Assembly: GCF_016806065.1 (NCBI RefSeq)
Contig: NZ_CP032405.1
Location: 3,252,001 to 3,316,000, forward strand
Source of the DNA: Rhizobium rosettiformans
GTDB taxonomy: Bacteria; Pseudomonadota; Alphaproteobacteria; Rhizobiales; Rhizobiaceae
DNA: 64,000 nucleotides
Direction of reading: 5' to 3'
Shown here: positions 1-64,000 of the stretch, in pieces
Layout: every line of letters begins with the position of its first letter
Numbering within the stretch: the stretch's first letter is position 1
The notes under the pieces: generated by a model
Database searches by the model: none
What the model saw: only the letters and a program-made list of their open reading frames with translations
Told to the model about the DNA's origin: nothing
Program-made: the position numbers and the translations under genes

Positions 1-120
1 TATTTCCCGGAGAAAATGGGCCGCAAGACCTTCTACGATCCGCCGGAGCGTGGTTTCGAGCGTGAGATCAAGAAGCGCCTCGACTGGTGGGCGAAGCTTC
101 GCCGCGAGCGGGGCGGCTGA
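1..120 (+). CDS. rarA: C-terminal end of replication-associated recombination protein A (partial)
   Basis: Only the last 39 codons are in the window; the gene starts upstream and stops with TGA at 118-120. The tail contains the YFPE...FYDPPERGFE pattern followed by a basic helix, which I recognise as the end of the RarA/MgsA family of AAA+ ATPases related to clamp loaders and RuvB. These proteins act at stalled replication forks together with SSB. The Walker motifs lie outside the window, so the assignment rests only on the C-terminal signature. No terminator is visible in the 83 bases before the next gene. Confidence 0.7.
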   Translation, partial: YFPEKMGRKTFYDPPERGFEREIKKRLDWWAKLRRERGG

Positions 121-203
121 TAGAGGCTTGCCTATCGTCATTTCAGCTTAAGCCGTCTTTAAGCGCTGTGCCCTAGACTTGCCGGCCGAACAGGGGATCG
201 TGC

Positions 204-1709
204 ATGGCGAAAGAGATGGATGGATGGCAGATGCCGGGCATGACCGGCGCGCCGCGCCTTGGCCTGCCGGCCATGGTGAAGCTGTTCTCTATTGTCCTCA
301 TCACGCTTTCGGCCTTGTCGCTGCTCTTCATCGGCCACATCGCTTCGCGCAAGGCCGACGACATCGCCGCCGAAAAGCAGATCCTGCTGCTGGAGAATGT
401 GCTGCGCGATCGCCAGAGCCTGCTGGCTCGCGACCAGCTCGGTCTGGCCCGCTGGGATCGCTCGGTGAAATACATCACCCTCAAGTTTCACGCCTCTTAT
501 GTCATCGAGGAATTCGTCTCCTCGCTCTGGTACGATTTCGGCCATGAGCGCACCTTCCTGATCGGCCCCGGCGGTCGCGTTCTGATGTCGGCCTGGCAGG
601 ACAAGGTGGATCTGACCGCCCGCGACCTGAGGCCCGGCGATGACCTGAAGGCGATTGCCGATCTGGCGCTGACCCGCCACCATGCCCATCGCACAACGAT
701 CAAGGGTGGCTTTGGTCAGCACCCGGTGCCGGCATCGCAGGTCCATGCCATCGCGGCCTTCGGCTTTGCCGAAGTCGACGGCGAGGTGATGCTGGCGACC
801 GCCATGGCGATCGTTCCAGATGACGGGGAGGTGGCGCTGCCGGAAGGCGATCCGGTCATCCTGGTCTCCGCCCGTCCGATCGATGCCGATCTGGTGGCCG
901 ATCTCAACTCCCAGCTCGAATATGAAAACCTGCAATTCCGTCGCAACGGGGACGGCATGCTGGTGGTGAAGAGCGCTGACGGTCAGGCGCTCGGCAGCTT
1001 CGACTTCGGGCTGTTCAAGCCGGGTGCCGATATCTGGACCATCACCGTTCCCGCCGTCGTCCTGCTCTGCGGCCTCATGCTGGCCGCAAGCTTCGTGCTC
1101 GGCCGCTATATCGGCCGGCTGTCGGAGCGGCTGGAGGAGAGCGAAAAGCGCAACCGCGAGCTCGCCCATCGGGATGCGCTTTCGGGCCTTGCCAACCGCC
1201 TCTGCTTCGACAACGCCCTGAACGAGGCTGCCGAGCGACTGGCTCACGCGCCCTTTGCGGTGATCGCCTGCGATCTCGACCGCTTCAAGGCCGTCAACGA
1301 TCTCCATGGCCACGCTGCCGGCGACGAGGTCATCCGCGTCGTGGCAGAGCGGCTTCGCGAGGCCGTTGGCGAAAGCGGTCTGGTCGGCCGTGTCGGTGGC
1401 GACGAATTCGTCATCCTCGTCCACGCCTTCCGCGACCGGCCGCGCCTGTCGATGCTCGCCCAATCGATCATCGCCTCGGTCTCCCGGCCGATCACGCTAT
1501 TGAGCGGACCGGAGGTCGATGTCGGCATCAGCCTCGGTCTGGCGATTGCGCCCGAAAACGGTGCGGCCGCGCGGCCGATCATGGCGATCGCCGACCGGGC
1601 GCTTTATGCCTCCAAGCAAGGTGGCCGCGGCCGCGCCTTTTTCGCCGAGGATCTGGTTCCGGAGGACGGGGCGGGGGAAACATCAACGACTGGTGTCGAC
1701 GCGGCCTGA
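204..1709 (+). CDS. Membrane diguanylate cyclase with CHASE4 sensor and GGDEF domain
   Basis: A 501-residue protein predicted to make cyclic-di-GMP from two GTP. A membrane segment at about residues 25-47 is followed by an extracytoplasmic region of about 230 residues whose start (many Ala/Leu/Arg, then a WD pair near residue 83) resembles CHASE4. A second membrane segment lies at about 277-299, followed by a short coiled linker and a GGDEF domain from about residue 322. The active-site motif is an intact GGDEF at 398-402. The position of the RxxD inhibitory site, five residues upstream, reads GESG, so product inhibition through that site is not expected. The ligand is unknown. The gene stands alone, with a small DUF1883 gene convergent to it. 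Confidence 0.88.
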   Translation: MAKEMDGWQMPGMTGAPRLGLPAMVKLFSIVLITLSALSLLFIGHIASRKADDIAAEKQILLLENVLRDRQSLLARDQLGLARWDRSVKYITLKFHASYVIEEFVSSLWYDFGHERTFLIGPGGRVLMSAWQDKVDLTARDLRPGDDLKAIADLALTRHHAHRTTIKGGFGQHPVPASQVHAIAAFGFAEVDGEVMLATAMAIVPDDGEVALPEGDPVILVSARPIDADLVADLNSQLEYENLQFRRNGDGMLVVKSADGQALGSFDFGLFKPGADIWTITVPAVVLLCGLMLAASFVLGRYIGRLSERLEESEKRNRELAHRDALSGLANRLCFDNALNEAAERLAHAPFAVIACDLDRFKAVNDLHGHAAGDEVIRVVAERLREAVGESGLVGRVGGDEFVILVHAFRDRPRLSMLAQSIIASVSRPITLLSGPEVDVGISLGLAIAPENGAAARPIMAIADRALYASKQGGRGRAFFAEDLVPEDGAGETSTTGVDAA

Positions 1710-1915
1710 TGATCCCGAGGCGAGCCGCCAAGGGCTCTGTCGCTTTCAATGGAGGAGTCAGGCTCCTGCCATCGACTTCAAGCGCCGCCGGCTTGTCTTG
1801 CTGCCAGGTGATGACGATGGCCTCGACAGCACGCTCATCCCGCTTTCGGTGAGAGAGCGAGCGGGTCTGCATGGGAACGGGAGGCGATTGCCGGAGGAGG
1901 CCGTGCGGAACCTTT

Positions 1916-2227
1916 TTACGAGGCTCTCTGCTTCGGCTGCACGGCAGGAGCGGCGATCATCTTGACCTTGGATTCGGCCAGTCCGTGATGGCCTTCCATG
2001 TCGACGATCAGATGCCAGTGGCCGCTTTCCGGAATGGCGATTTTCAGAGGCGACTTCTTCGCCACGCCACCGAGAAACTTGTAATCGAGCGTTTCCTTGA
2101 AACGCTGGAAATTCGTCGGCGTCATCAGGCGCACATTGTTCACGGCCGACAGTGTCACCTCGATGATCGTGCCAGCGCGCTGTTCCTTCAGGTCGTAATG
2201 GGTGAAGCGGAAGGTCGGTTTGGACAT
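1916..2227 (-). CDS. DUF1883 domain protein
   Basis: A 103-residue soluble protein matching the DUF1883 family in length and layout: an N-terminal strand with HYDLK, a middle NVRLMTPTNFQRF segment and a C-terminal strand with SPLKIAIPESGHWHL. It has no signal peptide or membrane segment. No biochemical role is established that I know of; in some proteins the domain accompanies TIR or other signalling modules, but here it stands alone. The start ATG at 2227 has a GGAGA element about 10 bases upstream. It converges on the cyclase gene across a 206-base gap in which I see no further supported gene. Confidence 0.8.
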   Translation of the reverse strand: MSKPTFRFTHYDLKEQRAGTIIEVTLSAVNNVRLMTPTNFQRFKETLDYKFLGGVAKKSPLKIAIPESGHWHLIVDMEGHHGLAESKVKMIAAPAVQPKQRAS

Positions 2228-2371
2228 TTCGCTTGGGTCTCCGTCCGTCTTTTAAGCTATCGTAATGTACCGCAAGGCCGTTAAGGAAGCGTTGGGCGGC
2301 CGGGCCTGAAAGAGCGGGCAGGGCGGACTTTTTTGGGACGGCCTGTTCATTCGAACGAAAGGTGCCAGCCG

Positions 2372-2402
2372 AACGAAAACAGGGCCGGCATGGCCGGCCC
2401 TG
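2372..2402 (-). terminator. Rho-independent terminator of the DUF378 gene
   Basis: On the minus strand a 10-bp GC stem (arms 2380-2389 and 2393-2402, three-base loop) is followed by a short T run (complement of 2376-2379). It lies 48 bases past the stop of the DUF378 gene. Confidence 0.7.
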
Positions 2403-2449
2403 TGAACTGCAGGCTGCAAAGGCGACCGCAATCTGAAGACGGGTTTCGA

Positions 2450-2689
2450 TCAGCGATGACCGCCGATATTGGCTTCCGCCCGCGTCTCGCCGACCGACAT
2501 GGCCTTGGCGAAGGGGACAATCTGCCAAAGGGCCGACAGGCCTACCAGAACGTAAACGATCGTGGCAAGCGCCGTATCCTGACCGCCGAACAGGGTGGCG
2601 ACGAGGTCGAAATTGGCCAGCCCGACGAGCAGCCAGTTGACGCCGCCGACGATGACGAGCAGCAGTGTGATGAGGTTGAGTGCGCGCAT
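2450..2689 (-). CDS. Small DUF378-family inner-membrane protein
   Basis: A 79-residue protein with two membrane helices at about residues 5-25 and 40-58. The GGVNWLLVGL pattern in the first helix is the hallmark of DUF378. Function is not established. The reading frame extends 92 codons further upstream, but the ATG at 2689 is preceded by AAGGAG at ideal spacing, and the upstream extension runs through an intergenic repeat, so the short form is the gene. A GGAAC-N18-TT promoter of EcfG type lies about 32 to 56 bases upstream, suggesting general stress control. A terminator follows at 2372-2402. Confidence 0.85.
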   Translation of the reverse strand: MRALNLITLLLVIVGGVNWLLVGLANFDLVATLFGGQDTALATIVYVLVGLSALWQIVPFAKAMSVGETRAEANIGGHR

Positions 2690-2720
2690 GATGTTCTCTC
2701 CTTGGCTGTTGTGAAGAGCT

Positions 2721-2745
2721 AACAGTTTCAATTGCGATTGGTTCC
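2721..2745 (-). promoter_or_regulatory. Candidate EcfG (RpoE2-type) promoter before the DUF378 gene
   Basis: Read on the minus strand, GGAAC (2745-2741) is followed after 16 bases by TGTT (2724-2721). This fits the rhizobial extracytoplasmic stress sigma consensus GGAAC-N18/19-TT. The expected start site, near 2712, would leave a leader of about 23 bases carrying the Shine-Dalgarno sequence. Confidence 0.5.
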
Positions 2746-2789
2746 GGTGTCCTGCTTCTCGCCCAATGGGGACTGCGGGCGGTCGAACG

Positions 2790-2891
2790 CCCTCATGCTG
2801 AGGTGCCCGCGTGAAGGGCGGGCCTCGAAGCATCCTGCGCTGATGGCCTCGCCCTTCGAGGCCGACGAGGTCGGGCACTTCAGGGTGAGGG
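2790..2891. repeat. Intergenic palindromic repeat of rhizobial type
   Basis: A roughly 100-base imperfect inverted repeat. The left part has CCTCATGCTGAGGTGCCCG and the right part the near-reverse complement ending GGGCACTTCAGGGTGAGG. An inner pair is GGGCCTCGAAGCA against CGCCCTTCGAGGCC. It resembles the multi-copy intergenic elements I know from Rhizobiales chromosomes. It contains no open reading frame and lies between the DUF378 and DUF1508 genes. Confidence 0.65.
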
Positions 2892-2987
2892 AAAACTAAT
2901 GCCCGAGCTTCGCCGCCTGTCGGGATCGCTCCCTCCGGGCGGGTTGAAACTTGCCCTCGGGTCAAATCCGAGGGAGCGTAGGACGGG

Positions 2988-3167
2988 TTACTTTGGCGTG
3001 CAGGTCATACCATTGCGTTGCGCGTTGCTGATGCAATCGCTTTTGTTGACGTAGCTCTCGGCCGATGCGCCCACAATTCTGCCGTTTGGTGCCGTCCGTC
3101 GCCACCGCCAACCATCGCTCTTATAGATCTCCCAGGTATCACCATTTCGGTCCTTGCAGCTTTCCAT
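2988..3167 (-). CDS. Small DUF1508 (YegP-like) protein
   Basis: A 59-residue protein with one copy of the DUF1508 fold: ThrTrpGluIleTyrLys, then GWRWR, then ANGRIVGASAESY and KSDC, close to the YegP consensus (usually two copies of about 50 residues). Three cysteines are present. The ATG at 3167 has a GGAGGGAGGA element just upstream; the longer upstream reading frame has no comparable signal and would overlap the divergent DUF559 gene. Function is unknown. The local GC content is lower than in neighbouring genes, which may point to acquisition. Confidence 0.75.
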   Translation of the reverse strand: MESCKDRNGDTWEIYKSDGWRWRRTAPNGRIVGASAESYVNKSDCISNAQRNGMTCTPK

Positions 3168-3263
3168 TATGTCCTCCCTCCGAAAGCAGCCTTGATACCT
3201 ATCGGAAGCCTCTTTCCTTCGCCACGAACCAGGTGCAATCTCTGGTGGCTTCGAGGGGCTCGA

Positions 3264-3623
3264 ATGACACATCGCGAGGTTCCACAGCATCACCGCCGTT
3301 TTGCCCGCACCATGCGGGCGGATGCCACTTGGGCCGAGAACCGGCTCTGGCAGGTGCTGCGGACAAAACAGCTCGGCTGCTTCAAGTTCCGGCGGCAGGT
3401 GCCGCTTGATGGTTACATTCTTGATTTCGTCTGCTTCGAGGCAAGAGTGATCATTGAGGTAGATGGACATCAGCATGCCGAGAGTGAGCGCGATGCCCAG
3501 CGGGATGCTTGGTTTCGCTCCCAGGGCTTTCGGGTGCTGCGGGTCTGGAACGGCGAGGTCCAGGACAATCTCGATGGCGTCTGCAGTTTCATTCTGGCGG
3601 AGTTGCGGAACTGCGGCGAATGA
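3264..3623 (+). CDS. DUF559 domain protein (endonuclease-like fold)
   Basis: A 119-residue protein of the DUF559 family, which has a Vsr/PD-(D/E)xK endonuclease-like core. Visible features are RADATWAENRLWQVLR near the start, FKFRRQVPLDGYILDFVC, then the acidic pair in IIEVDGHQH and the closing FRVLRVWN. DUF559 proteins are common in rhizobia, often next to intergenic repeats as here; substrate and function are not established. The ATG at 3264 follows a GGGGCTCGA stretch; an in-frame extension to 3018 would overlap the DUF1508 gene and is less likely. Directly downstream is a large mosaic repeat. Confidence 0.8.
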   Translation: MTHREVPQHHRRFARTMRADATWAENRLWQVLRTKQLGCFKFRRQVPLDGYILDFVCFEARVIIEVDGHQHAESERDAQRDAWFRSQGFRVLRVWNGEVQDNLDGVCSFILAELRNCGE

Positions 3624-3642
3624 GGCGAATGAGGCGGCCCTA

Positions 3643-3843
3643 TCTCCCCCCTTGCGGGGGAGAAAGCGATTTCGATGAATTAGTCGTGGCGCAAGCCACG
3701 GCTAAACATCTGAAATCGCAAGAGAGGGGCTTGGTCAGGTATTCGCCAACGGAACCGTGCCCCTCTCCAGGAAAATCTGAAGTTTAGGCGGCTTGCGCTC
3801 GCCTAAGCCTTCGATTTTCCGTCCTCCCCCGCTTGGGGGGAGG
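3643..3843. repeat. RIME-like mosaic of five consecutive hairpins
   Basis: Five inverted repeats stand side by side. Arms are 3643-3650/3656-3663 (C/G-rich); 3666-3690/3695-3719 (a long imperfect palindrome with a GCAA loop); 3722-3730/3759-3767; 3770-3777/3813-3820 with an inner TTAGGCG/CGCCTAA pair; and 3823-3830/3836-3843. No coding frame is evident. This layout fits the intergenic mosaic elements of Rhizobiaceae. It lies between the convergent DUF559 and nrdJ genes. Confidence 0.75.
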
Positions 3844-3851
3844 TGGGGTGC

Positions 3852-3890
3852 CCAAAACCACTTCGGCCCGAGGTTTCCCCCGGGCCGAAA
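3852..3890 (-). terminator. Terminator of nrdJ
   Basis: On the minus strand a 9-bp stem (3862-3870 with 3881-3889) is followed by a short T-rich stretch, GTGGTTTT. It lies about 22 bases past the nrdJ stop codon. Confidence 0.6.
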
Positions 3891-3911
3891 TCTCGATCAA
3901 ATGTCAACCAA

Positions 3912-6900
3912 TCAGCTGCACCCGCTCGTGGCACCGCAAGTATCGCACTTCTCGCAAGTCCCATTCCGCACCATCGTGAAGTTCTGGCATTCCGAGCACA
4001 TGTTGCCCGTATAGCCCTGCGCGATCGAGCGCATGCGGCGGGAGGCCTCGAGCTTCTTGGCGTCGGCCTTGGCGGCGGCTGCCTCGTCCGCTGCGGCGTC
4101 GGAGAAGACGCTTTCGGAGGCGATTTCCTCGGCCAGTTCAACGGCGCGCTCCTCGTAATCGCGCTTGAAGGACACGACTTCGGAGGTGGCAACAGCGGTC
4201 GTCACTTCGAGCTTGCGGGCGGTGGCGCCCGAAGACGAGAAGGCGGTGACGGTGGCCGAGGCCTTGGCGGGGGCGGCGGTTGCTGCACCCTTGGGCTCGG
4301 CGCTTGCCGCAGCCGGCATATGGCTGGAGACGAGCGTCGGCTTGTAACCGCGGGTCAGGCCCTTGGAGACGACGTCGGCCTTGCCTTCCTTCATGCCGCG
4401 GCCAAGTGCCGTGGTGGTGAAGTCCGAGGTGTCGACATGCGCGAGGTCGTGGCGGCCGAGATAGGAGATCGCCAGTTCGCGGAAGACGTAGTCGAGGATC
4501 GACGTCGCATTCTTGATCGCGTCGTTGCCGGTGACCATGCCGGCCGGCTCGAACTTGGTGAAGGTGAAGGCGTCGACATATTCCTCGAGCGGCACGCCAT
4601 ACTGCAGGCCGAGCGAGACGGAGATGGCGAAGTTGTTGATGAAGGCGCGAAGGGCCGAGCCTTCCTTGTTCATGTCCAGGAAGATTTCGCCGAGACGGCC
4701 GTCGTCATATTCGCCGGTGCGCAGGAAGATGGTGTGACCACCGATCTTGGCCTTCTGGGTATAACCCTTGCGGCGGGTCGGCAGCTTTTCCTGTTCGCGC
4801 ACGACGCGGTCGACGATGCGCTCGACGATGCGTTCAGTGATGGTGACCGCCTGGGCCGCCATCGGCTGGGCCAACAGTTCGTCGACGCCGTCCTCGTCAT
4901 CCTCGTCCTCGATCAGCGAGGCGTTGAGCGGCTGGGAGAGCTTCGAGCCATCGCGGTAAAGCGCGTTGGCCTTGAGCGCCAGCTTCCAGGACAGCATGTA
5001 GGCGGCGCCGCAATCTTCGACGGTCGCTTCGTTCGGCATGTTGATCGTCTTGGAGATCGCACCCGAGATGAACGGCTGGGCCGCTGCCATCATGCGGATG
5101 TGGGATTCTACCGACAGATAACGCTTGCCGATCTTGCCGCAGGGATTGGCGCAATCGAAGACCGGCAGATGTTCGGCCTTGAGGAAGGGCGCGCCTTCGA
5201 GCGTCATCGCACCGCAAACGTGGATGTTGGCGGCCTCGATGTCCTTCTTCGAGAAGCCCATGTGGTCGAGCAGGTTGAAGCTCATATCGGCGAGCTGCTC
5301 GTCGGAAACCTTCAGGGTGTCCTTCAGGAAGTCGGCGCCGAGCGTCCACTGGTTGAAGACGAACTTGATGTCGAAGGCAGCCTTCAGCGCGCCGTTGACG
5401 GCTTCGATCTTCTTGTCGGTGAAGCCCTTGGCCTTGAGCGAGGACGGGTTGATGCCCGGCGCCTGGTTCAGGTTGCCATGGCCGACGGCATAGGCGTCGA
5501 TCTCGGCGATCTGGCTTTCCGAATAGCCGAGCGAGCGCAGCGCTTCCGGAACGGCAGCGTTGATGATCTTGAAGTAACCGCCACCGGCGAGCTTCTTGAA
5601 CTTGACGAGCGCGAAGTCGGGCTCGATGCCGGTCGTGTCGCAGTCCATGACGAGACCGATCGTGCCGGTCGGCGCGATGACCGAGACCTGGGCATTGCGG
5701 TAGCCATGCTTTTCGCCGAGCTCGAGCGCCTTGTCCCAGGCAGCCGTCGCATGGGCGACCAGGGCCGGATCCGTGCACTCGGCATGGACCAGCGGGACCG
5801 GATTGACGGAGAGGCCTTCATAGCCGTCCGACAGACCATGGGCGGCGCGGCGATGGTTGCGGATCACGCGCAGCATGTTGTCGCGGTTCGGTGCAAAGCC
5901 CGGGAAGGGGCCAAGTTCCGAAGCGATTTCGGCTGACGTCGCATAGGACACGCCGGTCATGATGGCGGTCAGCGCGCCGGCGATGGCGCGGCCTTCGGCC
6001 GAGTCATACGGAATGCCGGAGGACATCAGCAGGCCGCCGATATTGGCGTAGCCGAGGCCGAGCGTGCGGTATTCATAGGAGCGTTCGGCGATCTGGCGCG
6101 ACGGGAACTGCGCCATCATCACGGAGACTTCGAGAACGACGGTCCACAGACGAACGGCATGTTCGTAGTCGGCGATGTCGATCTTCTTGGTCTTCTGATC
6201 CTTGAAGCGGAGCAGGTTCAGCGAAGCCAGGTTGCAGGCCGTGTCGTCGAGGAACATGTATTCCGAGCACGGGTTCGACGCGCGGATCGGGCCCGCTGCC
6301 GGCGAGGTGTGCCAGTCGTTCATCGTCGTGTTGAAGTGCAGGCCCGGGTCAGCGGATGCCCAGGCGGCATAGGAGATCTTGTCCCAGAGGTCGCGGGCCT
6401 TCAGCGTCTTCATCACCTTGCCGTCCTTACGGGCGGTCAGGTTCCAGTCGCCATCGTTTTCGACGGCGCGCAGGAAGTCGTCCTTCAGGGAGACCGAGTT
6501 GTTGGAGTTCTGGCCGGAGACCGTGAGATAGGCTTCCGAATCCCAGTCGGTGTCATAGGTCTTGAAGTCGAGATCCTTGTAGCCCTGCTGGGCGAACTGG
6601 ATGACGCGCTTGATGTAGTTTTCCGGAACCTGGTCCTTCTTCGCGGCCTTGATTTCGCGCTTGAGGGCAGGGTTCTCGTTCGGGTCGAAGCAGGCGCCGT
6701 TGTCGGCCTCGCAGTTGACGCAGGCCTTCATGATCGCCTTCAGATGCTTGGCGACGATCTTGGAGCCGGTGACGAGGGCGGCAACCTTCTGCTCTTCCTT
6801 CACCTTCCAGTCGATATAGGCTTCGATATCCGGATGGTCGATGTCGACGACGACCATCTTGGCCGCACGACGGGTGGTGCCGCCGGACTTGATGGCGCCG

Positions 6901-7694
6901 GCCGCCCGGTCGCCGATCTTCAGGAAGGACATGAGGCCCGACGAACGGCCGCCGCCCGAAAGCTTTTCGCCTTCGCCGCGCAGATAGGAGAAGTTGGAGC
7001 CGGTGCCGGAGCCATACTTGAAGAGACGCGCTTCGCGGACCCAGAGATCCATGATGCCGCCTTCGTTGACCAGGTCATCTTCGACGGACTGGATGAAGCA
7101 GGCATGCGGCTGCGGATGTTCATAGGCCGACTTGGACTTTACCAGCTTGCCGGTGAAGGGGTCGACATAGAAATGGCCCTGGCCGGGGCCGTCGATGCCA
7201 TAGGCCCAGTGCAGGCCGGTGTTGAACCACTGCGGAGAATTCGGTGCGACGCGCTGGGTGGCGAGCATATAGGCGAGCTCGTCCTTGAAGGCGGCCGCGT
7301 CTTCTTCGGAGGAGAAATACTTGCCCTTCCAGCCCCAATAGGCCCAGGTGCCGGCCAGGCGATCGAAGACCTGGCGTGCATCGGTTTCCGAGCCGTAGCG
7401 CTCGTTCTCGGGGAGGGCCGCGAGTGCCTTTTCATCGGCAACCGAGCGCCAGAGGAAGGAAGGAACATCGTTCTCCTCAACCTTCTTCAGCACCTTCGGC
7501 ACGCCGGCCTTGCGGAAATACTTCTGGGCGAGAATGTCCGCCGCCACCTGGCTGAACTGGGCGGGGACGTCGATGTCGGCAAGACGAAATACGATTGAGC
7601 CGTCGGGGTTCTTGATCTCGCTGATGGCCTTGCGGAACTCGATCTCCGCGTAAGCGGACTGTCCCGGTTTGGTGAAGCGACGTTCAATGCGCAT
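3912..7694 (-). CDS. nrdJ: Adenosylcobalamin-dependent (class II) ribonucleoside-diphosphate reductase
   Basis: A 1260-residue class II reductase that makes deoxyribonucleotides with vitamin B12 and does not need oxygen. The N-terminus MRIERRFTK matches the usual family start. The barrel shows NSPQWFNTG, the radical-site region with [20 protein letters not shown], and the B12-type insertions. The C-terminus carries CSECQNF and CEKCDTCG, the redox cysteines that recycle the active site. The frame extends 36 codons upstream to 7802, but the paired NrdR boxes at 7815-7861 imply transcription starting near there, so 7694 with a leader of about 100 bases is preferred. No second ribonucleotide reductase is in the window. 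I see no cobalamin riboswitch in the leader. Confidence 0.95.
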
Positions 7695-7814
7695 CTGCCT
7701 GTGTCCCTCGATCTTGGGCGCCGGAAATTCGGCGCGATAAAACATGTCGTCTGCACGCCGAACCGCGCAGCCGTTCACTTGTTCGTCCGTCAGGTGATTC
7801 ATCCGGAGATGATG

Positions 7815-7861
7815 ACCCTGTATATGGTAGAGATGGTGGCTGCAAACACTAAATATGGTAC
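7815..7861 (-). promoter_or_regulatory. Paired NrdR boxes controlling nrdJ
   Basis: Two 16-base sites, 7815-7830 and 7846-7861, resemble the NrdR consensus acaCwAtATaTwgtgt (about 10 and 12 matches of 16). Their centres are 31 bases apart, the three-helical-turn spacing typical of NrdR sites. NrdR is the ATP/dATP-sensing repressor of reductase genes. Confidence 0.65.
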
Positions 7862-8536
7862 TAACAGTTTATTGCCGCCAGATCTGAAACCCCCGCCCGG
7901 CGGTCAAAAATCGCACAAATTTCCTGGCGCGGAAGGCGTCGTCAGAACGCCGTTCCACTTGCAAGAAAGCCGCTACAATGTTTGATGAAACCCGGCCTCG
8001 TTCATGCCCGGTCCAGTCGCCGCCGCAACAGGATCCATTAACATCGTCCCGACTGATTCCGTCAAGGGGTGGTCTGTGAAGGAAATGTTAACGCTATATG
8101 TTGTGGTGTTACATTGTGGATAACGGGCAAAAGAGCGAAGTCACGGGAATGAAAGGGCTTTCTCGGTCGATGTGACGCATGCCGCCGCGGATGTCTCTCC
8201 GTCAACCAGATGTCACGGGCTATATTTCGTCCCGAAATGACCCGTCTGAGCGAACGGCGCCCCGGATTTGAGGGCTTTCGCGAAAGACCGCGCCTGTTGC
8301 TCAAAAACCTGGGGATGACCCGCGCCAAGAATCAGTGCCTTGACATGCGAAATCGGCGACCGCGTCGCGCCTTCCCGGGACCACCTAAAAATCATATGCG
8401 TCTTTCCTGTATTTCGTAGCAACGAAATCGCAACATGTCCCACGTATTGAGGGAGGCATACGTATGGAATGAGCTCCATGCCCGGCCGGTCAGGGCCGCC
8501 TGCCAGGATGGCGGGTTCGCACGGAGTGAAATTTCC
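7862..8536. other. Long non-coding interval between nrdJ and the chemoreceptor gene
   Basis: These 675 bases hold no reading frame I can support. Visible items are a small palindrome ATTTCGTCCCGAAAT near 8224-8238, CTTTCGCGAAAG near 8275-8286, and TTGACA at 8340-8345 without a convincing -10 element. The region must carry the chemoreceptor promoter. A small RNA is possible but not shown. Confidence 0.4.
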
Positions 8537-10447
8537 ATGAGTATTGCCAATCTTTCCATTCTGAAGAAGGTCAGCCTTGTCGTCGTCCTGATGGGCGTGG
8601 CGGCCGCCGCGATCGCGGCTGTGGGCGCAAGCGGCCTGTCCTCGCTGGGCGCCGCCCTCAAGGATACCGGCGCCCGCGAAGAGGTGGCCCGCGAGGCCAT
8701 GGACCTGCGCGTCGACATCATCGCCATTTCGCGCATGACCTACCAGCTGGCGCTGGCGCCTGAGAAGGCCGCCGACTTTGCCGCCGAGACCGACAAGCGT
8801 GCCGCTGAAATGCTGGCACGCCTGCCGAAGATCGCAACCACTGCGAGCCCGGCCGAAGCCCAGATCCTCGAACGCACCAAGCAGGCGCTCGACGCCTACT
8901 TCAACCAGATTCGTGAAATGGTGGCCGTCGCTGCCACGCCCGCCGGCCAGGATCTCGCCGTCATGAAGGCCGAGCTTGCCAAGGCGCTCGAGGCGCAGAA
9001 GACGGTGACTGCTGTCGTCAAGGAATATTCGACCTCGTCGGCCGAGAGCCTGACGGGTTCGCGTGAAAACGCGCTGGCGGCCTCCGGCTTCACCATGCTG
9101 GTCCAGATCGTCACTGCCGCCGTCTGCATTCTCGCAGGCGTCGCGATCAGCTTCCTGCTTGCCCGCCGCGGCATCGTCAACCCGATCCGCAGCCTGACCG
9201 CCGTCATGACGGAAATGGCCTCTGGCAAGCTTGGCAGCAGCATTCCGGGCACCGAGCGCAAGGACGAAATCGGCGAAATGGCGCGTGCGCTCGAAGTCTT
9301 CCGCACGAACGAAGAGCAGATGCGTGCGATGGAAGCCCAAGAAGCGGCACTGCACGCCCAGAGCAAGGATCTGCAGACCTCGATCAGCGGCATTGTTGCC
9401 GCTGCCGCTGCCGGCGACTTCTCAAAGCGCATTGGCAAGACCTATGAGGATGCGGACCTGCAGCGCTTCGCCGCCTCGGTCAACGAGCTGGTCGAAAGCG
9501 TCGATCGTGGCGTGACCGAAGTGCGCCGCGTCATTGCAGCGCTCGCCGATGCTGACCTCACGCACGACATGCAGGGCCAGTTCCAGGGCGCCTTTGCCGA
9601 ACTGCAGGGCAACGTCAACCAGACCATGGCCGTTCTGCGCCAGACCATGCAGAACATCCTGAGCGCTGCTGGCACGATCACCGGCAATTCCGGCGAGCTG
9701 TCGTCGGCCGCCAACCAGCTTGCCCGCCGCACCGAGCAGCAGGCCGCTTCGCTCGAAGAGACCGCCGCAGCGCTTGAGGAAATCACCACCACGGTCAAGA
9801 CCTCGACCCAGCGCGCCAAGGAAGCCTCCCATATGGTCGAAGAGACCAAGTCGAGCGCTGGCAAGTCGGGCGACATCGTCCGCAACGCGATCGACGCCAT
9901 GGGCCGCATCGAGCAGTCCTCGCAGAAGATCAGCCAGATCATCTCCGTGATCGACGAAATCGCCTTCCAGACCAACCTCTTGGCGCTGAATGCCGGCGTC
10001 GAAGCTGCGCGCGCCGGTGAAGCCGGTCGTGGTTTCGCCGTCGTCGCACAAGAGGTTCGCGAACTGGCTCAGCGCTCGGCCAATGCCGCGAAGGAGATCA
10101 AGACCCTGATCAACACCTCAGCCGAGGAAGTGAAGGGCGGCGTGTCGCTCGTTCTGTCCACCGGCGAGGCGCTGAAGGAGATCGAATCGCTGGTCAACCG
10201 CGTCAATGATCACGTCGTGACGATCGCCCGTGCCGCCGAAGAACAGTCGGCAGCCCTCGGCGAGATCAACACCTCGGTCAACCACATGGACCAGATGACC
10301 CAGCAGAACGCCGCCATGGTCGAAGAGACGACGGCCGCCAGCCAGGTTCTCGCTGGCGAAGCCCGCCAGCTGCAGGCGCAGCTTGCCCGCTTCAAGCTGG
10401 AAGGTGGCGCATCGGCCGGCTCGGCAGGCTATCGCACGGCCGCCTGA
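8537..10447 (+). CDS. Methyl-accepting chemotaxis protein
   Basis: A 636-residue chemoreceptor. The order is an N-terminal membrane helix (about residues 10-32), a periplasmic helical bundle of about 150 residues, a second membrane helix (about 188-212), HAMP, a second HAMP-like stretch and a long methyl-accepting coiled coil. The signalling hairpin tip contains [22 protein letters not shown], the CheA/CheW-binding signature. The C-terminus lacks an obvious CheR-docking pentapeptide. The start at 8537 (MSIANLS) has GGAG about 10 bases upstream; 34 more in-frame codons upstream lack such a signal. The short helical sensor suggests a four-helix-bundle type ligand domain; its ligand is unknown. 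A strong terminator follows. Confidence 0.93.
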
Positions 10448-10480
10448 GGAAGTTCGGAAAATCGCTAATTCGCGAACAAG

Positions 10481-10515
10481 AGAAGCGCCACAGCGATGTG
10501 GCGCTTCTTTCGTTT
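10481..10515 (+). terminator. Terminator of the chemoreceptor gene
   Basis: A perfect 12-bp stem (10481-10492 with 10497-10508) with a GCGA loop is followed by TTCGTTT. Confidence 0.9.
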
Positions 10516-10611
10516 GTGTGATGGAACGGGCAGTCTTGGCATGCATTGAGGCCTGCATCGCGCACTGGCGCTGGCCCTGAGGCGAGACATCGGAATGAAG
10601 GAGACGGGATC

Positions 10612-11241
10612 ATGCATCTGTTGCTGTTGGGCGCCACCGGACTTGTCGGCAGTCATGTCCTCAATCTGGCGCTCGCCGACCCACGCGTGTCGACGGTGAC
10701 CGCCCCGACCCGCCGGCCGTTGCCGGAGCGACCAAGCCTTTCGGCGCCGATCGTCGATTTCGATGATCTTCCTGAGGACCCGTCGATCTGGTCCGCCGAT
10801 GCCGTGATCTGTGCTCTCGGCACCACGCTGAAAACGGCCGGATCACGCGAGCGCTTCCGTCAGGTCGACCACTACTATCCTCTGGAAATTGCACGGCTTG
10901 CAAAAGCTCACGGTGCACGGGCCTTCGTTCTCAACTCTGCGAAGGGGGCCGACGTGAAGTCGCTCTTTTTCTACAGTCGGGTCAAGGGTGAGACGGAGCG
11001 TGATATCCTGCAGCTCGGCTTCGATCGAGCCGTGCTGGTCCGCCCCGGGCTTATCTATGGCCCGCGCCAGGAGCCACGGCCGATGGAGCAGTGGGCGGGC
11101 AGGGTGCTTTCAATGCTGAATCCGATCCTGCCGTCGTCTCTGAAGGCGAACCCGCCGGAAGCCATCGCCCGCGCCATGCTGGATGCCGCCGTGTCGGCGG
11201 CACCGGGGGTGACCATCGTGCCATCGCAGGATCTGCTGTAG
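10612..11241 (+). CDS. TIP30/HTATIP2-like NAD(P)-binding oxidoreductase
   Basis: A 209-residue short-chain-dehydrogenase-like protein with an N-terminal Rossmann motif GATGLVGSHVL at residues 8-18. The middle has ICALGTTLKTAGS and VDHYYPLEIARLAK, and the catalytic-type YSRVKGETE follows, in the order seen in the HTATIP2/YbjT-like group of atypical SDRs. It is probably cytoplasmic; the substrate is unknown. The ATG at 10612 has AAGGAG eight bases upstream. A weak GGAAC-N18-TT match near 10523 might be a stress promoter. It is followed closely by the convergent DUF1206 gene. Confidence 0.8.
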   Translation: MHLLLLGATGLVGSHVLNLALADPRVSTVTAPTRRPLPERPSLSAPIVDFDDLPEDPSIWSADAVICALGTTLKTAGSRERFRQVDHYYPLEIARLAKAHGARAFVLNSAKGADVKSLFFYSRVKGETERDILQLGFDRAVLVRPGLIYGPRQEPRPMEQWAGRVLSMLNPILPSSLKANPPEAIARAMLDAAVSAAPGVTIVPSQDLL

Positions 11242-11276
11242 TGGCAGGTGACGGCATCGACGGTCGTTCTTATGCG

Positions 11277-12104
11277 TCAGTTTGCACGGCCGATAGGTAG
11301 CTGACGGCGCAGGTCGCCGGCCTCGGGCGCATTGATGCGCCGGTAACGCGCCTCGACGAAATTGTAGAGACCGAAGGCGCCAAGACCGAGCGCGACGACG
11401 CCATAGACCACGCTGCCGAAGGGGAGCTGACGGACCCAGGCCAGTGCCTCTGCGGTGCCGCCAGCCTGTTCTGGATTGACCGTGAAGGCCGCATAGACAA
11501 AGAAGCCGCCAACGATCGCAAAGACGACGCCGCGGGCGACGAGACCGTAGATGGAGATGAGCACAGCCGGCGAATTGCTGTTGGCATCGAGGTCCAGATA
11601 TTTACCGAAGCCGCGACGCAGGCCCTTGATGGACGTCACCACGCCACCAGCCACGAAGCCGAGACCGGTCAGCCCGGCGAGATAGCGCCCGAATGGCTGT
11701 GACATGATCCAGGCGGCAAGCCCCGCTTCGCCGCCCGACCCGCTGTTCGACCCGTAGGCAAGTGCGAGCGTCAGAGCGGTCATGGCGAGACCGGCGTAGG
11801 TGATCGCGCTGCCGAACATCGCGCCACGAATAATGTAGCCCTTGGCGTTTTCGTCATGGCCATCGGCATTGGCCAATGCCTGAGCAAGCCGCCAGACCAC
11901 GAAGCCGGCGAGCCCCAGACCGATCAGCCCGATCCAGATCCTCCCGAACGGCTGCTGCAGGATGGTTTCGAGAGCCGATTGCGTGTCGGCCTCACCGCCG
12001 GCGATGCCTGAAAACAGAGCGAGCCCCGCAATCATCAGAAAAACGATACCCCGCGCGCCATAACCGGCCCGTGCCATCAGATGAAATTTCGACCGCGTAT
12101 TCAT
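11277..12104 (-). CDS. DUF1206 integral membrane protein
   Basis: A 275-residue protein with six predicted membrane helices in three pairs, each pair preceded by an ARAGYGARGIVF- or YGLVARGVVF-type segment and joined by QPFGR or LPFGS loops. This threefold repeat is typical of DUF1206. Molecular function is unknown. The ATG at 12104 has AAGGAG upstream. A GGAAC-N16-CGTT promoter of EcfG type lies 26 to 52 bases before the start, which would place the gene in the general stress regulon. A small membrane-protein gene with a weaker promoter of the same type is divergent. Confidence 0.88.
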   Translation of the reverse strand: MNTRSKFHLMARAGYGARGIVFLMIAGLALFSGIAGGEADTQSALETILQQPFGRIWIGLIGLGLAGFVVWRLAQALANADGHDENAKGYIIRGAMFGSAITYAGLAMTALTLALAYGSNSGSGGEAGLAAWIMSQPFGRYLAGLTGLGFVAGGVVTSIKGLRRGFGKYLDLDANSNSPAVLISIYGLVARGVVFAIVGGFFVYAAFTVNPEQAGGTAEALAWVRQLPFGSVVYGVVALGLGAFGLYNFVEARYRRINAPEAGDLRRQLPIGRAN

Positions 12105-12129
12105 GAAAAGCCTCTCCTTCTGTGCGGAT

Positions 12130-12156
12130 GAAACGGAGCAGGGGAGACAGGGTTCC
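12130..12156 (-). promoter_or_regulatory. EcfG-type promoter of the DUF1206 gene
   Basis: On the minus strand GGAAC (12156-12152), 16 bases, then CGTT (12135-12132) match the EcfG/RpoE2 consensus fully. The predicted start near 12123 leaves a leader of about 20 bases containing the AAGGAG Shine-Dalgarno sequence. Confidence 0.7.
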
Positions 12157-12191
12157 CTCCAGGGCTATCGGACCGGTCCGGGGACAGCATC

Positions 12192-12216
12192 GGAACCGAA
12201 GCCATGGCGGTGGGTT
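12192..12216 (+). promoter_or_regulatory. Possible EcfG-type promoter of the small membrane-protein gene
   Basis: GGAAC (12192-12196), 16 bases, then GGTT (12213-12216). This fits GGAAC-N18-TT but not the fuller CGTT form. It lies 31 bases before the start at 12248 and is divergent from the stronger copy at 12130-12156. Confidence 0.4.
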
Positions 12217-12247
12217 ACCCGCTGAGGTAACGAGACGGGAGGATTTT

Positions 12248-12418
12248 ATGGTGACGGAGCCAAGCGAAAACGGCCAAGGCACTGAGGTGCGACGGTCCAC
12301 CGAATATTCCGCGCAGTCAGACAGTGGCGCAAAACCCGGATTTGCGCTCTCCGCCTGGTCGCTCATCGTCGGCGGTTGCTTTCTCCTCTTGGTTCTCGGC
12401 TGGCTATTTTTCCTCTGA
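12248..12418 (+). CDS. Small single-pass membrane protein
   Basis: A 56-residue protein not recognised as a named family. About 33 polar residues rich in Glu, Ser and Gly are followed by one C-terminal hydrophobic helix (about residues 36-56) ending in LGWLFFL. It looks tail-anchored, with the N-terminus probably cytoplasmic. The ATG at 12248 is preceded by GGGAGG at good spacing; an in-frame extension upstream covers the promoter region and is not favoured. It is divergent from the DUF1206 gene and shares a 143-base control region that appears stress-related. Confidence 0.65.
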   Translation: MVTEPSENGQGTEVRRSTEYSAQSDSGAKPGFALSAWSLIVGGCFLLLVLGWLFFL

Positions 12419-12443
12419 GAAACATGCGCGTAGACCATCATTA

Positions 12444-12495
12444 AACCACATGGTTGACAATTGACGGGTGATCGTCGATATTCAACCGCATGGTT
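12444..12495 (+). promoter_or_regulatory. Two operator-like palindromes of the ArsR-family gene
   Basis: AACCACATGGTT at 12444-12455 and AACCGCATGGTT at 12484-12495 are near-identical, each symmetric (AACC...GGTT) and followed by GA(T/C)A, with starts 40 bases apart. The second spans the ATG of the ArsR gene. This fits binding by the ArsR-type repressor itself, giving autorepression. Confidence 0.6.
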
Positions 12496-12852
12496 GATAT
12501 TTCACACAATTCTTTGGACATGATCTTTCACGCGCTGGGCGATGAGACGCGTCGGCGCATGCTGGCGGCCCTTTCGCAAGGAGAAAGGAGCGTCGGCGAA
12601 CTGGCCGAGCCTTTCTCTATGTCGCTCGCCGCCGCCTCCAAACACATCAAGGTCCTCGAAGCCGCAGGCCTTATCCGCCGCGAGATCCGAGGCCGTACCC
12701 ATCTCTGCCGATTGGATCCGGGACCGCTTGCCGGTGCCCACCAGTGGCTGAGCGCCTACGAGCACTTCTGGACCGGCCGGCTGGATGTCCTCGAACGGCT
12801 CCTCCGAGCGGAGGATGCCGCATTTCCCCGACAGAAACCTGATGGAGAATGA
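12490..12852 (+). CDS. ArsR-family transcriptional regulator
   Basis: A 120-residue winged-helix protein. Residues about 8-80 form the HTH: FHALGDETRRRMLAAL, then SVGELAEPF, SLAAASKHIKVLEAAGLI and a wing with RREIRGRTH. There are no clustered cysteines, so it is not a metal sensor of the ArsR/SmtB type. It belongs to the group that pairs with SRPBCC (AHSA1-like) proteins, and such a gene follows with a four-base ATGA overlap, indicating translational coupling. The ATG at 12490 lies inside the second of two AACC-N4-GGTT palindromes, consistent with autoregulation. Confidence 0.9.
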   Translation: MVDISHNSLDMIFHALGDETRRRMLAALSQGERSVGELAEPFSMSLAAASKHIKVLEAAGLIRREIRGRTHLCRLDPGPLAGAHQWLSAYEHFWTGRLDVLERLLRAEDAAFPRQKPDGE

Positions 12853-13388
12853 CGATGACGGAAAGACTGGACGTAAATCCTTATGGCCGAGTGACCGAGC
12901 CCGCAACGCTGGTGATCGAGCGCCTGTTGCCCGGGCCGGCTTCGCGGATCTGGTCATATCTGACCGATGGCGAGATGCGGCGCAAATGGCTCGCTGCGGG
13001 CAGCATGGAGGAGAAGGCGGGTTCGACCTTCGAACTGGTGTGGCGCAACGAGGAGCTGACGGACCCGCCGGGCGCTCGGCCGGAAGGCTTCAGCGAGGAG
13101 ATGCGAATGACGAGCCGCGTGCTCGAGGTGCAGAAGGAAAAACGGCTCGTCTTCACCTGGGGCGAGAGCGGTGAGGTCGCCTTCGATCTGAAGGCGGACG
13201 GGGATGAGGTGCTGCTGACCATCACCCATCGCCGCATTTCCGATCGTGCCAACCTGCTCATGGTCGGTGCGGGCTGGCACATGCATCTCGATATTCTCAG
13301 CGCCCATCTGGACGGCCGGCGGGCGGAGCCCTTCTGGGACGGCTGGCTCAAACTCAAGGACGAATACGATCGCCGTTTGCCAGCCTGA
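12849..13388 (+). CDS. SRPBCC (AHSA1-like) domain protein
   Basis: A 179-residue START-like hydrophobic-pocket protein. The AHSA1 pattern is visible: IERLLPGPASRIWSYLTD, MRRKWLAAG, then FTWGE, VLLTITHRRI and the closing W..HLD..SAHLDG....FWDGW helix. Proteins of this type paired with an ArsR regulator are common; the ligand is usually unknown. The start overlaps the stop of the ArsR gene by four bases; a second ATG two codons on is an alternative. A strong terminator follows, so the pair forms a two-gene unit. Confidence 0.88.
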   Translation: MTMTERLDVNPYGRVTEPATLVIERLLPGPASRIWSYLTDGEMRRKWLAAGSMEEKAGSTFELVWRNEELTDPPGARPEGFSEEMRMTSRVLEVQKEKRLVFTWGESGEVAFDLKADGDEVLLTITHRRISDRANLLMVGAGWHMHLDILSAHLDGRRAEPFWDGWLKLKDEYDRRLPA

Positions 13389-13412
13389 TCGCGGAGCCTT
13401 TGTGACCGAATC

Positions 13413-13455
13413 GAAAGCCCTCCGTCTGTCTGGCGGAGGGCTTTCTCGTTTTTTC
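13413..13455 (+). terminator. Terminator of the ArsR-SRPBCC operon
   Basis: A 12-bp stem (13413-13424 with 13434-13445, GAAAGCCCTCCG paired to CGGAGGGCTTTC) is followed by TCGTTTTTT. Confidence 0.9.
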
Positions 13456-13472
13456 AGAGCCCGATGGGTCGA

Positions 13473-15161
13473 TTAGGGTTGCGCAGGAGCCGGCGTTGCA
13501 GGCGTCGCGTCCTGAACGGCACCTTCCGGTCCCGTCGCCGGGACATCCGTCTGGGGCGGTGTCGGAGGCGCAAGCGTGCCATCGCCGGTATTGGCCGGCG
13601 CGTCCGGGGTCGGTGCGACGGCCGGATCTTCGGCGGGCGGCGTTGTGGCGTCCGGCGCAGGGCTAGCAGGCGTAGGCGTTTCCGTTGCGGGCGTGCCCTC
13701 GGCCGGTGCGGTTGCTGGCGCTGCGCCTTCGACGGCTTCAGCAGCACCGGCCTGTTCCTCAGCGACCGGCGAGCCCGGCGGCATTTCATCCGTGCCGAGC
13801 GGTTCGGAAAGGGCGGTCGCATTCTGCGCAGCGACGCGCCAGACCGTATTGCCGGCATCGTCGGCAACCAAGAGCGCGCCGGTTCCATCGAAACCAAGAC
13901 CGACGGGGCGGCCGCGGGCTTCTTCGTCGGGATTGAGGAAGCCGGTCACCACGTCTCGGGCTTCACCCGACGGCATGCCGTTTTCGAAGGGCACGTAGAG
14001 CACCTTGTAGCCATTGAACTGGTCGCGGTTCCAGCTGCCGCGATTGCCGACAAAGGCGCCGTTCGCATACTCCTCGGGCATGGCCATGCCCAAGGAGAAG
14101 GCGAGACCCAAAGCGGCCACATGGCTCGAGAGCGCATAATCCGGCTTGATCGCCTGCTCGACCATGTCGGGCCGCGGCGGATGCAGGCGCGGATCGACAT
14201 GCTGGCCGAAATAGCTCCACGGCCAGCCGTAGAAGCCGCGGTCCTGCACCGAGGTCATATAGTCGGGTACGAGATTGGGGCCGAGCTCGTCTCGTTCGTT
14301 GACGACGGTCCAGAGCGCGCCGCTCTCGGGGTTGATCGTCAGGCCGTTTGGGTTGCGCAATCCCGACGCATAGATGCGCGAGGCACCGGTTTCCCGGTCG
14401 ATCTGCCAGATCGCGGCGCGGCCCTTTTCGGCCTCCAGACCGCGTTCGCCGGCATTCGAGTTCGAGCCGACCGAGGCGTAGAGGAAGCGGCCGTCGGGGC
14501 TCAGCGCCAGATCCTTGGTCCAGTGGTGATTGATCGGGCCGCCCGGCAAGGGGGTGAGGACGCGCGGCGGCGTGGTGATCTCGTTCTGCCCGAGCTGATA
14601 GTCATATGCGAGGACCGCATCGGCGGCCGCGACATAGAGGGTATCGTCGGCAAAGGCGAGACCGAAGGGGGAGTTGAGATCGGTGAGCAGATCATGTCGC
14701 TCGTCCACGGTGCCGTCACGATCCGTGTCGCGCAGCAGCGTGATGAGATTGGTGGGTTTGTCGTTACCGCCGCTGCCGGCCGCAAACGCCATGATGAAAT
14801 CACGAATAACGTCTTTGGGCCGCTCCACCGGCTTGCCGGGTGGGGCCTTGCTTTGCACCACAAGCACGTCGCCGTTCGGAAGCGTGTGCACGGTACGCGG
14901 ATTGGCAAGATCGCGGGCGTATGCGGTGATGGTGAAGCCCTCCAGTACGTCGGGGGTCTCGTTTTCCCCCCATCCAACGACTTCCGCGACCTTGAGGTCA
15001 GGCAGCAGGGACTGGCGGGGCTCCGGCAGGACCGGGTCGGGGCCGATCTGGCTGGTGATGTCGAAATTGCCGTTGTCGTCGCTGCAGCCGGCAAGCGCCA
15101 GCACAAGAACGGCGGTCGAGGCGAGGGCGGCGTGACGGAGCGTCAGGGTAGAGCGGGTCAT
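13473..15161 (-). CDS. Lipoprotein PQQ-dependent sugar dehydrogenase (sorbosone dehydrogenase-like) with Pro/Ala-rich tail
   Basis: A 562-residue exported protein with a lipoprotein signal, lipobox LAGC and cysteine 26. The body is a six-bladed propeller of the glucose/sorbosone dehydrogenase family, probably using PQQ: FTITAYARDLANPRTVHTLPNGDVLV, then NHHWTKDLALSPDGRFLYASVGSN, ASGLRNPNGL, NERDELGPN and NRGSWNRDQFNGYKV. The last 115 or so residues are almost only Pro, Ala, Thr, Glu and Asp and are likely disordered. The start at 15161 overlaps the stop of the upstream DUF2231 gene by four bases, so the two are translated together. Substrate and electron acceptor are unknown. Confidence 0.85.
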   Translation of the reverse strand: MTRSTLTLRHAALASTAVLVLALAGCSDDNGNFDITSQIGPDPVLPEPRQSLLPDLKVAEVVGWGENETPDVLEGFTITAYARDLANPRTVHTLPNGDVLVVQSKAPPGKPVERPKDVIRDFIMAFAAGSGGNDKPTNLITLLRDTDRDGTVDERHDLLTDLNSPFGLAFADDTLYVAAADAVLAYDYQLGQNEITTPPRVLTPLPGGPINHHWTKDLALSPDGRFLYASVGSNSNAGERGLEAEKGRAAIWQIDRETGASRIYASGLRNPNGLTINPESGALWTVVNERDELGPNLVPDYMTSVQDRGFYGWPWSYFGQHVDPRLHPPRPDMVEQAIKPDYALSSHVAALGLAFSLGMAMPEEYANGAFVGNRGSWNRDQFNGYKVLYVPFENGMPSGEARDVVTGFLNPDEEARGRPVGLGFDGTGALLVADDAGNTVWRVAAQNATALSEPLGTDEMPPGSPVAEEQAGAAEAVEGAAPATAPAEGTPATETPTPASPAPDATTPPAEDPAVAPTPDAPANTGDGTLAPPTPPQTDVPATGPEGAVQDATPATPAPAQP

Positions 15162-15598
15162 GGCGTTCTCCAGGCGTCGGCGCTGCGCTGTTCGGCGGTG
15201 AGGTAGACACAGGCGATCATGGCAATGACGGTGATCAGGGATGTGGCAAGGCCATAGGGCACAATGGCCGTCCAGCCGTCGCCGGCATGGATGAAGCTGT
15301 TGATGAAGGCGAGCACCAGAACCGCGAGATAGGCGATGACCGCCGGCCAGCCGGGGCGAAGAGCACGCGTGGCGGGACGGGCGAGATCGATCAGACCGGC
15401 GAGAATGGACAAGGCACCGAAGATCAGGCCGAAGAACAAGAGCCAGTCGGAAAAATTGCTCCACATCAGATGCGAGGTTCGCCAGTAGAGGATGTCTGTG
15501 ATCAGCGTCAGCGTGAAGCAGACGAAAGGAAATGGGACGAACAGCGCCGACACCGGGTAGGCGTTCGATGCTGTCGGCGGCGAGTGAAGGGTGGCCAT
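15158..15598 (-). CDS. DUF2231-type four-helix membrane protein
   Basis: A 146-residue protein with about four membrane helices and the layout of DUF2231: a short polar N-terminus, FPFVCFTLTLITDILYW, then a YW..SHLMWSNFSDWLL loop and three further helices. The family is poorly characterised. Translational coupling to the lipoprotein dehydrogenase suggests a shared role, possibly carrying electrons from periplasmic sugar oxidation into the membrane (inference). The ATG at 15598 has a GAGAG element upstream; an upstream in-frame extension of 29 codons has no ribosome site. A weak EcfG-like promoter lies at 15637-15662. Confidence 0.75.
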   Translation of the reverse strand: MATLHSPPTASNAYPVSALFVPFPFVCFTLTLITDILYWRTSHLMWSNFSDWLLFFGLIFGALSILAGLIDLARPATRALRPGWPAVIAYLAVLVLAFINSFIHAGDGWTAIVPYGLATSLITVIAMIACVYLTAEQRSADAWRTP

Positions 15599-15637
15599 CA
15601 GTTGCTCTCTACCGTTGGGAGTGGAACATGAGAGCCA

Positions 15638-15662
15638 TACGGCCGAGCGGCCGAATTGTTCC
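15638..15662 (-). promoter_or_regulatory. Weak EcfG-like promoter before the DUF2231 gene
   Basis: On the minus strand GGAAC (15662-15658), 16 bases, then CGTA (15641-15638). It matches the -35 element fully but the -10 only in part. Confidence 0.3.
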
Positions 15663-15740
15663 GTCCCATCACCAGCCGTGAGCAATAAGCGAGGCGGCTA
15701 GCCGAGAAGTTGGAGAGTAGGAGCGTTTTTGCCGGCCAAG

Positions 15741-15772
15741 AAAAAACCCGCCTGCGGGTGACAGACGGGTTT
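15741..15772 (-). terminator. Terminator of gpt
   Basis: On the minus strand an 11-base stem with one mismatch (15762-15772 with 15744-15754) is followed by six T (15746-15741), 26 bases after the gpt stop. Confidence 0.85.
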
Positions 15773-15797
15773 GATGAGGATGGCGGCGAGACTTGGA

Positions 15798-16295
15798 TCA
15801 GCCCTTGGAGCCCTTGGCGATCGGCTCCTGATAGGTGAAGCCCATGTCCCAGGGGAAATAGATCCAGGTATCCTGGGACACCTCGGTGACGAAGGTGTCG
15901 ATGGTCGGCACGCCCTTCGGCTTGGCATAGACGCAGGCGAAATGCGCCTTCGGCATCATCTCGCGCACTTCAAGCGCCGTCTTGCCGGTATCGGTGAGGT
16001 CGTCGACCACGAGCACACCTTCGCCGCCATTGACCATGAGTTCGGCGGTGATGCCCTTCAGCAGGTTCATTTCGCCCTGGTTGACATAGTCATGATAGGA
16101 GGCGACGCAGACCGTCTCGATCAGGCGGATGTTGAGCTCGCGCGAGATGATCGCCGCCGGTACCAGGCCGCCGCGGGTGATGCAGACGATGGCGCGGAAT
16201 TCCTGACCAAGACCGGCAAGGCGCCAGGCGAGTGCGCGCGCGTCGCGGTGGAACTGATCCCAGGAAACGGGAAAGGCTTTATCGGGGAGAGACAT
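15798..16295 (-). CDS. gpt: Xanthine-guanine phosphoribosyltransferase
   Basis: A 165-residue purine salvage enzyme that joins xanthine or guanine to PRPP. The PRPP-binding motif [13 protein letters not shown] is at residues 94-106. An upstream [19 protein letters not shown] segment and the C-terminal WIYFPWDMG complete the Gpt pattern. Length is typical. It is cytoplasmic or peripherally membrane-bound. The ATG at 16295 has a GGGGAGAG element upstream. The gene is on its own, with a terminator downstream; about 225 bases separate it from the universal stress gene and hold nothing I can name. Confidence 0.95.
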
Positions 16296-16520
16296 GCACG
16301 GGGCTCCGCTGGCTGGATGATATCGTCCGCGCCGGATTGCGGCGCCGTCGACCGGATCCTTTCAGGCGGGCCGCTTTGCACGGGTCCCGAAACGCGTTTC
16401 GCGCGGCAGATACCGCGCGAACCTCGTCCCCTCAAAGGGTTCCAGTCTTTGGCCGTTGCTATTAGCGGGAATCCGAAGCCTCTGGCAAGGCCTCGCGTTC
16501 CCGCCCGATTAGTCGATCAA

Positions 16521-17363
16521 TCAGCGCGACAGAAGCGTCAGTGCCGTCATCGAATCGAGCAGCGTGCGGGTGACGCCGCCGAACAGCATTTCCCACCAGC
16601 GTTTGTTGCCATAGGCGCCCATGACCAGGAGATCGATGGAGCTGTCCGACAGGCGGTTCTCGATGGCGATTGCCGGGTCGAGACCGGTCTTTTCCGACGC
16701 CGTGACGGTCACCTTGATCCCGTGGCGGGCAAGCGAAGCGGCGAGCTCGGCGCCGGCGATTGCGCCGGTCTGGGTGGAGGTGTCGGAGGCGTCGACGGTG
16801 AAGATCTCGACCTCTTCGGCCGCCATCAGGAAGGGCAGGGCATCGAAGGTGGCGCGGGCCGCCTCACGCGAGCCGTTCCAGGCGACGAGCACCCGGCGGA
16901 TCGGTTTCGGTGCCTTCAGGATATGCGGGATGAGCAGCACCGGCCGTCCGCTTTCGAACAGGAAGCTCTCGAGTTCGGAACGGGTTTCGGACAGCATGCC
17001 CGCCTCGCCCTGAGCGGCGATCACGAGATCGGCGCTGCGCGCGCTGTCGATCAGGGCGGCGGAATTGAAGCCGGAGGATGTGACAAAGCTGCGCCATTCA
17101 TGCGACAGGCCTTCGCGGTTGCCGATCTCGCGAAAGATCCGCTCCACGCTTTCCGTCTCCTGATGCGCCATGTCCTGCAGCGCCTGCACGGTCGCAGGGT
17201 CCGGGATCTCCATCGGCGCGACCAGCGGCACCATGGCCACGGCCTCCGCATGGGCGCCGATCACATGCGACTGAAACTGGTTGGCAATGGCGACGGCGAA
17301 ATCCGCCACCTGTTGCGTGGTTTTCGGTGTGTCCAATATGGCAAGAAGTGTGCGGTAACCCAT
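16521..17363 (-). CDS. Tandem-domain universal stress protein
   Basis: A 280-residue protein with two UspA-like domains. The first (about 1-145) has lost part of its nucleotide motif. The second (about 155-280) begins RRVLVAWNGSREAARA and ends MGAYGNKRWWEMLFGGVTRTLL, fitting the ATP-binding G-x2-G-x9-G pattern. Such proteins respond to oxygen limitation and stress in rhizobia. The ATG at 17363 has AAGAGGAG upstream. A perfect FixK/FNR box at 17436-17449 sits about 80 bases upstream of the start, suggesting induction at low oxygen. A weaker GGAAC-N19-TT match also lies in the same region. Confidence 0.9.
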   Translation of the reverse strand: MGYRTLLAILDTPKTTQQVADFAVAIANQFQSHVIGAHAEAVAMVPLVAPMEIPDPATVQALQDMAHQETESVERIFREIGNREGLSHEWRSFVTSSGFNSAALIDSARSADLVIAAQGEAGMLSETRSELESFLFESGRPVLLIPHILKAPKPIRRVLVAWNGSREAARATFDALPFLMAAEEVEIFTVDASDTSTQTGAIAGAELAASLARHGIKVTVTASEKTGLDPAIAIENRLSDSSIDLLVMGAYGNKRWWEMLFGGVTRTLLDSMTALTLLSR

Positions 17364-17435
17364 GGTCGTCTCCTCTTGCGGTCCTTATTCAACGTCCGCA
17401 TGAGATAACTATGGGTTCCGTTACGTTGTTCCGCC

Positions 17436-17449
17436 TTGACCGAGGTCAA
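17436..17449 (-). promoter_or_regulatory. FixK/FNR-type box before the universal stress gene
   Basis: TTGACCGAGGTCAA matches the FixK/FnrN consensus TTGAY-N4-RTCAA in all fixed positions. Centred about 80 bases before the ATG at 17363, it could sit at -41 of a promoter with a start near 17401. It lies between this gene and the upstream cinA-like gene, which is on the same strand and ends at 17484. Confidence 0.65.
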
Positions 17450-17483
17450 GTCAGGAGGGGTTTGAGGCACAAAGGAAAGCGGC

Positions 17484-18269
17484 TCAGGCCACCTCGCCGG
17501 TGCCGAGATCGCGCGTGGCGGCCGCATCCTTCTCGTTTCGGATCGCATCGATCATCGCCTCGACATCGGCGGCGGCCGCATCGACGATCGCCTGGTCGCG
17601 TGCCCTGACGATAAGCTCGGTCGAGAAGCGCCGGCCATCGAAATGTGGATAGGAGCCGATCGAGGTTTCCGGATGCGCTTTCTGGATCGCGCCAAGCGCC
17701 GTGCCGATATCGCCTTCACCGAAGGGGCAGGCGATCGAGCGCGACAGCACCCGCTGGCCGGCCGGCAGTGTTTCGATCACATGCGCCATCATCGCCTGGA
17801 AGACCTGCGGCACGCCGGCCATCACATGCACATTGCCGATGATGAAGCCGGGGGCGGTCGAGACCGGGTTCGGAATATGGCGGCTGCCTTCCGGCATGCG
17901 CGCCATGCGCTGGCGGGCCTCGGTGAATTCCAGCCCGCGGCCAGCATACATGTCGCCGAGCAGCTTCATGGCGTCAGGGTCGTGCAGGCAGGGCGCGCCG
18001 AAAGCCTTGGATACGGCATCCGCCGTGATGTCGTCATGCGTCGGGCCGATGCCGCCCGAGGTGAAGACATAGGTGTATTTCGACCTGAGCGCATTCAGCG
18101 CCTCGACGATCGCATCCTCCTCGTCCGAGACGATGCGGACCTCTTTCAGATCGATGCCGGCAACCGTCAAAAGGTCGGCGAGATGGCCGATATTCTTGTC
18201 CTTGGTGCGGCCGGACAGGAGTTCGTCGCCGATGGCGAGCATGGCGGCGGTCTTGATCGTCGAGGTCAT
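17484..18269 (-). CDS. CinA/MoaB-fold molybdopterin-binding domain protein
   Basis: A 261-residue protein that contains the N-terminal domain of CinA but lacks the C-terminal deamidase domain. The MoCF-fold motif SGGIGPTHDD is at residues 71-80, after AIGDELLSGRTKDKN at 12-26; GVPQVF and a C-terminal ferredoxin-like part follow. In CinA the domain acts as an ADP-ribose pyrophosphatase or nucleotide hydrolase; this stand-alone form is common in rhizobia and its substrate is not established. The ATG at 18269 has AGGACT upstream. The universal stress gene follows on the same strand after 120 bases with its own control site. Confidence 0.85.
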   Translation of the reverse strand: MTSTIKTAAMLAIGDELLSGRTKDKNIGHLADLLTVAGIDLKEVRIVSDEEDAIVEALNALRSKYTYVFTSGGIGPTHDDITADAVSKAFGAPCLHDPDAMKLLGDMYAGRGLEFTEARQRMARMPEGSRHIPNPVSTAPGFIIGNVHVMAGVPQVFQAMMAHVIETLPAGQRVLSRSIACPFGEGDIGTALGAIQKAHPETSIGSYPHFDGRRFSTELIVRARDQAIVDAAAADVEAMIDAIRNEKDAAATRDLGTGEVA

Positions 18270-18459
18270 GGATGAAGTCCTATGGGAATGGGGCAGGCGG
18301 GGACCGAGAGGTTACCGTTTTATGTCCGTGAAGAGAAGTAAAGGCACTCATTGATTGAACACTGCGTTCCCGCAGCCGCGACTGGTTCCCGGCGTGGAAT
18401 GCGCTACATGTCGCACATCCACAGCGCGGCAGGGCCGCATGTTCAAAGGGAGATACGAC

Positions 18460-19056
18460 ATGGCCAAGGTACTGGTTCTCTATTATTCCGCTTACGGTCA
18501 CATCGAAACCATGGCCTATGCCGTTGCCGGAGGCGCAAAGTCGGCCGGCGCCGACGTCACCGTCAAGCGCGTTCCGGAACTGGTGCCGGAAGATGTCGCC
18601 AAGGCTTCCTATTACAAGATGGACCAGCAGGCCCCGATCGCCGACCCCTCCGAGCTTGACCAGTATGACGCCATCATCGTCGGTGCCGGCACCCGGTACG
18701 GCACGGTCGCCTCGCAGATGCGCAATTTCTGGGATCAGACCGGCGGCCTCTGGGCCCAGGGCAAGCTGACCGGCAAGCTCGGCTCGATGTTCACCTCGAC
18801 CGCGACCCAGCATGGCGGCCAGGAAACCACCATCATGGGCTTCATCCCGACCTTCCTGCATCACGGCATGGTCTATGCCGGCCTGCCCTACGCCTTCCAG
18901 GGCCAGATGGGTGTTAGCGAAGTCATGGGCAACTCGCCCTACGGCGCCTCCACGATCACGGCCGGCGACGGTTCGCGCCAGCCGTCCGAGATCGAGCTCG
19001 AAGGTGCGCGCTATCAGGGCGCCCATGTCGCCAAGCTGGCTGCCAAGCTCGCTTGA
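18460..19056 (+). CDS. wrbA: NAD(P)H:quinone oxidoreductase, WrbA type
   Basis: A 198-residue flavodoxin-fold enzyme that reduces quinones by two electrons with FMN, protecting against redox stress. It shows the FMN phosphate loop [12 protein letters not shown] near the start, the middle [24 protein letters not shown], and [13 protein letters not shown]. Length matches E. coli WrbA (198). The ATG at 18460 has AGGGAGA upstream; 35 in-frame upstream codons contain no ribosome site. A strong terminator follows, with a perfect palindrome TTGACGATCGTCAA just before it. Confidence 0.95.
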
Positions 19057-19065
19057 TAACTGGAA

Positions 19066-19079
19066 TTGACGATCGTCAA
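19066..19079 (+). promoter_or_regulatory. FNR/FixK-like palindrome between wrbA and the PilZ gene
   Basis: TTGACGATCGTCAA is a perfect 14-base palindrome fitting TTGAY-N4-RTCAA. It lies directly upstream of the wrbA terminator. If active at -41, transcription would begin near 19114, just past the terminator, and read the PilZ gene at 19222. It could equally be chance or part of the terminator. Confidence 0.35.
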
Positions 19080-19109
19080 AAGGCGGGGCGCAAGCTCCGC
19101 CTTTTTTCG
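19080..19109 (+). terminator. Terminator of wrbA
   Basis: A GC stem AGGCGGGGC paired to GCTCCGCCT with a GCAA-type loop is followed by six T. Confidence 0.9.
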
Positions 19110-19221
19110 TTTCTGCGACAGCTGTGCTGCCCGATCGTTAAAATGCGACCGGTCGATTGAAGCCTTTGTTGAGCGCTTCTGTGCATTCTTACGGTTGTAA
19201 GGCCTGAAAGGATGCATGCCC

Positions 19222-19485
19222 ATGGAACAGCCAGATCGTCGTCGTCAGCCCCGCCTTCGGGCGCTTAAAGCCGGCCGCGCCATTCTCCCCGGCGGCCATT
19301 CCACCTTCGACTGCATGATTCGCAATCTCTCGCCGCTCGGCGCCAAGGTGAGCTTCGAATCGACCGCCGACATTCCCCCTCAATTCCGCCTGCGCCTCGA
19401 GGACGGCACGACCCATGACTGCGCGGTCAAATGGCGCAGCCCCCGCGAGATCGGCGTCGAATTCCTGGATGCACTGGCAAGCTGA
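19222..19485 (+). CDS. PilZ domain protein (cyclic-di-GMP receptor)
   Basis: An 87-residue stand-alone PilZ domain. The c-di-GMP signature is present as R7-x3-R11 followed by NLSPLG at 35-40 (N for the usual D). The C-terminus with AVKWRSPREIGVEF closes the barrel. A first ATG lies at 19216, but AAAGGA is only three bases before it and sits at proper distance from the ATG at 19222, so the latter is preferred. The partner pathway is unknown. A tRNA-Leu gene follows, and the gene may share in control by the upstream FixK-like palindrome. Confidence 0.88.
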   Translation: MEQPDRRRQPRLRALKAGRAILPGGHSTFDCMIRNLSPLGAKVSFESTADIPPQFRLRLEDGTTHDCAVKWRSPREIGVEFLDALAS

Positions 19486-19568
19486 GTGATAGATGACACG
19501 GGGCGGGCCACAGCATTGGTCCGCCACCCTTGACGCGTCCGCCGATCTGATCGAAACAGGGCCCGCAT

Positions 19569-19654
19569 GCGGACGTGGCGAAACTGGTAGACGCAAGAGA
19601 CTTAAAATCTCTCGGCCTTAGGTCATGCGGGTTCGATCCCCGCCGTCCGCACCA
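19569..19654 (+). tRNA. tRNA-Leu (anticodon TAA)
   Basis: An 86-base class II tRNA. The acceptor stem is GCGGACG with CGTCCGC, the anticodon loop reads CTTAAAA with TAA in the middle, and a long variable arm (CGGCCTTAGGTCATG) follows. The T-arm is GGTTCGATCCC and CCA is encoded at 19652-19654. I see no integrase or attachment repeat beside it. Confidence 0.97.
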
Positions 19655-19852
19655 ATATTGCTATTTCTTATTTGACTGTTAGCGCTGACCCGTTCCCTTC
19701 GGGGCAGGTCTTTGATGTCGTACATCTCTTTGCATTCAATGCGCCAAATTTGTGCAGATCCATTTTTGACGAAAGTTTGAGCATTTTCCGCTTTGCGGGT
19801 TCCGCGTTTCCTGCTTTGATGCGCCCATCAAAAACAAGGGGAGCTCAAATCC

Positions 19853-20887
19853 ATGATCACAAGACGTCTCTTTTCGGCCTCGGTTGTTGCGGCGGGTCTG
19901 CTTGCCGGCGTGACGCTGCCGGTCGGTCAGGCGCATGCCGAGACGGCCATCAAGTTCACGCTCGACTGGAAGTTCGAGGGCCCAGCCGCCGGCTTCCTGC
20001 TGGCGCAGGACAAGGGATATTTCGCAGCGGAAGGCCTCAATGTGACGATCGATTCGGGCAATGGCTCGGTCGAGGCGATCCCGCGCGTGGCAACCGGCGC
20101 CTATCAGATGGGCTTCGGCGACATCAACTCGGTGATCAAGTTCCTGGATGAGGATCCGTCCCAGAAGGTCAAGGCCGTGATGATGGTCTATGACAAGCCG
20201 GTCTTCTCGGTCGTCGGCCGCAAGTCGCTCGGCGTGACCGAAGATCCGAAGTCGCTGGAAGGCAAGAAGCTCGGCGCTCCGCCGCCGGATGGCGCGTTTG
20301 CGCAGTGGCCGGCCTTCAAGCAGGCCGCCGGAATTGACGACAGCGGCATCACCATCGAATCGATTGGCTTTCCCGTTCGCGAGCCGATGCTCGCCAAGGG
20401 CGATGTCGATGCCGTCTTCGGCTTTGCCTTCTCGGTCATCCTGAACCTCAAGGCGCAAGGCATTCCGGCCGACGACATCGCGACCATTCTGATGGCCGAT
20501 AACGGTCTGAACCTCTATGGCAACAGCGTGCTGGTGAACTCCGACTTCGCCGCTGAAAATCCCGAGGCTGTGAAAGGCTTCCTGAAGGCGCTTGCCAAGG
20601 GCTTTGCCGATGCCGTTGCCAATCCGGAAGAGGGTGCTGCCGCTGTCTTGAAGCGAAACGAGACGCTGAATGTCGATATCGAGAAGGAACGTCTGGAAAT
20701 GGCCAATGCCATGAACATCAAGACGCCCTATGTTGTCGAAAACGGCATGGGCAGCGTCGACATGGCACGCCTTTCCGCCTCGATCGAGACGCTCAAGGTC
20801 TCCATGGGCCTGAAGGGCAATGTCACGGCCGAGCAGGTCTTCGACGGAAGCTTCCTGCCGGCCAAGGAAGAGCGGATGTTGCCTTGA
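19853..20887 (+). CDS. ABC transporter substrate-binding protein, NMT1/SsuA type
   Basis: A 344-residue periplasmic binding protein with a signal peptide starting MITRRLFSASVVAAG (possibly Tat-like, RR at 4-5), cleaved after AHA near residue 29. The mature part starts FTLDWKFEGPAAGFLLAQDKGYF and continues with ATGAYQMGFGDINSVIKF, as in the NMT1/THI5 and sulfonate/taurine/nitrate group. The ligand cannot be told; thiamine precursor, riboflavin-type, sulfonate or nitrate ligands are all known in this family. GGGGAG lies upstream of the start. ATPase and permease genes follow after a palindromic repeat. No thiamine riboswitch is visible upstream. Confidence 0.9.
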   Translation: MITRRLFSASVVAAGLLAGVTLPVGQAHAETAIKFTLDWKFEGPAAGFLLAQDKGYFAAEGLNVTIDSGNGSVEAIPRVATGAYQMGFGDINSVIKFLDEDPSQKVKAVMMVYDKPVFSVVGRKSLGVTEDPKSLEGKKLGAPPPDGAFAQWPAFKQAAGIDDSGITIESIGFPVREPMLAKGDVDAVFGFAFSVILNLKAQGIPADDIATILMADNGLNLYGNSVLVNSDFAAENPEAVKGFLKALAKGFADAVANPEEGAAAVLKRNETLNVDIEKERLEMANAMNIKTPYVVENGMGSVDMARLSASIETLKVSMGLKGNVTAEQVFDGSFLPAKEERMLP

Positions 20888-20893
20888 TGGTCT

Positions 20894-21005
20894 GACCCTC
20901 CTCTTGAGGGGGAGGGTCGAACCGCAGGTTCGAGGTGGGGTGACCTTTGCGAGATCACCCCACCCCTGCTTCGCAGCGACCTCACCCTCAAGGGGAGGTT
21001 GGGTA
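20894..21005. repeat. Mosaic palindromic repeat between ABC transporter genes
   Basis: A series of inverted repeats: arms 20894-20903 with 20909-20918, 20917-20923 with 20927-20933 (TCGAACC/GGTTCGA), and 20934-20943 with 20955-20964 (GGTGGGGTGA/TCACCCCACC). An outer pair joins the left end to 20985-21005. The GAGGTGGGGTG string also occurs in the mosaic near 3841-3850. It lies inside the transporter operon, so it may affect the ratio of binding protein to membrane parts. Confidence 0.7.
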
Positions 21006-21028
21006 ATGCAACATTGACCGGAGCCCCG

Positions 21029-21817
21029 ATGTCCCACCTCGTTTCCATCGACAATGTCGACATGCGCTATGGCGGCGCCGACGGAACGCTTGCCGTAGCC
21101 GGCCTCACCATGCGCGTCGACAAGGGCGAATTCTCCGCCGTGGTCGGTCCGTCCGGCTGTGGCAAGTCGACCCTGATGAAGCTCGTGACCGGGCTGCATA
21201 TCCCGCAATCCGGCGTCGTCATCGTCGCCGGCCAGCAGGTGACCAAGCCGGTCTCGATCGTCGGCATGGCTTTCCAGAACCCGACCATGCTGCCCTGGCG
21301 CACGACACTCGAAAACATCCTTCTGCCGCTTGAGATCGTCGAGCGGCATCGCCATCGCCTTCGAGCCAACAAGAAGGAATATGTCGAGAAGGCCGAGAAC
21401 CTCCTGGAGATCGTCGGCTTGAAGGGCGTCGGCTCGAAATTCCCCTGGCAGCTCTCCGGCGGCATGCAGCAGCGCGCCAATCTCTGCCGGGCGCTGATCC
21501 ACGAGCCGGAACTGCTGATGCTCGACGAGCCCTTCGGTGCGCTCGACGCCTTCACCCGCGAGGAGCTCTGGTGCGTCATCCGCGATCTGCATGCGGCCCA
21601 AGGCGTGACCATCGTGCTCGTCACCCATGACTTGCGCGAGGCGGTCTTCCTTGCGGATCGGATCTTCGTGATGAGTGCCAGACCCGGAAAGGTGGTCAAG
21701 GAACACACGGTGCCCTTCGCGCGGCCAAGGGATCTGGAACTGATGTACCAGACCGAGTTCAACGACATGGTGCATGTGCTGCACGGCGAGATCGCAAAGG
21801 CGAGGGTGGCGGCATGA
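21029..21817 (+). CDS. ABC transporter ATP-binding protein, SsuB/TauB type
   Basis: A 262-residue importer ATPase. Walker A GPSGCGKST is at 40-48, the Q-loop glutamine at 83, the signature LSGGMQQR at 142-149 and Walker B LLMLDEP at 162-168, followed by the D-loop GALD and the switch histidine in VTHDLREA. All catalytic residues are intact. The segment FQNPTMLPWRTTLENI is typical of nitrate/sulfonate/taurine importers. The ATG at 21029 has GGAG upstream; ten in-frame upstream codons overlap the repeat. The stop overlaps the permease start by four bases. Confidence 0.93.
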   Translation: MSHLVSIDNVDMRYGGADGTLAVAGLTMRVDKGEFSAVVGPSGCGKSTLMKLVTGLHIPQSGVVIVAGQQVTKPVSIVGMAFQNPTMLPWRTTLENILLPLEIVERHRHRLRANKKEYVEKAENLLEIVGLKGVGSKFPWQLSGGMQQRANLCRALIHEPELLMLDEPFGALDAFTREELWCVIRDLHAAQGVTIVLVTHDLREAVFLADRIFVMSARPGKVVKEHTVPFARPRDLELMYQTEFNDMVHVLHGEIAKARVAA

Positions 21818-22632
21818 CGATGACGATCGAGACAGCGCCGACCCGCCCGGTGGTAAAGCCGCTGATGCAGCGTATCAACTGGGTGCGGGCGGCACCCTTC
21901 CTCTACACGCTGGCGCTCTTTGCCATCTGGGAACTGACGGTCATCGTACTCGACATGCCGCCGACCATCCTGCCGGCACCATCACGCGTGTTCGAGGCGG
22001 TGGTGCAATACTGGTCGCCGATCTGGAAGAACTCGCTGCAGACCCTCTACACGACGACGCTCGGCTTCATGATCGCCGTTGTCGCCGGACTGGGGCTCGG
22101 TCTCTTCATCGGCTGGTCGAAGTCCATCTATGCCGGGCTCTACCCCTTGATGATCGGCTTCAATGCGATCCCCAAGGTGGCGCTCGTGCCGATCCTCGTC
22201 ATCTGGTTCGGCATCGGCACCGTGCCGGCAGTGCTGACCGCCTTCCTGATCTCCTTCTTCCCGATCGTCGTCAATGTGGCGACGGGGCTTGCCACCATCG
22301 AACCGGAGACGGAAGACGTGCTGCGGGCGCTGGGCGCCAAGAAGCTCGACATCATGCTGAAGGTCGGCATTCCCCGGTCGATGCCCTATTTCTTCGGTTC
22401 GCTGAAGATTGCGATCACGCTCGCCTTCGTCGGCTCTGTTGTCTCGGAGACGGTGGCCTCGAATTACGGCCTCGGCAACATGATGAGCTCGGCCCAGAGC
22501 CAGTTCAACGTGCCCCTGGTTTTTGCCGGGCTTCTGGCGCTCGCGGTCGAAGGCATCGCCATGTATGCGCTAATGGCCTGGCTCGAAAAGCGCATGACCG
22601 GCTGGGCGCACCGCTCGACCATGGCGAATTGA
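21814..22632 (+). CDS. ABC transporter permease, SsuC/TauC type
   Basis: A 272-residue inner-membrane permease with about six helices. The EAA loop that contacts the ATPase reads EDVLRALGAKKLDIMLKVGIP near residues 169-188. FNAIPKVALVPILVIWFGIG precedes it, as in the SsuC/TauC/ThiX group. ATGA overlap with the ATPase gene shows translational coupling. Together with the genes at 19853 and 21029 it forms a complete importer. A symmetric hairpin follows at 22643-22665. Confidence 0.92.
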   Translation: MTMTIETAPTRPVVKPLMQRINWVRAAPFLYTLALFAIWELTVIVLDMPPTILPAPSRVFEAVVQYWSPIWKNSLQTLYTTTLGFMIAVVAGLGLGLFIGWSKSIYAGLYPLMIGFNAIPKVALVPILVIWFGIGTVPAVLTAFLISFFPIVVNVATGLATIEPETEDVLRALGAKKLDIMLKVGIPRSMPYFFGSLKIAITLAFVGSVVSETVASNYGLGNMMSSAQSQFNVPLVFAGLLALAVEGIAMYALMAWLEKRMTGWAHRSTMAN

Positions 22633-22642
22633 TCCGACACAC

Positions 22643-22665
22643 TGAACGCCCGATATGGGCGTTCA
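22643..22665. terminator. Hairpin terminator between the permease and a convergent gene
   Basis: A perfect 9-bp stem, TGAACGCCC with GGGCGTTCA, and a GATAT loop. It is followed on the plus strand by a weak T-rich tail (CTCTTGTCTTT). It sits at the 3' ends of two convergent genes and overlaps the stop of the second. Confidence 0.6.
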
Positions 22666-23262
22666 GCTCTTGTCTTTCAGCGTGAAGGCCAGTTCGAAAG
22701 GCGTCGAGCGCTCCGCGATCACGTCGTTCACGGTATAGCGCAGCACATAGCTGCCGGGTTTGGCGCCATCCACGTCGAGCGTCAGATGGGTGTAGATCTC
22801 GATCGCATCCGAATGGCCGGTGAAGGTGAAGTTGCCGAATTCCTTTTGCAGCGCGAGCGTCTTGCCTTCGTCGTCGGTCAGTTCGAGATCGACGGTGAAA
22901 TGCGATTGGCGCTGGTTGTTGGGCGCTGGCTGCCATTTGAGCCCGGCCACCTCGACATAGGTGATGAGTTTCTCTCCGGTAGCGAAGACCGGCTCCGCTT
23001 TTGCGGTATAGGCCCTGTAGGCCTTCGGGACTTCCGTGATGAAGACGGCGCGTGGGACCGTGAGCGGCAAGCTCTGGCTGAAAGCTGCAAGCCCCGAACG
23101 CATCGCCTCGAAGGCACCCTTTGCATCGTTTTGTGCCGCAAGCTTCTCCGCCTCGATCGCGGCATCAAGAAGCGGGCCGGCCGTGACCGGCGCCGCAGAA
23201 AGAAGTGCGCCGACAATGGTGACGGCAAGGCCGCGGGCAGGGGCTTGGTATTTCAGAAACAC
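22663..23262 (-). CDS. Secreted protein of unknown function
   Basis: A 199-residue protein with a signal peptide (about 28 residues, VTIVGALLSAAPVTAG) and an Ala-rich helical stretch followed by a beta-rich domain (TGEKLITYVEVAGLKWQP, DGAKPGSYVLRYTVNDV). I do not recognise a named family; the C-terminal half looks like a beta-sandwich of the sort found in periplasmic assembly proteins. The frame extends to an ATG at 23319, but a GTG at 23262 with GGAG at proper distance gives a normal signal peptide and is preferred. It lies between the ABC importer and trkH, the latter on the same strand upstream. Confidence 0.7.
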   Translation of the reverse strand: MFLKYQAPARGLAVTIVGALLSAAPVTAGPLLDAAIEAEKLAAQNDAKGAFEAMRSGLAAFSQSLPLTVPRAVFITEVPKAYRAYTAKAEPVFATGEKLITYVEVAGLKWQPAPNNQRQSHFTVDLELTDDEGKTLALQKEFGNFTFTGHSDAIEIYTHLTLDVDGAKPGSYVLRYTVNDVIAERSTPFELAFTLKDKS

Positions 23263-23357
23263 GTGATTCTCCGGCTTTGATTCAGCCGGAGTGTGGGAAG
23301 AACCAAGCCCGGGCGTCAAGCGCGGAGCGGTTCTCTGCGATCACGTTGGCCTGATGC

Positions 23358-24812
23358 TCACGAGCGCCAGAAAATAGGCACCAGCAGCACCATGACGGTC
23401 AGCACTTCGAGACGGCCGAGCAGCATGGCGAGCGACAGGATGTAGAGTTCCGGATCGTGCATCGTGGCGAAGTTGCCGGCCGGGCCGATCAGCGACCCGA
23501 TGCCGGGGCCGACATTCGAGAGCGCCGTGATCACGGCGGACGAGGCGGTGGTGAAATCGTAGCCGGCCAGCGCCATGGCAAGGCTGCCCATCACCCAGAT
23601 GAAGATATAGGCGCTGAAGAACAGGAACACGGCGCGCTGCGTATCGGCATCGACGATCTGGTTGCCGTAGCGGACGGAATAGACGGCATTCGGGTAGATG
23701 AGCCGCTTCAGGCCAGTGACGATGATGTTGAAAATGATGACGAAACGGTAGGCCTTGATGCCGCCGGCCGTCGAGCCGGAGCAGCCGCCCATGAAGGTGG
23801 CAAAGAAGGCGGCTGCGACCGCAAACGGCCCCCACATCGTGTAGTCCTCACTGGCATAGCCTGTCGTCGACAGGATCGATGCGAAATTGAAGAGGGAATG
23901 CGAGAGTGCCAGCGGCAGGTCCACGCCATTGCGCAGATGGTTGTAGAGCGCGGCAGAGATGGCAAAGGCTGTGAGATAGCCGAGAAAGACCAGAATCTGC
24001 GGATCGCGCAGGGCGTCGAGGCGCCCTTTGATAAAGAAGACGATCAGGATCGAGAAGGGCAGGCTACAGACCGTCATGAAGAAGGTTGCGATCCCGCGAA
24101 GCGCATAGCTGTCGAAATAACCGAAGGAGGCGTCATGGGTGGAGAAGCCACCGGTGGCGATCGTTGTCAGCGCATGGTTGAGCGCATCGAAATGGCTCAT
24201 GCCGAAGACATCATAGGCGATCATGCAGATCAGGGTGATCGCGACATAGATGGCGACGAAGGCACTGGTAAAGGTCGCAATGCGTGCGAACGGCTTGTCT
24301 GCGATGTCGGAGGATTCCATCTTGAAGAAGGAAACCCCGCCCACTCTGAGGAATGGCAGCACGAACAGGCCGAGCGCCACAATCCCGATCCCGCCCAGCC
24401 ATTGCAGCAGCGAGCGCCAGACGAGGAGGCCGGGCGCCATGTCGTCCAGTCCGGAAAGAACGGTCGAGCCTGTCGTCGTGATCGCCGAAACCGATTCGAA
24501 CAGGGCTTGAGCAAAGGTGAGGTCGAGCTGAGAGAAATAGATCGGGATCGCACCGACCAGCGAAAAGGTGGCCCAGAGCACGTTGACGAGGAGAAAGCCC
24601 ATGCGCTTGGAGAAGGCTGGCGGCGGCCCGCGCGTTGCCATGGCTGCCGTGACCGACAGACCGCCAACCATGGCTGCAGACACCGTAAAGACAGACCAGT
24701 GGGGATCGCCATAATAGAGGTCCACCATGGCCGGGATCAGCATGGCCGTCGACAGATAGAGCCCGCACAGGGCTGCGATATAGACGACGGAGCGGAGCAG
24801 ATTGGTATTCAA
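23358..24812 (-). CDS. trkH: Potassium uptake protein TrkH
   Basis: A 484-residue K+ channel subunit. Four P-loop filter segments are visible: ITTTGSTV, TTIATGGFS, LSTTGYASE and LSNVGPGIG, each after a pore helix in a two-helix repeat. It works with the cytoplasmic TrkA, not in this window. The frame extends 26 codons upstream, but a TTG at 24812 with GGAAG seven bases before it gives the usual family start (NTNLLRSVVYIAALCG), so I choose that; the rare start codon lowers certainty of the exact N-terminus. ilvA is divergent. Confidence 0.93.
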   Translation of the reverse strand: MNTNLLRSVVYIAALCGLYLSTAMLIPAMVDLYYGDPHWSVFTVSAAMVGGLSVTAAMATRGPPPAFSKRMGFLLVNVLWATFSLVGAIPIYFSQLDLTFAQALFESVSAITTTGSTVLSGLDDMAPGLLVWRSLLQWLGGIGIVALGLFVLPFLRVGGVSFFKMESSDIADKPFARIATFTSAFVAIYVAITLICMIAYDVFGMSHFDALNHALTTIATGGFSTHDASFGYFDSYALRGIATFFMTVCSLPFSILIVFFIKGRLDALRDPQILVFLGYLTAFAISAALYNHLRNGVDLPLALSHSLFNFASILSTTGYASEDYTMWGPFAVAAAFFATFMGGCSGSTAGGIKAYRFVIIFNIIVTGLKRLIYPNAVYSVRYGNQIVDADTQRAVFLFFSAYIFIWVMGSLAMALAGYDFTTASSAVITALSNVGPGIGSLIGPAGNFATMHDPELYILSLAMLLGRLEVLTVMVLLVPIFWRS

Positions 24813-24908
24813 GGAATGACTTCCGTCTGTTGCAACGCAAAGAGGCTTTGTCTCTGCCCGATGTCTATGCCATAGCGGGGCTCTGTCCAAAATTCAACGG
24901 AGGCTGAC

Positions 24909-26159
24909 GTGACCCCCGATCAGGTCGACCAAGCGCTGGAAGCCATGCGCGGGCTTTTCCCCGAGACGCCGCTGCAGCTCAACGAGCATTTGAGCGCCCG
25001 TTACGGCGCCAATGTCTATCTGAAGCGCGAGGACCTGACGCCTGTTCGCTCCTACAAGATCCGGGGCGCCTTCAACTTTTTCCGCAAGATCGTCGCCGAC
25101 AGCCCCTCCGGCACCACCTTTGTCTGCGCCTCCGCTGGCAATCATGCCCAGGGATTCGCCTATGTCTGCCGCCATTTCGGCGTGCAGGGCGTGGTCTTCA
25201 TGCCGGTGACGACGCCGCAGCAGAAGATCGACAAGACCCGCATCTTCGGCGGCGAATTCATCACCATTCGCCTGATCGGCGATATCTTCGATCAGTGCTA
25301 TCAGGCGGCCCGCGAACATGTCGAAGCGATCGGCGGCTATATGGTGCCGCCCTTCGACCATCCCGATATCATCGAGGGCCAGGCGACGGTAGCGGCTGAA
25401 GTGATGCAGCAGCTGCCGGAAGGCGTGACGCCTGATCTCGTCATCATGCCGGTCGGCGGCGGCGGGCTCTCGTCGGGCATGACCGGCTATATGGCCGGCA
25501 AGGTTTCGCCCGAGGCGATGATCTTCTGCGAACCCCAGGGCGCACCGAGCCTGAAGAAGAGCCTTGAAGCCGGCAAGGTCATCACGCTGCCCAAGGTTGA
25601 TAATTTCGTCGATGGGGCAGCCGTCGCCCGGATCGGCGACCATAATTTCGGAGCGCTGAAGGCCTTCCGCCCCGACCAGGTGCTGATCGTACCGGAAAAC
25701 GCGATCTGCGTGACCATGACCGACATGCTGAATGTCGAGGGCGTGGTGCTGGAACCAGCAGGGGCGCTGGCACTGGCGGCCCTGGATCTTCTGCCGCGAG
25801 TCGCCTTGAGCGGTCGAACGATCGTCGCCGTCGTCTCCGGCGGCAATTTCGATTTCGAGCGTCTGCCGGACGTCAAGGAACGCGCCATGCGTTACGCCGG
25901 CTTGAAGAAATACTTCATCCTGCGTCTGCCGCAGCGCCCAGGCGCGCTGCGCGACTTCCTCAACCTGCTTGGGCCCGAAGACGATATCGCCCGCTTCGAG
26001 TACCTCAAGAAGTCGGCACGCAACTTCGGTTCGATCCTGATCGGTATCGAGACGGGCAAGCGCGAGAACTTCGCAGAGCTGTTCGACCGCTTCGATCAGG
26101 CAGGCCTTGGCTTCGAGGACATCACCGAAAACGAGATCCTCGCCAACCTGATCATCTGA
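24909..26159 (+). CDS. ilvA: Threonine dehydratase
   Basis: A 416-residue PLP enzyme that deaminates threonine to 2-oxobutyrate, the first step to isoleucine. PLP lysine 50 lies in SYKIRGAFNF, the phosphate loop in PVGGGGLSSG, and SAGNHAQGFA is present. A single C-terminal ACT-like regulatory part (about 330-416, YFILRLPQRPGALRDFL) points to allosteric control and to the shorter bacterial form. The start is a GTG at 24909 with GGAGG at ideal spacing. Its last eight bases overlap the end of the convergent hydrolase gene. Confidence 0.93.
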   Translation: MTPDQVDQALEAMRGLFPETPLQLNEHLSARYGANVYLKREDLTPVRSYKIRGAFNFFRKIVADSPSGTTFVCASAGNHAQGFAYVCRHFGVQGVVFMPVTTPQQKIDKTRIFGGEFITIRLIGDIFDQCYQAAREHVEAIGGYMVPPFDHPDIIEGQATVAAEVMQQLPEGVTPDLVIMPVGGGGLSSGMTGYMAGKVSPEAMIFCEPQGAPSLKKSLEAGKVITLPKVDNFVDGAAVARIGDHNFGALKAFRPDQVLIVPENAICVTMTDMLNVEGVVLEPAGALALAALDLLPRVALSGRTIVAVVSGGNFDFERLPDVKERAMRYAGLKKYFILRLPQRPGALRDFLNLLGPEDDIARFEYLKKSARNFGSILIGIETGKRENFAELFDRFDQAGLGFEDITENEILANLII

Positions 26160-27141
26160 TGCCCTGGCCGGCGAGCCAGTCCAGGATGATCTTCGCAATC
26201 GGCTCGGTGGTCTCGGGCGAATAGGTATCGCCGGCAATCACATGGTTGTTGGCGTCGCCGGTCGGACCCGGATCGACGAGCGCGTGATCGGCACCCCAGC
26301 GCGCCGCAACCGCCGCCGTCCGTTCCGGCCTGACAACCTTGTCCTCGACAGACTGAAGGAAGAGGGCGGGAACGCGGATCTCCTCTACCGGCGTGTGGCT
26401 GGCCAGCCGGACCGATTGCGCCATGGGAATGAGCGCGGTTACTGGATAATTCGTCGTCCAGTTGTGCGCGTTGAGCGGGCTGATCGGGTCGAAGCCCGTG
26501 CGCTCGCCGATGATCAGCCGGGCAAGAGAGCCGCCGAACGGACCGGTCAGCAAGAAGCTACCGGAAGCCTGCACGCCATAATTGGGTGAGAGGAAAACCG
26601 AAGCTGCGATCTTCCCGGTAAGCGACGGGCGGCCGAGCGCCCAGGTGACGAGCGAAGCACCAGTGGACGTCGAGACAACGACGACGCGGTCGCCCAGACG
26701 TTTGCCGATGGCGAGTGCTTCGCCGACATCTGCCGCCCAGTCATCGATCGTCGCAAGGCCCAAGGCGTCGGGATCGTCGAGACCATGACCGGTAAGACGG
26801 GTGAGAAAGAGATTGGCGCCGAGTGCTTGTGCGACGCGGTCGGGCAGGGGGCGGACTTCCGCTGGCGAGGCGGAAAAGCCGTGCACATAGATGACCGAGA
26901 CCGGCGTTTTGCTCTTCCGGGCGGGATCCGCCCAGACGATCTGCTTGGCAAGTCCTTCGCGGATGCGGCCAGCTTCACTCTCGCTGTCGGCGATCAGGAC
27001 ATCAAGCGAATCGAGCGGGGCGTCTGCGCCGATCTTTGCCTCGCGTTCCAGCGTGAGTACCGGTGGTCTGAGATAGAGAAAGACTGTAGCCGCGATGCTG
27101 ATCAGAACGAGTGCAAGCGACAGGCCCATAACGATCCGCAT
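26152..27141 (-). CDS. Membrane-anchored alpha/beta hydrolase
   Basis: A 329-residue hydrolase with an N-terminal membrane anchor (about residues 4-25) and a catalytic domain facing the periplasm. The oxyanion region is VIYVHGFSASPAEVRPL. The nucleophile elbow reads STSTGAS (Ser instead of the first Gly of GxSxG), the acid lies in QSVEDKVVRP and the histidine in NNHVIAGD. This resembles esterase/lysophospholipase-type proteins; the substrate is unknown. The ATG at 27141 has GGAGACAGAGGG upstream; 15 in-frame upstream codons are less likely. Convergent with ilvA with an eight-base overlap. Confidence 0.85.
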   Translation of the reverse strand: MRIVMGLSLALVLISIAATVFLYLRPPVLTLEREAKIGADAPLDSLDVLIADSESEAGRIREGLAKQIVWADPARKSKTPVSVIYVHGFSASPAEVRPLPDRVAQALGANLFLTRLTGHGLDDPDALGLATIDDWAADVGEALAIGKRLGDRVVVVSTSTGASLVTWALGRPSLTGKIAASVFLSPNYGVQASGSFLLTGPFGGSLARLIIGERTGFDPISPLNAHNWTTNYPVTALIPMAQSVRLASHTPVEEIRVPALFLQSVEDKVVRPERTAAVAARWGADHALVDPGPTGDANNHVIAGDTYSPETTEPIAKIILDWLAGQGIR

Positions 27142-27253
27142 CCCTCTGTCTCCGGTAGCCTTCCCGACCGAAGCGGACTGTATCACGCCATCATGACGCG
27201 GGAAGAAAACTGCCTGCTCTTCCTCGCTGGGCCTTGCTGTGCTAGGTCAGGCC

Positions 27254-27574
27254 ATGTCTATCCTGTCCAGCATCCTCTCGATTTTCACCGGCGGTTCTTC
27301 TTCCGAAACTGCCGCCAAGCCAATGGCAGAGCCGCAGACCTACAAGGACTGCGTCATCCATGCCGAGCCCATGCGTGAAGGCAGCCAGTATCGTCTGGCC
27401 GGTCGCATCGTAAAGACCGTGGATGGTCGGTCGCTCGAGCGGAAATTCATCCGCGCCGACGTCTTCACCTCGTTCGATGATGCCCTCGACTGCACCTTCC
27501 GCAAGGCGCAGCAGATCATCGATCAGAATGGTCCGGCGCTTTTCGGTGACGGCGAGGAAACCCGCATCGTCTGA
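27254..27574 (+). CDS. HlyU-family protein
   Basis: A 106-residue protein of the HlyU transcriptional-activator family (PF10115 type), named from Vibrio, though this rhizobial group is not related by function in any demonstrated way. Visible are YKDCVIHAEPMREGSQYRLAGRI and RKFIRADVFTSFDDALDCTFRKAQQIIDQNG. The N-terminus is short and hydrophobic (SILSSILSIF). The ribosome site is weak (TAGGTCAGG). It lies 99 bases before the Amt-GGDEF-EAL gene on the same strand; a joint transcript is possible. Confidence 0.75.
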   Translation: MSILSSILSIFTGGSSSETAAKPMAEPQTYKDCVIHAEPMREGSQYRLAGRIVKTVDGRSLERKFIRADVFTSFDDALDCTFRKAQQIIDQNGPALFGDGEETRIV

Positions 27575-27673
27575 CGATGCACTTCAATATCGCGAAGAAA
27601 TGTTTCTTCGCGATCACCGAATGTTAATGATGCACCGCAACACTGGACCCTGAAATATTGTCCGGGTTTTCCA

Positions 27674-30600
27674 GTGATCATTGCGTTTCGCTCTATTTCA
27701 TCCCTTGCTTTTCACGGCTTGGCAGCGAGCCTCGTGTTGGGCTTTCCCCTTCCGGTTCATGCGGCAGAGGCCGTGACCGCCCAGGCCGCCAAGGCCTCTG
27801 CGGATCTCGCCTGGCTAATGGCCGCCGCCGGCATGGTGATGATGATGCAGGTGGGATTCCTGCTTCTTGAAGCCGGCATGGTGCGCTCGAAGAATTCCAT
27901 CAATGTCGCTCAGAAGAACCTCCTGGATTTTGTCTTCGGCGTCGTCGGCTTTGCGGTCGTTGGTTTCATGCTTGCCTTCGGCCGCTCCGGTTTCCTGCCG
28001 GTCGGGCTCGATCCTGACTATTTTCTGCTTCAGGGCCTCGACAGCTGGCTCGCCGGGTTCTTCGTCTTCCAGGTGATGTTCTGCGGCACGGCGGCGACCA
28101 TCGTCTCCGGTGCCGTCGCCGAGCGCATGACCCTCTCGGCCTATGTGCTCGGGTCGATCATTCTGTCGACGCTGATCTATCCGATTTTCGTGCACTGGGT
28201 CTGGGGGACGGCGATCGGACCCAACTCCGGAGCCTTTCTCGCCAATCTCGGCTTTGTCGATTTTGCCGGCTCCACGGTGGTCCACGCCACGGGTGGCTGG
28301 ATCGCACTTGCTGCCTGCCTGGTGATCGGAGCGAGACGCGGGCGTTTTGATGCCGAGGGACGCCCGGTGCGTCTTGCCGGCAACAATCCCGTTCTGGCGA
28401 CCACCGGCGGCCTCATCCTGTTTTTCGGCTGGATTGGCTTCAATGGCGGCTCCACCCTGGCAGCCAACGCGGATGTGGCGCCGATCATCCTCAACACGGT
28501 TCTCGCTGGCGGCATGGGCACCTGCGTCGGCTATGTGATCGGTGCGAGGCAAGATGGCGTGGTGCTGCCGGAAAAGGCGCTATGTGGCATGCTGGGTGCG
28601 CTGGTCGCCGTCACGGCGGGCTGCCACCTGCTTGAGCCGGGTGGCGCCCTCCTCACGGGCGCGCTCGGCGCGATCGTCGCCATCGTCGGCAATCAGTATC
28701 TCGAACAGAAGCTCAAGGTCGATGATGCTGTCGGCGCCGTCGGCGTACACGCTTTTGCGGGTGTCGCGGGAACCCTTGCGCTTGCGCTTCTGGCGCCGGT
28801 CGATAGCCTGCCCCTCGGCGGACGATTCGATCAGTTCTACATCCAGCTTTTTGGTTCCGCGCTGAACTTCTACTGGGCTTTCGGCCTTGGCTATGCCTTC
28901 TTCTGGACGCTCGACAAACTCGTGCCCGTTCGCGTCACGGCCGAGGCCGAAGACATCGGCCTGAACGTCGCCGAACATGGGACGCGGCTGGGTGTCGGCC
29001 ATGTCGAGGACGCTCTTTCAAAGCTCGTTTCCGGCAAAGCCGACCTTGGCGATCGGCTACAGGTCGATCCGGGCGACGAGGCGGAGAAGCTGACCCGGCT
29101 GTTCAACCACCTGATGGACAATATCCAGCAACAAGAACGCAATCGAAGCGCACTCGAATCCCAGGTCCGCGACCAGGAAGAGGCGGATCGGGTGACGGCG
29201 CTCGCCAACGCCACCTTTGAAGCGATCGTCATGCACGAAGGCGGCGTGATCATTGACGGCAACGAGCAATTCGAGGTGCTGACGGGTCGCAAGATTGCAG
29301 ATCTCATCGGAACGTCGATCCTCGATGTTGTCGACCAGACCGGGCGGCGTATGCTGATCGAGGATCCCAATCCGGCGCCCGACGTGTCGCGAGAGTTCCA
29401 GATCGTCCGCGCCGACGGCTCAAGCATCCCGATCGAGGCACGGGGCCGCAACATCGAATATCGCGGCCGGCATATCCGGATCAGCTGTCTCGTCGATCTT
29501 CGCGAGCGCAAGGCAGTCGAAAGCCGCATGCGCCATCTCGCGCAGCACGATCCGCTGACGGGCCTTGCTAACCGCGCTCTGTTTACCGAGACGCTCGCTG
29601 CCCATGTCGAGCAGGCAAACGATGGATGGGGCTGCGGAGTTCTTCTGGTCGATCTCGACCACTTCAAGGACGTCAACGATCTCTACGGGCACCCGGCCGG
29701 CGACGAGGTGATCAAAGAGACAGCGCGTCGCCTGACTGCGGCACTCGGCCCTGCCGACATGGCGGCCCGCTTGGGCGGCGACGAGTTCGCGGTCATCCTC
29801 GGCAATTGCCATTTCGAGGCCCAGTGCGAGGATTTCGGCCGCCGCCTGGTTGAAGCCTTTCGGCAACCCTTCGACACCGGCCAGGGCGAACGCATCAAAT
29901 GTGGTGTCAGCATTGGCGGTGCGCTTTGCCCCGAACATGCGGGCGAGCTCGACGAACTGATCGGCCGTGCTGACATCGCTCTCTATCACGCCAAGAAGTC
30001 CGGGCGGAACACGTTCCGTTCCTACCGCAAGGGCATGGACGAACTGATCGAGAAGCGACGCGCACTCGAAGCCGATATCGAGCGCGGACTGGAGCGCGGC
30101 GAGTTCGAACTCTATCTCCAGCCTCGGGTCTCGGCATTGGATGCTTTGATCGTCGGATACGAGGCTCTCGTGCGCTGGAAACATCCGGAGCGGGGAATGG
30201 TGCAGCCGGGTGATTTCATCCCCGTCGCCGAGGTCTCCGGCAAGATCATCGAACTGGGAGAATGGGTGCAGATCGAGGCCTGCCGTCTGGCAACCGGTTT
30301 CCCGGAGCATCTGCATATCAGCGTCAACGTCTCGCCGGTGCAGTTCCGCCATCCGCAGTTTCTGGAGCGGATCGAAGCGATCCTGGATGCGTCCGAGGTT
30401 TCGCCGCATCAGCTGGAGCTTGAGATCACGGAGAGCGTGCTGATCGATGATGACCAGCGGGCGCGCCTCATTCTCGGCCATTTGAAGACGCTGGGCTTGA
30501 GGATTGCGCTCGACGATTTTGGTACCGGCTATTCATCGCTCAGCTATCTGAGCCGCTACCCCTTCGACGTGATCAAGATCGATCGCAGCTTCGTGTCAGC

Positions 30601-30913
30601 CCTCGGAACCGAGGAGACGGCCGACGCCATCGTCCGCACGATCATCGATCTGGGCAGCGGGCTCGGCATGCGGGTCGTGGCGGAGGGTGTGGAGACGCTG
30701 GATCAGGCTCGTTACCTGAGCGTTGCTGGCTGTGACGAGCTCCAGGGCTATCTGCTGGGCCGCCCGCAGCCGGTCGACAGTATCGCATCCGAGGTGAGCG
30801 CGGAGATTGTCTCGGAACTGACCAACGTCGCGCGGCTTCAAGCGCGCCGCGACAAGCGCCTGTCCAGGACGGGGAGCGAGACAGGGCTTGCTCTGGCGGC
30901 AAACGGCAACTGA
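27674..30913 (+). CDS. Ammonium transporter fused to PAS, GGDEF and EAL domains
   Basis: A 1079-residue fusion. After a signal peptide (about 1-31) residues 35-430 form an Amt channel with eleven helices. Pore residues are kept: twin histidines H204 and H359, gate phenylalanines F136 and F256, W177 and D196 (equivalent to AmtB W148 and D160). A HAMP-like linker (about 445-490), a short coiled coil and a PAS domain (about 505-615) follow. A GGDEF domain starts near 625 with an intact GGDEF at 701-705; the RxxD site reads GPAD. The EAL domain (about 795-1045) keeps E830-A-L, NVSP, ELEITES, DDFGTGYSS, VIKIDRSF, AEGVET and QGYLLG. So both synthesis and breakdown of c-di-GMP look possible. The start is a GTG at 27674 with a weak ribosome site. 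No glnK is adjacent. Confidence 0.93.
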   Translation: MIIAFRSISSLAFHGLAASLVLGFPLPVHAAEAVTAQAAKASADLAWLMAAAGMVMMMQVGFLLLEAGMVRSKNSINVAQKNLLDFVFGVVGFAVVGFMLAFGRSGFLPVGLDPDYFLLQGLDSWLAGFFVFQVMFCGTAATIVSGAVAERMTLSAYVLGSIILSTLIYPIFVHWVWGTAIGPNSGAFLANLGFVDFAGSTVVHATGGWIALAACLVIGARRGRFDAEGRPVRLAGNNPVLATTGGLILFFGWIGFNGGSTLAANADVAPIILNTVLAGGMGTCVGYVIGARQDGVVLPEKALCGMLGALVAVTAGCHLLEPGGALLTGALGAIVAIVGNQYLEQKLKVDDAVGAVGVHAFAGVAGTLALALLAPVDSLPLGGRFDQFYIQLFGSALNFYWAFGLGYAFFWTLDKLVPVRVTAEAEDIGLNVAEHGTRLGVGHVEDALSKLVSGKADLGDRLQVDPGDEAEKLTRLFNHLMDNIQQQERNRSALESQVRDQEEADRVTALANATFEAIVMHEGGVIIDGNEQFEVLTGRKIADLIGTSILDVVDQTGRRMLIEDPNPAPDVSREFQIVRADGSSIPIEARGRNIEYRGRHIRISCLVDLRERKAVESRMRHLAQHDPLTGLANRALFTETLAAHVEQANDGWGCGVLLVDLDHFKDVNDLYGHPAGDEVIKETARRLTAALGPADMAARLGGDEFAVILGNCHFEAQCEDFGRRLVEAFRQPFDTGQGERIKCGVSIGGALCPEHAGELDELIGRADIALYHAKKSGRNTFRSYRKGMDELIEKRRALEADIERGLERGEFELYLQPRVSALDALIVGYEALVRWKHPERGMVQPGDFIPVAEVSGKIIELGEWVQIEACRLATGFPEHLHISVNVSPVQFRHPQFLERIEAILDASEVSPHQLELEITESVLIDDDQRARLILGHLKTLGLRIALDDFGTGYSSLSYLSRYPFDVIKIDRSFVSALGTEETADAIVRTIIDLGSGLGMRVVAEGVETLDQARYLSVAGCDELQGYLLGRPQPVDSIASEVSAEIVSELTNVARLQARRDKRLSRTGSETGLALAANGN

Positions 30914-30975
30914 AGGACCTTGCCGTTTGCAAAATGAGGGCGGCAGCGCGGCTGCCGCGTTGGAGCGTTGATAGC

Positions 30976-31587
30976 TCAGGCAGCGCGCGCCAGTTCCTCG
31001 ACCTTGGCCTTGGCAGAAGCCACGGCCTTTTCGGCGGCTTCCGGACCGTATGCCACGCCTTCGACATAGACAGTCTCGACCAGCTCGATGCCGAGGAAGC
31101 CGAGGACCGTCTTGAGATAGGGTTCAGCATGGTTCATCGGGGCGCCTGGGCCGGAGGAGTAGATGCCGCCGGCGGCGAGCACCAGATAGGCCTTCTTGCC
31201 CTTGGCGAGGCCGACCGGGCCGTTTTCCGTGTAGCTGAAGGTCAGGCCGGCGCGAGCGATGTGGTCGATCCAGCTCTTCAGCGACGAGTAGATGTTGAAG
31301 TTGATGAGGCCGGTGCCGATGACGATCGTGTCGGCGGCCATCAGTTCCGCGACGAGCGCGTCGGACGTGGCGACAGAAGCGGCCTCTTCAGCGGTGCGTG
31401 CATCAGCCGGCTTGCGGATCGCGGTGGTGAAGGCGCCGTCGACGTGGTCGAGCTGGGTTTCGACGAGGTCGCGACGGACCAGCGTGCCGGTCTCGCCGGC
31501 GAACTTCTCGGCGAGCTCGGTGGCGATCGCGTTCGAGAGGGATTCCGAGCCGCGCGGGCTGGAGGTGACGAGAAGGATGGAAGACAT
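30976..31587 (-). CDS. azoR: FMN-dependent NADH-azoreductase
   Basis: A 203-residue flavodoxin-fold enzyme that reduces azo compounds and quinones with NADH. The FMN-binding start is LLVTSSPRGSESLSNAIA, followed by IVIGTGLINFNIYSSLKSWIDHIARAGLTFSY and the AGGIYSSGPG loop, as in AzoR. The ATG at 31587 has GAGGAA upstream. It is divergent from a LysR gene across 117 bases, so that regulator probably controls it. A GC hairpin without a T run lies near 30941-30960. Confidence 0.93.
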   Translation of the reverse strand: MSSILLVTSSPRGSESLSNAIATELAEKFAGETGTLVRRDLVETQLDHVDGAFTTAIRKPADARTAEEAASVATSDALVAELMAADTIVIGTGLINFNIYSSLKSWIDHIARAGLTFSYTENGPVGLAKGKKAYLVLAAGGIYSSGPGAPMNHAEPYLKTVLGFLGIELVETVYVEGVAYGPEAAEKAVASAKAKVEELARAA

Positions 31588-31704
31588 GTGCAATTCCTCG
31601 AATGGTGGTGGGCCCTTGGGAGCAGGCCTGCCATGCATCTATGTCCGACCACGCATCAATAAAACTGTGATAATCTAGATCGGTCATATCGAATAACTGG
31701 ATGG

Positions 31705-32658
31705 ATGCCCGATCGCATGGATGCCAATCCCACTCTCGACCAATTGCAGGTCTTTCTCACCGTGGCTGATACCGGAAGTTTTTCCGCAGCCGCCCGGCAG
31801 CTCAATCGCGCGCAATCGGTGGTGAGCTATACGATCGGCAATCTGGAAAGCCAGCTTGGCGTGACGCTGTTCGAGCGGACCGGTACGCGGCAACCCAGAC
31901 TGACGGACGAGGGCAGGGCCATGTTGACCGACGCCCGACGCATCGTCGGCGATCTGCAGGTCATGCGCGCCAAGGTCCGCAGCATGCATCAGGGCCTGGA
32001 GGCGGAACTGTCGGTGGCGATCAGCGTGCTCGTCCCGACCGGCGCCATGCTGGCGGTGCTTCGGGAATTTCAGCAGCAGTTTCCATCCGTCTCGCTGCGA
32101 CTGGAAGTAGGCGAACTCGGACGATTGGTCGAACTGGTAATGAGCGGCAAGGCGACCATCGGCATCGGCGGAGCGCCGACCCGGCAGGACGACACGCTGA
32201 TCGTCGACCGGATCGGCCACAATTTTCTCCTGCCGGCGGCAGCGGCCGATCATCCGCTCGCGAGGCGCAAGGCCACGCTGTCGCTGCAGGACGTGCGCGA
32301 GGAGACCCAGATCGTCGTCAGCGACGCTTCGGATCTGACGTCGGGGCGTGATTTCAACGTGTTGTCGTTCAAGACCTGGCGGGTCAGCGACATGGCAACG
32401 AAACATCAGCTGATTCGTGGCGGCCTCGGCTGGGGTGGGCTGCCGGCCTCGATCATCCGCGAAGACATGGCGAGCGGCCGGATCGTGCATCTCGATCTGC
32501 CAGCCTATGAGCAGGGGTCCTACAATCTCTACGCCATCAGGCGGACCGACAATCCGCCTGGGCCTGCCGGCACTTGGCTGATCCGGGCCTTCGAAGAACA
32601 GCTGTCGAATTGCCCCATGGATCTGGCATCTTCGCCAGCGCTTGCCACAGCAGTTTAA
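31705..32658 (+). CDS. LysR-family transcriptional regulator
   Basis: A 317-residue LysR regulator: winged HTH at about residues 8-70 (LDQLQVFLTVADTGSFSAAARQLNRAQSVVSYTIGNLESQLG) and a C-terminal effector domain. It is divergent from azoR and likely controls it; the shared 117-base gap holds an AT-rich stretch with ATCTAGAT and several T-N11-A possibilities. Effector unknown. The start may be 31705 or the ATG at 31717. A GANTC-rich hairpin follows immediately after the stop. Confidence 0.92.
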   Translation: MPDRMDANPTLDQLQVFLTVADTGSFSAAARQLNRAQSVVSYTIGNLESQLGVTLFERTGTRQPRLTDEGRAMLTDARRIVGDLQVMRAKVRSMHQGLEAELSVAISVLVPTGAMLAVLREFQQQFPSVSLRLEVGELGRLVELVMSGKATIGIGGAPTRQDDTLIVDRIGHNFLLPAAAADHPLARRKATLSLQDVREETQIVVSDASDLTSGRDFNVLSFKTWRVSDMATKHQLIRGGLGWGGLPASIIREDMASGRIVHLDLPAYEQGSYNLYAIRRTDNPPGPAGTWLIRAFEEQLSNCPMDLASSPALATAV

Positions 32659-32688
32659 GGAATCGATTCAACATCTTGAATCGATTCC
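32659..32688. terminator. Hairpin between LysR and cpdB, built of four GANTC sites
   Basis: A perfect 13-bp stem (32659-32671 with 32676-32688) and a CATC loop, followed by GTTCTTGTT. It contains GAATC, GATTC, GAATC and GATTC, all CcrM-type methylation sites. It starts one base after the LysR stop and lies 34 bases from the convergent cpdB stop; it could terminate LysR and, less clearly, cpdB. Confidence 0.7.
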
Positions 32689-32722
32689 GTTCTTGTTGAG
32701 CGATTGCGCCGTCTGCCGTGGT

Positions 32723-34711
<1,989 letters not shown>

Positions 34712-34815
34712 AGGGGCCTCACGAAGAACAGGTTCTGAAAGCGACGCAGGTTAGGTCGCTTTCAAGAGGCTTGCACCTCTAAAATGACAGGGATGAGACG
34801 TTGCTCCCTCCTGGG

Positions 34816-35154
34816 TCAGATCGGAACAAGGTTGCGGGGATCCCGATGGAAGTGGCGGAAGTAGGCGGTGACCTGCGCGACCGCATTGGTGGTCTGCTCG
34901 AATTCGAGCCCCATCTTGCCGGCGCGGTACCAGCAGACGGTGCATTCGATGTGGCCGAGTTCGGGGCAACTGACAGTCACTGTCGCGCCGCGCTTGGCTT
35001 CGATCCAGCCCTCGAGATGCAGGGCCATGCCGGTTCGGGAAATGTCGAGAATACGGACGTTGAACTTCTGGCCGATGAATTCCAGCGTTCCCCTGATATG
35101 ACAGCGGATACGGTGGCTGCGGCGGCCGTCCGGGTTGAGTTTGGCAGCAAGCAT
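34816..35154 (-). CDS. PilZ domain protein (tandem copy 1)
   Basis: A 112-residue stand-alone PilZ domain. The canonical receptor motif is complete: R11-x3-R15 and DISRTG at 37-42. The C-terminal part has TVCWYRAGKMGLEFEQTTNAVAQVTAYFRHFHRD. A TTG in frame at 35172 is possible, but the ATG at 35154 has GGAG nine bases upstream. It is a paralogue of the gene at 35321, which lies 166 bases upstream on the same strand; each has its own ribosome site. Confidence 0.88.
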   Translation of the reverse strand: MLAAKLNPDGRRSHRIRCHIRGTLEFIGQKFNVRILDISRTGMALHLEGWIEAKRGATVTVSCPELGHIECTVCWYRAGKMGLEFEQTTNAVAQVTAYFRHFHRDPRNLVPI

Positions 35155-35320
35155 AAAATTGCGCTCCGTCAAATTGATTGAAAGAAACGCAGGAAACCTC
35201 GGCCAGGCGCCTTAACGGCATCTGGCCAAGGTCATTAGAATGCGAGCGACCTCCTCAGGAGATTTTGGGTGTTTTGCCGGTTATGCGGGGTGTTTACCGT
35301 TAACTTCCGGTCCGAAGGGC

Positions 35321-35656
35321 TCAGCCGCGCAGGACCGGCCGGACTTCTTGATGATAGTTGCGGAAATAGGCCGCGACCTTGGCAATCGAATTGCTGTTCG
35401 GTCGGAACATGATGCCGATGCGGCCGCCATAGTTCCACCGGACGACGCCTTCGAGATGGCCGATATCCTCGTTTTCGATGATCACCTGACTGCCGGCGGC
35501 GGCGGTTAGCTTGGTGGCGAGTTCGAGCGCGAGGCCTGTGCGTGAGATGTTGATCACGCGCGCATCTGCCTGCTGCTGGAAATAATGGATCTTGCTGTCG
35601 AGCCGGCAACGGCTGCGGGGTGATTTGCGAACATCCATACCGAGATTATTGCTCAT
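35321..35656 (-). CDS. PilZ domain protein (tandem copy 2)
   Basis: A 111-residue stand-alone PilZ domain with R10-x3-R14 and NISRTG at 36-41 (Asn in place of Asp). The closing segment VVRWNYGGRIGIMFRPNSNSIAKVAAYFRNYHQE corresponds closely in position and sequence to that of the neighbouring copy, so the two arose by duplication. The ATG at 35656 has AGGA upstream. Binding partners are unknown. Confidence 0.88.
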   Translation of the reverse strand: MSNNLGMDVRKSPRSRCRLDSKIHYFQQQADARVINISRTGLALELATKLTAAAGSQVIIENEDIGHLEGVVRWNYGGRIGIMFRPNSNSIAKVAAYFRNYHQEVRPVLRG

Positions 35657-35751
35657 GATGCCGTCCTGAATACAAAAAGGAATGGCATGACCTTACGCAG
35701 CATCCGTAAGAACGGCCTAAAACAAATCATTAGGATTTTCAGGATCCTCGA

Positions 35752-36213
35752 TCAAAGACCCACATTGGGACGTTCGATCACTTCGCGAAGCGCAAAACTC
35801 GAATTGATCTTCACCACATGCGGAAGCGCCGAGAGCCAGTCGCGGTGGATGCGCTCGTAGTCTTCGAGATCCTTGGCGGCCACACGCAGAATGTAATCGT
35901 ACTCGCCCGACATCAGATAGCACACAAGCACGTTCGGACAGCGCTTCACGGCGGCCTCGAATTCGGTCAGCGTCTTGGCAAACTGGCCCGACAGCGAGAT
36001 GTGCACGATCACCATCATCTTGTAGTCGATCGCCTTGTGCGACAGGCGGGCATGATAGCCGCTGATGACGCCGGATTTTTCCAGCATGTCGTGACGCCGC
36101 GAGCAGGCGGAGGGCGACAAGCCCACCGTTTCGGCAAGCTCGGCATTGGTCATCCGGCCATTCTCCTGAAGCGCCTTCAGAATGGCACGATCAATGGCAT
36201 CCAGTTCCGCCAT
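35752..36213 (-). CDS. Lrp/AsnC-family regulator, probably of alanine dehydrogenase
   Basis: A 153-residue Lrp-type protein: an N-terminal HTH (AELAETVGLSPSACSRRHDMLEKSGVI) and a C-terminal RAM domain (MVIVHISLSG... and LMSGEYDYILRVAA). It is divergent from ald, the arrangement usual for AldR, which activates alanine dehydrogenase in response to alanine. The ATG at 36213 has GGAGAA upstream; the frame continues 62 codons further, into the control region, and is not coding there. The shared gap of 157 bases holds inverted TTGCAGCT/AAGCTGCGAA and CAGCGCAGGCTG elements that could be Lrp sites. Confidence 0.88.
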   Translation of the reverse strand: MAELDAIDRAILKALQENGRMTNAELAETVGLSPSACSRRHDMLEKSGVISGYHARLSHKAIDYKMMVIVHISLSGQFAKTLTEFEAAVKRCPNVLVCYLMSGEYDYILRVAAKDLEDYERIHRDWLSALPHVVKINSSFALREVIERPNVGL

Positions 36214-36370
36214 TCGTAGATTCTCCGTTTTGCAGCTGTCTGACGCAAGAAGCTGCGAATTGTCTGATGTCCCAGGCTTCACTTTGCAAGGACATTTTGT
36301 GCGGAGAATGTTTGAATTTCCGTATCTGAAACAAAGCAGCGCAGGCTGCGAATAAAAGAGAGGAACGCTT

Positions 36371-37489
36371 ATGCGTGTCGGTTGCCCGAAGGAAATCAAA
36401 AACCATGAATACCGTGTGGGTCTGACCCCCGGTGCCGTCAGAGAATATGTGGCACATGGCCATGACGTCCTGATCGAAACGGGAGCAGGCGCCGGGATCG
36501 GCGCAGACGACCACGCCTATATCGCCGCTGGCGCGAAGATCGCAGCCTCGGCAAAGGACGTCTTCGAAAAGTCCGACATGATCGTCAAGGTCAAGGAGCC
36601 GCAGCCCTCCGAATGGGTGCAACTGCGTGAAGGCCAGATCCTTTATACCTATCTCCACCTCGCGCCGGATCCGGACCAGACCAAGGGCCTGCTCGATTCG
36701 GGCGTCACAGCCATTGCCTATGAAACCGTGACCGACGAGCGCGGCGGCCTGCCGCTTTTGGCGCCGATGTCGGAAGTCGCCGGACGCCTGGCGATCCAGG
36801 CGGGTGCGACGGCCCTGCAGAAGGCCCATGGCGGCCGCGGCATCCTGCTCGGCGGTGTGCCGGGCGTCTTGCCGGCCAAGGTTACCGTCATCGGTGGCGG
36901 CGTTGTCGGCCTGCATGCGGCCAAGATGGCCGTCGGTCTCGGCGCCGACGTCACAATCCTCGATCGCTCGCTGCCGCGTCTACGCCAGCTTGACGACATC
37001 TTCGGCGGTCGCGTCCACACCGTCTACTCCACCATCGATGCCCTTGAGCAGGAAACCTTCTCCGCAGATCTCGTCATCGGCGCAGTCCTGATCCCCGGTG
37101 CGGCTGCCCCGAAGCTGGTTACCCGCGAGATGCTGTCCGGCATGAAGAAGGGCGCTGTCATCGTTGACGTTGCCATTGACCAGGGCGGCTGCTTCGAGAC
37201 GTCCCATGCCACGACCCATTCCGACCCGACCTACGAGGTCGATGGCATCGTGCATTATTGCGTCGCCAACATGCCGGGCGCGGTGCCGATCACCTCTGCC
37301 CATGCCCTCAACAATGCGACGCTGGTGCATGGCCTCGCGCTCGCCGACCGCGGTCTGCGCGCAATTGCCGAGGATCGTCACCTGCGCAACGGTCTCAACG
37401 TTCACAAGGGCCGCATCACCAACAAGCCGGTCGCAGAAGCCCTCGGTTATCCGGCGCATGCACCGGAAGCCGTGCTTAACGTTGCGTAA
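36371..37489 (+). CDS. ald: Alanine dehydrogenase
   Basis: A 372-residue NAD enzyme that converts alanine and pyruvate/ammonia reversibly. The catalytic lysine K75 and histidine H96 lie in VKEPQPSE and YTYLHLAPD. The Rossmann motif [15 protein letters not shown] follows near residues 173-187, then the [14 protein letters not shown] and [12 protein letters not shown] segments of the family. Length is normal. GAGAGGAA lies upstream of the ATG. It is divergent from its likely activator and has a strong terminator. It supplies or removes ammonium through alanine, relevant to the nitrogen-sensing fusion nearby only by context. Confidence 0.96.
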
Positions 37490-37556
37490 GGTTGCACTCT
37501 CCGGTCGCCTCACGCCGCGTCAGGTCCGCGAATGTAACGCGTAAAGCGGCCGATCC

Positions 37557-37588
37557 GGGCCGGCCTTCCCATCGGCCGGCCCGTTTTT
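37557..37588 (+). terminator. Terminator of ald
   Basis: A 9-bp stem GGGCCGGCC with GGCCGGCCC (37557-37565 with 37574-37582) is followed by GTTTTT. Confidence 0.92.
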
Positions 37589-37597
37589 ATTCATCGA

Positions 37598-38695
37598 TCA
37601 AGGCAGATCGGGCCTGCTCTTCGGCTCATGCATCGGACAGCCGATCAAGGCGCTGCGTTTGGCGGCTGCGACGGGATAGACTTCCCGGCGGGCGCGCATG
37701 ACATTGCCGAGAGGTCGATGCTGCTCGATGCCGCGCCATGGACGGAAGGTCAGCCCGTCATCGACGGCGCGCGAGCGACCTTCCGACCAGCCCGTCTGCG
37801 GCGCCACGCTGATGGTCGCGATTTCCAGATAGGGGCTGTCTTCCTCGGGCCAGACGACGGAGGCATCCTCGATCGGCTGGGTCTCGAGATTGCGACAGAG
37901 CTGCGCGCGCAGGGTCCATTCTCCGCCATCGCGTGCCATGACCTCGGCGACCGCTTCGCGCAAAACATCGGGACCTTCGGATAGATCGATCCTGTCGTCA
38001 GTGAGGCGTTTGAAGCTCTCGGACCGCGGCACGAGGTCGAGCTTTGCCACATACTCGCCGAAGCGCAAGGGAACCTGGGTGTAGTAGTGTTCACCAAGCG
38101 GATGGGTCTCGGGATAACCGCCCATTGCTTTCAGCGCCCCGGCATCCGCCCCCATGGCCTCCAGTCCCCGGACGATCGGTCTGAGGATCCAGCTGAGCGC
38201 GCTCTTGGCCCACTCGACCCTGTCCGTGGTGCGGGCGATCAGTTGGATGTTCTTGGCAAAGCCGGCGGCATCCGGTGCGGCAAAGGCCGGCGCCGAGGCA
38301 AACAGAAAGTCCTGCGTCCGATCGCCTTCGCTGCCAGGCAACCGCGTACCCTCGACATCAAAGAGCTTGATTGCAAAGCCGCGGGGAAGTGAAACGCTGT
38401 CGCGCAGCGGGTCGCCGGGAATGGTCGAGATGCGGATGATGGCGGGATAGGTCCGCCCCGGTTCGGCGAAAATCCCCTGGCGCAGTTCGGCCGAAAGCTC
38501 CGGATGGACGGTGACGGTGGCTTCGAGCAGGGCATGGCTCTTGGCGTGCACGCTGCGTTGCGCATGTCCGAGATCTTCATGCGTCTTGCCGATGATGTAG
38601 AGCATGCTGTCCTTGATCTCTTCGATCGCCTCCTTTTCGTCGGCGGACGGGGTTTCAAGATCGGCATGGTAGCGGATGGGGGATTGATGCGGCAT
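37598..38695 (-). CDS. Catalase-family protein (small, y4iL-like)
   Basis: A 365-residue heme-catalase-fold protein of the small stand-alone group known from rhizobia (y4iL-like), shorter than true catalases of about 480. Features are RSVHAKSHALLEATVTVHPELSAELRQGIF, PAIIRISTIPGDP, LPRGFAIKLFDVEGTRLPGSEGDRTQDF and the RSRAVDDGLTFRPWRGIEQHRPLG near the end, which contains the equivalent of the catalase heme region. Enzymatic activity is unproven. The ATG at 38695 has GGAG upstream. A perfect EcfG promoter precedes it, and a Tat OmpA-like gene lies upstream on the same strand. Confidence 0.85.
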   Translation of the reverse strand: MPHQSPIRYHADLETPSADEKEAIEEIKDSMLYIIGKTHEDLGHAQRSVHAKSHALLEATVTVHPELSAELRQGIFAEPGRTYPAIIRISTIPGDPLRDSVSLPRGFAIKLFDVEGTRLPGSEGDRTQDFLFASAPAFAAPDAAGFAKNIQLIARTTDRVEWAKSALSWILRPIVRGLEAMGADAGALKAMGGYPETHPLGEHYYTQVPLRFGEYVAKLDLVPRSESFKRLTDDRIDLSEGPDVLREAVAEVMARDGGEWTLRAQLCRNLETQPIEDASVVWPEEDSPYLEIATISVAPQTGWSEGRSRAVDDGLTFRPWRGIEQHRPLGNVMRARREVYPVAAAKRSALIGCPMHEPKSRPDLP

Positions 38696-38729
38696 CGAGT
38701 GCTCCGTGGGGACGTGTTCCGGGGGAGTG

Positions 38730-38754
38730 AACGCGGGCCGCAGCCGCGTGTTCC
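38730..38754 (-). promoter_or_regulatory. EcfG-type promoter of the catalase-like gene
   Basis: On the minus strand GGAAC (38754-38750), 16 bases, then CGTT (38733-38730): a perfect match to the general stress sigma consensus. The predicted start near 38722 leaves a leader of about 27 bases. Confidence 0.75.
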
Positions 38755-38818
38755 TCCCCCGGAAACATCGATCCGTCGACGGGAGGACCAGCGCACTGGC
38801 CCTCACTCACGCACAAGA

Positions 38819-39370
38819 TCAGCGGATGAAGTCGTCGATACGGCGGAGCGTGACGCGTCGGTTACGCCATTCCGATCGCTCGGTCGGGATCAGCAGGTAA
38901 TCTTCGCCATAGCCGACGGTTTCAAGAACACGCGAGGGAATGCCGAATTCGCGGACCAGAACCATCTTGAGCGAGGCAGCCCGGCGCTCCGACAGGACCT
39001 GATTGGAATAGGCGGACCCGACCGCATCCGTGTGACCCTCGATCAGGAAGCGAACCGCGCGCCGGCGACGCAGCAGCTGTTCCATGGCGCGGGCGATCTG
39101 CTGCACCTTGCGAAATTCCGAACGCGGAATATCCGCTGAGCCTGTTGCGAAGTTGATCGCCTGGATATCGATCGAAGGCGCTTGGCGTCGAAGCTCCGGC
39201 CGCCGCTTGAACTCGTCGATGGTGACCCGGTTCCGCGGGGCGATCTGCCGCTGCGGAGCGGCATCCAGCCGCCGCATGATCATGTCTTCCGTGGGGGCTT
39301 CCTGTGCGAAGCCAACGACCGGCGACGCTAGAGCGCCCCCCAAGATTGTCAGAAACAGACGTCTGTCCAT
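38819..39370 (-). CDS. OmpA-like peptidoglycan-binding protein with possible Tat signal
   Basis: A 183-residue exported protein. The N-terminus MDRRLFLTILGGALASP has a twin-arginine pattern and a cleavage site near FAQE. The C-terminal two thirds is an OmpA domain that holds peptidoglycan: IQAINFATGSADIPRSEF, FLIEGHTDAVGSAYSNQVLSERRAASLKMVL and VGYGEDYLLIP. It lacks a beta-barrel or lipobox, so it would be a soluble periplasmic wall-binding protein. The ATG at 39370 has GGGAGG upstream. The catalase-like gene follows on the same strand after 123 bases, with its own promoter. Confidence 0.85.
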   Translation of the reverse strand: MDRRLFLTILGGALASPVVGFAQEAPTEDMIMRRLDAAPQRQIAPRNRVTIDEFKRRPELRRQAPSIDIQAINFATGSADIPRSEFRKVQQIARAMEQLLRRRRAVRFLIEGHTDAVGSAYSNQVLSERRAASLKMVLVREFGIPSRVLETVGYGEDYLLIPTERSEWRNRRVTLRRIDDFIR

Positions 39371-39619
39371 GGCGTGTCCTCCCTGTCTGGAATGTCGTGA
39401 GAGAAGCTTTTGCATGTCGCGGATGAATTTCAACTGAAGTCGGCGGTCAGCAAGCGTTCATCGACCAAGCTGCCGTAAGGCCGCGTATCGTTATGGCTGA
39501 TGTCATCGACACGGCAGGGCCACGGGATGCGGCCTGTTTTTGTCAGAAATGGTGCTTCTCTCTCGCTTAACCTCTGCTGTAGATAATCGGCGAGCTATCA
39601 GGGGTTCGGGGTCTCTCAC

Positions 39620-40534
39620 ATGCTGTCAATCAAGTCTGTCGCCGTGGTCACGTTGGCATCCGTTGCCGCATGGCTCTGCCAGCCATTCACAAGTGTTCGG
39701 GCCGAGGAGCTGACGGCCGAACAGGTCGAGGAAGGCCAGCGTTTCGTCGTCAACAACGCCATCTTCATTCTCTTCCACGAGGCCGGCCACATGCTGGTCT
39801 CTGAGCTCAACCTGCCGGTTCTCGGCCGCGAGGAGGATGCCGTCGATGCACTTTCCTCCGTGCTGCTGCTAGGTGCCGAGGACGAGGACCTCAATACGAC
39901 CATGCAGGATGCCGCCGATGGCTGGTTCCTGCTGGACGAAGCCAATGAGGACGGCCCCCAGGAAGACGACTTCATGGGCACCCACGGCCTCAACCGGCAG
40001 CGTGCCTATGCGATTGTCTGCATGATGACCGGCGCCAATGCCGAGTTCTTCAAGGAGTTTGCCGACTCGCTCGATTTTCCGGAAGAGCGCCGCCAGGAAT
40101 GCGTTTTCGAATATCAAAGGGCCCGCGACAGCTGGATGAGCCTGCTCGCCGCCAACATGAAGGACGGCGTGAAAACGAGATTCGAGGTCACCTATGAGCC
40201 TGCCGGAAACGAGGACCTGCAGGGTTTCGCCGATCTCCTGAAGAGTGCGGGCGCGCTGGAGACCATCGCCACCGTCTTCGGCGAGGGCTACAATCTGAAA
40301 GACGGAATCAAGATCACCGGCAAGACCTGCGGCACGGAAAACGCATTCTGGTATGCGGGCGACCGCGAAATCACCTACTGCTACGAGATGGCCGCCTTTC
40401 ACGCCGGTCTGATCGCCAATTGGTTCGAGAACCAGGCCGCTGGCGAAGAGGATCCGGACGGGGAGAACGTCGCTGACGAGGCTTCCGAGGAAGAAACGGA
40501 AGCCACCAGCGTCAAGCTGAAGAGGAAGGAATGA
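39620..40534 (+). CDS. DUF4344-family secreted metallopeptidase
   Basis: A 304-residue exported protein with a signal peptide (about 1-29, VRAEE) and a zinc peptidase motif HEAGH at about 53-57 in FILFHEAGHMLVSEL. It matches DUF4344, which includes the HExxH and a downstream Asp/Glu-rich region. Residues 30 to 260 hold AYAIVCMMTGANAEFF, cysteine-containing loops (ECVFEYQRA, KTCGTENAFW) and a C-terminal acidic stretch of about 30 residues. Substrate unknown. The gene converges on the sseA/GNAT operon over a 9-base gap, with a perfect hairpin at 40535-40554. Confidence 0.82.
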   Translation: MLSIKSVAVVTLASVAAWLCQPFTSVRAEELTAEQVEEGQRFVVNNAIFILFHEAGHMLVSELNLPVLGREEDAVDALSSVLLLGAEDEDLNTTMQDAADGWFLLDEANEDGPQEDDFMGTHGLNRQRAYAIVCMMTGANAEFFKEFADSLDFPEERRQECVFEYQRARDSWMSLLAANMKDGVKTRFEVTYEPAGNEDLQGFADLLKSAGALETIATVFGEGYNLKDGIKITGKTCGTENAFWYAGDREITYCYEMAAFHAGLIANWFENQAAGEEDPDGENVADEASEEETEATSVKLKRKE

Positions 40535-40543
40535 GCGACGGCG

Positions 40544-41968
40544 TCAGCCGTCGCGCTTGATCAGGGCAAGCAGTTCCTGATCTGTCAGGGGATCAACGAG
40601 GGCGTCATAGGTGCCGACGGGCGAGAAGCCGAACTGCTGGTAGAGCTGCAGTGCGCGCGGATGGTCGAGCGAGTTGGTGGTGACGGTGACAGTCTTCGGA
40701 TTGCTCGCCCAGGCCGCGTAAAGACACTGCAGCAGGAACCATTTGCCGATGCCGAGCCCCAGCGCATGTTCGAAGAGGCCGAAATAGGAAAGCTCGACGA
40801 GTTCGTCATTTTCCTGCGACAGCTCGTAGAAGCCGGCCGGTGCGCCATTCACATAAAGAACCGAGATCGACACCTTCGGCGCGTGGATGATCGCCTTCAG
40901 CTGCTCGTCGGGCAGACGCAGGCGCTCATACCAATGCCAGCGCGCACCGACCTGGCGGTGCAGGAAGCGGTAGAAGGAAAGCGGGATTTCATGCGTGCGC
41001 ATGATAGCGGTCTGGATATTGACCGGCACCGGCAAGCTGGATTTTGGCGGCGCCTTCATTTCGAGCCGGGTGACATGGGCGGTCAACGGCCCTGATGTCT
41101 TCGAGCCGAGCGGCGAAGCGTCGCCGGTGACGACAGGCGTATCGGTCTTCGACCCCCATTCCGACCAGGAGCCGTCATAGAGCGAATTGTCGGTATGCCC
41201 CAGGCTTTCAAGCGCCAGCGTCACGACGGCTGCCGTGACACCTGAGCCGCAAGACGTCACCACCGGATTGTTGAGATCGATACCGGCACTGGTGAAGATC
41301 GAGCGCAGCGTAGCGAGATCTTTCAGACGGCCGTTTTCCGACAGCGATGATGCAGGCACGCTGCGGGCACCCGGAATATGGCCGGAGCGCATGCCCTCGC
41401 GGGGTTCAGGCTCTTCGCCTGTGAAACGACCGGCAGGACGGGCGTCGGCAATCTGCTTGTCGCCCTCGTCAGCAATCCCGGACATCTGGTCGAAGGATGT
41501 GAGCCTTGCTCGGTCGAACTGCGCTTCGAAGGTAACGGGAGCCGGTTCTGGCAGGTCGGTTTCAAGCTTTCGCCCTTCCGCCTTCCAGCCATCGATGCCG
41601 CCTTCGAGTACGTAGACGCGGCGTGCGCCCATGACTCGGAACAGCCACCAGACGCGTGGCGCTGAAAAGAAGCCAGGACCATCATAAACGACGATCGTGT
41701 CCTCGGCGGAAATGCCGAGCTGGCCGACGGCCTGGGCAAAGAAGGAGGGCGAGGGCAGGGAATGGGGCAGGCCTGTGGTCGTGTCGGCGATCACGTCCTG
41801 GTCAAAGAAGACCGCACCTGGAATGTGGCCGGAGGCATATTCCACGGCGCCGTTGCGGTTATGCGCCGGCAGATACCAGGAAGCATCGACGAGCTTGAAG
41901 CCGGGAGACCCGAGGTTCTTTTCGACCCAATCCGCCGAAACGACGAAACGGCTTCTTTCACCGGACAT
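40544..41968 (-). CDS. sseA: 3-mercaptopyruvate sulfurtransferase fused to a GNAT acetyltransferase
   Basis: A 474-residue fusion. Residues 1-281 are a two-rhodanese sulfurtransferase: an inactive first rhodanese and a second with catalytic C240 in the loop CGSGVT, the motif of mercaptopyruvate-type enzymes. Residues about 295-474 are a GNAT domain with LGIGKWFLLQCLYAAW (acetyl-CoA loop) and DHPRALQLYQQFGFSPVG. The join reads through VTGDASPLGSKTSGPLT without a stop. In relatives I know these are separate neighbouring genes, so this fusion may come from loss of a stop codon; no frameshift is visible. It is the last gene of a cysK-alaX-sseA operon. Confidence 0.88.
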   Translation of the reverse strand: MSGERSRFVVSADWVEKNLGSPGFKLVDASWYLPAHNRNGAVEYASGHIPGAVFFDQDVIADTTTGLPHSLPSPSFFAQAVGQLGISAEDTIVVYDGPGFFSAPRVWWLFRVMGARRVYVLEGGIDGWKAEGRKLETDLPEPAPVTFEAQFDRARLTSFDQMSGIADEGDKQIADARPAGRFTGEEPEPREGMRSGHIPGARSVPASSLSENGRLKDLATLRSIFTSAGIDLNNPVVTSCGSGVTAAVVTLALESLGHTDNSLYDGSWSEWGSKTDTPVVTGDASPLGSKTSGPLTAHVTRLEMKAPPKSSLPVPVNIQTAIMRTHEIPLSFYRFLHRQVGARWHWYERLRLPDEQLKAIIHAPKVSISVLYVNGAPAGFYELSQENDELVELSYFGLFEHALGLGIGKWFLLQCLYAAWASNPKTVTVTTNSLDHPRALQLYQQFGFSPVGTYDALVDPLTDQELLALIKRDG

Positions 41969-41994
41969 GCACTTCTCCCGTACGTTCCTATGGC

Positions 41995-42726
41995 TTAGGT
42001 CTCCGGGGCTCCAAAGCGAATGCGGAACCGGCGGTTCTCCTTGCCCTTCTTTTCGATCTTGGCGATATGAATCGCACCGACCTCCTGGGTCTCGGAAACA
42101 TGTGTGCCCCCGCAGGGCTGACTGTCAACGGCGGAATGCTCGCCGATACAGACCAAAGACACCCGACCAAGGCCGACGGGCGGGCGGACATTCTTCGACT
42201 TGACGATGCCGGGATTGGCCGCGAGCTCCTCGTCGGTGATCCACTGGAGATAAACGGGGTGATTTTCGCCGACGAGCTTCATCAGGTCTGCAGTCACCTG
42301 ATCCTTGTCGATCGTCTCTGACATGTCGAAATCCACGCGGCTTTCCTCCTCGCCGACGGCAGCCCCCGTGATCGGATAGGAGCAGACAACGGAGAGCAGG
42401 TGGCAGGCTGTGTGCATGCGCATCAGCTTGTAGCGGCGTGCCCAGTCAACATGCAGAACGAGCTTTTCGCCTACAGAGGGCAGGGGCTCGCCGTCCAAAG
42501 GGCAGTGCAGGATGATGTCCTTGGTGGTGCCGTGGCGCGTTTCGGAAAGCTGGATGCGGCTGCCGTCTTCGCGCTCCAGAAAGCCGGTATCGCCCGGCTG
42601 GCCGCCGGATGCCGCATAGAAACAGGTCTGGTCGAGTTCGACCGCGCCGTCTTCATGCACTGATGTCACCACCGCCTCCGCCGTCGAGAGATAGAAATCG
42701 TCGCGGTAGAGGGCGATGGTTGTCAT
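41995..42726 (-). CDS. Alanyl-tRNA editing protein (AlaX type)
   Basis: A 243-residue stand-alone editing domain that removes wrongly charged serine or glycine from tRNA-Ala. Zinc ligands are H105 and H109 in HTACH and C205 and H209 in CGGTH; the core starts YAASGGQPGDTG at 38-49. It has no aminoacylation domain. It lies between cysK and sseA with gaps of 20 and 26 bases, all on the minus strand, which suggests an operon around cysteine and sulfur use. Confidence 0.93.
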   Translation of the reverse strand: MTTIALYRDDFYLSTAEAVVTSVHEDGAVELDQTCFYAASGGQPGDTGFLEREDGSRIQLSETRHGTTKDIILHCPLDGEPLPSVGEKLVLHVDWARRYKLMRMHTACHLLSVVCSYPITGAAVGEEESRVDFDMSETIDKDQVTADLMKLVGENHPVYLQWITDEELAANPGIVKSKNVRPPVGLGRVSLVCIGEHSAVDSQPCGGTHVSETQEVGAIHIAKIEKKGKENRRFRIRFGAPET

Positions 42727-42746
42727 GGCTATGCTTTCAATAACAA

Positions 42747-43784
42747 TCAGACAGTTTCGAAAGGAAGATCGAAGGCGGGGCGCTTTTCCAGCCAGGCCGG
42801 GACCGGCAGACCCTTCGAGCGCAGGAAATCCGGGTTGTAGAGCTTCGACTGATAGCGGTTACCGTAGTCGCAGAGGATCGTCACGATCGTGTGGCCGGGG
42901 CCGAGTTCCTTCGCGAGACGAATGGCGCCGGCAATGTTGATGCCCGAGGAGCCGCCGAGGCAGAGGCCCTCGTTTTCGACGATGTCGAAGACGATGTCGA
43001 GCGCTTCGGAATCGGGGATCTGATAGGCGAAATCGGGCGTGAAGCCTTCGAGGTTCGCGGTGATGCGACCCTGGCCGATGCCTTCGGTGATCGAGGATCC
43101 TGAAGATTTCAGCTCGCCGTTCTTGTAGTATTCGTAAAGCGCTGCCCCTTCCGGATCGGCGATGCCGATCTTCACCCCGGGCTTCCTGTTGCGAAGGCCA
43201 ATCCCTGTGCCGGCCAGCGTGCCGCCCGAGCCGACCGCGCAGATGAAGCCATCGACGGCCCCGCCGGTCTGCTCGAAGATTTCCTTCGCGGTCGTCTCGA
43301 TATGGGCGTCGCGGTTGACCGTGTTGTCGAATTGGTTCGCCCAGATCGCCCCGTTCGGCTCGGTCTTGGCGAGCTGGGCTGCGAGACGCCCCGAGATCTT
43401 CACATAATTGTTCGGGTTCTTGTAAGGCACCGCCGGCACTTCGACGAGCTCGGCGCCGAGCAGTTTCAGCGCGTCCTTCTTCTCTTGGCTCTGGGTTTCG
43501 GGAATCACGATCACGGTGCGATAGCCGAGCGCCTTGGCAACCAGCGTCAGCCCGATGCCGGTATTGCCGGCCGTGCCCTCGACGATCACGCCGCCCGGAC
43601 GCAAGAGCCCGCGCCGCTCGGCATCACGGATGATGAAGAGTGCTGCGCGATCCTTCACCGACTGGCCGGGATTGAGGAATTCGGCCTTGCCGAGAATGGT
43701 GCAGCCGGTCGCCTGCGAGGCGCCCTTCAGCCGGATGAGGGGCGTATTGCCGATCGCCTCGAGCACGGAGGGGTGAAATGCCAT
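42747..43784 (-). CDS. cysK: Cysteine synthase A
   Basis: A 345-residue PLP enzyme making cysteine from O-acetylserine and sulfide. The PLP lysine is K44 in NPGQSVKDRAA, the acetylserine-binding loop is EGTAGNTGIGL (TAGNT form) and the phosphate loop is VGSGGTLAG. The C-terminal part is about 25 residues longer than E. coli CysK, as is usual in alphaproteobacteria. It is the first gene of the cysK-alaX-sseA/GNAT operon, whose promoter must lie between 43785 and about 43990. Confidence 0.94.
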   Translation of the reverse strand: MAFHPSVLEAIGNTPLIRLKGASQATGCTILGKAEFLNPGQSVKDRAALFIIRDAERRGLLRPGGVIVEGTAGNTGIGLTLVAKALGYRTVIVIPETQSQEKKDALKLLGAELVEVPAVPYKNPNNYVKISGRLAAQLAKTEPNGAIWANQFDNTVNRDAHIETTAKEIFEQTGGAVDGFICAVGSGGTLAGTGIGLRNRKPGVKIGIADPEGAALYEYYKNGELKSSGSSITEGIGQGRITANLEGFTPDFAYQIPDSEALDIVFDIVENEGLCLGGSSGINIAGAIRLAKELGPGHTIVTILCDYGNRYQSKLYNPDFLRSKGLPVPAWLEKRPAFDLPFETV

Positions 43785-43991
43785 GATGCCTGCCTTTTTT
43801 GTCTGACGCGGACACTAGAACCAAATGCGCGGGGAAGAAAACCGGGATGCCACGCAATTTTGTCCTTCTGGACAAGATTATGCGGGCGGCGGTCAGCGCG
43901 AAACGTGAACCGGTCTTTTCCGCCTGGGGGCAGGCAAAGGCAAGGAATGGCTTTTCGTGTGGCGGCGGGGAGAAGGAAAATGCGTTCGGGA

Positions 43992-44438
43992 CTAGGATCT
44001 GAGGGCTTCCGGAAAATCACAGGCCACGCCAAGAGGCATGAAGTGCTTCAGATTGGCGGTAATCACCGTCAGCCCGTAGGCCTTTGCTGTGGCGGCAATC
44101 AGGATGTCGGCGAACCCGGGATGTGCGCCGCTCGCGGTAGCGACATCGTCTAGCCCGCCGGCGATCCGGGCAACGATGGGGTCGACGGGCAAGATTCGGT
44201 CGCCGAAGGTTTCAGTGATGGTATCGAGCCAGTCGCTTAAGCGCTGTGACCGCTCGAAGCCGCCGCGACGATGCAATCTGCGCAGGCCTTTCTCGATCTC
44301 GGCCAGGGTGATGGCCGACACATAGAGTACTTCGCTCTGTTCCCGGAACCAAACTTTCACGGCTTCGGATGGCGCTTGCTTCCGGTCGGGCGAAAGGAGC
44401 GAGATGATGTTGGTGTCGATCAGGAAGCCGCTACTCAA
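43992..44438 (-). CDS. PIN-domain toxin (VapC type)
   Basis: A 148-residue RNase of the PIN family. Acidic residues are D8 (LIDTN), E47 (LAEIEKG) and D111 (ADILIAATA), with N129 in the TANLKHF position, so the active site looks complete. The start is a TTG at 44438 lying inside the last codons of the antitoxin gene, an eight-base overlap that couples translation. It forms a toxin-antitoxin pair with the gene at 44431-44685. The target RNA is unknown. Confidence 0.88.
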   Translation of the reverse strand: MSSGFLIDTNIISLLSPDRKQAPSEAVKVWFREQSEVLYVSAITLAEIEKGLRRLHRRGGFERSQRLSDWLDTITETFGDRILPVDPIVARIAGGLDDVATASGAHPGFADILIAATAKAYGLTVITANLKHFMPLGVACDFPEALRS

Positions 44439-44685
44439 GCTCGACGTCCCGCATGGGGGACGGGTTTCGGTCGAGATCGGCGGGCCCGGGATAAGACATC
44501 AGGAACTCGCCGAAGTTTGGCCTGGGCTTTGCCATCACCCTTTTCGCCGCCTCTCCCGCTTCGACGCTGACCAGCATGGCGGCCGGCTTGCCGTGGCGGG
44601 TGATCGTCACGAACTCGCCGTTGGCGGCTTCATCCACAAGGCTCGCAAAACCGGCCTTGGCATCGGCAACACTCTTGGTCGACAC
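44431..44685 (-). CDS. Phd/YefM-family antitoxin
   Basis: An 84-residue antitoxin: the N-terminal part KSVADAKAGFASLVDEAANGEFVTITRHGKPAAMLV is the Phd DNA-binding fold; the C-terminal 35 residues would cover the toxin. A GTG at 44685 with GGAG at five to six bases is the likely start; a TTG at 44697 has no comparable signal. The 16-base palindrome at 44701-44716 just upstream is a probable operator for autorepression. The toxin gene overlaps by eight bases. Confidence 0.85.
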   Translation of the reverse strand: MSTKSVADAKAGFASLVDEAANGEFVTITRHGKPAAMLVSVEAGEAAKRVMAKPRPNFGEFLMSYPGPADLDRNPSPMRDVELE

Positions 44686-44700
44686 GTGGAGCTCCAAAAA

Positions 44701-44716
44701 TGACTATTTATAGTCA
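44701..44716 (-). promoter_or_regulatory. Operator-like palindrome of the toxin-antitoxin pair
   Basis: TGACTATTTATAGTCA has seven-base arms TGACTAT and ATAGTCA around TT. It lies 15 bases upstream of the antitoxin start, the usual place for autorepression by a Phd-type antitoxin. Confidence 0.65.
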
Positions 44717-44946
44717 ATTTAGCTTTTCGTGGAGGTTTGAGCAAGCGGGAGCTTGGCAGGTGTCGGGGCCACACGCGACGAGAGCAGCAGCTACGGCTAG
44801 ACCATCCAGTCAGACTCGAAACTTTGCCACATTATGCTCGGCAAGGTAACTTGAGATATGCCTACGCGTCGGAGTTTGCGACTTTGGACGGCGCCTGATC
44901 CGGCGCCTACGCCGCAGGTCGGCGCTCCTACTCATCGAACTCCGCT

Positions 44947-45351
44947 TTACTCCGCAGAGCACCAGCGGTAATGATCGGTCATTTCGAGATTTTCATTCTC
45001 GCGCTTCAGCACGAATTCGCGTTTGTTCAGCACTTCCAGCCGGCTCTTATACTCCGTGACTGTCGTCGGCAAAATGCTCCAGGAGCGGTGGTAATAGGAG
45101 CAGCTCTCGTCGAATTGATAGACGTTTCCGGATTGGGTCACGTTGCTCAGCTTGCAGCTGGTCTTGCCGCTCTTCACACTCTTTCCGTCATAGATGAACA
45201 GCATTGAACCCTTGGGGTCGCTGCACTCATGCTGGGACTGGACGTAACGTCCCTGATCGATCTGGAGCAACTCGTTGGCGGCGACGGGCGTGGCAAAGGC
45301 GATTGCCAGCGACGCCAGGGCGAGGGGCGGGATCATATTGGTGAAATACAT
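44947..45351 (-). CDS. Small secreted protein of unknown function
   Basis: A 134-residue protein with a signal peptide (about 1-25, ATPVAANE). The mature part has four cysteines (in SQHECSD, KTSCKLS, DESCSYYHR and YRWCSAE) in positions that could form two disulfides, and strands such as RYVQSQ, FVLKREN. I do not recognise a family. The 249 bases upstream of 44946 hold a GGCGCC hairpin but no gene; the region between this gene and the photolyase (about 230 bases) contains a GTCGAC-centred hairpin near 45497-45513. The start has an AAGAGA element upstream. Confidence 0.65.
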   Translation of the reverse strand: MYFTNMIPPLALASLAIAFATPVAANELLQIDQGRYVQSQHECSDPKGSMLFIYDGKSVKSGKTSCKLSNVTQSGNVYQFDESCSYYHRSWSILPTTVTEYKSRLEVLNKREFVLKRENENLEMTDHYRWCSAE

Positions 45352-45585
45352 GCTTTCAGTCTCTTGTACTCGTAAAGGTCGATTAGAACGCCTGAGCGCT
45401 CTATCTCAGTTTGGTAGTTGGGTCGATATTACACAGGCGATATCAACCGGTTACCGGTTGCATCTGATTATGGTGATTTCTTGAATGGCCCAGCCAAAGC
45501 TGTCGACGACAGCTGCCGGTTGTTGCCCCAGCCGGCCGGGTCAGTTCCTCCACCGCCAGTGAGAGTGGGGCGCGGGCAAGAGCGT

Positions 45586-47031
45586 TTACTCCGCCCTCAA
45601 CCCCTGAAACGCCGCCATCGCCGCATCCCTGGCCTTGCCGTGATCGACGATCGGCAGGGGATAGGTCTTGCCGAGGCTGACGCTCGCCTCTTTCAGAACA
45701 GCGAAGGGCGCCTCCGACGGCTTGTGGATAAATTTATCAGGCATGTCCTTCAGCTCCGGCACGAAGCGTCGGACGTATCGCCCCTCGGGGTCGAATTTCT
45801 CGCCCTGGCTGGTCGGATTGAAGATGCGGAAGAAGGGGGCGGCGTCGGCGCCGGAACCGGCGACCCATTGCCAACTGGCGGCATTCGAGGCCGGATCGGC
45901 ATCGACAAGCGTGTCGCGGAACCAGCGCTCGCCTTCCCGCCAGTCGATCAGAAGATCCTTGATCAGGAAGGAAGCAACGATCATGCGCACACGATTGTGC
46001 ATGAAGCCGGTTTGCCAGAGCTGGCGCATGCCGGCATCGACGATCGGGTAGCCGGTCTGACCCTTTTGCCACTTTTCGAGCAGGTCCGGTTCGTCGCGCC
46101 AGGGGAAGGCGTCGAACTTGGCGTTCCAGTTCTTGGTCGCGAGATCCGGAAAATGGAAGAGCAGATGATAGGAGAAATCGCGCCAGACGAGCTCCTTGCG
46201 GAAATGGACATAGTCCTCACTCGAATAGGCGTCCGACAGTCCTCGCGTCGCATGCCAGACGGAAGCGGGCGAGATTTCGCCCAGCGCGAGGTGCGGCGAG
46301 AGCATCGAGACATGCGCTTCGCCGGGAAAGTCGCGGCGGGTGCGATAGCCCTTGAGGCCGGATGCGATGAAATCGGTGAGGCGCTTCCTGGCACCGTCTT
46401 CGCCGGGTTGCCATTCGCTTTCAAAGCCTTTCGCCCAGTTCGGCTTAGTCGGCAGCAGGCCCCAGTCCGAAAGCGTCTCGCTTGTCGGCCAATGCTCAGG
46501 TGCGGTGAGCGAGTTTGGGGCCGGGATCGGTTCTGGCGGTTCGCCGGATCCGTCCAGTGCCTTCCAGAAAGGCGTATAGACACGGAAATGCCCGCCGGCC
46601 CCGGTCTTCAGCTTCGTCGGTTCGTGCAGGATCTGGCCGGCAAAGGTGCGCACGTCGATGCCATCAGCGATCAGTTTCGCCTTCAAGGCCTTGTCGACTG
46701 AGATGCCGGAGGGATCGTAGCGGCGATTCCAGAAGACCGCCGAAGCGCCAGCCTCCTTGATGAGATCCGAGAGCACGGCGTCGGCCGCGCCGCTACGCAA
46801 CACCAGCTTCGCGCCGAGCGCGTCGAGTGACGCCGACAAGGCTTCGAGCGAATGATGCAGCCACCAGGCTTGCGCAGCACCGAGCGGTCCGGTGCCGGCG
46901 TGCTCCGGCTCCATTATATAAAGAGGAACTAAGCGAAACCCCTCGTCCAGCGCTGTTGCGAGCGCGGCGTGGTCGGAGATCCGGAGATCCTTGCGGAACC
47001 AGAGGATGAGCGTCTTGGCGGATTGCGGCAT
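45586..47031 (-). CDS. phrB: Deoxyribodipyrimidine photolyase
   Basis: A 481-residue class I CPD photolyase that repairs UV dimers using light. N-terminal antenna-binding domain (LILWFRKDLRISDHAALATAL) and a C-terminal FAD domain with GYPIVDAGMRQLWQTGFMHNRVRMIVASFL, LLIDWREGERWF, NAASWQWVAGSG and the PYIRVFNP-like FFRIFNPTSQGEKFDP. FAD-contact residues of the family are retained. Frame extends to 47076, but MPQSAKT at 47031 gives the usual length. The ribosome site is weak. Not in an operon with the small gene at 47137. Confidence 0.94.
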   Translation of the reverse strand: MPQSAKTLILWFRKDLRISDHAALATALDEGFRLVPLYIMEPEHAGTGPLGAAQAWWLHHSLEALSASLDALGAKLVLRSGAADAVLSDLIKEAGASAVFWNRRYDPSGISVDKALKAKLIADGIDVRTFAGQILHEPTKLKTGAGGHFRVYTPFWKALDGSGEPPEPIPAPNSLTAPEHWPTSETLSDWGLLPTKPNWAKGFESEWQPGEDGARKRLTDFIASGLKGYRTRRDFPGEAHVSMLSPHLALGEISPASVWHATRGLSDAYSSEDYVHFRKELVWRDFSYHLLFHFPDLATKNWNAKFDAFPWRDEPDLLEKWQKGQTGYPIVDAGMRQLWQTGFMHNRVRMIVASFLIKDLLIDWREGERWFRDTLVDADPASNAASWQWVAGSGADAAPFFRIFNPTSQGEKFDPEGRYVRRFVPELKDMPDKFIHKPSEAPFAVLKEASVSLGKTYPLPIVDHGKARDAAMAAFQGLRAE

Positions 47032-47136
47032 GCGTTGTTCTTCTTCGTTGGCTTTCAAAGCCATACGAAGGGTCACCGCGACAAGATCACGCTGCCATCA
47101 CAAATCTGGGTTTTCGGCCGCGACGGGAAGCGGCGC

Positions 47137-47364
47137 TCAGGCGGCGGAGCGTGCGGTGGCGACCCGTCGGGCCTGTTCGGTCCGCAGCATGGCCATTATC
47201 TGCTGGGCATTTTCGCGGACATAGAGGCGATGCAGCTTTTCGGCGACTGGGGCGGTGGTCAGCAGGCAGGTATAGCCTTCCCGCTCATACCAGCGGAAAT
47301 CCACCACATTGTCCATGTTGACATAGAAGGGAAAGCCGTCCCCATCGTGAAGCTCAAGCCACAT
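47137..47364 (-). CDS. Small conserved-looking protein of unknown function
   Basis: A 75-residue protein with no signal peptide or membrane helix. The first part has strands (MWLELHDGDGFPFYVNMDNVVDFRWYE) that recall FlbD-like small domains, but the resemblance is weak, and the rest is helical with LHRLYVRENAQQIMAMLRTEQARR. The ATG at 47364 has AAGGAGG directly upstream, a strong ribosome site; the longer frame upstream to 47460 is not favoured. It lies 105 bases before the photolyase on the same strand and may be a separate unit. Confidence 0.65.
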   Translation of the reverse strand: MWLELHDGDGFPFYVNMDNVVDFRWYEREGYTCLLTTAPVAEKLHRLYVRENAQQIMAMLRTEQARRVATARSAA

Positions 47365-47507
47365 CGGCCGTCCTCCTTGCATTCTTTTCCGTATGAGGAG
47401 GGAAATAGCAGCGAAAGGTGAAGAGGGGGTTTCGGAACCATTGCCGGAACGACCACCCAAGATCTTGTAGGTCTAAGGTTTGGCAGGCAGCTGAGGTGTC
47501 CGGAATC

Positions 47508-47541
47508 AAAAAGCCCGCTGCCTTTGTCAGGCGCGGGCTTT
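47508..47541 (-). terminator. Terminator of tRNA-Asn
   Basis: On the minus strand a 9-bp stem AAAGCCCGC with GCGGGCTTT (47541-47533 with 47518-47510) is followed by a T run (47512-47508), ten bases past the tRNA. Confidence 0.88.
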
Positions 47542-47550
47542 GAAATAAGA

Positions 47551-47625
47551 TGGCTCCCCGGGCCGGATTCGAACCGGCGACCTGTCGATTAACAGTCGAA
47601 TGCTCTACCGCTGAGCTACCAGGGA
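47551..47625 (-). tRNA. tRNA-Asn (anticodon GTT)
   Basis: A 75-base tRNA on the minus strand. The acceptor stem TCCCTGG pairs with CCGGGGA (one T-G pair), the anticodon loop CTGTTAA holds GTT, the T-arm is GGTTCGAATCC, and CCA is encoded. A terminator follows at 47508-47541. Confidence 0.97.
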
Positions 47626-47789
47626 ACAGCCGCTTGGCGCGGTGTGAGCGGGGTAATACTGATGCTCGCTCCGTTTGCCAAGCGGTTTTTCAAAAAAAAT
47701 GTCATCGTCTTGTTTTTATTTGTGGGCTCACCATCTGGAGGGCGGTGGGAAAGGGGCCCAAAACCGCCGAAACGCAGGGAGTCTCGTGA

Positions 47790-48071
47790 ATGCCAGAACG
47801 TCGCTATCGGCTCGACCAGCAGCGAGGTCGCCTTGTGCTCGGCAAGCTCGAAATCCCCGTTCCCCGTTCCAGAGCGGGTCGAATCGTGACAGGAACGGCG
47901 CTTGTCGGCGGTGGCTTTCTGGGCTTTCTGCCGATCCTGGGCTTCTGGATGCTGCCGCTTGGCCTGATCGTTCTCTCTCATGACCTACCGGCCGTGCGCC
48001 GCCGTCGGCGACGCATGACCGTCTGGTGGACCCGTCGCAAGGACACGCCGCGCCCCGGCCCTGAGGACTGA
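47790..48071 (+). CDS. Small two-helix membrane protein
   Basis: A 93-residue protein with basic ends and a central hydrophobic stretch (about residues 32-63) that folds as two short helices around LGFLPILGFWMLPLGLIVLSHD. It recalls PGPGW-type transmembrane proteins, which also have a short loop and a basic tail (VRRRRRRMTVWWTRRK here), but I cannot confirm the family. GGGAG lies upstream of the ATG. It stands alone downstream of a long AT-richer leader (47627-47789) that has no gene. Confidence 0.65.
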   Translation: MPERRYRLDQQRGRLVLGKLEIPVPRSRAGRIVTGTALVGGGFLGFLPILGFWMLPLGLIVLSHDLPAVRRRRRRMTVWWTRRKDTPRPGPED

Positions 48072-48195
48072 GGCACGCGAAGGAGCACATGTCATAGTGA
48101 AATGACCTGATGGTTCCAACCCGATACGCTGGGTGGACTCAAACGGGATACCGAACACGGCAGTCGCCGTCTGGTTCCCGGAAAGGTCAAACGAC

Positions 48196-48450
48196 ATGAG
48201 CATATTCATTCAGGCGGAGAGTTCCTTGATTCTGACGCCGAAAGATTTTCACATCATCGATCACGCGATGCGGGCGGCCGAGCCGGCTAAGCCCGCTTAC
48301 TCCGATGACGGTCATCGGGAAGCGGTGGGCAAGGCGGTGATCCGGCTCTATACATCCGGCATGACCGATCCCGGACGCCTCGCCGAAGCCGCGAGCACCA
48401 TGGCCGCAACACGCCTGCTCGATCGTCGTCGCTGGCGAGAGGACTCTTAA
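48196..48450 (+). CDS. Small protein of unknown function
   Basis: An 84-residue cytoplasmic protein without a recognised family: a short strand-like N-terminus (SIFIQAESSLILTPKDFHIIDHAMRAAEPAK) followed by helices (REAVGKAVIRLYTSGMTDPGRLAEAASTMAATRLL) ending in a basic tail. The ATG at 48196 has AAAGGT upstream. Upstream, around 48150-48185, an imperfect inverted repeat (GAACACGGC with GCCGTCTGGTTC) may be part of the promoter region. Confidence 0.6.
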   Translation: MSIFIQAESSLILTPKDFHIIDHAMRAAEPAKPAYSDDGHREAVGKAVIRLYTSGMTDPGRLAEAASTMAATRLLDRRRWREDS

Positions 48451-48579
48451 GGAAAATCGGGCGGGGAAGGGCGCCTTCGGGCATCCACAGGAGCGCCGCG
48501 AAATTTGATGAATTTCCCCTTGCGCTCACTCTCGATCCGTTCTAAATGCCGCCCACCACACGCACTTTTCTACTCGGAT

Positions 48580-48653
48580 GGCCTCGTGGCGGAGTGGTGA
48601 CGCAGAGGACTGCAAATCCTTGTACCCCGGTTCAATTCCGGGCGAGGCCTCCA
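48580..48653 (+). tRNA. tRNA-Cys (anticodon GCA)
   Basis: A 74-base tRNA. Acceptor GGCCTCG with CGAGGCC, anticodon loop CTGCAAA with GCA, T-arm CCGGTTCAATTCCGG, encoded CCA at 48651-48653. No attachment-site repeat is seen beside it. Confidence 0.97.
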
Positions 48654-48861
48654 TCCGAACTTTCCCCATAGATACAATCGACTTTATCCTGGCGGCGTCG
48701 GCGATGTCGTCTTCGCGCGTCCCGCAAGAGCGACCGCGTCACTCGGCGGCCGCGATATTCTCGTGTGCGAGGAGAAGACCGGCTTGAAAGCGCCTCGCCC
48801 TGCAATTAAAGACACGGGTGGAATAAGCCGCTATGGCCGGTCGACACGGGGCGCGAATGAA

Positions 48862-49533
48862 ATGATGGATTACGTAGCAGCACGCACCAAGATGGTGGAT
48901 AACCAGATCAGGACGACGGACGTCACGTCCCATTCCGTGCTGACCGCCTTTCTTACGGTGCCGCGCGAAGCCTTCGTTGCAGCCGAGCTGAAGCCGCTCG
49001 CCTATATCGATGAGGACATGCAGGTGGCACCTGCCGCCAATGGCAATCCGGCCCGTTACATCATGGAGCCGTCGCCGCTCGCAAAGCTTCTGCAGCTGGC
49101 CGCCATCACCAAGGATGACCTCGTGCTCGAGGTCGGCTGTGGTGCAGGTTACGCCGCAGCACTTCTGTCGCTGCTCGCCGGTTCCGTCGTGGCGACCGAG
49201 AGCGACGAGGCGCTGGTGGCCCGTTCGACCGAAACGCTCTCCGAACTCGGTTATGACAATGTTGCCGTGGTCTCCGCCAGGCTGGAAGATGGTTATGCCG
49301 CCGAAGCGCCCTATGACGTGATCTTCGTCAATGGTGCCGTCGAGGAACTGTCGGAAACCCTGCTTGGACAGCTGCGCGAGGGCGGTCGTCTCGTGGCCGT
49401 CGTCGGTTACGGTAATGCGGCCCGCGCCCGCCTCTATGTGAAGAACGGCGGCATCACCTCCTATACCGAATATTTCAACGCCGCTGTGAAGCCGCTTCCG
49501 GGCTTCCGTAAGGCCGCCGAATTCGTCTTCTGA
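48862..49533 (+). CDS. Protein-L-isoaspartate O-methyltransferase family protein
   Basis: A 223-residue SAM methyltransferase. N-terminal ARTKMVDNQIRTTDVTSHSVLTAFLTVPREAFV, then the SAM motif VLEVGCGAGYAAALLSLLAG, then ATESDEALVARSTETL and YDVIFVNGAVEEL. It differs from classic Pcm in that the isoaspartate-binding region is less conserved, and it is the group that sits near tolC in rhizobia. Start could be 48862 or 48865; no strong ribosome site is seen. A terminator follows. popZ lies about 190 bases downstream. Confidence 0.85.
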   Translation: MMDYVAARTKMVDNQIRTTDVTSHSVLTAFLTVPREAFVAAELKPLAYIDEDMQVAPAANGNPARYIMEPSPLAKLLQLAAITKDDLVLEVGCGAGYAAALLSLLAGSVVATESDEALVARSTETLSELGYDNVAVVSARLEDGYAAEAPYDVIFVNGAVEELSETLLGQLREGGRLVAVVGYGNAARARLYVKNGGITSYTEYFNAAVKPLPGFRKAAEFVF

Positions 49534-49558
49534 AGCGCAACGTTTATCGAGTGCATTC

Positions 49559-49585
49559 AAGGCCCGCCGCGTGCGGGCCTTTTCG
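49559..49585 (+). terminator. Terminator of the isoaspartate methyltransferase gene
   Basis: A 9-bp stem AAGGCCCGC with GCGGGCCTT (49559-49567 with 49573-49581), followed by TTCG. Confidence 0.82.
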
Positions 49586-49726
49586 TTGATGCGCAACAAA
49601 GCTGTGCATCACGGCAATTCATTCTGCGCACGTGATTTTTTTCGAGAGGCGCGTATCCTAGGGTGAGCGCGAATCGGTATGGGGCTTATGTCCCGACTGA
49701 TATTTCTGAGGACAACGGGGATTAGT

Positions 49727-50689
49727 ATGGCTCAGCCAAGCGTAGCGCGTGAACCGTCCATGGAAGAGATCCTGGCATCCATTCGCCGGATCATCGAGAG
49801 CAATGATCCCGTGAACGGTGGAAGCCTGACGGAGGATGCGGCGTCGCTGACCGACGATCAGGGCGAGAGCGACGAGGACATGGGCTATGACGGCGGCGAA
49901 TTCGTCCCGGCCAACGATGCCGGTTCCGCTTTCCCCCTGTTTCCGCAGCGGGACATGGAGCGCGCCGAAGTCGAGCCGCGTCGTGAGCCGGTCCTCGAGC
50001 AGGCTTCGGAAGCGCCCAAAAGCGTGTCGCTCGCCGATCTCGCTGCCCGTGTGCGATCCGCATCCGAGCGCACGGAGCGTCCGAGCCCGCCGCAACTGTC
50101 CAACACGACTGCCCAAGTGACGGTCTCGCAGCCGCGTCGCGACAGCGAGTTCTCGACAGACAAGGCGCAGCATGAGGCGCCTGTCATGTCGACACGTCTC
50201 TCCGAAATGCGCGACCAGCAGCTGCGCCCAACGATCGCCGCCGAACCGGCTCAGGCACCAGTGCCGCGTGCCGAACAGGAAGCCGAGCGCCCCGCAGAAC
50301 CGTCGCCGATCGCGCGCATGGCCCATGTTGAGGTTCGCGCTGAACGCAGGGAGCCGGCCTTCCTGGAACCCGAAATGGAGCAGGCAGAGCCGTCGTTCGA
50401 GGTGGACATGCAGGTATCTGCGGCTTCCGACGATATGCATCAGAACATAGAAAACGAGGGCCGAGATCTGACTGCGCTAGTTTCTGCCGCAACCGTCGAG
50501 CAGGTTTCGCGTTCCTTCTCCGAACTTGCCGCCGCGTTTGACGGCAGCGAGCGCCGTTCGCTCGACGAGGTCGCCGAAGAAATGCTGCGTCCGATGCTGA
50601 AAGACTGGCTCGACGACAATCTGCCGACGCTGGTGGAGCGCCTCGTGCGCGAAGAAATCGAACGCGTCGCCCGCGGTCCGCGACGCTGA
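49727..50689 (+). CDS. popZ: Polar organizing protein PopZ (DUF2497)
   Basis: A 320-residue low-complexity scaffold protein. The conserved N-terminal helix EPSMEEILASIRRIIES (about residues 8-24) and the conserved C-terminal oligomerisation region (LDEVAEEMLRPMLKDWLDDNLPTLVERLVREEIERVARG, about 280-318) flank an acidic, proline-rich middle. PopZ forms polymer caps at the growing pole and holds the chromosome and polarity proteins. In Agrobacterium popZ is also next to valS, which supports the call. The ATG at 49727 has GGGG upstream; the in-frame extension upstream is unlikely. A strong terminator follows. Confidence 0.88.
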   Translation: MAQPSVAREPSMEEILASIRRIIESNDPVNGGSLTEDAASLTDDQGESDEDMGYDGGEFVPANDAGSAFPLFPQRDMERAEVEPRREPVLEQASEAPKSVSLADLAARVRSASERTERPSPPQLSNTTAQVTVSQPRRDSEFSTDKAQHEAPVMSTRLSEMRDQQLRPTIAAEPAQAPVPRAEQEAERPAEPSPIARMAHVEVRAERREPAFLEPEMEQAEPSFEVDMQVSAASDDMHQNIENEGRDLTALVSAATVEQVSRSFSELAAAFDGSERRSLDEVAEEMLRPMLKDWLDDNLPTLVERLVREEIERVARGPRR

Positions 50690-50712
50690 TCGAACTCCCT
50701 TTGGGGATCATG

Positions 50713-50738
50713 GGCCGCTCGCAAGAGCGGCCTTTTTT
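50713..50738 (+). terminator. Terminator of popZ
   Basis: An 8-bp stem GGCCGCTC with GAGCGGCC, GCAA loop and six T. TTGACT at 50740-50745 just after may begin the valS promoter. Confidence 0.92.
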
Positions 50739-50803
50739 ATTGACTTGGTTTTGTCAGTCCTATTTACCAAGCCACATCCAGAACTCGAAAATCCGGTCGG
50801 AAA

Positions 50804-53734
50804 ATGCTCGAAAAGACCTATGATTCAGCCGCCGTCGAACCGAAAATCGCGAAAGCATGGGAAGACGCCGATGCGTTTCGTGCTGGCGCCAACGCGAAGC
50901 CCGGCGAGGACACCTTCACCATCGTGATCCCGCCGCCGAACGTCACCGGCTCGCTTCACATGGGTCATGCGCTGAACAACACGCTGCAGGACATCATGGT
51001 CCGCTTCGAGCGCATGCGCGGCAAGGATGTGCTGTGGCAGCCGGGCATGGACCATGCCGGCATTGCGACCCAGATGGTTGTCGAGCGCAAACTTGCCGAA
51101 AACGGCCAGAACCTTTCGCGCCGCGACATGGGCCGCGAAGCCTTCATCGAAAAGGTCTGGGAGTGGAAGGAAGAATCGGGCGGCCTGATCTTCAATCAGT
51201 TGAAGCGCCTCGGCGCCTCCTGTGACTGGTCGCGCGAACGCTTCACCATGGACGAGGGCCTGTCGGCGGCCGTTCTCGAAGTTTTCGTCACGCTCTACAA
51301 GGAAGGCCTGATCTATCGCGGCAAGCGACTGGTCAACTGGGATCCGAAGTTCGAAACCGCGATTTCCGACCTTGAGGTCGAGAACAAGGAAGTTGAAGGC
51401 CATATGTGGCACTTCAAATATCCGCTCGCCGGTGGCGAGACCTACACCTATGTCGAGAAGGATGAGGATGGCAACGTCACCTTCCAGGAGGAGCGCAACT
51501 ACATCTCGATCGCAACGACGCGGCCTGAGACCATGCTCGGCGACGGCGCGGTTGCCGTTCATCCTTCGGATGAGCGTTACGCCGCAATCGTCGGAAAACT
51601 CTGCGAGATCCCTGTTGGACCCAAGGAGCATCGTCGCCTGATCCCGATCATCACCGACGAATATCCGGATCCGAAGTTTGGTTCGGGTGCGGTGAAGATT
51701 ACGGGCGCGCATGACTTCAACGACTATCAGGTCGCGCGCCGCAACAAGATCCCGCTCTATCGCCTGATGGACACCCAGGCGAAGATGCGCGACGACGGCG
51801 AGGATTATGCCGTTTACGCAGCGCGCGCGCTGGAGATCGCCAAGACCGGCCATCTGCCGAACGAGGCTGAGGTCGACGACATCAATCTGGTGCCGGACGA
51901 GTATCGCGGCCTCGACCGCTACGAGGCCCGCAAGCGCATCGTCGATGCGATCAATGCGGAAGGCCTCGCGGTCACCGTCAAGGACGCTGAAGGCAACGAC
52001 GTGCCCTTCGTCGAGAACAAGAAGATCATGCAGCCCTTCGGTGACCGCTCTGGCGTCGTCATCGAGCCGATGCTGACCGACCAGTGGTTTGCCGATGCCA
52101 AGACGCTGGCCGAGCCGGCGATTGCCTCCGTGCGCGAAGGTCGCACCAACTTCGTCCCGAAGAACTGGGAAAAGACCTACTTCGAGTGGATGGAAAACAT
52201 CGAGCCCTGGTGCATCTCCCGCCAGCTCTGGTGGGGTCACCAGATCCCGGCCTGGTATGGTCCCGACGGTCAGGTCTTCGTTGAGAAGACCGAGGAAGAA
52301 GCGCTGCACTCGGCGATCCAGCACTACATCGCCCATGAAGGCCCCTGGAAGGCCTGGGTCGAAGAGAAGCTCGAGAACTTCCAGCCCGGCGAAATCCTGA
52401 CCCGCGACGAAGACGTGCTCGACACCTGGTTCTCGTCTGCGCTCTGGCCCTTCTCGACGCTGGGCTGGCCGGAGGAGACGCCGGAACTGGCGAAATATTA
52501 CCAGACCGACGTGCTGGTGACCGGCTTCGACATCATCTTCTTCTGGGTTGCCCGCATGATGATGATGGGCCTGCATTTCATGAAGGACGAGGACGGCAAT
52601 CCGGTTGAGCCCTTCCACACGGTCTATGTGCATGCACTGGTTCGCGACAAGAACGGCCAGAAGATGTCGAAGTCCAAGGGCAACGTCATCGACCCGCTGG
52701 AGCTGATCGACGAATACGGTGCCGACGCGCTGCGCTTTACGCTCGCGATCATGGCGGCCCAGGGTCGCGACGTGAAGCTGGATCCTGCCCGCATCGCTGG
52801 CTACCGCAACTTCGGCACCAAGCTGTGGAACGCCACGCGGTTCGCCGAGATGAACGGCGTGAAGGCCGATCCGGCATTTCTGCCGGAGACCACCTCGCTC
52901 GCCATCAACCGCTGGATCCTGACGGAGCTTGCCCGCACGGAAGCCGAGGTGACCGAGGCCATTGAGGCCTATCGCTTCAACGACGCCGCCGGCAGCCTCT
53001 ATCGCTTCGTCTGGAACCAGTTCTGCGACTGGTATCTGGAATTGCTCAAGCCCGTCTTCATGGGCGAGGACGAAAGCGCCAAGACGGAAGCGCAGGCCTG
53101 CGCGGCCTATGTGCTCGAGCAGATCTACAAGCTGCTGCATCCCTTCATGCCCTTCATGACGGAAGAGCTCTGGGCCCATACAGCAGGCGAGGGCGTGTCC
53201 CGCGACACCCTGCTCTGCCACGCCGACTGGCCGACGCCGGAATTCTCCGATGAGAATTCGGCAGCTGACATCAACTGGCTGATCGATCTGGTCACCGGCA
53301 TCCGCTCTGCCCGTTCGGAAATGAACGTGCCGCCGGGCGCCACAGCGCCGCTCGTCGTGGTGGGTGCCAATGGCGTGACCCAGGAGCGGTTGATCCGTCA
53401 TGATGCGGCGATCCAGCGTCTCGCCCGAGTCGAGGCGATTACCGTTGCCGATGTCGCACCGAAGGGCGCCGCCCAGATCATCGTCGGCGAGGCGACCGCC
53501 TGCCTTCCACTGGGTGCCTTGATCGATCTCTCTTCAGAGAAGGCCCGTATCGAAAAGGCGATCGCCAAGGTGGACCAGGAACTGGGCCGCATCGCCGGAA
53601 AGCTGGGCAACGAGAAATTCGTGGCCAATGCCAATCCGGAGGTGGTGGCTGCCGAGCGCGAACGCCAGCAGGAGCTCGAAGTGCAGAAGGCGAGTCTTCT
53701 GACCGCGCTTTCGCGGGTTATCGAAGCAGGTTGA
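50804..53734 (+). CDS. valS: Valine-tRNA ligase
   Basis: A 976-residue class I aminoacyl-tRNA synthetase. The HIGH box is HMGH at residues 52-55 and KMSKS at 620-624. An editing (CP1) domain lies in between (TTRPETMLGD, GSGAVKITGAHDFNDY), and the C-terminal arm ends in a coiled coil (KARIEKAIAKVDQELGRIAGKL...). The editing region has an extra acidic stretch (VEKDEDGNVTFQEERN) compared with shorter homologues. Essential. Upstream popZ has its own terminator, so valS is transcribed separately; a strong terminator follows. Confidence 0.97.
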   Translation: MLEKTYDSAAVEPKIAKAWEDADAFRAGANAKPGEDTFTIVIPPPNVTGSLHMGHALNNTLQDIMVRFERMRGKDVLWQPGMDHAGIATQMVVERKLAENGQNLSRRDMGREAFIEKVWEWKEESGGLIFNQLKRLGASCDWSRERFTMDEGLSAAVLEVFVTLYKEGLIYRGKRLVNWDPKFETAISDLEVENKEVEGHMWHFKYPLAGGETYTYVEKDEDGNVTFQEERNYISIATTRPETMLGDGAVAVHPSDERYAAIVGKLCEIPVGPKEHRRLIPIITDEYPDPKFGSGAVKITGAHDFNDYQVARRNKIPLYRLMDTQAKMRDDGEDYAVYAARALEIAKTGHLPNEAEVDDINLVPDEYRGLDRYEARKRIVDAINAEGLAVTVKDAEGNDVPFVENKKIMQPFGDRSGVVIEPMLTDQWFADAKTLAEPAIASVREGRTNFVPKNWEKTYFEWMENIEPWCISRQLWWGHQIPAWYGPDGQVFVEKTEEEALHSAIQHYIAHEGPWKAWVEEKLENFQPGEILTRDEDVLDTWFSSALWPFSTLGWPEETPELAKYYQTDVLVTGFDIIFFWVARMMMMGLHFMKDEDGNPVEPFHTVYVHALVRDKNGQKMSKSKGNVIDPLELIDEYGADALRFTLAIMAAQGRDVKLDPARIAGYRNFGTKLWNATRFAEMNGVKADPAFLPETTSLAINRWILTELARTEAEVTEAIEAYRFNDAAGSLYRFVWNQFCDWYLELLKPVFMGEDESAKTEAQACAAYVLEQIYKLLHPFMPFMTEELWAHTAGEGVSRDTLLCHADWPTPEFSDENSAADINWLIDLVTGIRSARSEMNVPPGATAPLVVVGANGVTQERLIRHDAAIQRLARVEAITVADVAPKGAAQIIVGEATACLPLGALIDLSSEKARIEKAIAKVDQELGRIAGKLGNEKFVANANPEVVAAERERQQELEVQKASLLTALSRVIEAG

Positions 53735-53762
53735 TCTGCGAAAGCTTCAGGAATGAAATTCT

Positions 53763-53796
53763 AAAGGCCGGATTTCACATCCGGCCTTTTCTTTTT
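53763..53796 (+). terminator. Terminator of valS
   Basis: An 11-bp stem AAAGGCCGGAT with ATCCGGCCTTT (53763-53773 with 53779-53789) followed by TCTTTTT. Confidence 0.92.
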
Positions 53797-54168
53797 GCGT
53801 CGCACCATGACCAGACAATTGCTTTGCTATCTTCCATATCGATTCTGACCGTTATCTTGTTGCTAATGCTCGATTTGCCTGCAGCCGCGATGCGAAATGC
53901 ATAAATTTCGCCCAAATCGATGATCGGCAAAACTGTGGCGTGCATGCAACGCAGGGTGACATCCGTAAAATCGTTTTCTCAAAAACGAGAATCTATGGCA
54001 ATATTTGAGATTATTTGTCCACGGCTGCGGCATTTTGACGTGCGCGTAAGGAACGTTACGTAAAAATTTCTGCAAGGGAACATTCCTGTGATGCCGATCA
54101 CCGGATTGCCATCCTGTCGCACATGTCTAGTATGCCAAATCACAGTTTTGCCTGAATTGGGGAGAGAT
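53797..54168. other. Long AT-richer leader of the FadL-type gene
   Basis: This 372-base interval is visibly richer in A and T than its surroundings and has no supported gene. It contains CGTTTT/AAAACG (about 53971-53986) and a run of ACGTTACGTAAAA type near 54052. It probably holds the promoter and perhaps regulator sites, but none fits a consensus I can name. Confidence 0.4.
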
Positions 54169-55422
54169 ATGGCGAACCATTTGATGAAGACAACGGCCCT
54201 CGGCCTGATCGCAGCATGCGCATTCGTGGGAGGCGCGCAGGCAGGCGGTCTTGAACGTGGCGGTTACAACATCGACCTTCTGTTCGATCCGGGCCAGTAT
54301 GTGTTCGAGAGCGGCGTGACCTATGTTGCGCCGGATCGCACGCTCAAGAATGTGCGGGATACGGATACTTCCAATCCAAATTTGGGAACCGGGGCACCGC
54401 AAGGTGGTGGCAATCTAAACTCACGTTCAAACTCGGTTGATGAGACAGAGAGCTACTTCGTTCCTCGAATTGGCTTTAAGGCGAACCTTACCGAAGGTGT
54501 AGCCTGCATGGCAGACTACTCCCAGCCTTGGGGTGCTCACACGAAGCCAGGTACAGACTGGGCTGGCGCGAACCAGAATGTTGAGACGAAAGTCAACAGT
54601 CATAACTATGCGCTGACATGCTCCTACAAGTTTGACGTCGGCCCGGGTCAGTTGCGGATTATTGGCGGCGGCTTCTATCAGGAGGTCGATGGCTTCAAGG
54701 AGCGAGTTGTAGTCGATCCGGCGTTCCTCGCCGGCATAGGTTTGACCGGGAGAACGGGCATCGGTCGCCTCGACCTTGAAGGTGATGGTTATGGCTGGCG
54801 TATCGGGGCAGCCTACGAGATCCCTGAATACGCTCTCCGTGCCAGCCTCGTATACAACAGCCAGGTCAAGCTGGATAACATCACGGGCACGCTGGATCTG
54901 CGTCAGGTTACATCCACTACCATCGAAAACGTCTACGGTTCGGCTGCCATGCCCGACTCCATCGAAATAAAGCTTCAGTCCGGGATTGCGCCGGATTGGT
55001 TGGCCTTCGGCTCGGTGAAGTGGACCGATTGGAGCCAGCTGCAGCGTATCCGCTTCTTTAATTCGACAACGAATGCGGAGCGTACCTCGCTTGACCTGGC
55101 CTATCGTGACGGCTGGACGGTCAGTGGCGGCATCGGCCACAAGCTGAACGACCAGTGGAGCGTTGCAGGTTCCGTGACTTGGGATCGTGGCACTTCTCAG
55201 GGCTTCGGTGCTCAGAGCGACACATGGATCTTCGGTACTGGTGTGTCCTACACGCCGTCGGAAAATGTTGAGTTCCGTCTCGCAGGTGCCGTCAGCCTGC
55301 TGACGTCGGGTAGTTCGGGCCAGATCACCACTGGTGGTGAAACCTATGGCAGCGACGTCTCCTATGACTTCGGCACCGACCTCGCAGCCGCCGTCTCGAC
55401 GTCGCTCAAGGTTCGCTTCTGA
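54169..55422 (+). CDS. FadL/OmpP1-type outer membrane transport protein
   Basis: A 417-residue outer-membrane beta-barrel of the FadL/OmpP1/TodX family, which moves long-chain fatty acids or other hydrophobic molecules. A signal peptide (about 1-24, GGAQAGG) is followed by a GGYNIDLLFDPGQYVFESGVTYV start, SRSNSVDETESYFVPRIGFKANLTEGVACMADYSQPWGAHT and a C-terminal strand ending in LKVRF, the phenylalanine needed for barrel assembly. The ATG at 54169 has GGGGAGAG upstream; the 27 codons further upstream lack a ribosome site. The substrate is unknown. Confidence 0.9.
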   Translation: MANHLMKTTALGLIAACAFVGGAQAGGLERGGYNIDLLFDPGQYVFESGVTYVAPDRTLKNVRDTDTSNPNLGTGAPQGGGNLNSRSNSVDETESYFVPRIGFKANLTEGVACMADYSQPWGAHTKPGTDWAGANQNVETKVNSHNYALTCSYKFDVGPGQLRIIGGGFYQEVDGFKERVVVDPAFLAGIGLTGRTGIGRLDLEGDGYGWRIGAAYEIPEYALRASLVYNSQVKLDNITGTLDLRQVTSTTIENVYGSAAMPDSIEIKLQSGIAPDWLAFGSVKWTDWSQLQRIRFFNSTTNAERTSLDLAYRDGWTVSGGIGHKLNDQWSVAGSVTWDRGTSQGFGAQSDTWIFGTGVSYTPSENVEFRLAGAVSLLTSGSSGQITTGGETYGSDVSYDFGTDLAAAVSTSLKVRF

Positions 55423-55444
55423 TCTCTTCGAAATCAAATCGATC

Positions 55445-55475
55445 GAAGCCCGGCTTGTCCGGGCTTCTTTCGTTT
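55445..55475 (+). terminator. Terminator of the FadL-type gene
   Basis: A 9-bp stem GAAGCCCGG with CCGGGCTTC (55445-55453 with 55459-55467) followed by TTTCGTTT. Confidence 0.9.
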
Positions 55476-55933
55476 GGGGCCATGCTGCGGTTTTTCAGCT
55501 TTCCGGAATGTGATGATTCTGCAACATCGCGTCTATCGTTCCCGCCGGACCGCGCAACGGGCAAATTTGTCCATTTCCCGCCACAAACAAAGAGCACCGG
55601 TGTTTCAAGAAACGGCGGGGGCTGTTTCCGGACATGGTGTTAAGAGTTTCACATGAGCCTCTGGGGCGAAAAATCGGTGCTGATAGCAATGACTTCGGTC
55701 GCTTTTGGGGAGCGGCCAGACTGTCTCGAAGGGAAATTGGATGGGGCGCGATCGATCGCCCCGGTCTTGCCGGAAATCGGGTCTAGTCTCTTCTCCATGC
55801 AGACGAAAACACAAAAGAACCGTGACGGAAGCTCGGATCGGGCGACCGGTCATGAACCGTCTATTCATCGGTTGGATGTATTCTTCGGATCGGGCGCAGG
55901 TGAACTCGCCGCACAAGCGGGGCGAGGTTTCTG
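55476..55933. other. Long upstream region of exoR
   Basis: 458 bases with no supported gene. A near-palindrome GGGGCGCGATCGATCGCCCC is at 55745-55764, and short frames that overlap the exoR start have no ribosome site or family resemblance. In relatives exoR is controlled through the ChvI regulator; I cannot recognise its binding site here with confidence. Confidence 0.4.
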
Positions 55934-56758
55934 ATGTCCATCATGACTTGGAAATTGTGCGGACCCATGCGTCTCGGTGACTGGAAGACTTCGGCGATGC
56001 TTCTGACGGCAGCTCTTCTGCTGTCGTCCAGCCCGTCCGCTCGCGCTTTCGACATGAATGCCGGCGTGAACAAGGAATCCGGTCCCTTCGATCTCTTCAA
56101 GTTTGGCTTCAATGCCTACAAGAAGGGCCAGAAGGAAGAGGCCGTCGAGGCCTATCGCTATGCGGCGGAAAAGGGTCATACCGGATCGCGCTGGGCGCTC
56201 GCCAACATGTATGCGGCCGGCGACGGCGTCGTCGAAAACGACTTCGAAGCCTTCAAGATCTATGCGGAGATCGCAAATCAGGGTGTCGAGCCGGGTTCGG
56301 CGGATACCGGCTTCTTCGTCAACGCCCTTCTTTCGCTCGCCCGTTATTACCGGCAGGGCATCCCGAACAGCCCCGTTAAGGCGGACCTCGCTCAGGCACG
56401 GCAGATCTACTTCCAGGTGGCGTCGACCTTTGGTGTACCGGAAGCGCAGTTCCAGCTGGCGCGTATGATCCTCGCAGGCGAAGGCGGCAGGGTGAATGTC
56501 CAGCAGGCCAAGAAGTGGCTGAACCTGGCGCGCAAGAGCGGCCATGCCGGCGCCATGTCGATCTTCGGCAATGTGCTTTTCGAAGAGGGGCAGACGGTAC
56601 GTGGTCTCGCCTTCCTGACGGCTGCCCTGGAGCGGTGCAATCCGAAGGATTGTCCCTGGATGCAGGATCTGCAGGAGCGGGCTTTCTCTCTGGCCAACGA
56701 AGAGGATCGCCGCGTTGCGGTCGCTCTCGCGCCCGAAGTTTTCGAGCAGGCCGACTGA
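55934..56758 (+). CDS. exoR: Exopolysaccharide and motility regulator ExoR
   Basis: A 274-residue periplasmic protein made of Sel1-type repeats. After a signal peptide (about 1-38, SARAFD) the highly conserved NKESGPFDLFKFGFNAYKKGQKEEAVEAYRYAAEKGHTGSRWALANMYAAGDG region is followed by SADTGFFVNALLSLARYY and AQARQIYFQVASTFGVPEAQFQLARM. In Sinorhizobium ExoR binds the sensor kinase ExoS and holds the ExoS-ChvI pathway off, limiting succinoglycan and promoting flagella; proteolysis relieves it. The ATG at 55934 is chosen for signal peptide and a GGGGCGAGG upstream element; the ATG at 55967 is an alternative. Confidence 0.93.
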   Translation: MSIMTWKLCGPMRLGDWKTSAMLLTAALLLSSSPSARAFDMNAGVNKESGPFDLFKFGFNAYKKGQKEEAVEAYRYAAEKGHTGSRWALANMYAAGDGVVENDFEAFKIYAEIANQGVEPGSADTGFFVNALLSLARYYRQGIPNSPVKADLAQARQIYFQVASTFGVPEAQFQLARMILAGEGGRVNVQQAKKWLNLARKSGHAGAMSIFGNVLFEEGQTVRGLAFLTAALERCNPKDCPWMQDLQERAFSLANEEDRRVAVALAPEVFEQAD

Positions 56759-56785
56759 ACCATTCAATCCGAACATCATATGAGA

Positions 56786-56808
56786 ATGGGCGCCGCGGCG
56801 CCCATTTC
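56786..56808. terminator. Bidirectional terminator between exoR and xthA
   Basis: A 9-bp stem ATGGGCGCC with GGCGCCCAT (56786-56794 with 56797-56805) and TT(C/T)-type tails on both strands. It lies between the convergent ends of exoR and xthA. Confidence 0.75.
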
Positions 56809-56831
56809 TCTGTCTGCGATTCGTCCTGGTC

Positions 56832-57626
56832 TCAGAAGGCGAAATGCCCGACGACCGGTACGTGGTCGGACGGCTTTTCCCAAGCCCGCACATGTTTTTC
56901 GATCGCCGTCGAACGCAGTCGGTCGGATGCCTCGGGCGAGAGCATCAGGTGGTCGATGCGGATGCCATTGTTCTTCTGCCAGGCACCTGCCTGATAGTCC
57001 CAGAAGGAAAACAGCGGCGTCTCGTCATTCGTCGCACGCACGGCATCAACGAAGCCAAGATTTTCAAGACGGCGGAATGCAGCCCGTGTCTGCGGCAGGA
57101 AGAGTGCATCCGTGACCCACTGGCTCGGGTCCTTGGCATCATGCGGCTCGGGAATGACATTGTAGTCACCGGCAAGGATCAGCGGCTCTTCGAATGCCAT
57201 GCGATCGCGCGCAAAGGCTTCGAGGCGTGCCATCCAGGCGAGCTTGTAGGGATATTTGACCGGGTCGTCGGACGGATTGCCATTCGGCAGGTAGAGAGAG
57301 ACGACGCGTACCACGCCGCCATCGACGGAAAATACGCCTTCGATGAAACGCGCCTGCTCGTCGGTCTCGTCACCTGGCAGGCCGCGGTTCACTTCGTCGG
57401 GCTTGATCTTCGAAAGCAGCGCAACGCCGTTGAAGCCCTTCTGGCCGTGGGTCTCGACGTGATAGCCGAGCGCCTCGATCTCTCCACGAGGAAAGCCTTC
57501 ATCGACAGATTTGATTTCCTGAAGGCAGGCGATGTCCGGATCGCTATCCTTCAGCCACTGGCACAGGTTCTCGATACGCGCCTTGACGCCGTTGATGTTC
57601 CAGGTGGCTATTTTCATCATGCTCAT
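56832..57626 (-). CDS. xthA: Exodeoxyribonuclease III
   Basis: A 264-residue AP endonuclease and 3'-5' exonuclease of base excision repair. The EEP fold shows ATWNINGVKAR (residues 7-17), CLQEIKS (catalytic Glu), AGDYNVIP (Asp/Asn pair), and KPSDHVPVVGHF with the catalytic Asp-His at the end. The start overlaps the erpA stop by four bases (ATGA at 57623-57626), so the two are coupled; ATGs at codons 3 and 4 are also possible. Confidence 0.95.
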   Translation of the reverse strand: MSMMKIATWNINGVKARIENLCQWLKDSDPDIACLQEIKSVDEGFPRGEIEALGYHVETHGQKGFNGVALLSKIKPDEVNRGLPGDETDEQARFIEGVFSVDGGVVRVVSLYLPNGNPSDDPVKYPYKLAWMARLEAFARDRMAFEEPLILAGDYNVIPEPHDAKDPSQWVTDALFLPQTRAAFRRLENLGFVDAVRATNDETPLFSFWDYQAGAWQKNNGIRIDHLMLSPEASDRLRSTAIEKHVRAWEKPSDHVPVVGHFAF

Positions 57627-57955
57627 ACAGAAAAGCTGGTGCCGCAGCCGCAGCTCGCCACCGCATTGGGGTTCTTGATCTGGAAAGACTGGCCGAGCAG
57701 ATTGTCGACGAAGTCGATTTCGGAGCCGGCCATATAGATGATCGACATCGGGTCGATCAGCACGGTGGCGCCGTCACGCTCGATGACGATGTCGTCGCCA
57801 GCGGGTTGGCCGTCCAGGTCAAACTTGTAGGAAAAGCCCGAACAGCCGCCGCCTTCGACGGAGACGCGAAGCGCCGACTTCTCGGCATCAGCGGCTACGA
57901 TTGCGGCGATTCGCTTCGCAGCGGCTTCGGAAAGGGTAACGGTTTCGGTGCTCAT
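57623..57955 (-). CDS. erpA: Iron-sulfur cluster insertion protein ErpA
   Basis: A 110-residue A-type carrier that hands iron-sulfur clusters to target proteins. The three cysteine ligands are C38 (GGGCSGF) and C102 and C104 (SCGCGTSF), the exact family pattern. The ATG at 57955 has AGGAGG at six bases; the frame continues seven codons upstream without a ribosome site. It is the first gene of a two-gene unit with xthA and is divergent from dgt. No Irr or RirA box was recognised in the 197-base divergent gap. Confidence 0.95.
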
Positions 57956-58152
57956 TCTGCCTCCTGCCGGGTTCAAGGCCCGGTGAAAACGGTTCTATTC
58001 GGCGCAAATCACCACAATGTCACGCAATTGCGCGACTTTTGATCCGGCGAAACGGCCCGAAGACCCTTCGGAACCCGCATCGCCTTGCGGCTTTGTCCGC
58101 TATAGGTATGAAGGCACAAGAGTTGCGTCAATGGGGAGCAAGCGGCACGCGC

Positions 58153-59370
58153 ATGACGATCGATCAAGCAGCATTGGGTTTCGGGACCGGAGAGCGGGCA
58201 GTCTACGCGACCAATCCCTGGGCGAGCCGTGGCCGTCTCTTCGAAGAAGGGGGAAGCCTCACCCGCTCCGAATTCCAGCGCGACCGTGACCGCATCGTCC
58301 ATACGACCGCCTTTCGCCGCCTGAAGCACAAGACCCAGGTCTTCATCGGCCCGGATGGCGACCATTACCGCACGCGGTTGACCCATACGATCGAGGTGGC
58401 CCAGATCGCACGCGCCTTGGCCCGCGCCCTGAAGCTCGATGAGGACCTGGCGGAAGGGGTCGCGCTCGTTCACGACTTCGGCCACACGCCCTTTGGTCAT
58501 ACGGGCGAGGACGCATTGCACGAGGTGCTGGAGCCCTATGGCGGCTTCGACCACAATGCCCAGTCGCTTCGCATCGTCACCAAGCTCGAACGGCGCTATG
58601 CCGATTTCGACGGCCTGAACCTGACATGGGAAGCGCTCGAAGGTCTGGTGAAGCATAACGGGCCGCTGCTGACGAAGGACGGGCAGGGGACACGCGGTCC
58701 GGTTCCGCAGCCGATCCTCGATTATTGCGAGATCCATGATCTGGAACTCTCGAGCTTTGCAGGGCTCGAAGCCCAGGTCGCGGCGATTGCCGACGACATC
58801 GCCTATGACACCCATGACATCGATGATGGCCTGCGCTCGGGTTACCTGACCTTCGACATGCTTGAGGACGTGCCCTTTCTTGCCGGCCTGATGAAGGAGG
58901 TGCGCGACCGTTATCCGCATCTCGATCCTGACAGGTTCACCCACGAGATCATGCGCCGCCAGATCACCCGCATGGTCGAGGACGTGATCAGCGTGGCGCA
59001 GGAGCGGCTGAAGACGGTCCAACCGCAGAGCGTCGAGGACGTGAGGGCGGCCTCGATGACCATCGCGACCTTCTCCGATCGCATGGCCGAGACCGACAAG
59101 GCAATCAAGAAGCTGTTGTTCAGCCGTATCTACCGCCACCCCGACATAATGCGCATTCGTGCGGCGGCCGCCGAGATCGTCACCGATCTTTTCAACGCCT
59201 ATATGAACGACCCGAAGCTGATGAAGAGCCACTTCTGGGTGAACCATATTTCCGGCCTGAATGATGGCCAGAAGGCCCGCCATGTCGGGGACTATCTGGC
59301 CGGTATGACCGATACCTATGCGGTGCGGACGCATCGCGAGCTGTTTGACCGGACTCCCGAATTGCGATAG
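58153..59370 (+). CDS. dgt: Deoxyguanosinetriphosphate triphosphohydrolase-like protein
   Basis: A 405-residue HD-domain dNTPase. Metal ligands are H78 (LTHTIEVAQ), H107 and D108 ([13 protein letters not shown]) and a downstream Asp in [15 protein letters not shown]. This is the shorter Dgt group (about 400 residues) usual in alphaproteobacteria, which hydrolyses dNTPs to control pools. An ATG at 58108 would extend by 15 residues; the ATG at 58153 gives the usual start ([11 protein letters not shown]) but has a ribosome site a bit distant, so the exact start is uncertain. argS follows after 60 bases. Confidence 0.92.
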
Positions 59371-59430
59371 GCACCCGACGAAATTCTTTAGAGAACGCCG
59401 GGGCTGAGCTCCGGTGCGCAGGGACACGCC

Positions 59431-61191
59431 ATGAACCTTTTCGCCGATTTCGAAATCCGGATCAAAGCAGCGCTCGACGAGATCGAGGCGGTGCGCGAGA
59501 AGCGCGACAGCCTCGACTTCAACCGCATCGTTGTCGAGCCGCCGCGCGATCCGAGCCATGGTGATGCCGCGACCAATGCCGCGATGGTGCTCGCCAAGGG
59601 CATGGGCATGAACCCGCGCGCGCTCGCTGACCTGATCGGCGAGAAGCTGAAGCAGGATCCCGACATTGCCGAAGTCGGCGTTGCTGGCCCCGGTTTCATC
59701 AATATCCGTCTTTCGGTCCCCTATTGGCAGCGTCTGTTGGCGACCATGATCCGTCAGGGAACCGATTTCGGCCGCTCCACGGTCGGCGCCGGCCATAAGG
59801 TCAATGTCGAATATGTTTCGGCCAATCCGACCGGCCCGATGCATGTCGGTCACTGCCGTGGCGCCGTCGTTGGCGACACGCTGGCCAACCTGCTCGGTTT
59901 TGCCGGCTACGAGGTGACCAAGGAGTACTATATCAACGATGCCGGCGCGCAGATCGACGTGCTCGCTCGCTCGGCCTTCCTGCGCTACCGCGAGGCGCTT
60001 GGTGAGGATATCGGCGAAATCCCGGCTGGTCTCTATCCGGGCGACTATCTGGTGCCGGTCGGCAAGGCGCTTGCGGACGAATACGGCACCAAGCTTTACG
60101 GCATGCCGGAAGAGGACATGCTGGCCATCGTCAAGGAAAAGTCCATCGATGCGATGATGGTGATGATCCGCGATGATCTCGCCACGCTCAACGTGCATCA
60201 CGACATCTTCTTTTCCGAGCGCACGCTGCATGCCAACAATGCCGCGAAGATCCGCACCGCCATCAACGACCTGACCTTCAAGGGCCACGTCTATCGCGGC
60301 ACGCTGCCGCCGCCGAAGGGCCAGCTGCCTGAGGATTGGGAAGACCGCGAGCAGACGCTGTTCCGCTCGACCGAAGTCGGTGACGATATCGACCGTCCGC
60401 TGATGAAGTCGGATGGCTCCTACACCTATTTTGCGGCCGACGTCGCCTACTTCAAGGACAAGTTCGATCGCGGCTTCTCCGAGATGATCTATGTGCTCGG
60501 CGCTGACCATGGCGGTTATGTGAAGCGGCTCGAGGCCGTCAACCGGGCCGTCTCGGAAGGCAAGTCAAAGCTGACGGTGCTGCTCTGCCAGCTGGTCAAG
60601 CTCTACCGCGACGGCGAGCCCGTGAAGATGTCGAAGCGCTCGGGCGACTTCGTGACGCTGCGGGAAGTGGTCGAGGAAGTCGGCCGTGATTCGGTGCGCT
60701 TCATGATGCTCTACCGGAAGAATTCCGAGCCGCTCGATTTCGACTTCGCCAAGGTGACCGAGCAGTCGAAGGACAACCCGGTCTTCTACGTGCAGTATGC
60801 CCATGCCCGGTGCATGTCGATTCTGCGCCAGGCGAGGGAGGCTTTCCCGGACCTCGACATCGAGCAGCTCGATCTGGCCAGTGCGGTAATGGGACAGATC
60901 GAAGATCCGACGGAACTCGCCCTGATTGGCAAGCTTGCCGAATATCCCCGGATCATCGAGGCGGCAGCACTGTCGCAGGAGCCGCATCGACTTGCATTTT
61001 ACCTGCATGATCTGGCAAGCTCGCTCCATACTCACTGGAACAAGGGCAAGGATTCGCCCGAATTACGCTTTGTTAACGATAAACATAGAGAATTAACCAT
61101 CGCCAGGCTTGGGCTGGTGCATGCTGTCGCCTCCGTGTTGAAATCGGGACTGGCCATTACTGGCACCGAAGCACCGGTAGAAATGCGATAG
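59431..61191 (+). CDS. argS: Arginine-tRNA ligase
   Basis: A 586-residue class I synthetase. The Add-1 N-terminal domain (about 1-110) is followed by the HIGH box HVGH in [15 protein letters not shown] and the KMSKR signature in [16 protein letters not shown] anticodon domain at the end ([23 protein letters not shown]). Requires tRNA for amino-acid activation. The ATG at 59431 follows dgt closely, and the SPOR-type gene starts 66 bases on, the gene order seen in other rhizobia. Confidence 0.97.
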
Positions 61192-61256
61192 TATCGTCAC
61201 CAATTCCCCACATTGCGCTGGCAGGCGTTGAGTCGCGTGAGTGAGTGGAACAGGTA

Positions 61257-64000
61257 ATGGTACAGAAGCAGGCTGCAAACAGCATTCGATCGCAGGGCGA
61301 CGGTTTCGCGGATGATGATCCGTTGGCTGAACTCGCCCGCATCGTTGGGTTCGATCAGCCGTTGAAGCGTGAGCCGGTTGTCTCGCTTCCGCAGGTGCCC
61401 GACATGGGGTCGGCCGAATTCAATCTCGAAGACGAATTGATGCGCGAGTTCGAGGGCTATGAAGCCTCGCCTGCGCCGGCTGCCTATGCGCCGCCGCTGT
61501 CCGCTCCCGAGCCGGTGGTCGCACGCCCGGCGCCAGCCCTTGTCGAGAGCGTCCCTGCGACCCACTATCGCGAGGAGCCCCGATTTGAGCCGGAGCCCAT
61601 GGCTTCCTATTCTGCGCCGCAGGCCGCCTACGAGTCAGAGCCGGTCGAATACCCGGAGCCGGTCTCCTACGTCGAAGATCCCTATGTTTCCGACATGGAC
61701 CTGTCCGTCGCAGATGCCCCGGAGCTTGGTCGTGTCGATGATGCGCCTGTCGCGGCGCGGGTCGAGCCGGAGATCGCCTTTGATCTTGCCGACGAGCTGG
61801 AATTCGCTGTCGCTGATGCCGATGTGCGTTCGGTAGAGCCGGTTGCGCCTCAGCAGCCGACTCAGGCCGAGGCGCCGCGTCTGCGGCTGCCGCTTGCGAA
61901 TTTTTCCGCCCAGCCGGTCCGTCGTGCAGAGCCTCAGCTTGCGGTCGAGCCGCCGCGCGAAACCCCAGCATTTGATCTGTCGGACTTTGATGCGCCAACC
62001 GCGCCCTCGATTTCCGTCGCGCAGGAGCCGGTGGCGCTCGATTTCGGTAAGGCAAGTTTCGACTGGGGCTCTGGCCCGGTCGAGCCTATTCCGGCAAGCG
62101 CTCCGGTAGTGGAGCGGATCGAGCCCGTTGTTGCTCCGGCTATTTCGGCTGGTTTCAATGACTTTGGCTTGGAACCCGAGCCTCGTGCGGCGCAGCCGGT
62201 CGCAGCGTCTGCGCCGATTCCGGCGGCGGCTGCTTTGGACCGCGACGATGCCGAGTTCAGCTTCGATTTCCTGAACGAACTGGCGATCGACGAGGATGTC
62301 GATGTTGCGCCCCAGGCCTCAGAGCCTGTCGCTCAGCGCGCTGCCCCTGTGGTTGCCGAGGAGGAATTCGATCCCTTCCAGGATCAGGAATTCGATCTGC
62401 AGCTTGACGATATCGAACTTGATCTTTCGGAGCTCGATGTAGCGCCGCAGAAGCCTGCGCCTGTCGTCAGTGCCGCTGCATTCGCGGCGGCGCCTGCTGC
62501 CCCAGCGTTCGCGCCGGCTCGGGTCGAACCTGCGGTGACAGCGGCACCGTCATACGCTGCTGCGCCTTCTGTGCCTGCCTATGTCGCTGCACCAACCGTT
62601 TCGGCTTCCGCCTTCGCTGCGGCCGTCGCTCGTCCTGCGGTGGATAACCACGTCGTCGAGCCAGCTCCGTCAAGCGCGCCCGCGCGCTCTGCAACGCCGA
62701 TCGATGACAGCTTTGCTTTCGATCCGTCCGAGATCTCCGAGCAGGACGACCTGCTGGAAACCTTGAGCGGCATGGACGTGCCGGACGTTCCGGTGGCCGA
62801 CGCACGACCCACCCCAGCGACTCAGCCGGACTACGACATCGATATCGATGCGGAGCTCGCGACCTTGTTCGAAGAGCCCGTGGTTCCCGCAGCTCGCCAG
62901 CCGGCCCCGGCCGCAGGCAGCCGTGTTGCTGCAGCGGTCGCACCGGCAGCCGCAGTGGGTGTTCGCCCAGCTGCCGCACCACTCGACGATTTCGACGCTT
63001 TCGAAAAGGCATTGGAAGAAGATTTCCGCACCTCAATGACCTCCTCGGGCGCTCTGGAGCCAGAAAGCCGTGGTCACATCACCATCTCAGGTGAGGGGCA
63101 GGGCTTCCGGTTCCGTCACATCAAGCCCTATTTGATGGCGGGCACAGCCGTGATCGTGTTGCTCGCAGGCGCTGGCGGCCTCTATGCCTGGCTCGGAAGC
63201 GGTGCTATCGGCACGCTGAGTGGAGGTGAGCCGCAGGTGATCGCTGCCGACAAGTCGCCGGTGAAGATCGTCCCTGACGATCCGGGCGGCAAGTCCGTCC
63301 CGAACCAGGACAAGGCCGTTTATGATCGGGTGGCTGGCAATGGGGTCGAAGATCCCACGCAGCCTAGCTTGATTTCCTCGCAAGAGCAGCCAATCGATGT
63401 CGTACAGCGTACCCTGATCCCGGAAACGCTGCCGATGGATGGTGGAAGCGAAGCCCTGGCGACACCGGTCGGAGAAACCGAGGATCCGCGTCTGCTCCCC
63501 GATGGCCAGCCGCCGCAGGCCGCCGCCGAAGACCCGGCGACGATCACGCCGCGCAAGGTGCGCACGATGATCGTTCGTCCCGACGGTACGCTGGTTGCAC
63601 AGGAAGTCCCGGTCGAATCGGCTCCGGCTTCGGTCCAGACGGCGTCCGCGCCTTCGTCTCAGCCGGCAGCCGACGCTCCGCTGCTCGCGCCGCCGAGCGT
63701 GCCGAATAGCAATGCCGGTGATGCCGTCAGAACGGTCGACACGCGCGTTGTGAACCCGGACGCTGCGGCGTCGGCGTCGTCGGCGGCTGCGCCTGCTGCG
63801 GCGACGACCGCTCCAGCTGAACTGGCCGCAGCCGAGACGTTATCGGCTCCCGCAGATGCGACTACGTCGCGTGCACCGGTTCCGACGACCCGTCCTGCAG
63901 ACCAGCCGGTCAACGTCGTTGGCACAGTGACGGATCAGGGCAATCTTCGCGCGTCTGCGACGGCAGCGACACAGCCGGCCGCTCAGGCTGAGGTTGCTGC
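61257..64000 (+). CDS. Long SPOR-type single-pass membrane protein (partial, runs off the window)
   Basis: At least 914 codons without a stop. The first roughly 620 residues are cytoplasmic, acidic and rich in Pro, Ala and Val, with repeated short acidic amphipathic patterns such as EFDLQLDDIELDLSELD and DYDIDIDAELATLFEEP. One membrane helix is at about 624-645 (YLMAGTAVIVLLAGAGGLYAW). The rest, periplasmic, is low-complexity with KVRTMIVRPDGTLVAQE-like segment. The SPOR domain, which binds bare peptidoglycan at the septum, would lie beyond the end, so the name rests on the gene position after argS and this architecture. The ATG has a weak ribosome site. Confidence 0.75.
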   Translation, partial: MVQKQAANSIRSQGDGFADDDPLAELARIVGFDQPLKREPVVSLPQVPDMGSAEFNLEDELMREFEGYEASPAPAAYAPPLSAPEPVVARPAPALVESVPATHYREEPRFEPEPMASYSAPQAAYESEPVEYPEPVSYVEDPYVSDMDLSVADAPELGRVDDAPVAARVEPEIAFDLADELEFAVADADVRSVEPVAPQQPTQAEAPRLRLPLANFSAQPVRRAEPQLAVEPPRETPAFDLSDFDAPTAPSISVAQEPVALDFGKASFDWGSGPVEPIPASAPVVERIEPVVAPAISAGFNDFGLEPEPRAAQPVAASAPIPAAAALDRDDAEFSFDFLNELAIDEDVDVAPQASEPVAQRAAPVVAEEEFDPFQDQEFDLQLDDIELDLSELDVAPQKPAPVVSAAAFAAAPAAPAFAPARVEPAVTAAPSYAAAPSVPAYVAAPTVSASAFAAAVARPAVDNHVVEPAPSSAPARSATPIDDSFAFDPSEISEQDDLLETLSGMDVPDVPVADARPTPATQPDYDIDIDAELATLFEEPVVPAARQPAPAAGSRVAAAVAPAAAVGVRPAAAPLDDFDAFEKALEEDFRTSMTSSGALEPESRGHITISGEGQGFRFRHIKPYLMAGTAVIVLLAGAGGLYAWLGSGAIGTLSGGEPQVIAADKSPVKIVPDDPGGKSVPNQDKAVYDRVAGNGVEDPTQPSLISSQEQPIDVVQRTLIPETLPMDGGSEALATPVGETEDPRLLPDGQPPQAAAEDPATITPRKVRTMIVRPDGTLVAQEVPVESAPASVQTASAPSSQPAADAPLLAPPSVPNSNAGDAVRTVDTRVVNPDAAASASSAAAPAAATTAPAELAAAETLSAPADATTSRAPVPTTRPADQPVNVVGTVTDQGNLRASATAATQPAAQAEVA

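Follow-up and report, generated by a model that had tools for sequence, protein, structure and literature searches.

The window, meaning the whole stretch of 64,000 nucleotides analysed here, comes from the genome of Rhizobium rosettiformans. On its forward strand lies a gene that runs from 27674 to 30913 as a single open frame with a GTG start and 1079 codons plus stop (ORF check). Its product joins an ammonium transporter (Amt) module to PAS, GGDEF, and EAL domains. The features of the gene and its surroundings are the following:

27239..27574, + strand: HlyU-family gene directly upstream, a conserved neighbour (upstream in 11 of 11 loci having that flank)
27674..30913, + strand: whole gene, Amt, HAMP-like linker, PAS, GGDEF, and EAL (ORF, Pfam, orthologs)
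27674..27766, + strand: N-terminus, residues 1-31, resembling a signal peptide by eye (sequence inspection)
27809..28984, + strand: Amt module, residues 46-437, of the receptor type (Pfam, nearest solved Amts, tree)
27848..28108, + strand: span with the two-ammonium site residues Q59, E66, N82, D85, T142, and S145 (alignment to the Ks-Amt5 site)
28997..29179, + strand: HAMP-like linker, residues 442-502 (sub-threshold HAMP match, modelled helices)
29219..29506, + strand: PAS domain, residues 516-611 (Pfam)
29540..30010, + strand: GGDEF domain, residues 623-779, with intact active-site motif and missing I-site arginine (G692) (Pfam, alignment)
30074..30766, + strand: EAL domain, residues 801-1031, with intact catalytic residues (Pfam, alignment)
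34816..35172, - strand: PilZ gene, a possible c-di-GMP effector, in the conserved neighbourhood (family match)
35321..35656, - strand: second PilZ gene in the conserved neighbourhood (family match)

An earlier note on this DNA had proposed that the gene encodes a sensor that converts ammonium into a c-di-GMP signal. The extent that it gave for the gene is exact, and the four domains that it placed on one chain were all matched by Pfam: Amt (residues 46-437, E 7.5e-98), PAS_9 (519-611, E 3.2e-7), GGDEF (623-779, E 9.9e-43), and EAL (801-1031, E 6.6e-71). The proposed HAMP-like linker held in part. The HAMP family PF00672 matched residues 444-486 with 18.6 bits, below the Pfam cut-off of 25, and for this reason we call the linker HAMP-like. 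Of 41 family members scanned, 31 gave a HAMP match at E<=1 (best 2e-4), among them this protein, and the predicted structure places helices at 442-452 and 471-502. Residues 498-514 of the model have low confidence, and the pTM of the full protein is just 0.49; the arrangement of the domains is therefore not predicted by the model. In the family alignment, residues 1-45 are poorly conserved (20% mean identity), and among the five domains PAS shows the lowest conservation (52%). The dN/dS ratio was 0.009-0.176 across the five domains in 8 comparisons.

An assembly join or a frameshift between the Amt and GGDEF-EAL parts, named by the earlier note as what would undo its reading, can be ruled out: nearly whole-length orthologs without internal stops occur in 21 of the 36 genomes of this genus. 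Near full-length orthologs were also present in named Rhizobiaceae records. A search of sequence collections returned at least 120 database relatives, and 120 of 120 among the matches listed have Amt, GGDEF, and EAL. Signalling Amt fusions had been called rare; among the relatives of this protein they are instead common, and many of those listed carry only the name ‘ammonium transporter’ in their source records. At E<=1e-150, 15 of the 36 genus genomes gave no match to the gene (2 of these 15 are less than 85% complete); it is therefore dispensable, which counts against the receptor reading.

The evidence for sensing lies in the Amt module. In Ks-Amt5 of Ca. Kuenenia stuttgartiensis, whose Amt module has taken on the role of an ammonium sensor, a second, intramembrane site for two ammonium ions is described in the excerpts of PMC5764959. 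The residues of this site are present here as Q59, E66, N82, D85, T142, and S145, each conserved in 119 to 121 of 121 family sequences. The site is incomplete in E. coli AmtB and in the genome's own AmtB. Across the wider sample, 27 of the 29 fused Amts carried the full site, eight being near kin of this protein, versus 0 of 59 ordinary Amts, the genome's own AmtB among them. In an Amt tree, the 29 fused rows, with Ks-Amt5 and Sd-Amt1 of Shewanella denitrificans inside, form one group apart from the uptake Amts (support 97/93), with long branches flagged for Ks-Amt5, Sd-Amt1, L162, L147, and others. The nearest solved Amts by sequence are Ks-Amt5 (PDB 6eu6, 3e-81) and Sd-Amt1 (8qj3, 1.3e-79); Amt-1 of A. 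fulgidus (2b2f, 2.6e-41) and the best E. coli chain (2.1e-32) match more weakly. The predicted Amt structure superposes on Ks-Amt5 and Sd-Amt1 at 1.7-1.8 Å. Judged from these comparisons, the telling feature for sensing is the intramembrane two-ammonium site rather than the pore.

Both relatives differ from the present protein in their outputs. Sd-Amt1 is an Amt-GGDEF chain whose structures are titled OFF state (8qj3) and ON state (8qj4), with a further entry, 8qpf (Pfluger et al. 2024, Sci. Adv. 10, eadm9441, as cited in PMC11377263). It shares a receptor-type Amt, identical letters at seven aligned site positions, and a GGDEF domain on the same chain. However, it has 644-661 amino acids and matches our protein only in Amt (about 39-40% identity) and GGDEF, with no EAL match. 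Its linker is presumably a HAMP domain. Ks-Amt5 is the best Amt match and shares the two-ammonium site, but it carries a histidine kinase output and is said, in the excerpts of PMC5764959, to lack HAMP and PAS, in place of the PAS-GGDEF-EAL part found here. Within the site, T51 of Ks-Amt5 is F86 here (likewise F in Sd-Amt1) and T112 is S145. The cytoplasmic output resembles that of Pseudomonas aeruginosa PA0575 (5m3c), MorA (4rnh), and PA0861 (5xgb), in which there is no Amt match. The AmtB-GlnK uptake pair shares the Amt fold and the pore residues, whereas the present locus has no adjoining GlnK gene, a complete two-ammonium site, and long output domains. Amt-kinase and Amt-GGDEF receptors are thus already known, and the Amt-PAS-GGDEF-EAL protein is a variant on these; since Sd-Amt1 is known as an Amt-GGDEF receptor, the novelty is lower. 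In the portion of the literature listings that was covered, no description of an Amt-GGDEF-EAL or Amt-MCP fusion was recognised; such fusions may be listed in the 2009 review by Tremblay and Hallenbeck, which treats Amt as a sensor. As far as their excerpts go, PMC2628731, PMC2907700, and PMC12487129 deal with ordinary Amts or with a misspelt PAS abbreviation, while Ks-Amt5 and Amts as sensors come up in PMC12918730 and PMC8534201. The main text of a 2022 review on c-di-GMP signalling inputs has no word starting with ‘ammoni’ or ‘Amt’.

On the output side, GGDEF and EAL had both been claimed to be intact, and the motif residues bear this out. The GGDEF loop (G701-F705) and the metal-binding aspartate D660 are intact, as are the EAL catalytic residues, which we take to be the set E, N, E, D, D, K, E, and Q (E830, N885, E917, D947, D948, K968, E1004, and Q1024); each is kept in 119 to 121 of the 121 sequences. 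The inhibitory I-site RxxD is incomplete, with G692 replacing the arginine and D695 kept, and the arginine occurs in only 10 of 121 family sequences. This loss, perhaps tolerable if net synthesis is unimportant, would suit a narrower form of the receptor reading in which the protein is a dedicated ammonium-controlled phosphodiesterase and GGDEF merely a GTP-binding regulator of EAL. We consider this rather unlikely, given the near-invariant GGDEF motif and metal-binding aspartate. The I-site is not required for cyclase activity, and many active cyclases lack it. Moreover, all 13 of the distant Amt-GGDEF-EAL proteins keep the GGDEF motif, and it is instead the EAL catalytic residues, together with two ammonium-site residues, that were lost in one of the 13 (L143), a loss that also counts against the receptor reading.

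The pore residues F136, W177, D196, H204, F256, S260, and H359 are all intact and are kept in 120 or 121 of 121 family sequences. The earlier note had numbered and placed H204, H359, F136, F256, W177, and D196 correctly. Its use of them as evidence for a sensor is not borne out, as every ordinary Amt sampled has the same residues, and we reject them as a mark of sensing. They do leave transport possible, an observation that counts against a receptor. A true transceptor would transport ammonium inward and signal at once, with c-di-GMP output coupled to flux rather than to occupancy of a closed site. In addition to the intact pore, the residues F62, L65, and M69 fit such a protein: they correspond to the bulky pore-closing F27, Y30, and F34 of Ks-Amt5 and are nearer to the F, L, and L of the genome's own AmtB, F62 being common to both and L65 and M69 differing from Ks-Amt5. 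Nevertheless, Ks-Amt5 keeps functional pore residues and yet its transport path is described as closed (excerpts of PMC5764959), and the genome already has a P-II/Amt pair for uptake, so that we regard a transceptor as improbable. That the Amt chiefly anchors the protein in the membrane or modulates it weakly, with PAS as the controlling input of an ordinary PAS-GGDEF-EAL enzyme, is very improbable: PAS-GGDEF-EAL and GGDEF-EAL chains (5xgb, 5m3c, and 4rnh) are structurally close and the genome has 51 GGDEF matches, but the ammonium-site residues are near-invariant, whereas PAS is the least conserved domain, and other Amt modules in the receptor group carry MCP and histidine kinase outputs, as expected for a sensor.

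The surroundings were examined for partners and regulatory signals. The absence of a glnK neighbour, noted earlier, was confirmed: at E<=1, the genome's own GlnK as query matched nothing in the window. Elsewhere in the genome, a P-II gene is followed by an Amt gene. In favour of the receptor reading, the two PilZ genes are close by, and an extra GGDEF-motif gene lies directly downstream in 5 of 12 related loci. Known RNA elements in the window comprise only three tRNAs (Rfam, gathering scores). A scan of 27100-31700 found 0 sigma-70-like sites versus 0.8 expected and 4 terminator-like sites versus 3.7 expected, none of the latter in the gap that separates the start codon from the gene before it. 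In 27001-27700 (+ strand), the sigma-54-like pattern had no match and a loose GG-N10-GC pattern had five. A link to nitrogen fixation was rejected: of the genome's NifH-family matches, the two strong ones are BchX and BchL, and seven others are weak.

Taken together, the protein is probably an inner-membrane ammonium receptor that sets c-di-GMP. This prediction from sequence agrees with that of the earlier note on partly different grounds, namely the two-ammonium site and the position in the receptor group of the tree. External NH4+ would pass the outer selectivity filter (W177 and S260) and be held inside the membrane at Q59, E66, N82, D85, T142, and S145. The Amt core would then shift and move the linker, and re-pairing of the HAMP-like helices would change the balance of cyclase (GGDEF) versus phosphodiesterase (EAL) activity. 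PAS may serve as a second, cytoplasmic input, and ammonium uptake would be left to the separate glnK-amtB pair. A trimeric Amt would have to pair dimeric output domains, which speaks against a receptor of this kind. Sd-Amt1 is activated by ammonium; by analogy with this behaviour, our guess, a tentative one, is that ammonium favours the cyclase.

In a broader picture, which we put forward at slightly less than even confidence, the receptor-type Amt may be ancient and may have become a plug-in ammonium sensor across Pseudomonadota, with GGDEF-EAL, MCP, and kinase outputs in turn. In rhizobia-type bacteria, it would be a two-way switch by which external ammonium decides whether c-di-GMP is made or broken, and loss of the I-site arginine would have released it from product inhibition. 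How bacteria read external ammonium directly, without going through P-II and the internal nitrogen status, has been mapped only poorly. If the reading is true, Q59, D85, and T142 would help to separate receptors from transporters, and many proteins named just ‘ammonium transporter’ would be receptors through which a major nitrogen nutrient is linked to the decision between sessile and motile life.

The Amt fusion is encoded by a GTG-started open frame of 1079 unbroken codons (window 27674-30913, + strand), in which Pfam recognizes four domains:

residues 46-437, + strand: Amt
residues 519-611, + strand: PAS
residues 623-779, + strand: GGDEF
residues 801-1031, + strand: EAL

The linker between Amt and PAS is HAMP-like. 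The HAMP match at residues 444-486 is under the curated cut-off, HAMP was matched at E<=1 by 31 of the 41 scanned family members (the window's protein included; best value 2e-4), and the predicted structure (41 sequences; mean pLDDT 84.5, pTM 0.49) places two helices in this region. Just 5' of the GTG start, a non-coding block (window 27600-27673, + strand) was compared across 19 related loci and is present in 12. It has a short, stem-like element, CCYGA...YCGGG with a T after it, and gave no match in Rfam.

A frameshift or assembly join was considered as the origin of the fusion and rejected, given full or near-full-length relatives and stop-free copies in the genus. Searching a database with the fusion protein gave 5298 matches from 7993 scored candidates, and precomputed Pfam domains placed Amt, GGDEF, and EAL together in 120 of 120 relatives among the matches listed. 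Named relatives in Rhizobiaceae match over all or nearly all of the length, Agrobacterium albertimagni, for example, at 97% identity. Within the genus, 21 of 36 genomes, its own included, hold a stop-free copy at E<=1e-150; the other 15, two of them less than 85% complete, hold none at this threshold. Across the family, 121 genomes were sampled; at least 13 of them, among the matches listed, encode an Amt within a stop-to-stop frame of 898-1112 aa, as counted by Amt and frame length with domains checked in a minority. The gene is under purifying selection: in comparisons with eight orthologs, a simple counting method, for which many dS values came close to 1 or exceeded it, gave dN/dS of 0.009-0.176 for the five domains and higher values (0.32-0.88) for the C-terminal tail. 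Among the domains, conservation is lowest in PAS, at a mean identity of 52% over 121 sequences.

Alignment confirmed the placement of the twin histidines, phenylalanine gate, D196, and W177 in the earlier note, which had read the preserved pore as the mark of a sensor. That reading failed: the same seven letters (F136, W177, D196, H204, F256, S260, H359) occur in 39 of 39 ordinary Amts and in a further 20 of 20, and therefore cannot separate a receptor from a transporter. According to the accessible text of PMC5764959, the pore of the Amt-histidine kinase Ks-Amt5 is closed by F27, Y30, and F34. These positions align to F62, L65, and M69 in the window's protein, to F, L, and L in the host's own AmtB, and to F, F, and N in the Amt-GGDEF receptor Sd-Amt1. 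The plug positions are thus nearer to own AmtB than to Ks-Amt5, which may count against a closed pore, as judged from these residues.

A second, intramembrane site of Ks-Amt5 is described in the same accessible text (PMC5764959) as holding two ammonium ions with Q24, E31, N47, D50, T51, T109, and T112. The aligned residues are Q59, E66, N82, D85, F86, T142, and S145; Sd-Amt1 has identical letters at 7/7 positions, whereas Ks-Amt5 differs at T51 and T112 (F86 and S145 here). By contrast, own AmtB reads A, E, N, L, F, S, S and E. coli AmtB T, Y, V, T, F, G, V. When the window's protein is aligned with the 120 listed relatives, all 121 sequences have Q, E, N, T, and S, and 119 have D. Among 29 fused Amts, eight of them closely related to the window's protein, 27 carry the full Q-E-N-D-T-S/T set; in L143 D is replaced by N and T by A, and in L148 S is replaced by A. 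The set is also complete in 5/5 stand-alone Amts that fall into the same class by similarity. It was found in 0 of 39 and then 0 of 20 additional ordinary Amts, which are mainly from Rhizobiaceae and other Pseudomonadota, were chosen from high-scoring matches and hence are not a census, and include one row with a gap at the site. This set, and not the pore, would mark the window's protein as a receptor.

In a 73-row Amt tree, the 29 fused rows, with Ks-Amt5 and Sd-Amt1 inside, form a single group (support 97/93). The five stand-alone site-bearing rows form a separate group (100/99), whose branching order relative to the fused group and the own-AmtB type the tree does not resolve. Ks-Amt5 and Sd-Amt1 are also the closest solved Amts by sequence and by fold (1.7-1.8 A, versus 2.1 A for A. 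fulgidus Amt-1). On well-supported branches of this tree, the GGDEF-EAL label must have changed three times or more, and therefore outputs were exchanged, acquired, or lost on more than one occasion; some placements are uncertain because of long branches (Ks-Amt5, Sd-Amt1, L162, L147, L143, and others).

At least 20 of 398 phylum genomes, among the matches listed and with up to four candidates scored per genome, carry an Amt of at least 241 bits in a stop-to-stop frame of at least 741 aa, giving at least 21 proteins. A further long frame in genome G355 was rejected as an ordinary Amt (ORF 452 aa). Of the 21, the domain scan covered eighteen proteins besides the window's, all but those of genomes G020 and G258: 13 GGDEF-EAL, 2 MCP, 2 of histidine kinase type, and 1 with PAS only. 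Such varied outputs on one sensor module are as expected of a receptor. Three loci illustrate them:

L144, 5185-7428, - strand: Amt-MCP fusion, receptor-type Amt with full ammonium site
L147, 4395-6689, - strand: Amt-MCP fusion, receptor-type Amt with full ammonium site; G replaces the pore serine
L156, 4446-6578, - strand: receptor-type Amt with PAS and no GGDEF-EAL, 710 aa; tree sister of the GGDEF-EAL protein L155

The Amt-MCP proteins are candidate ammonium chemoreceptors, of which no recognisable account was found in the literature searched, and the PAS-only protein may come from a truncated gene. The full site also occurs in stand-alone Amts, at L158, L159, L160, L161, and L165. Directly after those of L159, L160, and L161 lies a gene of 214-218 aa (4-base overlap in two), with no NCBIfam match in 3/3 and no Pfam match in 2/2 tested; its product is possibly a partner protein.

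Both enzyme domains have intact catalytic residues. Between 119 and 121 of the 121 sequences keep the GGDEF loop, the metal Asp, and the catalytic residues of EAL; the distant Amt-GGDEF-EAL proteins all retain the GGDEF residues (13/13), and 12/13 have an intact set of EAL catalytic residues, L143 having lost two. The I-site arginine position is G692 (window 29747-29749). Arginine is found there in only 10 of the 121 sequences formed by the window's protein and its near relatives, versus 11 of 13 distant proteins, and therefore freedom from product inhibition may be a trait of the window's alphaproteobacterial branch.

The absence of a glnK neighbour was borne out, as no P-II gene was found in the window; a P-II gene, then an Amt gene, lies at 1.17 Mb in the host genome. 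Thirteen loci were compared, 11 of them fully flanked (L013 and L011 have no flank on one or both sides). An HlyU-family gene lies upstream of the fusion in 11/11 flanked loci, and flavodoxin-fold, LysR, and nucleotidase genes with at least one PilZ gene lie downstream in 10/11; at L007, none of these four was matched downstream. PilZ identity was confirmed in the window. A same-strand GGDEF-motif gene directly follows the fusion in 5 of 12 loci with a downstream flank (the 11 and L011):

L005, 9122-10390: GGDEF-motif gene 3' of the fusion
L007, 9213-10478: GGDEF-motif gene 3' of the fusion
L008, 9220-10521: GGDEF-motif gene 3' of the fusion
L009, 9345-10613: GGDEF-motif gene 3' of the fusion
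L011, 1601-2947, + strand: GGDEF-motif gene 3' of the fusion

Two of the five were scanned, and both are VUPS-GGDEF. The window has no room for such a gene after the fusion. Elsewhere in the window's genome (L166, G000:C1:534000-553500), BchX and BchL matches above cut-offs indicate bacteriochlorophyll genes.

Amt-kinase (Ks-Amt5) and Amt with GGDEF (Sd-Amt1) receptors are known already; what is new is the order with PAS and EAL, a variant of this receptor kind. No recognisable account of the Amt-PAS-GGDEF-EAL order was found in the literature searched, which excluded most subscription papers. Sequences uniting Amt with other domains have been observed before, according to the accessible parts of PMC10433425 and PMC5764959, so the architecture may be listed somewhere.

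In the proposed mechanism, ammonium would bind the Amt module, the HAMP-like linker would couple it to the output, and the output would switch between c-di-GMP synthesis and breakdown. Sd-Amt1 is reportedly activated by ammonium. By analogy, ammonium might favour the cyclase here, although we rate this direction as somewhat less likely than not. PDB titles name ON and OFF states of Sd-Amt1. The host genome has 51 GGDEF matches, and the receptor would therefore be one voice among many.
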